Translations under genes and position numbers: made by a program
The notes under the pieces: model-generated
Database searches by the model: none
Told to the model about the DNA's origin: nothing
Seen by the model: the letters and a program-made list of their open reading frames with translations, nothing else
From: Minisyncoccota bacterium
Lineage (GTDB): Bacteria > Patescibacteriota > Minisyncoccia > Phycocordibacterales > UBA12079
Direction of reading: 5' to 3'
Length of the DNA stretch: 41,598 nt
NCBI GenBank assembly: GCA_023135835.1
Contig: JAGLSI010000004.1
Coordinates: 1 to 41,598, forward strand
Shown here: positions 1 to 41,598 of the stretch, piece after piece
Numbering within the stretch: the stretch's first letter is position 1
How the letters are laid out: each line of letters starts with the position of its first letter

Positions 1-436
1 CAACTTCGTTTGCGTTAAAACGCCCCTGAGTGGTATCGGTATTTTCTAGAATATTATCTGTTGTAAACAAACCTTCTTTTTTTGTTATTTTGAAAACTCC
101 ATCTGGGTTAGCAGAGGGGATTATTGTTAGAGATATGTTTTCAGGAATAATTTCAGTATTTGTTTTAAAATAATCTAACATTTCATAGGCAAGAAGAACA
201 GAGTTCCATTCATAGCCTCCATGAATTCCTCCAACAAAAAGAAGGTGTGTTTCTCCTTTTCCAAATGTGTAAGCTTCAATTTTTCGCTCTTCTACTGATG
301 AGCCAATTACTGTGTATTTAGGGGAATTATCTAAAACAGGAATTTCTTCTTCTTTGGTATTTAGAAAAATATAAAATGTAAATAAACCCACACAAAGTAA
401 GATGAGTAGAGTAATTGCTCCAATTCTTTGTTTCAT
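1..436 (-). CDS. M14-family zinc carboxypeptidase / murein peptide amidase-like protein, truncated by window edge
   Basis: Reading revcomp from ATG at 436 gives MKQRIGAITLLILL...LLFVGGIHGGYEWNSVLLAYEML...IIPSANPDGVFK...TTQGRFNANEV, paralogous to the next gene; open at window edge so absent from ORF track. Confidence 0.85.
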   Translation of the reverse strand, partial: MKQRIGAITLLILLCVGLFTFYIFLNTKEEEIPVLDNSPKYTVIGSSVEERKIEAYTFGKGETHLLFVGGIHGGYEWNSVLLAYEMLDYFKTNTEIIPENISLTIIPSANPDGVFKITKKEGLFTTDNILENTDTTQGRFNANEV

Positions 437-450
437 AAAAAATTAATTTA

Positions 451-1374
451 TTAGTTGCTGTAATGGTTAATAATAGCTTTTATACCAGCTTGATTTTTCT
501 CCCATTCAATATCATTGTGAGTGCTAAGAAGAACAGAAATTGCTGGAATGTTTTCTTTAGCTAGCCAATTAACCATGTCTCCTGTAATTGCGTAAGAATC
601 AAATTCTTCATAACCCACATAGGTAGAAGCTTGAGCATAAATATTTGTTAATGCACGAGTTTTTGCTGATATTTCATTATTACAGCTTGAAGCATAAACT
701 CCTCCACCAGCACTATACCAAACTACCACAGCTTTTGGTTTGTTTTGTTCTATATAATTTTTTACTGCTTGAGCTTCTGGTTCAGAAAAAGCTTCTGTCC
801 CACCACTTACAGTTTTATTTTGCCATTTGCTGGTAGCTTCCCAATTACAATCAAAATTTCTATTAAGATCAACTTCGTTTGCGTTAAAACGCCCTGCGCT
901 CGTATCTATGTTTGTTGTAGGAGCATCAGCTAATTCAAATCGTTCTGCAGTTCCAATAATTTTATTTAATCCGTCTGGGTTTAGAGTTGGAATAACAGTC
1001 ACTTTTATTTCAGCAGGGTTGATGCTGGAGTCTAATTTTAAAGAATCTATTGTTTTATAAGCTAAAAGTGATGTTGCCCAACCATAGCCTCCATGAATCC
1101 CTCCGACAAATAGAATCTCTGTTTCTCCTTCGCCATAATGATAAGCAGTTATATCTAGTCCTTCAACAGATTTACCTATAATAGTCTGCTCTTTTTCTTT
1201 TTCATTAATTTGAGGATTTTCTTCTTCTCCTTCATTGTTTTGAGGTTGGATAGTATTGTCTATAATTGGTTGGTTTTGAGATGTATCTATATCGTAAGTT
1301 AATTGTTTATTTAGAAAATAAACACCAAACAAGACAACAAGAACAATTAATAAAGTTATAATGATATTTTTCAT
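451..1374 (-). CDS. M14-family zinc carboxypeptidase-like protein, N-terminal TM anchor
   Basis: GGIHGGYGWATS, NPDGLNK, DLNRNFDCNW motifs. Confidence 0.85.
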   Translation of the reverse strand: MKNIIITLLIVLVVLFGVYFLNKQLTYDIDTSQNQPIIDNTIQPQNNEGEEENPQINEKEKEQTIIGKSVEGLDITAYHYGEGETEILFVGGIHGGYGWATSLLAYKTIDSLKLDSSINPAEIKVTVIPTLNPDGLNKIIGTAERFELADAPTTNIDTSAGRFNANEVDLNRNFDCNWEATSKWQNKTVSGGTEAFSEPEAQAVKNYIEQNKPKAVVVWYSAGGGVYASSCNNEISAKTRALTNIYAQASTYVGYEEFDSYAITGDMVNWLAKENIPAISVLLSTHNDIEWEKNQAGIKAIINHYSN

Positions 1375-1588
1375 GGTAAGTTTTAAGATTAATTTTAATA
1401 ATAAAAATTATATCATAAATTTAAAAATAATTAGTGATTACAGCATTTTGAGCTTGCTTGTAGGTAGGCAGGCTCCGAACACTACTATTTAGTTGTTGTA
1501 AAAACAAGGAACTTTGATACTATTATATTAATATATTAACAATTAAATAACCCTAATTCATTTAAAAATGATCGGGTAAATAAAAAAC

Positions 1589-2698
1589 ATGAATAAAACA
1601 ACAAATTGGATAGTAGGAATAATTATTATAGCAGTAGTAATTTGGTTTGGTTTTCTAAACAAACCTACAGAACCAGTTTCAACTGAGCCTATTAAGATTG
1701 GGGTAATTTTACCTCTAACAGGTGATGCTGCTAGTTATGGTCAAACAGCTCAAAGAGGTGTTGAATTAGCTGTTGAGAAAATTAAAAATGAAGATGGTAT
1801 TGATGTTGAAGTTATCTTTGAGGATAGTCAAATTGACCCTGCAAAAGCGGTTAGTTCTTTACAGAAATTAATAAATTTAGATAATATTGATTATGTTCTA
1901 GGTTTTTCTAGTGGAGAGACTTTAGCAATGTGTCCCATTTCTAATTTAAATGAAGTTATCTTGATGACTATTGGAACTTCTCCTGAGATAACGGGATGTG
2001 GAGATTATACCTTTAGGGATAGTCCTTCTGATATATATCAGGGAATAGTTTTAGCTGAAAAAGTTAGTGATAATAATTATGAAAATATAGCTTTAATCTA
2101 TATTAATAATGATTATGGAGTAGGATTAAAAACTGAATTTGAAAAGAATTTTGAAGGAAATATTTTGCTAACAGAATCTTTTGGTTTGGGAGAGACTGAT
2201 TTTAGAACTCAGTTAACAAAAATTAAAACAGCAGAACCCGAAGCAATTGTTCTTATTGGAATATTTCCAGAGGTAGGCCGTTTATTAAAACAAAGAGCAG
2301 AGTTAGATATTTTAGCTCCTATCTTTGGTTCAGAGGGTGTAAAAAATGATTCTTTATTTGAGGAGGTTCCTGCAGATATGTTGGATGATATTTATGCTAT
2401 TTTTACTGCTCAATATGAAGGTTCTGAATATCAAGAATTTAAAAATGCACATTTACAAAGATATGGAGAAGAATATGGGGCATTTTCTGATTATGTTTAT
2501 GATAATATTTTGACTTTAGTAGATGCAATCAAGCGATGTAAGGATTTTAATGATGTAGAATGTGTGAAAGAAAATATTTATAAAACAGATATCGTTGGAG
2601 CAACAGGCCGTATTGAATTTGATGAAAACGGTGATGTTATAAATAAACTTTATAGTTTATATAAAGTAGAGAATAACGAGTTTATTGAAGTTGAGTAA
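1589..2698 (+). CDS. ABC transporter substrate-binding protein, Leu/Ile/Val-binding type
   Basis: IKIGVILPLTGDAASYGQTAQRGVELAVEKIN-type periplasmic binding protein fold; liv cluster context. Confidence 0.9.
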   Translation: MNKTTNWIVGIIIIAVVIWFGFLNKPTEPVSTEPIKIGVILPLTGDAASYGQTAQRGVELAVEKIKNEDGIDVEVIFEDSQIDPAKAVSSLQKLINLDNIDYVLGFSSGETLAMCPISNLNEVILMTIGTSPEITGCGDYTFRDSPSDIYQGIVLAEKVSDNNYENIALIYINNDYGVGLKTEFEKNFEGNILLTESFGLGETDFRTQLTKIKTAEPEAIVLIGIFPEVGRLLKQRAELDILAPIFGSEGVKNDSLFEEVPADMLDDIYAIFTAQYEGSEYQEFKNAHLQRYGEEYGAFSDYVYDNILTLVDAIKRCKDFNDVECVKENIYKTDIVGATGRIEFDENGDVINKLYSLYKVENNEFIEVE

Positions 2699-2752
2699 AA
2701 ATTGTTAATAATTAATAGCCCTAATCATTAAAGCTAAGCGGGCAAGAAAAAC

Positions 2753-3853
2753 ATGAATAAAACAACAAATTGGATAGTAGGAATAATTATTATAGCAGTA
2801 GTAATTTGGTTTGGGTTTTTGAATAAAGCAGATGATCAAATACCTAGCGAAAAAGAAACTATTAAAATAGGGGTGTCTATTCCATTGAGCGGAGATGTTG
2901 CTTTTTTAGGAGAAGGAGTTAGAGACGCAATGCTTTTAGCTAAAGAAAACCTTGGTTATACAAAATATAATTATGAAATAATATTTGAAGATGATCAATT
3001 TAATTCAACAAATACACTAACTGCTGTGAATAAATTAATAAGTATTGATAAAGTTTCCGTAATTTCGTCTTTAGGTTCTAATCTTGGTAACGTTGTTTCT
3101 CCTATCGCAGAAGAAAATAAAATAGTTCATATAAATATAGGAGCTTCAGATTCTAATGTAGCAGAAGGTTATTATAATTTTATTCATTGGACACAACCAT
3201 CTGAGGAGGTTAGAATTCTTGTTGAGGAATTGAAAAAGAGGGGCATTAAAAAAGTAGGTATTTTTGTATGGAATCAACAAGGAATGGTTGCTGTAATTGA
3301 TGAATTTAAAAATAAAATAAAAGATACTAATATTGAAATAGTAGCAGAACAGGTACACAATGAAGGAGAAAAAGATTTTAGATCATCAATATTAAAAGTA
3401 AAATCAAGTGGTGCTGAAATTTATCTTTTAGCGACAAAGTCTCCTGAAGTTGAAATATTAACAAAGCAAATTAAAGAAGCCGGAATAAGTATACCTATTA
3501 CAGCTATTGAGTCTTTTGAACTTTCTGATCAAATAGATTTATTTGAAGGAAATTGGTTTGTTAGTGCAGCAAGTCCATTAAATAGTTTCAATAGTGAATT
3601 TAATGAAAAGTATGAAAGAAATCCTTCTTTTGGAGCTGCTAATGCTTATGATTTAATAAATTTAATAGTTATGGCTTCTGAGTCTAAAAAAACTTCTACA
3701 AAACCAACGACAGAAGAAATCGCTGAGGAATTACTTAAAATTAAAAGTTTCTTTGGAGCTTTGGGAGAATTAAATGTTATGGAAGATGGGATTATTTGGT
3801 CAGAAGCTTCAGCTAAAGAAATTAAAAACGGAGTGGTTGTTGAATTAGAATAA
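2753..3853 (+). CDS. ABC transporter substrate-binding protein, Leu/Ile/Val-binding type (paralog 2)
   Basis: IKIGVSIPLSGDVAFLGEGVRDAM; N-terminal anchor nearly identical to 1589-2698. Confidence 0.9.
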   Translation: MNKTTNWIVGIIIIAVVIWFGFLNKADDQIPSEKETIKIGVSIPLSGDVAFLGEGVRDAMLLAKENLGYTKYNYEIIFEDDQFNSTNTLTAVNKLISIDKVSVISSLGSNLGNVVSPIAEENKIVHINIGASDSNVAEGYYNFIHWTQPSEEVRILVEELKKRGIKKVGIFVWNQQGMVAVIDEFKNKIKDTNIEIVAEQVHNEGEKDFRSSILKVKSSGAEIYLLATKSPEVEILTKQIKEAGISIPITAIESFELSDQIDLFEGNWFVSAASPLNSFNSEFNEKYERNPSFGAANAYDLINLIVMASESKKTSTKPTTEEIAEELLKIKSFFGALGELNVMEDGIIWSEASAKEIKNGVVVELE

Positions 3854-3870
3854 TTTTTAAAATCCCAAGC

Positions 3871-3914
3871 TTACAAACAAAAAACTGCTTATATAGGCAG
3901 TTTTTTGTTTGTAA
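3871..3914 (+). terminator. Hairpin terminator after substrate-binding gene
   Basis: ttacaaacaaaaaactgc / gcagttttttgtttgtaa, 18-bp perfect stem with T-run. Confidence 0.8.
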
Positions 3915-3947
3915 ATAAATAATTTAGATGTATAATTTATTTTAATT

Positions 3948-4811
3948 ATGGAAATTTTTATCCAATTAACTATTAATAGCATAATCGCTGGTTCAATTTA
4001 CGCTCTGATTGCTTTGGGCTTTAATTTAATTTTTGGGGTTTCTAAATTTTTTGACTTAGGTTATGGAACGATGGCGGTTGTTGGGGGTTATTCTGTATTG
4101 TATTTTGGGAAAATGTTGGGATGGAATATTTTTCTGAGTATTTTAATCGGAGTTATTTTAGCTGGTTTAATTGGTTTCTTAATTAATAAATTTATATATC
4201 AAACTCTTCGTCAAAGAAAAGCTTCAAATCTTGTGTTGATTATTGCTTCATTAGGTGTGTTTACAGTGATTCAAGCAGTAACAGCGATGTTATTTTCTAG
4301 TCAATTTCAAACTCTTTCCCAAAATATAGGGCAAAATACTTATAATATTTTTGGGGGAATAATTACTCAAATACAGTTAATTATTTTGATGTTTACTATT
4401 GTTATTATGTTAGCTTTGGCTTGGATGATGAAAAAGACAATGTTCGGTAAGGCTATAAAAGCTGTTGGTGATGATGAGGAAGTCGCTAAGATAGTTGGGA
4501 TTGATACAAATAAAATAATAGCTTATGTATTCTTTATTGGTTCTGCTATTGCTGGGCTAGCAGGTATTTTAATTGGTTTTGATACTGGGCTTGAACCAAT
4601 AATGGGAATGAAATTGATTTTAAAAGGGGTGGTGGCTTCTATAATTGGAGGGGTAGGAAATGTTTATGGTGGGGTAGCGGGAGCTTTCTTTTTAGGTTTT
4701 ATTGAAAATTTTGGCATTTGGAAATTATCAGGAGAGTGGCGAGAAGCTATTGCTTTTGTAGTTTTAATTTTGTTTCTTCTTTTTCGTCCACGGGGAATTT
4801 TTAAAAAATAA
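3948..4811 (+). CDS. livH: Branched-chain amino acid ABC transporter permease (LivH-like)
   Basis: ALIALGFNLIFGVSKFFDLGYG; GGVGNVYGGVAGAFFLG; RPRGIF C-terminus. Confidence 0.9.
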   Translation: MEIFIQLTINSIIAGSIYALIALGFNLIFGVSKFFDLGYGTMAVVGGYSVLYFGKMLGWNIFLSILIGVILAGLIGFLINKFIYQTLRQRKASNLVLIIASLGVFTVIQAVTAMLFSSQFQTLSQNIGQNTYNIFGGIITQIQLIILMFTIVIMLALAWMMKKTMFGKAIKAVGDDEEVAKIVGIDTNKIIAYVFFIGSAIAGLAGILIGFDTGLEPIMGMKLILKGVVASIIGGVGNVYGGVAGAFFLGFIENFGIWKLSGEWREAIAFVVLILFLLFRPRGIFKK

Positions 4812-4813
4812 TT

Positions 4814-5680
4814 ATGGAATATTTTATACATCTAGGAATCTTATTTACAATTTATACTATTTTAGCTGTTAGTTTAAATCTTGTGGTTGGTTATACTGGA
4901 CTTCTTTCTGTAACCCATGCGGCTTTTTATGGAATTGGAGCTTATACTACAGCCCTTTTATTAACGCAGACAGGTATTGGGTTTTTTACATCTATTGTTT
5001 TGGGGGTGGTTTTGACTGTTATTATAAGTTTCCTAATTGGGCTTGTATTAAGTAGATTTAGAGATGATTATTACGCTCTAGCTTCTTTAGGTTTTAATGT
5101 AATCGTGTTTAGTATTTTTCTTAATTGGCAGGAATTAACAAGAGGTCCTTTAGGTATTCCTGGGATTTCAAAACCTGAATTATTTGGGTTTAGTTTTTCT
5201 TCCAATTTTTCATATTTAATACTTACTATTATATTTGCAGTTTTAGTTTATCTTGTGTCATCTTTTATTGTTAATTCTTCTTTTGGAAGAGTTTTAAAAG
5301 CGATTCGTGAAGATGAAAAAGCTATACAAATCTTTGGATATAACACCCAATATTATAAATTGGTAATCTTTGTAATTAGTGCAGGGATGGCTTCCATCGC
5401 TGGTTCATTTTTTGCTTCGTATATAACATTTGTAGATCCTTCTTCTTTTTATATTATGGAATCAATTTTTGTTTTAACCATTATTATTTTAGGGGGTTTG
5501 GCAAATTTAAGAGGAGCTGTTTTAGGGGCTTTAATTTTAATTTTATTGCCAGAAGCTTTGCGTTTTGTAGGCTTTCCTTCAGATATAGCTGCTCAAATGA
5601 GACAAGTTATTTATGGATTAATCTTAATATTATTAATGTTATATCGTCCACAGGGATTAAAAGGGGAATATAAAATTTAG
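4814..5680 (+). CDS. livM: Branched-chain amino acid ABC transporter permease (LivM-like)
   Basis: VVGYTGLLSVTHAAFYGIGAYTTALL; LGGLANLRGAVLGALILILLPE; RPQGL. Confidence 0.9.
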   Translation: MEYFIHLGILFTIYTILAVSLNLVVGYTGLLSVTHAAFYGIGAYTTALLLTQTGIGFFTSIVLGVVLTVIISFLIGLVLSRFRDDYYALASLGFNVIVFSIFLNWQELTRGPLGIPGISKPELFGFSFSSNFSYLILTIIFAVLVYLVSSFIVNSSFGRVLKAIREDEKAIQIFGYNTQYYKLVIFVISAGMASIAGSFFASYITFVDPSSFYIMESIFVLTIIILGGLANLRGAVLGALILILLPEALRFVGFPSDIAAQMRQVIYGLILILLMLYRPQGLKGEYKI

Positions 5681-5683
5681 AAT

Positions 5684-6421
5684 ATGAGTACTGTTTTAAA
5701 AACAAAAAAAATAACTAAGAATTTTGATGGTGTAAAGGCTGTTGATTCTTTATCTATTGAGATTAAAAAAGGAAAAATAACAGGGATTATTGGTCCAAAT
5801 GGTTCAGGCAAAACTACTTTAATTAATCTTTTAACAGGAATGTTTCCTTTTGACGCTGGGAGTATTTTTGTAAATGGCTCCAAGGAACTTTTCAAAATTA
5901 ATTCTTATGATATTAGAATTTTTAGAGTAACGAGGACTTTTCAAAATATTAGGCTTTTTGAGCAAATGACAGTTTTAGATAATATTTTAGTGGTACTTAC
6001 TAAAAGAAATATTTCAGGTTCTTTATTTGAAAAATATAAACAATTTCATTATGAACAGGCAAAGGTTGTTTTAGAAAAAGTGGGGCTTTGGGGTAAGAAA
6101 AATGAATTAGCAATTAATTTATCATATGGACAAAGAAAGCTTTTAGAAATGGCTCGTGTTTTAGCCACAAAAAGTGATATTTATTTCCTTGATGAACCTT
6201 TTGCTGGGCTTTTTCCTGAAATGGTGAAATTGATTTCAGAGATAATTAAAGAATTAAGACAACAAGGTAAAACAGTTATTTTAATTGAGCACGATATGAG
6301 TTTAATTCGCGAACTTTGTGATTATGTTTTTGTGATGGAAAGCGGACATTTATTAGCAGAAGGAAAAGCTAATGAAGTTTTAGAAAACAAAGAGGTTGTT
6401 GAAGCTTATTTGGGGGAATAA
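5684..6421 (+). CDS. livG: ABC transporter ATP-binding protein (LivG-like)
   Basis: Walker A GPNGSGKTT, signature LSYGQRKLLEMARVLA, Walker B IYFLDEPFAGL. Confidence 0.9.
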   Translation: MSTVLKTKKITKNFDGVKAVDSLSIEIKKGKITGIIGPNGSGKTTLINLLTGMFPFDAGSIFVNGSKELFKINSYDIRIFRVTRTFQNIRLFEQMTVLDNILVVLTKRNISGSLFEKYKQFHYEQAKVVLEKVGLWGKKNELAINLSYGQRKLLEMARVLATKSDIYFLDEPFAGLFPEMVKLISEIIKELRQQGKTVILIEHDMSLIRELCDYVFVMESGHLLAEGKANEVLENKEVVEAYLGE

Positions 6422-6497
6422 ATCTGTTTATTGCAAAAAAAAACAATTTTGCTATTATTTAACTAATATATTATTAATAATTAAATTAAAAAATAAG

Positions 6498-7613
6498 ATG
6501 AACAAAAAATTAAGTTGGGGAATAGGAATTATTGTGGCAATAGTAATAATTTGGTTTGGATTCTTTAATAAACCAAGTGAACCAGTTTCAACAGAACCGA
6601 TTAAGATTGGAGGTTTATTTGGACAAACAGGATTTGCGGCTTTTGCTGGGGAAGCATCAAAAAATGGTTTTATAATGGCGATTGAAGATTCAGGAATAGA
6701 TGTTGATTATGTAATAGAAGATTATAATTCAGATTTAAAAACAACAGTATCAGCCGCTAAAAAATTAATTGATATAGATAAAGTATCTGTTATTGTTGGT
6801 CCTGAATGGGTTGAGTTTGGAGAAGTAATAGTCCCTATTTCAGAAGAGACAGAAACTTTGTTTATTTCTCCTTGGATGAATTTAGAATTAGATTGGGCAA
6901 AGTCTCCTTATTATTTTTCAATGACACCAAGTAATCGAAATATGATAAGAGAAGAAATTAAATATATGGAGGATAAAGATATGAATAATATAATAATAAT
7001 TTATCATAACAATTCATTTGCATTGGCTAGTATAAATTTACTTAAGGATGAGTTATTAAAAAATAATAATATAAAAATAGTTGAAGAGGTAAAAGTAGGG
7101 CAAGACCAAACTGATTTTAGGACAGAATTAACTAAGATTAAAGAAAATAATCAGTATGATGTTATTTATACTGTATTTGCTACAGATGATGGACAAGGAG
7201 TTTTCAATAAGCAATTAAAAGAACTCGGAATTGATTCTCCTGTTTTCTTAAGTTTGGCTAGAGCAGAATCTAACATTTTATTAGAAAGTTTTGGGGAATA
7301 TACTAATGGAATGATTTATTCCAGTTTTATAAAAAACAAAAAAGGTGAAGATTTTAGTAAAAAATATGAAGAAAGATTTGGTGTAGAACCGCTCGCTTTG
7401 AGCGCAGCAGGAGCTTATGATGCTACTACATTGATATTAGAAGCAATGAAAAAAGGAGCTAGAACTTCCGAAGAGGTTAAGGAATATTTGTTAAAAATAA
7501 AAAATTATAAAGGATATTCAAATATAATTAATTTTAATGAAAGTGGTCAAGTAGTAGGTGGTAGTCCTGTTATAAAGAGAGTTAATGGAAATAATCCGGT
7601 AATTTTAAGATAA
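6498..7613 (+). CDS. ABC transporter substrate-binding protein (paralog 3)
   Basis: IKIGGLFGQTGFAAFAGEASKNG; start reassigned from 6396 to the ATG of MNKKLSWGIG. Confidence 0.87.
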   Translation: MNKKLSWGIGIIVAIVIIWFGFFNKPSEPVSTEPIKIGGLFGQTGFAAFAGEASKNGFIMAIEDSGIDVDYVIEDYNSDLKTTVSAAKKLIDIDKVSVIVGPEWVEFGEVIVPISEETETLFISPWMNLELDWAKSPYYFSMTPSNRNMIREEIKYMEDKDMNNIIIIYHNNSFALASINLLKDELLKNNNIKIVEEVKVGQDQTDFRTELTKIKENNQYDVIYTVFATDDGQGVFNKQLKELGIDSPVFLSLARAESNILLESFGEYTNGMIYSSFIKNKKGEDFSKKYEERFGVEPLALSAAGAYDATTLILEAMKKGARTSEEVKEYLLKIKNYKGYSNIINFNESGQVVGGSPVIKRVNGNNPVILR

Positions 7614-7636
7614 AATAAACTGATAAAATTTTTTTA

Positions 7637-7675
7637 CAACAAAAAACTGCTTACATGAGCAGTTTTTTGTTTGTA
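7637..7675 (+). terminator. Hairpin terminator, near-copy of 3871-3914
   Basis: acaacaaaaaactgc...gcagttttttgtttgt. Confidence 0.75.
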
Positions 7676-7709
7676 AATAAATAGTTTAAATGTATAATTT
7701 ACTTTAATT

Positions 7710-8444
7710 ATGGAAAACGAAATCCTATTACAATTAAAAAATGTGGCGGTGCATTATGGGGGAGTTAAAGCTCTTGATGGTGTTGATATTGCTTTGGATG
7801 AAGGTGAGATTGTAGCTCTAATGGGTCCAAATGGAGCAGGGAAGTCAACTGTGTTAAAAGCTTTATTTGGGTTAGCTCCAATTAAATCAGGAAAAGTGTT
7901 GTGGCACGAAGATGAAATTAATCCAATTCCACATAAAATTATTCAAAAAGGAATAGCTTTTGTTCCGCAAGGGAGAAGGGTTTTTACTCACCTAACTGTT
8001 GAGGAAAATTTAGAAATTGGAGGTTTTACTGTTCGTGATAAAGTAGAGTTAAAAAGAAGAATTAATGAAGTTATGGAAATGTTTCCTGTTTTAAGACAAA
8101 AAAGGAAAGCAAAATCAGGGACGCTTTCAGGAGGGCAACAACAAATGTTAGCTTTGGCTCGTGGTTTGATGACAGATCCTAAGATTTTACTTTTAGATGA
8201 ACCTTCTCTTGGTTTATCTCCTAAAATTGTAAAAGAAGTTTTTGCAAAAATTAAAGAAATAAATTTAAATCGTAAAACAGCCATTATGATTGTAGAGCAT
8301 AATATCAAGTCTTTATTGAGTATTGCTGATAGGGCTTATGTGCTAGATAAAGGAAAAGTTGTTGCTAAAGATACGGCAGAAAATATTACTAATAGTGATG
8401 TTTTAGAAAAAGTATTTATGGGGAAATACACAAAAAGTATCTAG
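7710..8444 (+). CDS. livF: ABC transporter ATP-binding protein (LivF-like)
   Basis: Walker A GPNGAGKST, signature LSGGQQQMLALARGLM, LLLDEPSLGLSP. Confidence 0.9.
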   Translation: MENEILLQLKNVAVHYGGVKALDGVDIALDEGEIVALMGPNGAGKSTVLKALFGLAPIKSGKVLWHEDEINPIPHKIIQKGIAFVPQGRRVFTHLTVEENLEIGGFTVRDKVELKRRINEVMEMFPVLRQKRKAKSGTLSGGQQQMLALARGLMTDPKILLLDEPSLGLSPKIVKEVFAKIKEINLNRKTAIMIVEHNIKSLLSIADRAYVLDKGKVVAKDTAENITNSDVLEKVFMGKYTKSI

Positions 8445-8446
8445 TA

Positions 8447-8488
8447 ATTACAGCGTTTGGAGTCTAAATTGTCTGCAGGCGTTGTAAT
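8447..8488 (+). terminator. Possible terminator hairpin after livF
   Basis: attacagcg / cgttgtaat 9-bp stem (one G-U); weak T-tract. Confidence 0.4.
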
Positions 8489-8629
8489 TTATTTATTGTA
8501 ATTCTTTTTTAAGGTTGTAAGTAATTGTGTAATTTATGGCAAAATTTAAAATTCCTAGATAAGATTATTTATATAATCATATCATAAATTTAAATATACC
8601 TAATTATTGGATAGATAATTTTTACAAAG

Positions 8630-8858
8630 AAAAAAGCCACCAATAAGCTTTAGACGTCTTCAGCTTCACAAGGTCTTTCCCTTGTGTGTACGGGTAATTT
8701 CTTTCCCTCAGACTGTTTCCCTCGCCGGTACTTTAGTCTTATACAATTTGGTGACTTGGCCAATCTTTGCGTTTTTGCCGTATAGCTTGTACGGATTACA
8801 ATAAAAACGCGTGAGCAGTGTGGCCGAGTGGTCTGCTCTAGATCTTTATACTTTCTGT
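8630..8858 (-). ncRNA. Candidate structured ncRNA of unknown family
   Basis: GC-rich gap with nested hairpins (8638-8643/8748-8753, 8667-8673/8680-8686, 8769-8776/8803-8810, 8778-8782/8790-8794, 8813-8818/8833-8838); minus strand ends ...ttggtggctttttt; AT-rich promoter-like sequence upstream on minus strand. Confidence 0.5.
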
Positions 8859-8938
8859 TCGGTAGATTATCATATTTTTATTAAAAAGACAATAAAAACA
8901 ACCAACACTCTTGTGCAGGTTTTTAAGTTTTTAAAAAA

Positions 8939-9061
8939 CTACTTTCCTTTTTTAGTAGTTTTTCTTTTTGCTAACATTTCTCGTTTAATTGTAAGTCTTT
9001 TTACTGTTTTCTTTGAACGAGATGTTTTCTTTTTATCTAAACCAGTTCTTCTTTTTGCCAT
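8939..9061 (-). CDS. Small very basic 40-aa protein
   Basis: Read from revcomp: MAKRRTGLDKKKTSRSKKTVKRLTIKREMLAKRKTTKKGK*; absent from ORF track (size cutoff). Confidence 0.55.
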   Translation of the reverse strand: MAKRRTGLDKKKTSRSKKTVKRLTIKREMLAKRKTTKKGK

Positions 9062-9107
9062 GATAGGTGTATTATACACTATCTTATTAAAAATAAAAGT
9101 TAATATT

Positions 9108-9139
9108 AAAAAACACGGCTCAATTAAGCCGTGTTTTTT
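9108..9139. terminator. Bidirectional terminator
   Basis: aaaaaacacggct caatta agccgtgtttttt. Confidence 0.85.
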
Positions 9140-9160
9140 AATAAAATCTAAAGGTATTTG

Positions 9161-9805
9161 TTATCTTACTATTAGTCTATTTAACCAACCAAATAGAGAG
9201 AAACCTCTTTGTTCTTCTCCTACAGCTTCTTCTAGTTCAACTTTTATTTCTTCCATTGTTTGGATTTGTTGATCTAGTAAAACTTGGTCGCTAGAAATTT
9301 GAATTTGATTTCTTAATTCTTTTAATTCTTCTAGGTTTTGGTTGTGGTTTTCTAGGCGTTCCTCAACATCTTTTAGTTGCCCATAATTTGGACCAATTAA
9401 GAATTTAGCAAAACCGCTTCGTTGTTGTGCTGCTTGTAAAGCATCTTCCATTTGGTTTTGATTTTCGTTTTGGTTTTGAGCAAGAGTTCTAATTTGTGTT
9501 CCTAGCCCTGCGTTTCTTATTGCTATTCCTTCCATTTCTTGAACAGCGTTAGCTACACGGTTTCTTCTAGTAATTCCTTGAGAAGGGACTTCTTCATCTA
9601 CTCCTCCTTGGTTTCCTTCTCCTAGTAAAGCTCCTGTTGTTTCAACAGCTTGGCCTGTGCCTTGGTTCGTTTCTTTTAGTTCAGGGTTTTCCAGTCCTGT
9701 TCCAGCTTCGTGGATTCCTTGTTGTTCTTGTTGAGCATTACTAAAAGCAGGAGCTAGTAAAAATGCAAAAACAAATAACAAGGTAAATATATTTTTTGTT
9801 TTCAT
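9161..9805 (-). CDS. Secreted Q/N/E-rich coiled-coil hypothetical protein
   Basis: Signal peptide MKTKNIFTLLFVFAFLLAPAFSNA; long heptad-like C-terminal half. Confidence 0.7.
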   Translation of the reverse strand: MKTKNIFTLLFVFAFLLAPAFSNAQQEQQGIHEAGTGLENPELKETNQGTGQAVETTGALLGEGNQGGVDEEVPSQGITRRNRVANAVQEMEGIAIRNAGLGTQIRTLAQNQNENQNQMEDALQAAQQRSGFAKFLIGPNYGQLKDVEERLENHNQNLEELKELRNQIQISSDQVLLDQQIQTMEEIKVELEEAVGEEQRGFSLFGWLNRLIVR

Positions 9806-9902
9806 ATAATTTAAGTTGGATTAATTAATAATTAAGTAATAAGTAAAATTATAGCAGTATTTAATTTTTATGACTAGTCCTGTTTGGGTTTAATAAAAAA
9901 GT

Positions 9903-9928
9903 TAACGGCTACAGTTTCGTAGCCGTTA
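9903..9928. terminator. Hairpin terminator downstream of ABC operon
   Basis: taacggctac agtttc gtagccgtta. Confidence 0.65.
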
Positions 9929-9971
9929 AAGTATTTTGATTGTTTTAAAGATTAATTTTATATAAAAATGA

Positions 9972-10643
9972 TTAACTTTCTTCTTGAATTTCTCCATCTT
10001 TTAACCAAATTACTCTATCAACATATTTTTTGTCATCTGGTTCGTGAGTAACCATAATGATAGTTTGCTTAAGTTCTTTGTTAAGTTTTTTAAATAATTC
10101 TAAGATAATTTTTGAAGACTCACTATCTAGATTAGCCGTAGGTTCATCAGCAAATAAAATTATAGGGTTGTTCACCAAAGCTCTAGCTATGGCAACTCTT
10201 TGTTGCTCTCCTCCTGATAATTCTCTAGGTAAATTATATAATTTATTTCCAAGCCCCACCTTTTTTAACATCTCAGAGGCTGTTTTTATATATACTTTTT
10301 TATCAATATTAGAAAGCATTAAAGGTAAATAAACTGATTCTAAGGCTGTTAGCTCAGGTAATAAAGCATAAGATTGAAATACATAACCTAATTTTTCTAA
10401 ACGGAATTTTGCACTTTGTTTTTTAGAAAACGACATTAAATTTGTTCCGTCTATTGTAATTTTCCCAGCACTAGGTCTGTCTAACAATCCAAGTTGGTGT
10501 AATAAAGTAGATTTTCCAGAACCACTGCGTCCCATTAAAGCAATAAATTCACCTTTCTCAATACTAAAATTAATATTTTTTAAGGCGTGTGTGGGAACTT
10601 TTCCTCCATATATTTTTTTTAAATTTTTTACTTCAATAATCAT
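9972..10643 (-). CDS. ABC transporter ATP-binding protein (LolD/MacB-like)
   Basis: [39 protein letters not shown]. Confidence 0.9.
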   Translation of the reverse strand: MIIEVKNLKKIYGGKVPTHALKNINFSIEKGEFIALMGRSGSGKSTLLHQLGLLDRPSAGKITIDGTNLMSFSKKQSAKFRLEKLGYVFQSYALLPELTALESVYLPLMLSNIDKKVYIKTASEMLKKVGLGNKLYNLPRELSGGEQQRVAIARALVNNPIILFADEPTANLDSESSKIILELFKKLNKELKQTIIMVTHEPDDKKYVDRVIWLKDGEIQEES

Positions 10644-10667
10644 AAATATATAAATTATAAGGGAAGA

Positions 10668-11879
10668 CTATCCCCAGATTGATTTTAAAATACTTTCCCT
10701 TGCTCCGCGATATGCAGGGAAAAATCCACCTATTAGCGCAGCTACGATTAAGCTAATATTACTTATTCTGATAATATCAAATGTAACTTTTAATGACACC
10801 CATCCAATAGGGAAGTCTAAAGGGTTTGATATAAAAAATGGGCGAAGGATAAACAAAATAAACGATGCTCCTAGAACAACACCTACTATTCCATAAAATA
10901 AAGCTTGAATAACAAAATATAAAATAATAGTATTATCTCTCATTCCAATAGCTTTCAGTATTCCAATTTGCCTTCTTTTATTGACGACACTTACAAAGAT
11001 TATAATAAATATCGTAACCCCAGCTACAATTGTTCCAATTACACCAAGGATTATGCTAATCATAGCAAAGCTCATACTAGCACTTGAAGTGAAGCCCATT
11101 AAATCACTCCATTTTTGGATATCTTCATGAACCAAACCCAGATGTCTGATTTCATTTATATAATAATCTTCATTACCTACATCTTCAATTTTAATTAATA
11201 TTTCTGAGGCTATGTTGCGGACATTTAAAACAGATTCCATTTCTTTCTTTGTGATAAAAACCATTTGATCAACAGGAGTGCTTTTTGTACCAAAAATTCC
11301 TTTGACTGTGTATGTTCTTTTTATTCCGTTTCTGAAAGATATATCTATTTCATCACCAGTTGAAACATTAAGACTTAGGTGGTCTAGGCTTCCACCATAA
11401 CCACCTGCTATTTCTTTTCCAATTATTATTTGATCTCTATCGTTCTCTTCTAAATAAGAACCCTCTAGCATTGCTTCATGAATTTTTAAAACTGTTTTTT
11501 CATCTGAGACGTCTATAGATTTTAAAACCCAGTTTCCAGTTTTTACATCTTTGTTATCTTTGCGTTCATCATATTTAATAAGAGGGTTGTCTATGTAATG
11601 AGCAGAAACCCCAACAATTCCAGGAATAGTTTTAATTGAATCTATTGCTCGAGTATTTGTAATATATTTTTCGTCAATTTCTGGTTCAATTACTATATGA
11701 CTATATTGATTATCTATTGATTGGGTATTGATAGCATCTACTATTCCTCCAAAAACAGAAGAAATAAAAACAATATTAACATAAGCAAGAGTCATGATTA
11801 AAATTGTCATGGCTAATGTTCCTTTATTTCCTCGTTTGAGCGAAATGAAAGCTAAGAAAAATGCTGTTTTTATATTCAT
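10668..11879 (-). CDS. ABC transporter permease, FtsX/MacB family
   Basis: Central soluble domain plus FtsX core KRRQIGILKAIGMRDNTI. Confidence 0.85.
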   Translation of the reverse strand: MNIKTAFFLAFISLKRGNKGTLAMTILIMTLAYVNIVFISSVFGGIVDAINTQSIDNQYSHIVIEPEIDEKYITNTRAIDSIKTIPGIVGVSAHYIDNPLIKYDERKDNKDVKTGNWVLKSIDVSDEKTVLKIHEAMLEGSYLEENDRDQIIIGKEIAGGYGGSLDHLSLNVSTGDEIDISFRNGIKRTYTVKGIFGTKSTPVDQMVFITKKEMESVLNVRNIASEILIKIEDVGNEDYYINEIRHLGLVHEDIQKWSDLMGFTSSASMSFAMISIILGVIGTIVAGVTIFIIIFVSVVNKRRQIGILKAIGMRDNTIILYFVIQALFYGIVGVVLGASFILFILRPFFISNPLDFPIGWVSLKVTFDIIRISNISLIVAALIGGFFPAYRGARESILKSIWG

Positions 11880-12137
11880 CTTAAAAATTTAATATTATGT
11901 TTATATATAATATCAAATTATCTATTTTATTCCAATTTGATGAATTGTTAAAAAAGAAATTTGGAGAAGGTTACTTATTCTATTAAAATTTATTTTTTTA
12001 GTTAGATAATTTTTGAATTTAGGATTGAGATTTAATATTTATATAAGACTTTAATTTTCTCGTTTAACTTTGCTAAATCATTGCTTTATATTGATAATAA
12101 GCATACTATTTACCTATATTAGATAATATTTTAAATT

Positions 12138-12758
12138 ATGGGTAATTTTAACAAAGGAAAGAAATTTAATGGAGGAGGGGGCGGAAGAAGTTTCGGTGGT
12201 GATAGGGGTAGGAATAAAGGGTTCAGTAGTGGGAGAGATAGAGAACGTCCAACAATGCATAAGGCTGTATGTAGTGGTTGTGGAAATAATTGTGAAGTTC
12301 CTTTTCGACCAACAGGCAGTAAGCCCGTTTTTTGTAGTGATTGTTTTAAGGATAAGAGAGATGATAATCCAAGAGATTCTCGTGGAGGAGGAAGGGATTC
12401 AAAACCTCGTTTTGATAATAAAAGGTCATTCCAAGGTAGTGCTAAAGATACCCCAAACTACAAGTTTCAGTTTGAGATGTTGAACACTAAATTAGACAAG
12501 ATTCTTAAAATGCTAAATCTTGATGTTGCTGAAGAGATTGAAAAACCAAAAAGTAAGAAATTTGAAAAAGTGGTTAAAGAAGTTGATACAATTTCTCTTA
12601 AGAAGGCAATTAATAAAACGGAAGAAAAGAAGTCAGTTAAAAAGACTCCTAAGAAAAAAGTTGCTAAAAAAGAGGTTGTAAAAAAGAAGGTTTCTCCTAA
12701 GAAAACAACTACTTCCAAAAAAGTTGCCAAGAAAAAGGTAGGAGTTAAAAAAGGATAA
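12138..12758 (+). CDS. CxxC-x17-CxxC zinc-binding domain protein with K-rich tail
   Basis: CSGC-GNNCEVPFRPTGSKPVF-CSDC (17-residue spacer); G/R-rich N-terminus, lysine-rich C-terminus. Confidence 0.8.
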   Translation: MGNFNKGKKFNGGGGGRSFGGDRGRNKGFSSGRDRERPTMHKAVCSGCGNNCEVPFRPTGSKPVFCSDCFKDKRDDNPRDSRGGGRDSKPRFDNKRSFQGSAKDTPNYKFQFEMLNTKLDKILKMLNLDVAEEIEKPKSKKFEKVVKEVDTISLKKAINKTEEKKSVKKTPKKKVAKKEVVKKKVSPKKTTTSKKVAKKKVGVKKG

Positions 12759-12791
12759 CGAAAAAGGTTTGGGAATATTTTTATAATAAAA

Positions 12792-12836
12792 AACAACAAA
12801 ATTTAAGGTTTTAATTAAGATTTTGTTGTTTTTTTG
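12792..12836 (+). terminator. Hairpin terminator
   Basis: aacaacaaaat...attttgttgttttttt. Confidence 0.75.
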
Positions 12837-12842
12837 TTGGGT

Positions 12843-12897
12843 AGGGAATAGAAAAACCGCACAAGAGAAAAATTGATTGGTTTTTCTTTGTGCGGTT
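12843..12897 (-). terminator. Terminator hairpin, copy A of 55-bp identical repeat
   Basis: agggaatagaaaaaccgcacaagagaaaaattgattggtttttctttgtgcggtt. Confidence 0.75.
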
Positions 12898-12928
12898 GTT
12901 TAGTTGAGAGTATCATAGTAGATTCTTG

Positions 12929-13438
12929 TTACTCCACAACGCATGTATTCCATTGTCCTAAGGAGGGATCTTTTTCCATCAATTTTGTTGTGGCTTCACA
13001 TTTTATCCAGCTGGTTGGTGCTGGCGCTATTTGCATATGGTCCGTGTGTCCTTTGCAGCAGCTTTCACTTAGACACGCAGCTCCTATTAACTCCACCTTA
13101 CCAATTGGACATTTCTCTACACTATCTGCTACCGTACCGTAATCAGAATTAGTGTTTCGGAGTTTTCGTTTGTAGAAATAACGTTTTAGTTTCATAGAAG
13201 TGTGGATATTACACGAGGTTTTTTTGTTGACAATTTCCCCATCAATCAAAAAAGCCTCGGCTCCTCCTCGTTGAGTAACACCAACAAGTTTTTTATGAGC
13301 CTCATCACCTCGAAGAAAATGAAGCCGCCCACATTTGTCACAAGCAAAAGCTGTTGAATAAGAACGGCAGCTTGTTCTTATTGAGAAGCCTTTGTTGATA
13401 TCAACAGTTCCTGAACAATCTTTTTGAGTACAATTCAT
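12929..13438 (-). CDS. Cys-rich hypothetical protein, zinc-ribbon-like N-terminus
   Basis: Start moved from 13477 to MNCTQKDC at 13438, preceded by AGGAGGAAGTTAAAATG; CxxxxC/CxxC pairs. Confidence 0.7.
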   Translation of the reverse strand: MNCTQKDCSGTVDINKGFSIRTSCRSYSTAFACDKCGRLHFLRGDEAHKKLVGVTQRGGAEAFLIDGEIVNKKTSCNIHTSMKLKRYFYKRKLRNTNSDYGTVADSVEKCPIGKVELIGAACLSESCCKGHTDHMQIAPAPTSWIKCEATTKLMEKDPSLGQWNTCVVE

Positions 13439-13568
13439 TTTAACTTCCTCCTGAATAATGATTTTTAAAAATAACAAATTAATCTATTTTAAATATATAA
13501 CTATTTATCAAATTAGTCAATGTTTAATCAGCTACTTAAATAAAGCTTTGATTTTTTATTTGTTGAAG

Positions 13569-13623
13569 AGGGAATAGAAAAACCGCACAAGAGAAAAATT
13601 GATTGGTTTTTCTTTGTGCGGTT
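13569..13623 (-). terminator. Terminator hairpin, copy B of 55-bp identical repeat
   Basis: Base-for-base identical to 12843-12897. Confidence 0.75.
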
Positions 13624-13813
13624 ATATTAATTTAAAGCTTTTTCCTCCCGCTTGCATTCCAACACAAGCAGCCCCCATTAAATCTGACTTAGTAAGATTT
13701 GCCCCCATTACTACAAGAGCTAAATAAGGTTGGCTATCAGGAGCCTCTGCTTGAATAGCCTTTGTTACCTTATCAACATCTTCCGCATTTATCGCCATTA
13801 AAATTAAATCCAT
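13622..13813 (-). CDS. Small 63-aa hypothetical protein
   Basis: AGGAGGTTATCATG start; MDLILMAINAEDVDKVTKAIQAEAPDSQPYL... Confidence 0.65.
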   Translation of the reverse strand: MDLILMAINAEDVDKVTKAIQAEAPDSQPYLALVVMGANLTKSDLMGAACVGMQAGGKSFKLI

Positions 13814-13852
13814 GATAACCTCCTCTCGTATAAGATTAAAAAATATAATTAC

Positions 13853-13906
13853 TTAGCGTTCTTGATCCCAATTAAACACGTGTGAAAAGAATTGTGCAAT
13901 TTTCAT
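13853..13906 (-). CDS. 17-aa small ORF / leader peptide candidate
   Basis: MKIAQFFSHVFNWDQER* with AAGGAGGGATAGAATT-ATG upstream; directly upstream of 13622-13813. Confidence 0.45.
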   Translation of the reverse strand: MKIAQFFSHVFNWDQER

Positions 13907-14080
13907 AATTCTATCCCTCCTTTTGAATTTAACTTACTACTTAAAATTTCAATCTGATTTATTTTTAACATTTTGTAATATAAAAATCAACAAAATACTC
14001 CGTTTTGTGGAGATATATAGAAAGTATGGTTTTGAATATGGGCTGGCTCTGTCTAGTAAGCGACGTTCGAACTCGTGGTA

Positions 14081-14686
14081 TTAATTATCAAATTTTAATT
14101 TAGAAAGAATTTGCTTAAAGATTTCTTCATTTTTACCTTCAAAAATTACTTTAAGTAGTGTATTTCCTTTTTTTACAATCCATACCCTCTGAGGGTTTTT
14201 CTGTTCTGGGCCAGGGTATATCCCTTCTGCCATTAAAATATCTAAATATTGATAATTTGAATTTTCTTTCGTTTCAAGGGATATATAATTAGCTGTAACG
14301 CTTGTTTGTGAATATTCTTCTAACGATATTTCTGATTTATGAACCCCAACTAATAGTTGGTCTTTAGTTATATCTGTTTCAATACTTTTATGTGCTATTC
14401 TGAAATTACGACTATCTTCGGTAGCTTTAATAATATTTCCTTCACTTTCAGCATCTTCAAAACCAACAAAGACGACATAGTCGCTAGGATAATTTAATTC
14501 AAATCCATACTCTTTATTTTTGTAAGTTTTCCAACCAATAGTTTCCTCTCTAGTAACTTTATTTTCTTCTTCGAAATACTCAGGGTCTCCATTTATTTCT
14601 TTTAATATTTTAGGAATAAAAATAATTACAACAACGATAATTACTACAGTTATTAAAACCCCAATCAAACTAAATTCTTTTTTCAT
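14081..14686 (-). CDS. PsbP-related membrane-anchored protein
   Basis: N-terminal TM, then WKTYKNKEYGFELNYPSDYVV and C-terminal ...ILSKLKF. Confidence 0.7.
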   Translation of the reverse strand: MKKEFSLIGVLITVVIIVVVIIFIPKILKEINGDPEYFEEENKVTREETIGWKTYKNKEYGFELNYPSDYVVFVGFEDAESEGNIIKATEDSRNFRIAHKSIETDITKDQLLVGVHKSEISLEEYSQTSVTANYISLETKENSNYQYLDILMAEGIYPGPEQKNPQRVWIVKKGNTLLKVIFEGKNEEIFKQILSKLKFDN

Positions 14687-14921
14687 AATAACTTTAAATT
14701 AGCTTATATACGAAAATAATAACAAAATTATGAAGACTTGAACATAGTCAAATTTTTTTGCTCCATCTGTTAGACAAGTTCAGGACTTTAAACTGGAAGA
14801 AAATCAAAAGAGATTTGAAGTATAGTGGTATTTTAAAAGATTTCCCTAGATTAATACTTCAGAACTAATTTGGTAAAATTAAAAATTGGATAGTTAAAAA
14901 AATAGTGATATAATAAACTTA

Positions 14922-15130
14922 TGTTTGTAAATTAAGACCGCTTTTATTTTTTACCTTTTTTTAAAAAAAGGTCTCTGGGTATTGACTATACTCTGTGTGA
15001 TTTTCATTAGGAATAATGTGTGTCATAAAGAGAGCTGTCTATCCCCTTATACATTGAGAGGTTAGTCTTTATAAGAGATATAAGGTATTGAGAGGTGACT
15101 ATCGAACACCAAAAATAACGTTTACAAACA
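14922..15130 (+). ncRNA. Retron msr-msd ncRNA candidate
   Basis: Perfect 10-bp inverted repeats tgtttgtaaa (14922-14931, a1) and tttacaaaca (15121-15130, a2); internal hairpins; directly upstream of retron-type RT on same strand. Confidence 0.75.
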
Positions 15131-15243
15131 ATTTAACTTGGGTGGTTGTTATTTTCTACCCTCACATTAAATTATGGAATACGTAAATTTAATGATTGTT
15201 TACCTCATTTTACGTGAGTTAAATAAATAAAGACTAATACTCA

Positions 15244-16149
15244 GTGTATAAAGAAAAATCTATATATAATTCAAGAAAAAAGTTACTAAACTTTCTCGAA
15301 GTAAGAGAGAATTTTTTGTATAGTGATTTTTCTAAAAAGTATTTTTTAAAAGAACTACCAAAGAAAAATGGTGGTTTAAGGCCAATAAAACCTCCTGTTA
15401 AAAAACTAAAACTTATCCAAAGGAAAATACTTGATGTAATTTTAGTAAAACAGGAAGTCTTACCTTCTGTATATGGGTTAGATAAGAGTAAAGGAATTTT
15501 AGATAATGCTCGTAGACATCAAGTAAATTCTGATTATTATTTAGTTAATTTAGATATTGAGCAATTTTTCCCGAATGTTAAATATAAAACGGTCAAAAAA
15601 ATCTTTCGTAAATTAGGTTTTTCAAAAGATTGTGCAAATCTTTTAACTAAAATTTGTACAATAGATAAAAGTATTCCACAAGGTTCTCCTACAAGTCCTT
15701 ATTTATCTGCTCTGGCTTTGGAAAAATTAGATAAAAATATATTTAATTTTTGTAAAAAGAATAAATTTATTTTTACTAGATATTTTGACGATATAACAAT
15801 CTCAGGGGAAATAATTAGAGAGAAAAATATAGAATACATAGAAAATCAAATAAAAAAAGCGGGTTATATTTCTCATCCAGATAAGAAAAACTGGTTTAAA
15901 CCAAAGGAACAAAAAATAATAAATAATGTAATTGTATTTTCTGATTTTTTTGATGTAACAGATTCTTATAAAGAAAAGATTAGAAAGTCTTTTTTAGTAT
16001 ACAGAGAAAATAGAAATATAAGAGCTTGGAGAGTGTTTATAGGGAATATGGCTTTTTACATATATGTAAACAAAGATAAAGCTTTAAAATTATTTAAGGA
16101 TATTACAGGAGTTTCTTTTAAAGATAGAAATTTATTGGTAGCTTATTAA
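15244..16149 (+). CDS. Retron-type reverse transcriptase
   Basis: NARRH (retron NAxxH motif), IPQGSPTSPYLSALALEKLD, catalytic YFDDITIS; 301 aa with GTG start. Confidence 0.9.
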   Translation: MYKEKSIYNSRKKLLNFLEVRENFLYSDFSKKYFLKELPKKNGGLRPIKPPVKKLKLIQRKILDVILVKQEVLPSVYGLDKSKGILDNARRHQVNSDYYLVNLDIEQFFPNVKYKTVKKIFRKLGFSKDCANLLTKICTIDKSIPQGSPTSPYLSALALEKLDKNIFNFCKKNKFIFTRYFDDITISGEIIREKNIEYIENQIKKAGYISHPDKKNWFKPKEQKIINNVIVFSDFFDVTDSYKEKIRKSFLVYRENRNIRAWRVFIGNMAFYIYVNKDKALKLFKDITGVSFKDRNLLVAY

Positions 16150-16209
16150 TTTAAATTTAAAAAATTTATGATTGAAGTTAAAACCATTTCAAGGTAATAT
16201 ATAAAAAAT

Positions 16210-18228
16210 ATGAAAAATTTAAATAAATATGATAAAGAGTATTTAATTAAGCTTCTAAAAGATGAAAAAGATTTTCCGTTAGATTATAAATATAAACTTT
16301 TTCCAACGAAGCAAAAAGAATATGAGCTTGCATATGAAGGAAAAATGAGAAAAGAAGATTTAATTGCAAATGAAGATGGTGTTTTTCCTGTTCCATTGCA
16401 AGTAGAAAAAGTCTTTAACGGAGATGAATATAAAATGTTTGATGATGATTGGAAAAATATGATTGTGTTTGGCGATAATCTACAATTTCTCAAAACGGTT
16501 TATGAAAACAAAGACCCTCTTATCAAAAACAAAGTAAAGGGAAAAGTAAAGCTTATTTATATTGACCCGCCATTTGCTACTGCCGATGAATTTAAAAATA
16601 AAGAAGGAGCAAAAGCGTATACCGATAAAAAGAAAGGCGCTGAATTTGTAGAATTTTTACGAAGAAGACTGATTTTAGCACGAGAGATTTTAGCTGATGA
16701 TGGATGTATCTTTGTACATTTAGATCAAAAAATGAGCCATTATATTAAAATTTTAATGGATGAAGTTTTTGGGAAACAAAGCTTTGTAAATGAAATAATT
16801 TGGGGATACAGAATTCAGGGAGTTGGTAAGAAATTTTGGGCTAGGAAACATGATACAATTTTTTATTATAGAAAATCAGGGAATTATACATTTTACCCTG
16901 AAAAAGAAAAAAATATTTACGAGAATCCTTTTATTGATACTAAAGTTCAGAAATCTATCATAGAAAAACTAAAGGAAAAAGACCGAAAAATTATAACAGA
17001 AAATTTAGATAATAATAACAGTATTCCGTATAGATATAAAAAATATCTTTTTGATACATACTATTCTGAAGTTTATGTTAGGGATGTTTGGGATTGTGAT
17101 TATACAAAACCTCTAATTAGTGGTTCAGCAGAATATTTTAACTATCCAACACAAAAACCAGAAGGATTATTTGCAAGAATAATTAAATCTACAACCAATA
17201 AAAATGACATTGTTTTAGATTTTTTTGGTGGTTCAGGTTCAACTATGGCAGTTGCAGAAAAACTTGGCCGTAAATGGATTACTTGTGATTTAGGCAAATT
17301 ATCTCACTATACTATGCAAAAAAGAATTTTGCAGATTCAAGATTCTAAAGATTTAGAAAATCTAAAAGAAAAATATGGAAAGAAAGCAAAAAGTTTTGTT
17401 ACTGCTCAGCTTGGTATGTATGATCTTAAAAAAGCATTAGATTTAGAATGGAAAAAATATCAAGAATTTGTATCAGGACTCTTTGAAGTAGAAGTTAAAA
17501 AAAATATAATTTCAGGATTTGAATTTGATGGGAAAAAAGGAGATTACCCTGTTAAAATATTTGATTATCGTAAATTTAAAGATTCTTCAATTAATGAAAG
17601 TTATTTGAAAGAAATGCATTCTGTTGTTGGTAAAAAAGCGAGCGGAAGAGTATATATAATATCACCTGCGAATTTTGTAGATTTCTTAACAAATTATCAT
17701 GATATTGATGGAATAAAATACTATTTCCTGAAAATCCCGTATCATGTTATTAAAGAATTGCACAAAATGCCTTTCCAAAAACTCCGACAACCACAAAGCA
17801 AGAAAAAAGTAAATGATCTTGATGAGGCGGTTGGTTTTCACTTTATTCGACATCCAGAAGTAAAATCACAACTCAAAAAGAATAAAAATGGTTTAAAAAT
17901 ACTTATCAAGAGTTTTATTAGTCATGAGCTTGAATCTGACAAAACGCAAGACGAAAAAGGGATGAAAAATTTTGAAACACTTTCGGCAGTTTTTGTTGAT
18001 AAGAACTATAACGGCAAAGCATTTGAAATGGACGAAGCTTTTTTTGCCGATGAATTATTACCGAAAAAATCAAAGAAAAGTGATGATGAAAACATAAAAA
18101 AAGAATTGAAAAAATTACAAAAAAAGGGATTGGAAATAAATCTTAAAAAATCTGAACTTGGAAAACAAATCATGGTGATTTATACGGATATTTACGGAAA
18201 TGATTTTACTGAAACTTTTGATATTTAA
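16210..18228 (+). CDS. mod: Type III restriction-modification DNA methyltransferase (Mod)
   Basis: LIYIDPPF catalytic motif; IVLDFFGGSGSTMAVAEKLGRKW SAM-binding motif. Confidence 0.92.
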   Translation: MKNLNKYDKEYLIKLLKDEKDFPLDYKYKLFPTKQKEYELAYEGKMRKEDLIANEDGVFPVPLQVEKVFNGDEYKMFDDDWKNMIVFGDNLQFLKTVYENKDPLIKNKVKGKVKLIYIDPPFATADEFKNKEGAKAYTDKKKGAEFVEFLRRRLILAREILADDGCIFVHLDQKMSHYIKILMDEVFGKQSFVNEIIWGYRIQGVGKKFWARKHDTIFYYRKSGNYTFYPEKEKNIYENPFIDTKVQKSIIEKLKEKDRKIITENLDNNNSIPYRYKKYLFDTYYSEVYVRDVWDCDYTKPLISGSAEYFNYPTQKPEGLFARIIKSTTNKNDIVLDFFGGSGSTMAVAEKLGRKWITCDLGKLSHYTMQKRILQIQDSKDLENLKEKYGKKAKSFVTAQLGMYDLKKALDLEWKKYQEFVSGLFEVEVKKNIISGFEFDGKKGDYPVKIFDYRKFKDSSINESYLKEMHSVVGKKASGRVYIISPANFVDFLTNYHDIDGIKYYFLKIPYHVIKELHKMPFQKLRQPQSKKKVNDLDEAVGFHFIRHPEVKSQLKKNKNGLKILIKSFISHELESDKTQDEKGMKNFETLSAVFVDKNYNGKAFEMDEAFFADELLPKKSKKSDDENIKKELKKLQKKGLEINLKKSELGKQIMVIYTDIYGNDFTETFDI

Positions 18229-18234
18229 TAGAAT

Positions 18235-20841
18235 ATGATTATGCAAGATATTAAAATTTACAAGCAAAAAGATTTAGTTTTGAATGTTTATCAAGACTAC
18301 GATCCGATCAAACTTGATTTGGACGCGTGGGATTCTTTTTTGAATAAACTTTGTACCAACAGAACTTATCAAGTGAAAGCAATAAAAAATGCTGTAATTT
18401 TTCTTGCCTCTGGAAGATATACTAATACAGAAATTTTAGTAGAAGAAAATTACAAAAAAAATGCAGAATTGCAGCTAAAATATTCTTCACTCGATGATTA
18501 TAAAAAACATTTACAACTTCCAAATAAACTTTTTGCAAATATTGATTTAGCAACAGGAACAGGAAAGTCGTATGTCATATACGGTATTGCTCAAATTATG
18601 CTTGGACTTGGTTTGGTAGATAAAGTTTTGGTTTTATGTCCGTCACTTACGATTGAAGACGGACTTATGGAAAAATTTGAAGGGTTAAGTGGAGATGCAA
18701 AACTTAAAAAAGTCATTCCATCAAAATCTCAATATAAAAATCCAAGTATTGTTGATGCTAATGTAACAGTAAAAAACGGCAGTATTTGTGTTGAAAATAT
18801 TCACGCAGTTTATGAAACAACAGGTTCGTCTATTAATGACAGTTTTAAAGGGCAAGGTGAAAGAGTTTTGGTTTTGAATGATGAATCACATCATATTTTT
18901 AATAAAATTTCTGGAAATAGTTCAGAAGCAAAAGGATTGAAACGTTGGAAAGAATTTTTGCTTAATCCCGATTTTAACTTCAAATATATTTTAGGTTTTA
19001 CTGGAACCGCATATTATGAAAATGAATATTTTAACGATATTATTTATCGCTATTCTTTAAGAGAGGCTATTGAAGATAGAATTGTAAAAAATATTGAATA
19101 TGTGCAAAAAGATGACAGTTCAGGAATTGACGAGAGATTTCAAAAAATATATCACAACCATAAAGAAAATTTTGATACATATTCAAAAATCAAACCATTA
19201 TCGATTTTGATTACAAGAGATATTAAAAAAGCAAAAAATCTTCGTGAAGATTTTTTGGACTTTCTTGGAAAGAAGGAAGGAATATCACGAGAAAGTGCCG
19301 AGGAAAAAGTTTTGATTGTTACCTCGCACAAAGACCATAAAGCAAATTTACCAAAACTAAAAACTGTTGACGAACTAGATGACCCCACAGAATGGATTAT
19401 CTCTGTTTCTATGCTTACTGAGGGTTGGGATGTAAAAAATGTTTTTCAAATTATTCCGTGGGAGGATAAGGCTTTTAATTCAAAACTTCTAATTGCACAA
19501 GTTTTAGGAAGAGGTTTGAGAATACCAGAAGCCTATAAAACACCACAGCCACGAGTTATAGTTTTTAATCATGATTCTTGGAGTAAAAATATTAAATCAC
19601 TTGTTGATGAAGTTTTGGAAATTGAAACAAGAATAATAAGCGAAATTATAAAAACTGGGACGAGAGCAAGATATAACTTTGATGTTTATAATTTAGATTA
19701 CACAAAAGAAGAAGTTGAAATTGCTCATAAACCGAATCCTGTCGTTAATTATTCTCGTATAGAAAAAGAAGGAATCAAACTTGACTCTCAAGTTATTAAA
19801 ACAGAGAAAGGAACATCCTATGAATCAATCGTAGGCGGAGCTGTGCGAGATAAAAATTATCTGATTGAATATGGTACATGGACAGTCCAAGAGATTGTTG
19901 AGCGAATTTATGAAGAATTTGAGATTAGAGACTGGGAGGGTAGAATTTTGCAACTTGGTAAAGAACAATACACACAGAACGATCTTCCTCCAAAAGAAAA
20001 AATAAAAGAAATCATTCTTAAATCAATGAAAAATGTTGAGATTAGAGGGGATAGAGTGATTGAAAAAAATGTGAATAAAATTTTAAATACTTTCGCTACT
20101 TTATTGCGAAAGAAAAGTAAAACAGTTATTCCAAAATTAAAAATTAATGATCCTGTTTTGATTTCTACAAAAAATATAATAAGAGAGAGTTCTGGAATTG
20201 GAAATTTTAGACGAGGATATTCCTTGTTTTACACAAATGACTGGGTAAATGAAATTATAAACAAGGAGCAAAAAGAGATTCTAAATCAAATTATCAATGA
20301 CGAAAGTTTGCCAAAAAGTGCTGACAAAAATCAAAATGAATTTTTATTCAAAACTCCTGTGAATGTTGTGTTTACGAATGCTGAACCAGAGAGAAAATTT
20401 GTAGAGAATTTATGTAAAAAAGATGTTGCAGAAAAAATTGAAAGTTGGCTTAAATCACGAGATAGAGGATTTTATGGAATTGAGTATAGTTTGCGATATG
20501 GAAGTAAAGAGTCAAAAACTAGAAAATATACTCATCCTACTTTTAATCCTGATTTTTTCATTAAAGTTAAAAAAGGTGATATTGAATATTTTTTGGTTGT
20601 TGAAATAAAGGCAGACAAAGATAATTGTGATGAAAATAAAGCAAAATATAAATATGCAAAAGAACATTTTGAACGATTGAATGAAAAATTGGCTAAACAA
20701 AACATTAAACAAAAATATATATTTCATTTTTTAAGTCCAAATGGGTATACAACGTTTTTTGAGTATTTGAAAGATAGGAGATTATTGAAAGGACAAAGTA
20801 AATTTAGGTGTGAGTTAGAAAATTTACTAGAAGAATCATAA
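18235..20841 (+). CDS. res: Type III restriction endonuclease subunit (Res), DEAD-like helicase plus nuclease
   Basis: LATGTGKSYV Walker A, LNDESHH box, C-terminal NPDFFIKVKKGDIEYFLVVEIKAD (PD-(D/E)xK-like). Confidence 0.92.
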   Translation: MIMQDIKIYKQKDLVLNVYQDYDPIKLDLDAWDSFLNKLCTNRTYQVKAIKNAVIFLASGRYTNTEILVEENYKKNAELQLKYSSLDDYKKHLQLPNKLFANIDLATGTGKSYVIYGIAQIMLGLGLVDKVLVLCPSLTIEDGLMEKFEGLSGDAKLKKVIPSKSQYKNPSIVDANVTVKNGSICVENIHAVYETTGSSINDSFKGQGERVLVLNDESHHIFNKISGNSSEAKGLKRWKEFLLNPDFNFKYILGFTGTAYYENEYFNDIIYRYSLREAIEDRIVKNIEYVQKDDSSGIDERFQKIYHNHKENFDTYSKIKPLSILITRDIKKAKNLREDFLDFLGKKEGISRESAEEKVLIVTSHKDHKANLPKLKTVDELDDPTEWIISVSMLTEGWDVKNVFQIIPWEDKAFNSKLLIAQVLGRGLRIPEAYKTPQPRVIVFNHDSWSKNIKSLVDEVLEIETRIISEIIKTGTRARYNFDVYNLDYTKEEVEIAHKPNPVVNYSRIEKEGIKLDSQVIKTEKGTSYESIVGGAVRDKNYLIEYGTWTVQEIVERIYEEFEIRDWEGRILQLGKEQYTQNDLPPKEKIKEIILKSMKNVEIRGDRVIEKNVNKILNTFATLLRKKSKTVIPKLKINDPVLISTKNIIRESSGIGNFRRGYSLFYTNDWVNEIINKEQKEILNQIINDESLPKSADKNQNEFLFKTPVNVVFTNAEPERKFVENLCKKDVAEKIESWLKSRDRGFYGIEYSLRYGSKESKTRKYTHPTFNPDFFIKVKKGDIEYFLVVEIKADKDNCDENKAKYKYAKEHFERLNEKLAKQNIKQKYIFHFLSPNGYTTFFEYLKDRRLLKGQSKFRCELENLLEES

Positions 20842-20847
20842 AACATT

Positions 20848-20882
20848 AAAAAAGCCTGTTATTAAAAATGACAGGCTTTTTT
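20848..20882 (+). terminator. Terminator of RT-mod-res operon
   Basis: aaaaaagcctgt...acaggctttttt. Confidence 0.85.
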
Positions 20883-20899
20883 AAATTATTTAATAATGT

Positions 20900-21451
20900 T
20901 TAGTTTTTGAATTTTTGGATAGCTTCGGAGGCTTCTTGCTTAGTGAAGTCTTCTAAATTTGATTCCCATTTTACTATTTGCTCATCATCACTGATATTAG
21001 AATGTATCAGTTCTAAAAGATAACGTTTTTGGTTATTGGTTATCATTTTAGTAGTTTGATCTTTTCTATCTAAATCTTCAATAGAAAAAGGAGTAGCTTC
21101 TTTTTTGTTTGGACGTAGGAAATTAGATGTTCGTACTGTTTTTGCTACCGCATCTAATATAGAAGCTCCAAAGGCGAAACGTACTGCTCTTGTGATGAGT
21201 TTGTTATCTTTGTTGATTCGAGATGAACCTCTTCCAGATCCAATCACTTTATTATTAACTTTTAATAAACAAAGAAAAAAAATTAAACCAGGGGTTTTAA
21301 GTAAGGATAAATTTTCCTTATCTTCCTTAACAGATACGTTTATATCAAAGGAACCGATATTTTCTTCTATAATTTTCCGAACAGGATGGTCTTTTCGAGT
21401 ATAATCGAAATTTCTAGTTTCTAACTGTTGAGGAGAAAAGGGGTCAGCCAC
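20900..21451 (-). CDS. Hypothetical protein, possibly 5'-truncated by RAYT element
   Basis: GTG start and first codons (MADPFSP) lie inside the element's terminal inverted repeat. Confidence 0.5.
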   Translation of the reverse strand: MADPFSPQQLETRNFDYTRKDHPVRKIIEENIGSFDINVSVKEDKENLSLLKTPGLIFFLCLLKVNNKVIGSGRGSSRINKDNKLITRAVRFAFGASILDAVAKTVRTSNFLRPNKKEATPFSIEDLDRKDQTTKMITNNQKRYLLELIHSNISDDEQIVKWESNLEDFTKQEASEAIQKFKN

Positions 21452-22160
21452 CTTTTTATGATATAATTATATCATGCCAAGAAATATAAGAGTAGATGTT
21501 GGGGATCAGATATATCATGTGTTAAATAGAGCAAATGCTCGAGTGCAAATTTTTGATAATGATAAAGACTATAAGTTATTTGAGTCTATTCTTGAAGAAG
21601 CAAAAGAAAAATTTGATATGAGAGTTCTTTCTTACTCTATAATGCCAAATCATTGGCATTTAATTTTATATCCAAAAAATGAAGGAGACCTTTCTAAATT
21701 TATGGGATGGTTAAGTAATACACACACAAGGAGATGGCATGCTTTGAAAAAAACAACAGGACAAGGTCATTTATATCAAGGTAGATATAAATCTTTTTTG
21801 TGTCAGGATGATAATTATTTTATTGCTCTTGTTCGTTATGTGGAAAGAAACCCTAAAAAAGCCAATTTGGTTAAAAGAGCAGAAAATTGGAAATGGGGAA
21901 GTGTGTGGAGAAGAGTAAACGGAACAGCAAAACAAAAACAATTACTTTCAGAATGGCCAGTTTCCAAAACTAAGAACTACCTATTTTATTTAAATGAACC
22001 TCAAAATGAAAAAGAAGAACAATCTATACAGAATTCAATCTTAAGAAGCTCTCCTTTTGGTAAAAGTGATTGGGTTGAAAAGGTTGTAATGAAATTTAAT
22101 TTAGAATCAACGATTAGACCGAAAGGAAGACCTAAAAAAGGTGACTGACCCCTTTTCTCC
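21432..22160 (+). mobile_element. RAYT / TnpA_REP element bounded by 26-bp inverted repeats
   Basis: ggagaaaaggggtcagccaccttttt (21432-21457) and aaaaaggtgactgaccccttttctcc (22135-22160), 25/26 complementary. Confidence 0.8.
21474..22148 (+). CDS. REP-associated tyrosine transposase (Y1, HUH)
   Basis: YHVLNRANARVQIF, SYSIMPNHWHLILYPK (HUH-type), GHLYQGRYKSFL, YVERNPKKANLV. Confidence 0.92.
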   Translation: MPRNIRVDVGDQIYHVLNRANARVQIFDNDKDYKLFESILEEAKEKFDMRVLSYSIMPNHWHLILYPKNEGDLSKFMGWLSNTHTRRWHALKKTTGQGHLYQGRYKSFLCQDDNYFIALVRYVERNPKKANLVKRAENWKWGSVWRRVNGTAKQKQLLSEWPVSKTKNYLFYLNEPQNEKEEQSIQNSILRSSPFGKSDWVEKVVMKFNLESTIRPKGRPKKGD

Positions 22161-22191
22161 TAAGTCTTATCACAGAAGGAGAAAAATAAAA

Positions 22192-23451
22192 TTAATCTAC
22201 AAAAGTTAGGGCTGTTCCTGTTTTGTTGGCGCGACCAGTTCGCCCAATTCTATGAACATAGTCATCATAAGTTTCAGGTAAATCGTAATTAATTACATGG
22301 CTGACATCATTAATGTCTAAGCCTCTCGCAACCACATCAGTAGCGATTAAAGTTTGAACATTATCGCCTTTAAATCTTTTTAGAGACATTTGTCTTTGCC
22401 CGTGGCTCTTATTCCCGTGAATTGATTCTGTTTTAAATCCTTGTTTAGATAATCTTTTACTTAATCTTTCAACACCGTGTTTTGTTCTTCCAAACACAAG
22501 CACTTTGCTAAATTCAGGATTAGAAAGTAATTCTCCAAGCACTTTTAATTTATCTCGCCCTTCTAATCTAATAACATCTTGATTAATGTTTTTTGATGTA
22601 TCTTGAGTTTTAACTGAAATATTAATCGGGTTTTCAAGGAATTCATTAATTAGACCTTCAATAGTTGGTGACATAGTAGCTGAAAAGAAAAGAGTATGTC
22701 TTTCTTTTGGCATTTCTGAAATGATAAAACGCATATCATTAATAAATCCCATATCAAGCATTCTATCAGCTTCATCCAGTACGATTGTTTTAATATCGTT
22801 AAGTTTTAAAATTTTTCTTTTCATTAGATCCATAACACGACCCGGAGTTCCTATGATAAATTGGTTTGGTCTTTGAAGTTTCTTTATTTGTTTGTAAATT
22901 GGAGTTCCCCCGACACAGACTGTTGAATAAATCCTCATATTTTCTGTGAAAGACCTTAATTCCTCCTCTATTTGAATAGCTAGTTCTCTGGTAGGAGCCA
23001 AGATGATAACTTGCTCCGCTCTATTTAAAAGAATTTTATTAATTAAAGGAATAAGAAAAGCTGCTGTTTTACCTGTTCCTGTGTTTGCAAGACCGACGAT
23101 ATCTTTCTCTTGAAGGATAGGTGGTATTGTTTTGTCCTGAATTGGAGTCATTTCCTGATAATTTTTCTCGAGGATATTATTTTTTAAATTTACATCAATA
23201 GATAGTTCTGCAAAAGAATTATCTGGTATAAATTTTTCTTCTTCTTGTTCTGTTGAGGCAGCTTTGTTTATAAAAGTAGAAATATCTAATTTAACAGGCT
23301 TAGAGAAATTTCTTCTATTGCCTCCTCTTTTCCCATTAGAAAAACGCGGATTTCCTCCGTTTTTTGGTCTATTTCTAAATTTGTTTCCGCCACCAAAAGA
23401 TTTTCTTTTGGGCGATGAAGACCTAGAAGGTCTTGATTGTGTTTTATACAT
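22192..23451 (-). CDS. DEAD-box RNA helicase
   Basis: TGTGKTAAF, PTRELA, DEAD, SAT, HRIGRTGRA; start reassigned to MYKTQSRPSR. Confidence 0.92.
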   Translation of the reverse strand: MYKTQSRPSRSSSPKRKSFGGGNKFRNRPKNGGNPRFSNGKRGGNRRNFSKPVKLDISTFINKAASTEQEEEKFIPDNSFAELSIDVNLKNNILEKNYQEMTPIQDKTIPPILQEKDIVGLANTGTGKTAAFLIPLINKILLNRAEQVIILAPTRELAIQIEEELRSFTENMRIYSTVCVGGTPIYKQIKKLQRPNQFIIGTPGRVMDLMKRKILKLNDIKTIVLDEADRMLDMGFINDMRFIISEMPKERHTLFFSATMSPTIEGLINEFLENPINISVKTQDTSKNINQDVIRLEGRDKLKVLGELLSNPEFSKVLVFGRTKHGVERLSKRLSKQGFKTESIHGNKSHGQRQMSLKRFKGDNVQTLIATDVVARGLDINDVSHVINYDLPETYDDYVHRIGRTGRANKTGTALTFVD

Positions 23452-23716
23452 AATTGTTATATTTCTTTTAAACCGAGATTTACTTTTCTCACAATTCAAA
23501 AAGATTTGTTTCTTGCTAAAAAACGTTTTTTGATAAAACTTATTTTCGGTAGAAATTAGTTAGAAACTTGTTTTTAACAAGTTTGATATAGAAAAATAAA
23601 AAACCCTAAGTAAGGGCCCATATCTATACCTTATTAGTTACCTATATATAACCATAAAACACTTTAAAAATCAAGGAATCACATTGGATTAATTTTTAGG
23701 ATTTAATTATTTTGTT

Positions 23717-23747
23717 TCAGCGGCAGGACTCGAACCTGTGTGACAAG
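23717..23747 (-). pseudogene. tRNA 3'-end fragment (T-arm and acceptor only)
   Basis: Revcomp cttgtcacacaggttcgagtcctgccgctga resembles the 3' end of the tRNA-Asn at 27767-27838; no matching 5' half visible. Confidence 0.5.
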
Positions 23748-23990
23748 TGATTTTGCTTAATTTAATAAAATATGTTGTTATTTTTAGCTAAAAGGTAGTG
23801 ATAGATCTGTTTTTATCAGAAAAATTTACATCTCAAACTTTGGAAATGTATTCTGATAGAGATGTAAAAATCGTTTGGCATGACGGAGAATCACTTTTAG
23901 CAGGACTTCATTTTTTTAATACTGAAAGAAATAAGTAATATATTCGTATTAATGTATAAAAGATAAGTATTAAAAATTAAATTAAATAAA

Positions 23991-25736
23991 ATGAAATTAA
24001 TCAAAAAAATAATTAGCTTATTGTTTTTTAACAAATTAATAGGTGTTGCTTTTGTTGGAGGATTGTTCTTGATGGGATATTTTGGATATTTCAATCTGAT
24101 AAATAATGAAGAAGAAGTAAGATATATTACTGAAAAAATAAACAAAGGAACATTAATTTCATCTCTTTCAGGAAATGGGCAAGTTTCAGCTTCTGACCAA
24201 ATAGATATAAAATTTAAAACTTTAGGAGAAATCATTTACATAGGAGTTGTAAATGGACAAGAAGTAAAAAAAGGAACTTTGTTGGCTCAGTTAGATACAA
24301 ATGATGCCCAAAAAGAAATTAGAGATGCAGAAGTTAATTTAGAAAGTGCTCAGTTAAATTTAGATAGAATTTTAACACCGGTTAGTGATTTAGATTTAAT
24401 GCAAGCAGAAAATAATTTATCTCAAGCTAAAGAATATAAAGTTAGCGTTGAAAATGCCTTAGATGAAATTTATGAAGAAGCTATAAATTCAGTTTCAAAT
24501 ACTTTTTTGGATTTTCCCTCTGTTGTGATAGGTCTTCAAAATATTTTATTTTCGGATGATTTATCCGGGAGTGGACAATGGAATATTTCTTATTACGGAG
24601 ACTCAATCAACTTTTACAATGAAAATTCAGACGGGATGAAAGATGCAACCTACGATTCATATATGAAAGCTGAAAAAATTTACGATATTAATTTTGAAAA
24701 TTTTAAAATCGTAAATCGTAATTCAGATCCCGAAGAAATAGAAGCTTTGGTTTTAGAAACATATAATACAGCTAAAAGTTTATCTGATGCGATTAAAGAT
24801 AGTAATAATTTAATTCAACTATATCAGGATGAATACGCTGAAAGAAATTTAACTCCTAAGCAATTATCTAGCTCCCATCTAAATTCTTTAAGTTCTTATA
24901 CTGGAACTGTGAATAACATTTTAAGTGAATTATTAAGTTTAAAAAACTCTATTAAAAATAAAAAGGAAGATATAATAAATGCTGAGAGAGATATTCAGGA
25001 AAAAACAAAAATTTATGAAGAGTTAGTAAATGGAGCAGATGAATACGATATTCGATCTCAAGAATTAATTGTTAAGCAAAGAGAAAACGCTTTAATAGAT
25101 GCTCAAGAAAATCTTTATGATTATTATATTTATGCTCCTTTTGATGGAGTGATTGCTAAAACAGAAATTAACAAAGGAGAGTTTGTTAATTCAAACTTGA
25201 CTGCTTTTATTCTTATTACAGATCAAAAAACGGCAGAAATTGTATTAAATGAAATAGAAATTGCTGATGTTGAAATTGGTCAAAAAGTTAATTTAAAATT
25301 GGACGCTGTTGAAGATTATGTTGCAGAAGGAACTGTTATAGAAATTGACACTATTGGGACAGTCAGTTCTGGAGTAGTTGATTATGGAGTAAGAATTGGT
25401 TTTGAATCTTCTAATGAAAAAATAAAACCAGGAATGAGTGTAAATGCGGAAATAATAATAGAAGAGAAAGAAGATGTTTTAATTGTTTCTAATTCGGCTA
25501 TATCCTATGTTCGGAATAAAGCATTTGTTCAAATATTAGAAAATGGTCAATTAAAAAAATTACCAGTAGAGGTAGGTATGATAACTGATTTAAAAACTGA
25601 AATTATAAGTGGTTTAAATGGGGGTACTGAAATAGTGATTGGAGAGGATTTATCTACAGAGCCAGTCAATCCTGAAAATAAACCTGAAGCTAGTCAAAGA
25701 GGAACAGGGAGTATGCAAATGATGAAAGCTATATAA
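23991..25736 (+). CDS. HlyD/MacA-family membrane fusion protein
   Basis: Lipoyl/barrel-sandwich halves VVNGQEVKKGTLLAQLD and YAPFDGVIAKTEINKGEFV, coiled coil between. Confidence 0.85.
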   Translation: MKLIKKIISLLFFNKLIGVAFVGGLFLMGYFGYFNLINNEEEVRYITEKINKGTLISSLSGNGQVSASDQIDIKFKTLGEIIYIGVVNGQEVKKGTLLAQLDTNDAQKEIRDAEVNLESAQLNLDRILTPVSDLDLMQAENNLSQAKEYKVSVENALDEIYEEAINSVSNTFLDFPSVVIGLQNILFSDDLSGSGQWNISYYGDSINFYNENSDGMKDATYDSYMKAEKIYDINFENFKIVNRNSDPEEIEALVLETYNTAKSLSDAIKDSNNLIQLYQDEYAERNLTPKQLSSSHLNSLSSYTGTVNNILSELLSLKNSIKNKKEDIINAERDIQEKTKIYEELVNGADEYDIRSQELIVKQRENALIDAQENLYDYYIYAPFDGVIAKTEINKGEFVNSNLTAFILITDQKTAEIVLNEIEIADVEIGQKVNLKLDAVEDYVAEGTVIEIDTIGTVSSGVVDYGVRIGFESSNEKIKPGMSVNAEIIIEEKEDVLIVSNSAISYVRNKAFVQILENGQLKKLPVEVGMITDLKTEIISGLNGGTEIVIGEDLSTEPVNPENKPEASQRGTGSMQMMKAI

Positions 25737-25752
25737 AAAATTTAACAAAAAT

Positions 25753-26463
25753 ATGATTGAATGTAAAAATCTTACAAAAATATATAAAACAGGTAATACA
25801 GAAACGAGAGCTCTTTGGGATGTTTCTTTTAAAATTAAAGAAGGTGAATTTGTGGCGATTATAGGTCCATCAGGATCGGGAAAATCTACTTTAATGCATA
25901 TGTTGGGAGCTTTAGATACTCCTACAAGTGGAGAATATTTTTTAGATGGAAATGATGTTTCTAATTTTAGTGATGATGAATTAGCTGTAATACGCAAGAA
26001 AAAAATAGGTTTTGTATTTCAAGCCTTTAACCTTTTACCCAGAGCTTCAGTTTTAAGAAATATTTACCTTCCGTTAGTATATGAGGAAATTCCTAGAGAA
26101 AAAAGATATGAAATGGCAGACAAAGCGTTAAAAAATGCAGGTTTAGATAAAGAACATTATAATCATTTATCTAACCAATTATCTGGAGGACAAATGCAGA
26201 GAGTGGCTATAGCTCGTGCTTTAGTTAATAACCCGGCTTTAATTTTAGCTGATGAACCAACTGGGAATTTAGATTCTAAAACAGGAGAAGTTATTTTGGA
26301 TACTTTCAAAAAATTAAATAAAGAAGGTCGAACAATTATTTTAATTACTCATGAAAAATATATTGCTGAACATGCAGATAGAGTTATTACAATAAAAGAT
26401 GGAGAAATAGAAAACGATTCTAGAAAATCCAACCAAAAGAAAATTAAAAATATCAAAGAATAA
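25753..26463 (+). CDS. ABC transporter ATP-binding protein (MacB-type)
   Basis: [38 protein letters not shown]. Confidence 0.92.
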
Positions 26464-26467
26464 TATT

Positions 26468-27691
26468 ATGTTAATTAGTGATATATTTGAAGAAACTTTT
26501 TTTGCTGTACTTTCTAATAAAGTCCGTTCTGGATTAACAGCTTTAGGGATAATAATAGGGATAGCTTCTGTTGTTACAATGATATCTATTGGACAAGGAA
26601 CGGCTTATGATATTTCCACTAAGATTGAATCCCTAGGTTCTAATTTATTAACTGTTTCTCCCGGAGCCACTAAAGTTATAGGAATGAATGCTAAATCAGC
26701 AACGGGTTCTGCCGACACTCTGGTAATTGGAGATGCCGATGCCATAGAAGAAAAAATTCAAGGTATAATTTCTGTAGCTCCTGAAGTATCTTCTAGACAA
26801 CAAGTAATTATAAAGGGCTCAAATACTAATACAAATATTTATGGAGTAACAGAAACCTACCCTCAAGTAAAAAATGTAGAAATAGAATTAGGAACCTTTA
26901 TCACAGAAAATAATATAAGAAGAACTTCTAAGGTAGCTGTACTTGGGCCTGAAACACGAGATAATTTATTTGGGATAGGAGTTAACCCTGTGGGAGAAAT
27001 TATTAGAATTGGAAGTTTAGATTTTGTAGTTATTGGAGTAACTATAGCTAAAGGAGGATCTGGTTTTGGGAGTTCAGATGATTTGATTTATATTCCTATC
27101 AATACAGCGCAACATTATTTAACAGGAAGCGATTCTGTTAATAATATAAATATTCAAGTGGAAGATGAAGAAAAAATGACTTTAGTAGAAGAAGAAATAA
27201 CTACTTTGTTACTAGCGAGACATGGCATTTCTAACATTGATGATATAGATTTTAACATAATGAATCAAGCTGATATTTTAGATACTGTTTCTGAAATAGC
27301 TGGGACAATGACATTATTGTTGGGGGCTATAGCAGGGATTTCTTTGTTGGTAGGAGGGATAGGAATTATGAATATGATGCTTACTACTGTTACTGAAAGA
27401 ACTAGAGAAATTGGGTTAAGAAAAGCTTTGGGAGCTCAAAATAAAGATATTATTTTACAGTTTTTATCTGAATCGGTTGTGTTAACTTTTGTAGGAGGAG
27501 TTTTGGGAATTTTATTGGGATGGGCAGCTTCTAGTTTTGTTATGAAAATAAGTGATACGACTACTATCATTACTACTTGGTCAATTATTTTATCTTTTGG
27601 AGTTTCTGCTTTTATTGGAATTGTTTTTGGTTATTATCCAGCACGGCGGGCAGCTTCTTTTAATCCTATTACAGCTTTAAGATATGAGTAA
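26468..27691 (+). CDS. ABC transporter permease (MacB/FtsX family)
   Basis: KVRSGLTALGIIIGIASVVTMISIGQG; TERTREIGLRKALGAQ; PARRAASFNPITALRYE. Confidence 0.92.
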   Translation: MLISDIFEETFFAVLSNKVRSGLTALGIIIGIASVVTMISIGQGTAYDISTKIESLGSNLLTVSPGATKVIGMNAKSATGSADTLVIGDADAIEEKIQGIISVAPEVSSRQQVIIKGSNTNTNIYGVTETYPQVKNVEIELGTFITENNIRRTSKVAVLGPETRDNLFGIGVNPVGEIIRIGSLDFVVIGVTIAKGGSGFGSSDDLIYIPINTAQHYLTGSDSVNNINIQVEDEEKMTLVEEEITTLLLARHGISNIDDIDFNIMNQADILDTVSEIAGTMTLLLGAIAGISLLVGGIGIMNMMLTTVTERTREIGLRKALGAQNKDIILQFLSESVVLTFVGGVLGILLGWAASSFVMKISDTTTIITTWSIILSFGVSAFIGIVFGYYPARRAASFNPITALRYE

Positions 27692-27766
27692 TAACATAAT
27701 AGACAGAAGAGATTAAGTAAAAGTTAAACCCCAATGCTATCGCATTAGGGTTTTATTGTTTTTTGC

Positions 27767-27838
27767 TCCGGCGGCAGGGCTCGAACCTGCGACAAATTGA
27801 TTAACAGTCAATTGCTCTACCAACTGAGCTACGCCGGA
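27767..27838 (-). tRNA. tRNA-Asn (anticodon GTT)
   Basis: Cloverleaf: tccggcg acceptor, ttggtaga D loop, ctgttaatc anticodon loop, gcaggttcgagccctgc T arm. Confidence 0.93.
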
Positions 27839-28034
27839 ATATAGTTTATTTTATATTTATTTACTAAATATAAATGAATATAAAACTGATATGTATTTTA
27901 TCAAAAAAAAGCTAAAAGTCCAATAAAAGTTATCAAGGACTCTTGACTAATTTGAAAATACTAGTAGTATAATGAGCAGAAGTCCTTTGATGTAGAGGAC
28001 CATTTTAAACTTTTTGACGGATAGGAGATTTCAC

Positions 28035-28646
28035 ATGAAAAAACTCATTTTGTTGGTCAGTTTGTTCATTTTTTTTGCGATGGCGATATTGGTTTCCCCA
28101 GTATCTGCGAAACAAGATAAGTGTGCGACGATTCCGTCTGGGCAGATTTATGATTCTGCCGGTAACGTTATTGAGGTCGGGTATGATCAGTGGGGGTATA
28201 ATTATCAAGGTCGTCTATTCAATGGTGGATATTGCGACTCTTATCGTGGTGCCGCTTGGTGTCAAATTTATGCCGACATAAATCTTATTATGAAATGGAA
28301 CGATGCCTGGTTGTCCAACAAGGATTGCGACGGCGACGGCCTACTTGATCGTCATTTTGGTTATCCAAATTATATCGGTTCTGGTGCATGGCTTACCAAT
28401 CATCAGTCGGGTATGGTGGAAGTTGGCGGGAAGATGCGGCAATGGAATTACTTTGTAAAAATTGTTGCCGTAAATCCTTCCGACTACGCTGAAGACGGAT
28501 ACTGGTACACCCAAGAGGGTGAAGAAATCGGTCAGGTAATTTGGGGGCAATTTGCTATTATCATGCAAGTTTCCAATGACCCGTCTGTTGGTGAACATGG
28601 GGTACTCTATCAAAGCCCTGTCCGAGTTGGTCTCGGAAATTGGTAG
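28035..28646 (+). CDS. Secreted hypothetical protein
   Basis: Signal peptide MKKLILLVSLFIFFAMAILVSPVSA; AGGAG upstream of ATG; higher GC codon usage. Confidence 0.75.
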   Translation: MKKLILLVSLFIFFAMAILVSPVSAKQDKCATIPSGQIYDSAGNVIEVGYDQWGYNYQGRLFNGGYCDSYRGAAWCQIYADINLIMKWNDAWLSNKDCDGDGLLDRHFGYPNYIGSGAWLTNHQSGMVEVGGKMRQWNYFVKIVAVNPSDYAEDGYWYTQEGEEIGQVIWGQFAIIMQVSNDPSVGEHGVLYQSPVRVGLGNW

Positions 28647-28675
28647 GATATAACAGCTTTTAGTTGTTGTAGGTA

Positions 28676-28709
28676 ACAGCGGAATGTTTTCACATTCCGC
28701 TGTTTTTTT
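28676..28709 (+). terminator. Hairpin terminator
   Basis: cagcggaatgttttcacattccgctgttttttt. Confidence 0.85.
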
Positions 28710-28750
28710 ATTTTCTATTTTCTCTTTTTTAATTATGATATAATTATGTA

Positions 28751-29440
28751 ATGATAAAAAGAAAAAAATACTTAAGTTTATTTATAATTATTATAATTTT
28801 ATTAATTTTTACCTTAATTATCACAAATAAAGAGGACGATAGTTTATCAGAAGAAACAGCAGAAAGAACTTCTGATGATTATAAAATAACGGAGGATATG
28901 GTGATATTAAATGTTTTTAATGAAGAAGGTTTTCAGGTGGAGTCTGTTCAAGAAGATGATTTATCTAAAGAAGTTAATTTAAAAATTAATACCCTAACTT
29001 TATTTAGTCCTGATTTTTTGAACTTAGAAAGTATTCCGTCTCAATTTACTTGTGATGGAGATAATATAAATCCTAATTTAGAAATTGCAGGAATAGTTGA
29101 AGATGCAAAATCATTAGTTTTAATAATGGAAGATATAGATGCTCCTGATGGAATATGGGACCATTGGATAAAGTTTAATATTCCAGTAGATACTAGGATT
29201 ATAAATGAGGCAGAGCTAGTTCAGGGGATTTCAGGAAAAGGAACAGGTGGAAGTTTAGATTATTCAGGTCCATGTCCTCCTGAAGGGAAACATCAGTATG
29301 TTTTTAAGCTTTATTCTCTTGATGTGGAGTTGATTTTACCAGAAGGAAGTTCTAAGGAAGAAGTTGAAACTGCTATGGAAGGACATATTTTACAAGAAGC
29401 GGAGTTAATAGGAGTTTATGAAAGAACAATTAGTCTTTAA
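28751..29440 (+). CDS. YbhB/YbcL family (PEBP-like) protein, TM-anchored
   Basis: IPSQFTCDGDNINPNLEI, LIMEDIDAPDGIWDHW, GPCPPEGKHQYVFKLYSLD. Confidence 0.92.
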   Translation: MIKRKKYLSLFIIIIILLIFTLIITNKEDDSLSEETAERTSDDYKITEDMVILNVFNEEGFQVESVQEDDLSKEVNLKINTLTLFSPDFLNLESIPSQFTCDGDNINPNLEIAGIVEDAKSLVLIMEDIDAPDGIWDHWIKFNIPVDTRIINEAELVQGISGKGTGGSLDYSGPCPPEGKHQYVFKLYSLDVELILPEGSSKEEVETAMEGHILQEAELIGVYERTISL

Positions 29441-29547
29441 GGGTAAAGAATTAAAAATTTAATTTTTAAGATTATTTATTTTTTGTAAGTTATGAGGGAC
29501 TTGTCCCGTTAGAGATAATTTACTGAAAGTAAGTTATCTCTAACGGG

Positions 29548-29784
29548 ATGTATATAAAAGTAAAAGTTTTTCCTAAAGCAAAAAAAGAAGAGCTAAAAAA
29601 GATAAATAAAGAGGGGAATTGTTTTGAAATAAGAGTGAAAGAAAAAGCAGAAAAGAATTTAGCTAATACTAGGGTTTTAGAGTTATTGTCTGAGTATTTT
29701 GAAATAAATAAAAAAGATATAAGTATTATTAATGGACATCATCATTCTGTAAAGTTGTTAAGAATTAGAGATGGTGTATTATAG
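29548..29784 (+). CDS. DUF167 (YggU-like) protein
   Basis: YIKVKVFPKAKKEEL...FEIRVKEKAEKNLANTRVLELLSEYF. Confidence 0.85.
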   Translation: MYIKVKVFPKAKKEELKKINKEGNCFEIRVKEKAEKNLANTRVLELLSEYFEINKKDISIINGHHHSVKLLRIRDGVL

Positions 29785-29821
29785 TAGTAATATAAATTAT
29801 TAATTAATAAATTTAAAATTT

Positions 29822-30193
29822 ATGGATAATAATATTAAGATAAATTCTATAGACGTAGAGATTACAGAGGAGCTTAGAGTCTATATAAATAAAAAACTGA
29901 AAAGAATCAAGAAGTTTATTGATTTTAATGATCCAAGTGTGAGTGCTGATATTAGGTTAATAAAAGACTCAAAAGGGCAGAGTACAGGTAAGTTTTACAG
30001 AGTAGAGTTAAGTATAATGACTGCTGGTAAGAAATATGGGGTTAATGCCAGTGGGAATAGTCCTTACCAAGCAATTGATCAGGTAAAGGATTTAATTTTT
30101 AGGAAGATTTCAGAGCATAAGGATAAAAAGCAAAATTTATTCAAAAAAGGTGGAGCAAAGATTAAAAGTTTTTTAAAAAAGTTTAATAAATAA
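29822..30193 (+). CDS. hpf: Ribosome hibernation promoting factor / RaiA-like
   Basis: INSIDVEITEELRVYINKKLKRIKKFI...SPYQAIDQVKDLIFRKI. Confidence 0.8.
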   Translation: MDNNIKINSIDVEITEELRVYINKKLKRIKKFIDFNDPSVSADIRLIKDSKGQSTGKFYRVELSIMTAGKKYGVNASGNSPYQAIDQVKDLIFRKISEHKDKKQNLFKKGGAKIKSFLKKFNK

Positions 30194-30198
30194 TAAGT

Positions 30199-30819
30199 AT
30201 GCAATTTTTAGAGACAATAGGAGGAAGAATTACAGTTTTTTTGGGTTTATTATTAATAATTGGAGTAATGACATATTCAAATTTTATGGACAATACAAAT
30301 AATATAGATATTATTGACGATGTAAATGCAGAAACAGGTGAGTTGGTAATTTTTAAGACTAATATGGGTAGTTTTGAGATTAAATTAAATAAAGAAACCC
30401 CTAAAACAGTTGATAATTTTAAAAAATTAGTAAATGAAGGTTTTTATGACGGGGTGAAATTCCATCGGATTATTCCAGGTTTTATGATTCAGGGAGGTGA
30501 TCCTTTAACTAAAGATGATACAGCTGAAGCTATGTGGGGCACTGGAGGTCCAGGATATATGTTTGAAGATGAGATTGGAGTAAATAATTCAAATGTTATA
30601 GGAACTATTTCAATGGCAAACGCTGGTCCAAATACAAACGGAAGTCAATTCTTTATAAATACAGCTGATAACGGCATGCATTTAGATAATAAACATACAG
30701 TTTTTGGAGAAGTGGTTAGTGGAATGGAAGTGGTTAAAGCGATTGAAGCAGTAGAGACAAAAGAAAAAGATATTCCTGTGAGTCCTGTTATTATAGAAAG
30801 TATTCGTTTAGTGGAATAA
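30199..30819 (+). CDS. Cyclophilin-type peptidyl-prolyl cis-trans isomerase
   Basis: VKFHRIIPGFMIQGGDP, ISMANAGPNTNGSQFFI, LDNKHTVFGEVVSGMEVV. Confidence 0.95.
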   Translation: MQFLETIGGRITVFLGLLLIIGVMTYSNFMDNTNNIDIIDDVNAETGELVIFKTNMGSFEIKLNKETPKTVDNFKKLVNEGFYDGVKFHRIIPGFMIQGGDPLTKDDTAEAMWGTGGPGYMFEDEIGVNNSNVIGTISMANAGPNTNGSQFFINTADNGMHLDNKHTVFGEVVSGMEVVKAIEAVETKEKDIPVSPVIIESIRLVE

Positions 30820-30841
30820 ATAAATTTTAGAAATTCAGAAT

Positions 30842-30875
30842 TAAAAAAAGGGTTCGCCTACAGCGAACCCTTTTT
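30842..30875. terminator. Bidirectional terminator
   Basis: aaaaaagggttcgcctacagcgaaccctttttat. Confidence 0.85.
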
Positions 30876-30888
30876 ATTTAATTTTATA

Positions 30889-31596
30889 CTATAAAGAGTT
30901 TTGGTCGGTTAAAATCATATTAATCATGCCTTCAACAGCGTCGTAAGGCTGAGCTCCGTTAATTGGGAAAACTTCTCCTGATTCTAGGAATACGATAGAA
31001 GTAGGAGTTCCTGTTACTCCAAGATCAACTCCGTTTTGAAAATCATCTTGAACTTTCTTTTCAATTTCTTCATTTTCTAAACAAGCATTAAATTCTTCTT
31101 CATTTAAACCTAATTCAATAGCTATTGTAGGAAGTTCCTCAACAGTAATCCAACTAGTTGATGTTGTTTCAAATATTTTTTCAGTCATTTCCCAGAATTT
31201 ACTTTCTCCTCCTAGAGAACCTGCACATTCAGAAGCAGCAGCTTTTATTTCTGTTGGTGCTCCGTGAACTGGAAATTGTCTAAATGTCCAAGCGACTATT
31301 CCATCTTTAGCATATTTATCTGTAATTCCAACCATTGTGTCATGAAAAGTTTTACAATAAGGACATTCAAAATCACTAAATGTTATTATTTTAATTTTAG
31401 CGTTCGGGTCTCCTAGAATATGGTCTGTTGCTTTAAAACTAACTTCAATAGGTGTTTCTGTTGGTATTTCTTGATTAGGGTTGTTTGTAGGATCGTCAGG
31501 TGTTGAATTAGGGTTATTATTTGAGTAAAATCCCCAGCCAATTAAAGCTCCTGCGATTATTATTGCTAACGGTACTATGTATTTGTTATCGTCCAT
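30889..31596 (-). CDS. DsbA-family thiol:disulfide oxidoreductase
   Basis: FSDFECPYCKTFH; VTGTPTSIVF cis-Pro region; N-terminal TM. Confidence 0.92.
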   Translation of the reverse strand: MDDNKYIVPLAIIIAGALIGWGFYSNNNPNSTPDDPTNNPNQEIPTETPIEVSFKATDHILGDPNAKIKIITFSDFECPYCKTFHDTMVGITDKYAKDGIVAWTFRQFPVHGAPTEIKAAASECAGSLGGESKFWEMTEKIFETTSTSWITVEELPTIAIELGLNEEEFNACLENEEIEKKVQDDFQNGVDLGVTGTPTSIVFLESGEVFPINGAQPYDAVEGMINMILTDQNSL

Positions 31597-31693
31597 ATTT
31601 TTGAGTGAGGATTTATAGAAATGGTTATGATAATAAGTATTTCTATATAATCCGAGCGAGGTAATTATATGCTCGCTTCATATATTTTTATTT

Positions 31694-31776
31694 ACCCGAT
31701 CATCTTTTGGTGATTTAGGGTACCCGATCATCTTTTGGTGATTTAGGGTACCCGATCATTTTTAATGATTTAGGAT
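31694..31776 (-). repeat. Tandem 28-bp hairpin repeat (two exact units plus one variant)
   Basis: acccgatcatcttttggtgatttagggt x2 at 31694-31721 and 31722-31749, variant unit 31750-31776. Confidence 0.9.
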
Positions 31777-31790
31777 TATTAATTGTTAAT

Positions 31791-32366
31791 TTAAAATAAT
31801 AATGAATTAGTTATTATTTCCGTTCCTTTTTCCTCCCATAATGAAGTATCTAATTTGATTTCTTTTAGAACCCCATTGTCTTTATATTTTAACAGATTAT
31901 TTTTAATTGCATAGTTATATATTTCCTTTGTAATTTTTACATCGTCTAAGCAATATTTTCTGATTTTTTCTATTTCTCCATTTTTCCACCAAGTGATAGC
32001 TTCCAATCCATGTCCACTTTTTCCTTTCCCTAAAGTAGCTTCGGCAATATTGTCTAGTTTTATTCTACGCCCGATAGTATTATGGATTTCTTTTAAAATA
32101 TCAAGACTTTTTATATTTTTTAAATCCCCATGATAATGTTTATTTAATAGGGGAATATCAAAATGATCAGAATTAAAACCAACAAGCATGTCTGCTTTTT
32201 CTATTAGAGTGAAAAGTCTATCAAAATCATCTTCTAAAAAAGAATCATATTCATCAGTTTCTGAGTCATGGGTGCAGACAATAGAGATGTCTAGTTTCTC
32301 AGGAGTATTTTCACCAATGTCTTCAAAAGTGTTTTTTGTTTCTATATCAAAAGTAATTTTTCGCAT
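31791..32366 (-). CDS. RNase H-like / DnaQ-type 3'-5' exonuclease domain protein
   Basis: ITFDIETKN, LVGFNSDHFDIPLL, KYCLDDVKITKEIYNY. Confidence 0.85.
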   Translation of the reverse strand: MRKITFDIETKNTFEDIGENTPEKLDISIVCTHDSETDEYDSFLEDDFDRLFTLIEKADMLVGFNSDHFDIPLLNKHYHGDLKNIKSLDILKEIHNTIGRRIKLDNIAEATLGKGKSGHGLEAITWWKNGEIEKIRKYCLDDVKITKEIYNYAIKNNLLKYKDNGVLKEIKLDTSLWEEKGTEIITNSLLF

Positions 32367-32560
32367 GATTTGTATATTTTATCTGATATTAAAGTATTAA
32401 ACAAGAAAAAATAAAAACAAAAAACCCCCGACTAATTAAAGTCGGGGGGGTGGCGCTTGTTACAGCAGGGGGGGGGTAAGAAAGTTCTTATCCTTTTCCA
32501 AGCCCTTATTTTTTAAGGGGAGGTCTAATTACCTTTGCGAACCAGTCTGCTTGTTAAAGG

Positions 32561-32836
32561 TTATTTATCTCTGAAAGCTTTTCCAGTAAGATGTTTTTTG
32601 TCGCTAGAAGTATCCTTTTTGTCAAATTGAGATTGATCAATCATTTCTTCGAACATCTCCTTAACGATAGGGTTTAGAAACACAAATGCTTCCTCCAGGG
32701 AGATATCCAGTTTTTTAGCAAAGCGTCCTACACTTCTTCGGTATTCTTCCGCAGAAACAATTTTTATTTCCCCTTGACTCAAGAGAGCCTCTTTTAAAGT
32801 CTCTCTCGTTAACATATTCCTTCTTTCATCATCCAT
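32561..32836 (-). CDS. Small hypothetical protein
   Basis: Start MDDERRNML preceded by AGGAGGTTATT; followed by terminator ccccccgactttaattagtcgggggtttttt on minus strand. Confidence 0.65.
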   Translation of the reverse strand: MDDERRNMLTRETLKEALLSQGEIKIVSAEEYRRSVGRFAKKLDISLEEAFVFLNPIVKEMFEEMIDQSQFDKKDTSSDKKHLTGKAFRDK

Positions 32837-32958
32837 AATAACCTCCTTCAAAGAACTTTGCCATAAACCTTATGACTTAGGGTAGTTAAAATAGTTCTAA
32901 CTACAATTATATAATACATTATATATCATATATTGTAAATAATTTTAAAGGTTTTAAA

Positions 32959-34236
32959 TTAAAGTAATATTTTAGCAATATCTTCTTTTTTAACTTCAGT
33001 TTCTGTACCACTCTTTAGATTTTTGATTTTGAATTTTTCGTTTTTTATCTCATCTTCTCCTATACAAAGAACAAAAGGAATCTTGTTTTTATCAGCTTTG
33101 GTAATTTGGTCACCCACTTTTTTACCTGAGAAATCAACAGCTACATTTATATTTTCTTTTCTTAGGTCAGAAGCTAATTGATTTGCGTAATCTAAATATT
33201 CTTCACTAAGTGTACAAATATATAAGTTAGCAGGGGATTTATATTCAGGCAAAAGATCTCTAGAACTTAGAAATTCTTGGATAGTCATATCTCCCATTCC
33301 AAATCCTACAGCAGGAATTTTTTCTTCTCCAAAAATGTCTAATAAATCATCATAACGCCCACCTCCGAATAAAGAACGATTGTTTTCTGGATCAGTATCA
33401 AAGAATTCAAATACTATGCCTGTGTAATAATCAAAGCCTCTAGTTAGTAGTTGATCGATTTCTACATTTATTCCTATTTTTTGTAATTTATTTTTTAAAT
33501 CTTCGCAAATTTTAGAACCGGGATTATTTTTATCAAGTATTTTTAATTCTCCATTATTAAGTTTTTTTATTAAAATTGTAAACTTTTCTTTACCCAATAC
33601 TTCATCAAGCCGTTTATTAAAATCTTCTTCTGGGATTTTACCAAATCTATCAATTATTTTTATAGTTTTATTTATTTTTTCTTTGTCTTGTTCGTCAATT
33701 GCTTCACAAATAATTTTTGCTAACATTCCTACATAATTAATTCTAATTACAAAATCTTCATCTTTAGCACCGAGTGATTTCATTATTTCATAAGCTAAAG
33801 AAATAGTTTCTATTTCAGCTTCAATACCTTTAACACCAAAGATATCAACATTTAACTGCCAAAATTCTCTACCACGTCCTTTTTGAGGTCTTTCATATCT
33901 GAAAAAGTTTTGGATTGAGTACCAACGAACAGGATAAGTTAATTCTCTTCGTTTTTTAGCAATTAGACGAGCAACACTCGGCGTCATTTCTGGTCGCATT
34001 GTTACCATTCTTTCTCCGCGGTCTTTAAATGTATAGGTTTGTTCAGATACTATTTCTTCTCCTGATTTTGATTCATATAAAGCTGTTGGCTCTAAAATCG
34101 GAGTATTGTATTCTTCGTAACCAAAAGATTTGGATATTTTTGCCATTTTATCAAAAACAAAATTTTGCATAGCTAAATCCTCAGGATAAAAATCCCTAGC
34201 TCCTCTATATGAGTCTTTTGATATTTTATTGTTCAT
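32959..34236 (-). CDS. hisS: Histidyl-tRNA synthetase
   Basis: RGARDFYPED, motif 2 VRWYSIQNFFRYERPQKGRGREFWQLNVDIFG, LLTRGFDYYTGIVFE, GGGRYDDLL. Confidence 0.97.
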   Translation of the reverse strand: MNNKISKDSYRGARDFYPEDLAMQNFVFDKMAKISKSFGYEEYNTPILEPTALYESKSGEEIVSEQTYTFKDRGERMVTMRPEMTPSVARLIAKKRRELTYPVRWYSIQNFFRYERPQKGRGREFWQLNVDIFGVKGIEAEIETISLAYEIMKSLGAKDEDFVIRINYVGMLAKIICEAIDEQDKEKINKTIKIIDRFGKIPEEDFNKRLDEVLGKEKFTILIKKLNNGELKILDKNNPGSKICEDLKNKLQKIGINVEIDQLLTRGFDYYTGIVFEFFDTDPENNRSLFGGGRYDDLLDIFGEEKIPAVGFGMGDMTIQEFLSSRDLLPEYKSPANLYICTLSEEYLDYANQLASDLRKENINVAVDFSGKKVGDQITKADKNKIPFVLCIGEDEIKNEKFKIKNLKSGTETEVKKEDIAKILL

Positions 34237-34304
34237 CGCTGTTAATTTTACCTAAAATATATATAATTAACAAGAACTAAATATATAAATTTATTAAGTT
34301 AAAA

Positions 34305-35084
34305 ATGGAAAAAAAATTAAAACTTTATAAAAAAATATCAGAAACACCTTTAGAGTGTATTGAAAGATTTAAGAAAGATAATCCTGAATATCAAGATGAC
34401 CCTAATACTTCGCATAGGCAAGTTAAGATGACCTATGCTGGTCGTTTGGACCCTATGGCGGAAGGGGAGCTTTTAGTGTTGGTGGGAGAAGAGTGTAAGA
34501 AAAAAGAAGAATATTTAGGATTGGATAAAGAATATGAAGTTGATATTTTATTTGGTTTTTCTACTGATACCTATGATACATTAGGTTTAATAAATCACTT
34601 GGGGGTAGCACCCCCAAGTGATTATGATGTAATGGGACATGTGGGGAAAGTGGGGCGGTTTTTGAATAAGTTGGTAGGGAAGCGAGAACAGGAATATCCT
34701 CCTTTTTCATCTAAAACCGTAGATGGAAAACAATTATTTCAAATTACTAAAGATGATGAATTAACTGATGTTGAAATTCCTAAAAAAGAAATTGAAATTT
34801 ATGAGACAGAACTATTAAAAAACTATTATATTTCAGGGCGAGATTTAAAAGGAGATATTATGAAAAGAATTTTATTAGTTTCAGGTGATTTTCGCCAAGA
34901 AGAAATTTTAGAGAATTGGAATAAAGAATTAGAAGGAAGAGAAGAAGAACAGTTTTTAATTTCAAAAATTAGAGTTAAGTGTTCAAGTGGAACTTATATG
35001 AGGTCTATTGCTCAAAATCTTGGAGAATTTCTGGAAATTCCAGCTTTGGCTCTGAAAATTAAAAGGATAAATATTTTTTCTTAA
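34305..35084 (+). CDS. truB: tRNA pseudouridine synthase B
   Basis: MTYAGRLDPMAEGELLVLVG, FGFSTDTYDTLG, CSSGTYMRSIAQNLG. Confidence 0.92.
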   Translation: MEKKLKLYKKISETPLECIERFKKDNPEYQDDPNTSHRQVKMTYAGRLDPMAEGELLVLVGEECKKKEEYLGLDKEYEVDILFGFSTDTYDTLGLINHLGVAPPSDYDVMGHVGKVGRFLNKLVGKREQEYPPFSSKTVDGKQLFQITKDDELTDVEIPKKEIEIYETELLKNYYISGRDLKGDIMKRILLVSGDFRQEEILENWNKELEGREEEQFLISKIRVKCSSGTYMRSIAQNLGEFLEIPALALKIKRINIFS

Positions 35085-35190
35085 AGACCTTTACCTATAT
35101 GGTTAGATATAGTATTATATTAAGTAGAGAGTCAAGAAAATTAAATTAATTTTCTGAAAAACTAAAATAAAAGAAAACGGGGAGGAAAAA

Positions 35191-35652
35191 ATGATTAAAA
35201 AAAATGGAAGTTTGCAGCTCAAAGATAAGAATTTCAGAGTTAATTCTGAAGGGTGGACATCGTTGGTTGCTAATCAAGGAATCGTTTGTCTCCAAAATCC
35301 CGAAGGAGATGTTTGGGAGTTTGTAGAAGGGGTTTCTGAGGAACTTGTTGGTGAACAGCTTTTTGCTTCTTCTGCTAGAATGCGAGAAACTAAAAAAGCA
35401 GGAGAGTTGATGCCAACAGATGAAGAGTGGAGTATTCTTTTAAGATCAAGGGAGGATATTTGTAATTTGGTTTTTGCTGGTTTCCGTTTCAGTAACGGGG
35501 CTTTTCGCTGCCTCAATGACCAAGCTTTTTTTGGATCATCTTCTGTCTCAGATATTGGTGTTTGGGGTCGTAACTTATATTCTGACACCCTTGTTGTTAC
35601 TCGTTTCAAAAGCATTACAGGAGGAGTGTCTATTCGTTGTCTGGATATGTAG
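35191..35652 (+). CDS. Hypothetical protein with C-terminal Fib_succ_major-like / C-type-lectin-like pattern
   Basis: AGFRFSNGAFRCLNDQAFFGSSS...WGRNLY...ITGGVSIRCLDM; GGGGAGGAAAAA-ATG. Confidence 0.55.
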   Translation: MIKKNGSLQLKDKNFRVNSEGWTSLVANQGIVCLQNPEGDVWEFVEGVSEELVGEQLFASSARMRETKKAGELMPTDEEWSILLRSREDICNLVFAGFRFSNGAFRCLNDQAFFGSSSVSDIGVWGRNLYSDTLVVTRFKSITGGVSIRCLDM

Positions 35653-35690
35653 AGAATGGACAAATTATTCCGGTTTTGTTGTTATAACTT

Positions 35691-35722
35691 CAGTTGCTAT
35701 TATAGGCAGCTGAAGTTTTTTC
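35691..35722 (+). terminator. Hairpin terminator
   Basis: cttcagttgctattataggcagctgaagttttttctttttt. Confidence 0.7.
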
Positions 35723-35723
35723 T

Positions 35724-35771
35724 TTTTTATTACATTCTAATATTCTTAAGAATATTAGAATGTAATAAAAA
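35724..35771. repeat. 48-bp perfect palindrome
   Basis: Centered between 35747 and 35748: tttttattacattctaatattctt|aagaatattagaatgtaataaaaa. Confidence 0.9.
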
Positions 35772-35777
35772 GAAGTT

Positions 35778-35806
35778 AAAAAAGGACGGCGAAGCCGTCC
35801 TTTTTA
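35778..35806. terminator. Bidirectional terminator
   Basis: aaaaaggacggcgaagccgtccttttt. Confidence 0.85.
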
Positions 35807-35845
35807 ACTTATAAATAAGTTAGATTTATATTTTTGGAAAATAAT

Positions 35846-36319
35846 TTAGATTTCTAAAATACTTCCACCCGTTTTTAGAAATACATCTAAGATTTCTCTT
35901 TGTCCAACTGCGATAATTAAATCATTAGCTATAGACATTAAGAATATTGCTACCACAAACGCTACAATTGTTATCAAGATTTTCTGATCTTTCTTCCAAA
36001 CCATATTTTTCCAGATATTAGGTAATACAGGAATCATTGATAATGAAATAACAAAAGGCATTGATAGAGCTACCACAAATACTGCCCCCCAAATTACATG
36101 AGATAGAGATAATAGAGTTGTAGTTACTGTAAATGTTCTAAAAATAAATCTTATTGCTAAGAAAATATTATCTATATAGAAAATTGCAAAATATAGGAAC
36201 AAAAACAAATATGGGATTGTTAATAAAGATTCCCATTTTGATGTGAAATAGAATCTCTTTAATGATTGCATTAAAGTTAATTCTTCTTCAACGGCTTCTT
36301 GATGATTTATAATATTCAT
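35846..36319 (-). CDS. Multi-pass membrane protein, unknown
   Basis: Several hydrophobic segments. Confidence 0.65.
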   Translation of the reverse strand: MNIINHQEAVEEELTLMQSLKRFYFTSKWESLLTIPYLFLFLYFAIFYIDNIFLAIRFIFRTFTVTTTLLSLSHVIWGAVFVVALSMPFVISLSMIPVLPNIWKNMVWKKDQKILITIVAFVVAIFLMSIANDLIIAVGQREILDVFLKTGGSILEI

Positions 36320-36527
36320 ATAATAATTTTAATTTATCTAGCTAATTGATTAATTAGGTAAGAAATTTATAATTAACAGAATTATATAGGTATAGTTAAA
36401 AAAAGTCAATAGATAAAAGCAATTAATATATAAAGAAGTGTTTTTTATTTACTTTTGTTTTGGTTTGTGTATTATTAAAGATAGATAAGTAATTTTGAAA
36501 TTTTTTAAAAATAAAGGGGGTAGAGAG

Positions 36528-37229
36528 ATGGAAGCTAATGAATTTTGTAAGTGGGTGATGCCTATCTGGGCAATATTTGCTGTATTTTTTTCATTTTTCT
36601 TAGCTATAAAGGAGACTTCTATGAAAAAGAAAAATCTTTCTGAGATTAAAGATACTAAGGGTTCTTTAATTGAAAAAGGGGTAATTGTAGGGATGGCTGA
36701 TCCCGACGGAAATTTCCAAAATTATCAAGGTTTGGTAATTAATCCAGATTTTGATGTAAATAACGATGGATATTCTGTGGCTGTATTTTTTAGCACAGAA
36801 GTTCCTCAAGTTTTATTTCATTGTAAAGATCTAGGGGGATCTTTCGGTTTTAATGAATGGGACGATAAACACAAGAAACAATGTCCTGAAATTTTGTTTA
36901 ATTCTGATATATGGAAACAATGTCCAAGGATTTGTTTTTTTCAGCCAATGGAGCTTGTCGTTACTAATCGTTGGTATTTAAAACATTTAATTGAGCGATT
37001 ATTTCATGGTGAGTACAGTAATTGGTACGAAAAAGAAACTCTCGTACCTGAAAATCATACTTGTCAAATAGAGAGTTGTTCTTGTTTAGCTACAGATTTA
37101 ACCCTGATTAATGTTTGGGGTTCAGTTTGTCCGATTTACACTTGCTGTTCTTGTTTTGAAGAACATAACGGAACTAAGGTTGACGAACTCCCAGACCTTA
37201 AAAGAGTTTGTGAGTTGGAACTGAGTTGA
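36528..37229 (+). CDS. Hypothetical protein with N-terminal TM and Cys-rich C-terminus
   Basis: Start at MEANEFCKW with gggggtagagag upstream; CQIESCSCLA...CPIYTCCSCFEEH. Confidence 0.6.
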   Translation: MEANEFCKWVMPIWAIFAVFFSFFLAIKETSMKKKNLSEIKDTKGSLIEKGVIVGMADPDGNFQNYQGLVINPDFDVNNDGYSVAVFFSTEVPQVLFHCKDLGGSFGFNEWDDKHKKQCPEILFNSDIWKQCPRICFFQPMELVVTNRWYLKHLIERLFHGEYSNWYEKETLVPENHTCQIESCSCLATDLTLINVWGSVCPIYTCCSCFEEHNGTKVDELPDLKRVCELELS

Positions 37230-37378
37230 GTATAAGGAGCTTGGGGTTTTTAATAGAAACCCTAAGCTCCTGTTTTTTATATAAAGTGAATGTTTTAGGA
37301 ATTTACTTGGTAACTTGATTACCAAGTAACAGTATTTTTTTAAAGACTAACGAAGGAAGATGTGTTAAACTATCCTAA

Positions 37379-39163
37379 ATGAAATTACGGAATATCAGGA
37401 ACTTTTCAATAATTGCTCACATTGACCATGGTAAATCTACTTTGGCTGATAGAATGCTTGAAGTAACCAATACTATTGAAGAGAGGAAAATGAAGGACCA
37501 ACTTTTAGATACTATGGAGCTTGAACGAGAGCGAGGCATTACTATTAAAATGCAACCAGTTAGAATGGAGTATAAAGACTATATTTTAAATTTAATTGAT
37601 ACTCCTGGGCATATTGACTTCTCTTATGAAGTTTCAAGAGCTTTACGAGCAGTAGAGGGTTCTATTTTATTAGTAGATGCTACTCAAGGAGTGCAGGCTC
37701 AAACATTAACAACTTTAAATATGGCGAAAGAATTAGGAATTCCTATTATTCCTGTTTTGTCTAAGGTTGATTCCCCTTTAGCTTTAGTTGATGACGTGAA
37801 AGAAGAAGTAGCTAATTTATTAGATTGTAGTATTGATGATATTTATGAAACTTCAGGAAAGACAGGGGAAGGTGTGGCTGAGCTTTTAGATGGAATTTTA
37901 GAAAAAGTCTCTGAACCAATTATGGAATTTGATGGTGCAAATGATTTTAGAGCTTTAGTTTTTGATTTTAAATATTCTACCCATAAGGGAATTATTGTTT
38001 ATGTACGGGTGCTTGACGGAGAAATTTCTAAAAATAATTCTTTAATTTTTCGTGGGGCTAAAGAGAAATTCAATTCTTTAGAAGTAGGGATTTTTTCTCC
38101 AGAAGAAGAAGCTAGGGAATCTTTGAAAGCAGGTGAGATAGGTTATATCGTTACTGGAATTAAAAAACCAGGGGTAGCTTCTGTTGGGGACACTATTACT
38201 TTAACAAAAAATATTTTACCCGCATTAAGTGGTTATGAAAAACCAAAAGCCGTAGTGTGGGCTTCAATTTATCCAGAAGATTCTGATGATTTTAATACTT
38301 TACGTTTGTCTTTGAGTAAACTGCAGTTATCAGATGCTTCTTTTACTCATGACGAAGAGTCTTCAGGTGCTTTAGGAAGAGGTTTCCGTTGTGGTTTTTT
38401 AGGAATGTTACATTTAGAGATTATTACAGAAAGATTGCGTAGAGAATTTGGGATTGAATTGATTGTAACCCATCCAAGTATTTCTTATGAAGTTCATTAT
38501 AAAAAAGGAGAAACAAAAATGATTTACTCTCCTGTATTTTTCCCAGAACACGGAGAAGAAGAAAAGGTTTTAGAGCCTTGGATTTCTTTAAAAATAATGG
38601 TTCCTGGTGATTATTTAGGGAATATTACGCAGTTGTTTTATGAGCATGAAGTAATTATGGGAAGTTCTGAAGATTTTGGAGATGGAAGATTGTCTATTTC
38701 GGCAGAAATGCCTTTACGAGAATTAATGCGAAATTTCTTTGATGATTTGAAAAGTGCTTCTTCTGGGTATGCTTCTTTGGCTTATGAAATGTTAGACTAT
38801 CGTTTAGCTGATGTGGTTAGAATGGATATTTTAGTAGCAGAAGAATCTGTGGCTGCTTTTTCACGGATTGTGGCTAGAAAAAGAATGCAAGAAGAGGCTG
38901 AAAAAACAGTTGAAAAATTATTTAAGGTTTTGCCAAAACAAATGTTTGTAACCAAGATTCAAGCTAAGGCAGATGGAAGAATTATTGCATCTAAAAGATT
39001 GTCTGCTATGAAAAAAGATGTTACAGGTCATTTATATGGAGGAGATATTACTAGAAAAATGAAATTAAGAGAGAAACAGAAAAAAGGAAAAAAGAAGATG
39101 CTTTCTCAGGGAAGAGTAAATATTTCTCAAGATGTGTTTTTGAAGATGATGAAAGGCGATTAG
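37379..39163 (+). CDS. lepA: Elongation factor 4 (LepA)
   Basis: NFSIIAHIDHGKSTLADRMLE, ERERGITIKMQ, LIDTPGHIDFSYEVSRALRAVEG, GFLGMLHLEII, C-terminal IIASKRLSAMKKDVTGHLYGGDITRKMKL. Confidence 0.98.
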   Translation: MKLRNIRNFSIIAHIDHGKSTLADRMLEVTNTIEERKMKDQLLDTMELERERGITIKMQPVRMEYKDYILNLIDTPGHIDFSYEVSRALRAVEGSILLVDATQGVQAQTLTTLNMAKELGIPIIPVLSKVDSPLALVDDVKEEVANLLDCSIDDIYETSGKTGEGVAELLDGILEKVSEPIMEFDGANDFRALVFDFKYSTHKGIIVYVRVLDGEISKNNSLIFRGAKEKFNSLEVGIFSPEEEARESLKAGEIGYIVTGIKKPGVASVGDTITLTKNILPALSGYEKPKAVVWASIYPEDSDDFNTLRLSLSKLQLSDASFTHDEESSGALGRGFRCGFLGMLHLEIITERLRREFGIELIVTHPSISYEVHYKKGETKMIYSPVFFPEHGEEEKVLEPWISLKIMVPGDYLGNITQLFYEHEVIMGSSEDFGDGRLSISAEMPLRELMRNFFDDLKSASSGYASLAYEMLDYRLADVVRMDILVAEESVAAFSRIVARKRMQEEAEKTVEKLFKVLPKQMFVTKIQAKADGRIIASKRLSAMKKDVTGHLYGGDITRKMKLREKQKKGKKKMLSQGRVNISQDVFLKMMKGD

Positions 39164-39186
39164 TTTTTTTATGTTATAATATCTTT

Positions 39187-39597
39187 ATGAAATTAAAATT
39201 ATCACCAAGTTGGGTTAAGCCTCTTTTTATTACTTCATTAATATTAATTTTAATCTTTGCTTGTTTAGCAACTTTTATTTTTACAACAAGTGTTGATTTA
39301 AGTGTTTTAGCAGGATTTCTTTATTTGGTATACATCGGAATAATTATAGGTATGTGGCTTTTAGGGTTTCTGAATAAATACTTGGTTATTAAGAATGTAA
39401 AATGGTTAGCAAATATTCTTTCTTCTATACCAATTATTGCTATAGTTGGATATTTTGGAGGAGCATTTATTTGGCAAATATTATATTACCCTGAATTATT
39501 AGGTTCGTTTTCTGTAAATAGTTTTTTCTTAATTCCTGTATTAATTATAATAATATATTCTATTATTTCATTAGTATTAATTAATAAGAAAAATTAA
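39187..39597 (+). CDS. Multi-pass membrane protein, unknown
   Basis: Four hydrophobic segments. Confidence 0.6.
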   Translation: MKLKLSPSWVKPLFITSLILILIFACLATFIFTTSVDLSVLAGFLYLVYIGIIIGMWLLGFLNKYLVIKNVKWLANILSSIPIIAIVGYFGGAFIWQILYYPELLGSFSVNSFFLIPVLIIIIYSIISLVLINKKN

Positions 39598-39613
39598 TAT
39601 TTAGATTTATATA

Positions 39614-39645
39614 AAGGGCGGGAGGCTTTGCCTCCCGCTCTTTTA
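39614..39645 (+). terminator. Hairpin terminator
   Basis: gcgggaggctttgcctcccgctctttt. Confidence 0.8.
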
Positions 39646-39683
39646 CACTTGATACATAATACTAGATACTTTATACTTATCTT

Positions 39684-39782
39684 ATGTTTGATAAAAAAAA
39701 TCAAAAAATAATTAAGGTGTTGTGGGCTGTGATTGGAGTTTTAGTAGCGATTAGTATGGTTTTGATATATATCCCTTTTTAA
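39684..39782 (+). CDS. Small single-TM protein (32 aa)
   Basis: MFDKKNQKIIKVLWAVIGVLVAISMVLIYIPF*; absent from ORF track (size cutoff). Confidence 0.6.
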   Translation: MFDKKNQKIIKVLWAVIGVLVAISMVLIYIPF

Positions 39783-39820
39783 ATTTTTAAACTATCAGTT
39801 GATAGTTTTTTATTTTTATT

Positions 39821-40213
39821 ATGTCTTACTTTAATAAAAAACAGAAAAATATAAGTCAGATGTTTTATTCTTGGCCTGCTATTTTAATATTGCTTTTTAT
39901 TTCTTTATTTTTAGCCAAAGGTGTCTTTAATAGTTATCAAGAAAAAAGTAGATCTAAAATAAATAGGGTTGAATCAGAATTTATTTATAATGAGTTAAAA
40001 GAAACAGAAAGTTCAATTTTGTCTGAAATTGAATCTTTAAAAACAGAAAAAGGTATAGAAATTGAGTTAAGAGACAAGTTTAGGTTAGTGAAGGACGGAG
40101 AGCAGATGGCAGTGATTATAAATACAGAAGAAGCGGTAAATTATGAGATGGGGGATTCCTATGATAAAAATATTTTTAGTAAATTCATAAATTTTTTAAA
40201 AGATAAGTTTTAA
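39821..40213 (+). CDS. Septum formation initiator family protein (FtsB/DivIC-like)
   Basis: TM then coiled coil, LRDKFRLVKDGEQMAVII. Confidence 0.8.
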   Translation: MSYFNKKQKNISQMFYSWPAILILLFISLFLAKGVFNSYQEKSRSKINRVESEFIYNELKETESSILSEIESLKTEKGIEIELRDKFRLVKDGEQMAVIINTEEAVNYEMGDSYDKNIFSKFINFLKDKF

Positions 40214-40266
40214 TTTTGTAATTTAAAATAAAAAAAGGTAGAATAAACCAATTAATAATTAATAAT

Positions 40267-40346
40267 CCTAGGTCATTAAAGATGATCGGGCACCCTAAAT
40301 CACTAAAAAATGATCGGGCACCCTAAATCACTAAAAAATGATCGGG
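40267..40346 (+). repeat. Tandem 28-bp hairpin repeat (three units)
   Basis: ccctaaatcactaaaaaatgatcgggca at 40293-40320 and 40321-40346, variant cctaggtcattaaagatgatcgggca at 40267-40292. Confidence 0.9.
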
Positions 40347-40357
40347 TAAATAAAAAT

Positions 40358-40588
40358 ATGAAAGTAGTAATGTATTCAACACCAACTTGCGGTTATTGTA
40401 ATATAGCAAAAGATTTTTTTGATGAAAACGGAATTGAAGTAAAAGTTTTTGATGTTTCTGTTGATGAGGAAAAAAGACAAGAATTAATAGAAAAAAGTGG
40501 GCAAATGGGAGTGCCTGTTATTGAAATAGGAGAAGAAGTTGTAATTGGTTTTGATCAAGCAAAAATTACTCAACTACTAGGTCTTTAA
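40358..40588 (+). CDS. Glutaredoxin-like protein
   Basis: MYSTPTCGYCNIAKDFFDENGIEVKVFDV...GVPVIEIGEEVVIGFD; start reassigned from 40310. Confidence 0.92.
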   Translation: MKVVMYSTPTCGYCNIAKDFFDENGIEVKVFDVSVDEEKRQELIEKSGQMGVPVIEIGEEVVIGFDQAKITQLLGL

Positions 40589-40625
40589 TTAAAAACTTGA
40601 ATGCTTTTATCTGTATTCAAGTAAT

Positions 40626-40697
40626 GTCCTTGTAGTTCAATGGATAGAACAGACCCCTCCTAAGGGTCAGATATAGGTTCGATTCCTATCAAGGACA
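40626..40697 (+). tRNA. tRNA-Arg (anticodon CCT)
   Basis: gtccttg...gaccc ctcctaa gggtc...ataggttcgattcctatcaaggac. Confidence 0.93.
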
Positions 40698-40753
40698 CAT
40701 TTTAATAGATTACTAAATTCCACAAAATTTTTAATTATGGTAAAATTAATATA

Positions 40754-41068
40754 ATGGATCCAGAAGATAAAAAAATAATAAGAGATAATTTAGAAATTGC
40801 TCAAGATAATCAGAAGATGCTAAAAAAAATGCGTCGTAGTATGATTTTAGGTGGATTTATTCGTATAATTTATTGGGTAATTATTATTAGTCTTTCTCTA
40901 GGGGCTTATTATTATCTTCAACCATATATTGATAGTGCGAGAGAAACTTTGCATCAAATTCAAGGAGGAGTTAATGTTGTTTCTGACGGGGTAACTACAA
41001 CTACTCAGTATACAGGAGATGTAGTAGATTCTGTATTAGATTTTGGAAAAAGTATAATAGAGTTTTAA
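40754..41068 (+). CDS. Single-TM hypothetical protein
   Basis: Charged N-terminus plus one TM. Confidence 0.6.
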   Translation: MDPEDKKIIRDNLEIAQDNQKMLKKMRRSMILGGFIRIIYWVIIISLSLGAYYYLQPYIDSARETLHQIQGGVNVVSDGVTTTTQYTGDVVDSVLDFGKSIIEF

Positions 41069-41086
41069 AAATTTATTTAACTATAT

Positions 41087-41452
41087 ATGAATAATATAAA
41101 GATTGCGTCAACTTTAGTTTTTACAACAGGGGTTCTTCATTTAATCATCGATTTTCTTTTCATAGGATTGATTTTTATATTTCGAAATGGTTCTCCTTTT
41201 TTTGGAGGGCCTCCCAGTTTAGAAAGAATATTTTTTGGGATTTTTGTAGCAATTATTTTTACAGGAATGGGAATCATGCTTATTATTTCTTCTAAATGGA
41301 TAAAAAATCCTAAGACTCAAGACAAAGGAGCTGTCGTTTCTTTAGTTTTAGGGATTTTGAATATTGGGATAGTTATAGGGTTCTTGGCGATAATAGGAGG
41401 TATTATGGCTTTATTAAAAAATAAAAATAATAATTGTTTAAAAAAGAGTTGA
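41087..41452 (+). CDS. Multi-pass membrane protein, unknown
   Basis: Three to four hydrophobic segments. Confidence 0.6.
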   Translation: MNNIKIASTLVFTTGVLHLIIDFLFIGLIFIFRNGSPFFGGPPSLERIFFGIFVAIIFTGMGIMLIISSKWIKNPKTQDKGAVVSLVLGILNIGIVIGFLAIIGGIMALLKNKNNNCLKKS

Positions 41453-41491
41453 AAAATATATATAATAGAGTATTATACAGCAAGTAGAAAT

Positions 41492-41564
41492 GCTGAGGTA
41501 GCTCAGTTGGTAGAGCATTCGCCTGAAGAGCGAAGGGTCGGCGGTTCGAGCCCGCCCCTCAGCA
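41492..41564 (+). tRNA. tRNA-Phe (anticodon GAA)
   Basis: gctgagg...ttcgc ctgaaga gcgaa...ggcggttcgagcccgcc cctcagca. Confidence 0.95.
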
Positions 41565-41598
41565 CAAAATAAATCCGCGTCTAGCGGATTTTTGTGTG

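Follow-up and report, generated by a model that had tools for sequence, protein, structure and literature searches.

What does a retron retain in a genome of 0.57 Mb, and where in such a unit does the effector lie? Retrons are systems that use an RNA template to make a small DNA, in most cases as a defence against viruses. The window considered here, the whole stretch of 41,598 nucleotides from contig JAGLSI010000004.1 of a Minisyncoccota bacterium, has Nomurabacteria and other Patescibacteria as its nearest named relatives. It contains a reverse transcriptase (RT) gene preceded by a segment that an earlier note, made from the letters alone, had described as retron msr-msd RNA. The reading as a retron-type RT preceded by an msr-msd-like noncoding RNA (ncRNA) is borne out: the profiles matched by the RT are those of retron families, the NAXXH motif is present, and the closing stem a1/a2 covaries. 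It is thus very probable, judging from sequence comparison, that this patescibacterium with its tiny genome carries a very compact retron unit with an upstream ncRNA.

The reverse transcriptase and its relatives

The enzyme is encoded as follows:

15244 to 16149, forward strand: retron reverse transcriptase, 301 aa, GTG start, with NARRH and YFDD motifs

Among PADLOC profiles, the RT matched RT_III-A best (3.7e-60), then RT_VI (1.2e-57) and RT_II-A (1.1e-56); its match to the NCBIfam model of St85-type RTs lies below the cut-off of that model. Although the best single profile is that of type III-A, no phosphoribosyltransferase (PRTase) or winged-helix genes are found beside the window RT. The closest solved structure is Ec86 RT (1.8e-28). 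In region X, the NAXXH motif that marks retron-type RTs is present as NARRH, and in region Y the VTG triplet is absent, with INN in its place (ING in two relatives). An AlphaFold2 model of the RT made from four sequences was poor (pLDDT 62) and was left unused. The retron unit is single-copy in the 0.57-Mb genome, in which RNase HI is also encoded. Retrons need RNase HI. On this reading, a complete retron occupies about 1.25 kb of this genome.

Three loci, all from Nomurabacteria genomes, carry RTs 45-48% identical to that of the window (L132, which is the same locus as L004, L133 and L134). In the RT tree, these and the window form one clade with a support of 100, and the enclosing set of 16 members, which includes HTH_VI-bearing members, has moderate support (SH-aLRT 87). 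Single-protein scans of genome and viral contigs returned no relatives, a search of viral contigs for the TTGAGAG-repeat DNA pattern gave two chance matches, both without an RT, and further genome searches around two centres did not find a fifth close member. Retrons of Patescibacteria were unreported among the few matches of a literature search of incomplete coverage.

The upstream RNA and its long-range pairings

The ncRNA and its promoter comprise the following elements:

14906 to 14914, forward strand: extended -10 promoter TGATATAAT, with a weak -35 (TGGATA) at 14887 to 14892
14922 to 14931, forward strand: a1, 5' arm of the closing stem, TGTTTGTAAA, pairing with a2
14953 to 14972, forward strand: hairpin I (msr-type), ACCTTTT..AAAAGGT, with conserved pairing
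14973 to 15044, forward strand: variable structured region, likely msd core from its folding in each locus and from retron anatomy
15045 to 15085, forward strand: repeat hairpin CCTTATA/TATAAGG, with the first TTGAGAGG and loop y (15061 to 15072); TTGAGAG..TTGAGAGG pair conserved
15094 to 15110, forward strand: small hairpin GGTG/CACC, with conserved pairing
15121 to 15130, forward strand: a2, 3' arm of the closing stem, TTTACAAACA, perfect reverse complement of a1

Because of the position of the extended -10, the transcript would start at about a1. The motif TGNTATAAT (TGCTATACT in L135) is found directly 5' of a1 in L132, L133, L134, L135 and L136. The elements listed by the earlier note lie where it had placed them, namely the perfect a1/a2 complement, the palindromic hairpin, the stems ccttata/tataagg (15045-15051/15079-15085) and ggtg/cacc (15094-15097/15107-15110), and the direct repeat attgagaggt (15053-15062 and 15087-15096). 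Its architecture was incomplete, since it missed a crossing helix, a loop complementary to the RT start and a micro-ORF.

The whole RNA folds at -51.8 kcal/mol, better than 200 of 200 shuffles (z = -3.1). Dinucleotide shuffles produce a 10-bp inverted repeat at the a1/a2 spacing in 4.2% of cases, a hairpin stem of at least 8 bp in 7.5% and a 10-nt direct repeat at the observed spacing in 4.8%; each feature is therefore only mildly unusual in this A+T-rich stretch, and it is conservation that raises them above chance. The palindromic hairpin, the GGTG/CACC stem and both TTGAGAG copies are kept in L132, L133 and L134 (one copy being TAGAGAGG in L133). Across the four loci, 95% of cells are paired in the 10-bp a1:a2 stem, with three pairs changed on both sides, 100% in hairpin I, with one such pair (ATCTTTT..AAAAGAT in L132 and L133), and 90% in the GGTG/CACC stem, with two; these high percentages are partly built in, because the alignment blocks were hand-trimmed to the pairing segments. 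The argument for RNA conservation is carried by the compensatory changes, by the slid controls, in which 25-56% of cells were paired (large blocks), and by the fixed positions. With four sequences, the independent compensatory events are few.

The region between hairpin I and the repeats is unrelated in sequence across the four loci yet folds in every one of them, a pattern that fits an msd. Since the relatives keep these features with compensatory changes, the segment is regarded as a genuine retron-type ncRNA; absence of such covariation would have counted against a retron RNA, as would loss of a1/a2 in relatives whose RT is intact, and there the stem is maintained by compensatory changes. 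No match to Rfam was found in the ncRNA region. The closing stem, the msr hairpin and the msd-like region 5' of the RT are also found in Retron-Eco1 (Ec86); unlike Ec86, as generally known, the window has a crossing helix, a loop complementary to the RT start and no conserved G beside a1. The earlier note had proposed a branching G at 14936, and neither L132 nor L134 has an equivalent of this base on the inner side of a1; the true branch point may lie elsewhere than next to a1.

Two further sets of complementary segments connect the ncRNA with its flank and with the RT start:

14934 to 14943, forward strand: x, 5' arm of the helix crossing a1:a2, just inside a1
15052 to 15072, forward strand: y, CATTGAG (15052 to 15058) and GTTAGTCTTTAT (15061 to 15072), complementary to the RT start region
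15140 to 15149, forward strand: x', 3' arm of the crossing helix, just outside a2, also pairing with x''
15156 to 15161, forward strand: x'', alternative partner of x', 12 nt 5' of the micro-ORF start codon
15227 to 15246, forward strand: y', target of y, taking in the stop codon of the micro-ORF as well as the leader and start codon of the RT

Segment y can pair with the region where translation of the RT begins, both its ribosome-binding site and its GTG start codon (15061-15072 with 15227-15238, and 15052-15058 with 15240-15246, which includes the GTG). An alignment-free stem scan detected a long-range stem between the inter-repeat segment and the bases before the RT start in all four loci. 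Within the 14 pairs of y:y', 56 of 56 cells are paired across the four loci, and four pairs and six cells have changed on both sides. The covariation score of 0.405 was reached by 0/500 shuffles, whose scores were 0.176 +/- 0.060, and when every loop was compared with every target, the y loop of each species had its own target as best partner. TTGAG is complementary to CTCAG (CTTAG in L132) at the RT start, which would account for the conserved repeats. GACCTCAGTGGATAAT is conserved even in L134, where the GTG does not lie in the RT frame and translation has to begin at an ATG farther on; this points to selection on the RNA. The y:y' pairing is quite likely functional and may control RT translation.

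The second set is made by x, x' and x''. Over the four loci, 90% of the x:x' cells are paired and two of the pairs have changed on both sides; in the window, several pairs of this helix are G-U. For x':x'', a hairpin that closes a little way 5' of the micro-ORF start, the paired share is 96%, again with two such changed pairs. The order a1-x...a2-x' implies a pseudoknot or an alternative state. L135 and L136 have the same layout with a different sequence right after the extended -10 (shuffle P of 0/200 and 0.005, respectively), and L040 has a looser form of it (0.03). Support from the scan for crossing stems came from L133, L134, L135, L136 and L040; the window scanned alone gave P 0.42, with a best pair other than a1/x, and L132 gave 0.195. 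The window misses P <= 0.05 because of the several G-U pairs in its x:x' helix. In the larger comparison, P <= 0.05 was reached by 8/16 loci of the clade against 6/90 others, some of the eight with different stem pairs. The same kind of scan did not find the x:x' layout in four phage type VI loci. No retron paper combining an msr with a pseudoknot appeared in the literature search, whose coverage is incomplete. The helices a1:a2, x:x' and y:y' are mutually crossing, and simultaneous formation of all three is not obvious.

The micro-ORF as candidate effector

Between x'' and the RT lies a short reading frame:

15174 to 15230, forward strand: micro-ORF with ATG start, 18 aa, MEYVNLMIVYLILRELNK, candidate effector

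A micro-ORF of 18-21 codons occupies the same place in the four loci (MDNIIITLFIMYLIICETHKR in L132, MELFVIALLLIFLTIRESNK in L133 and METIIQLLLVLLIIKEANKH in L134). When the leaders were shuffled, an equally or more hydrophobic ORF of 16-25 codons arose with P 0.036 in the window, whose peptide ranks lowest of the four in hydrophobicity, 0.0006 in L132, 0.0002 in L133 and <0.0002 in L134. By an automatic criterion, a short hydrophobic ORF whose end lies at the RT start is found in 11/16 members of the enclosing set and in 3/82 other loci (Fisher 1.2e-8, a descriptive rather than blind value, because some of the ORFs had already been looked at when the set was drawn). The window peptide falls outside this criterion (P 0.077), as do loci with an intervening HTH gene (L048, L069) and one in which the ORF is a few bases off (L050). 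Profiles of Pfam and PADLOC gave no family match for the micro-ORF peptides, and these profiles likewise revealed no sequence homology to type VI auxiliary proteins. A palindrome CTCA...GTGAG inside the micro-ORF was considered as a conserved hairpin and rejected: it is lost in L134 and thus reflects coding conservation.

BLASTP of the ORFs of at least 60 aa around the four RTs identified the RT as the sole gene common to all four, and the predicted micro-ORF is the only element besides the ncRNA and the RT that they share. It is quite likely translated. As to function, the 18-residue membrane-type peptide appears to be the best candidate for the missing toxin of this retron, and the chances that it is the effector are put at about even. 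An ORF of 18-21 codons is under every usual annotation cut-off; some retron RTs are without a recognised effector, and such an ORF would explain this across the whole clade.

Type VI retrons offer the closest comparison. According to a study of phages, in type VI retrons the RT is accompanied by small auxiliary proteins and a protein that binds DNA (PMC8541194), and in Shewanella phage MuM16-1 and Klebsiella phage ST147-VIM1phi7.1, for example, RT_VI and HTH_VI are accompanied by a small auxiliary protein. The window RT groups with type VI-like members, at the moderate support given above, and the candidate membrane-type peptide precedes it at the place that the small proteins hold in the phage loci; its peptide family measures 18-21 aa, whereas the small proteins of four phage type VI loci are 48-67 aa long, cationic and amphipathic. 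The enclosing set includes type VI retrons, as the HTH protein of L048 matches HTH_VI and L050 is an HTH-RT fusion. No HTH gene precedes the RT in the window, L132, L133 or L134, so the family is not filed as type VI. It resembles a pared-down relative of type VI, without the HTH and with the small protein cut to about 20 residues; part of this reading may already stand in the 2020 retron classification. L048 and L050 are themselves type VI-like retrons of Patescibacteria, with HTH and RT in one ORF in L050, and their small proteins, which lie before the HTH or HTH-RT gene, look homologous because they share RALGLLAE-M-I / QALGLLAEAMQI.

Taken as a whole, the locus would be an HTH-less type VI relative with the micro-peptide as probable effector and an ncRNA able to control RT translation, a reading that has roughly an equal chance of being right or wrong. 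The unit would run from the promoter through the structured ncRNA and the gene of the 18-residue hydrophobic peptide to the RT. The RT would copy the variable region into msDNA, and the effector would be the peptide, a membrane toxin made of one helix; the small amphipathic proteins of type VI may play a similar part. The peptide would be restrained by the complex of RT, ncRNA and msDNA, by RNA pairing in the peptide leader, or by both. As long as the ncRNA is free, y:y' would keep the RT from being translated; the block would end once the loop is bound by the RT or reverse-transcribed. Phage attack on the complex would then set the peptide free. Through pairing of y with y', a retron would have a concrete means of keeping RT and ncRNA in balance.

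More tentatively, and with the odds somewhat against it, Patescibacteria might harbour a class of retrons with a single-helix effector of about 20 residues and an ncRNA that regulates its own operon by base pairing. Here, x/x'/x'' would form a switch at the peptide leader, and y:y' a lock on the RT start codon, freed when the loop is bound or reverse-transcribed. If true, this would join the retron with the logic of type I toxin-antitoxin systems. Like type I peptides of the Ibs and TisB kind (PMC8309996), the candidate peptide is tiny, hydrophobic and predicted to form a single helix, and an adjoining RNA has the potential to pair with its leader; unlike in those systems, the RNA of the window lies upstream on the same strand and in the same transcript, and an RT belongs to the unit.

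Alternative readings and neighbouring genes

The micro-ORF could instead encode a regulatory leader peptide whose translation opens the RNA at y' and couples RT translation to its own, the effector being elsewhere or absent. Its stop codon does lie inside y', 14 nt before the RT start, and many members of the wider clade have a short ORF that runs into the RT start. Such peptides, however, rarely keep a hydrophobic helix and a charged tail, and hydropathy exceeds that of shuffles in 4/4 loci; moreover, related loci have longer membrane-type small proteins, which in type VI are separate genes before the HTH. A role as leader peptide is therefore considered rather unlikely.

The next alternative is that a retron-derived RT uses the RNA otherwise, as template or cofactor, without branched msDNA. 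DRT2 works with a pseudoknotted ncRNA (PMC12039810), and the crossing helices, the replaced VTG and the lack of a conserved G beside a1 would fit such a use. The profile and solved-structure matches of the RT are nonetheless clearly retron, the Drt2 model giving just 3e-11, far under its cut-off. NAXXH is present, the RNA is closed by a1/a2 and has an msr-type hairpin, and VTG, which is usual rather than universal, deviates in 2/16 validated retron RTs as well (PMC6868368). A DRT2-like mode of action is thus improbable.

Two genes follow the retron:

16210 to 18228, forward strand: Mod-like N6/N4 methylase, type III-like, directly after the RT
18235 to 20841, forward strand: Res-like helicase, type III-like, after Mod, with a weak TnsA-like end

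That this adjoining restriction-modification pair is the effector, in one operon with the RT, is very improbable: it lies on the same strand as the RT and starts 60 nt after the RT stop with no terminator-like site in between, but the neighbours differ in the other three loci, where only the RT is a common gene and L132 has an unrelated methylase with a weak 40-aa match only, and as retron partner the pair was ruled out by its absence there. It is probably a defence module in its own right within the same island. A gene for a REP-type Y1 transposase is located farther along the window (21474-22148), and a PsbP-like/lipoprotein-like gene (14081-14686) is divergent from the retron.

Several features of other loci were noted alongside. 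In L135, L136, L137, L140 and L144, the RT start codon is immediately preceded by what looks to the eye like a terminator, a strong hairpin with a T run after it; the short upstream ORF continues through this structure, which might reflect translation-coupled antitermination. In L002/L034, a very hydrophobic ORF of 24 codons (MCYGAVRALLIILSLVISILFIAG) lies upstream of the RT at 401, a long fused RT that belongs to the window's own family (G005) and falls outside the clade described here. In L133, a lone DUF3223 gene (HamC2-like) at 6875-7543 overlaps the RT end; DUF3223 is found in Hma-type defence systems.
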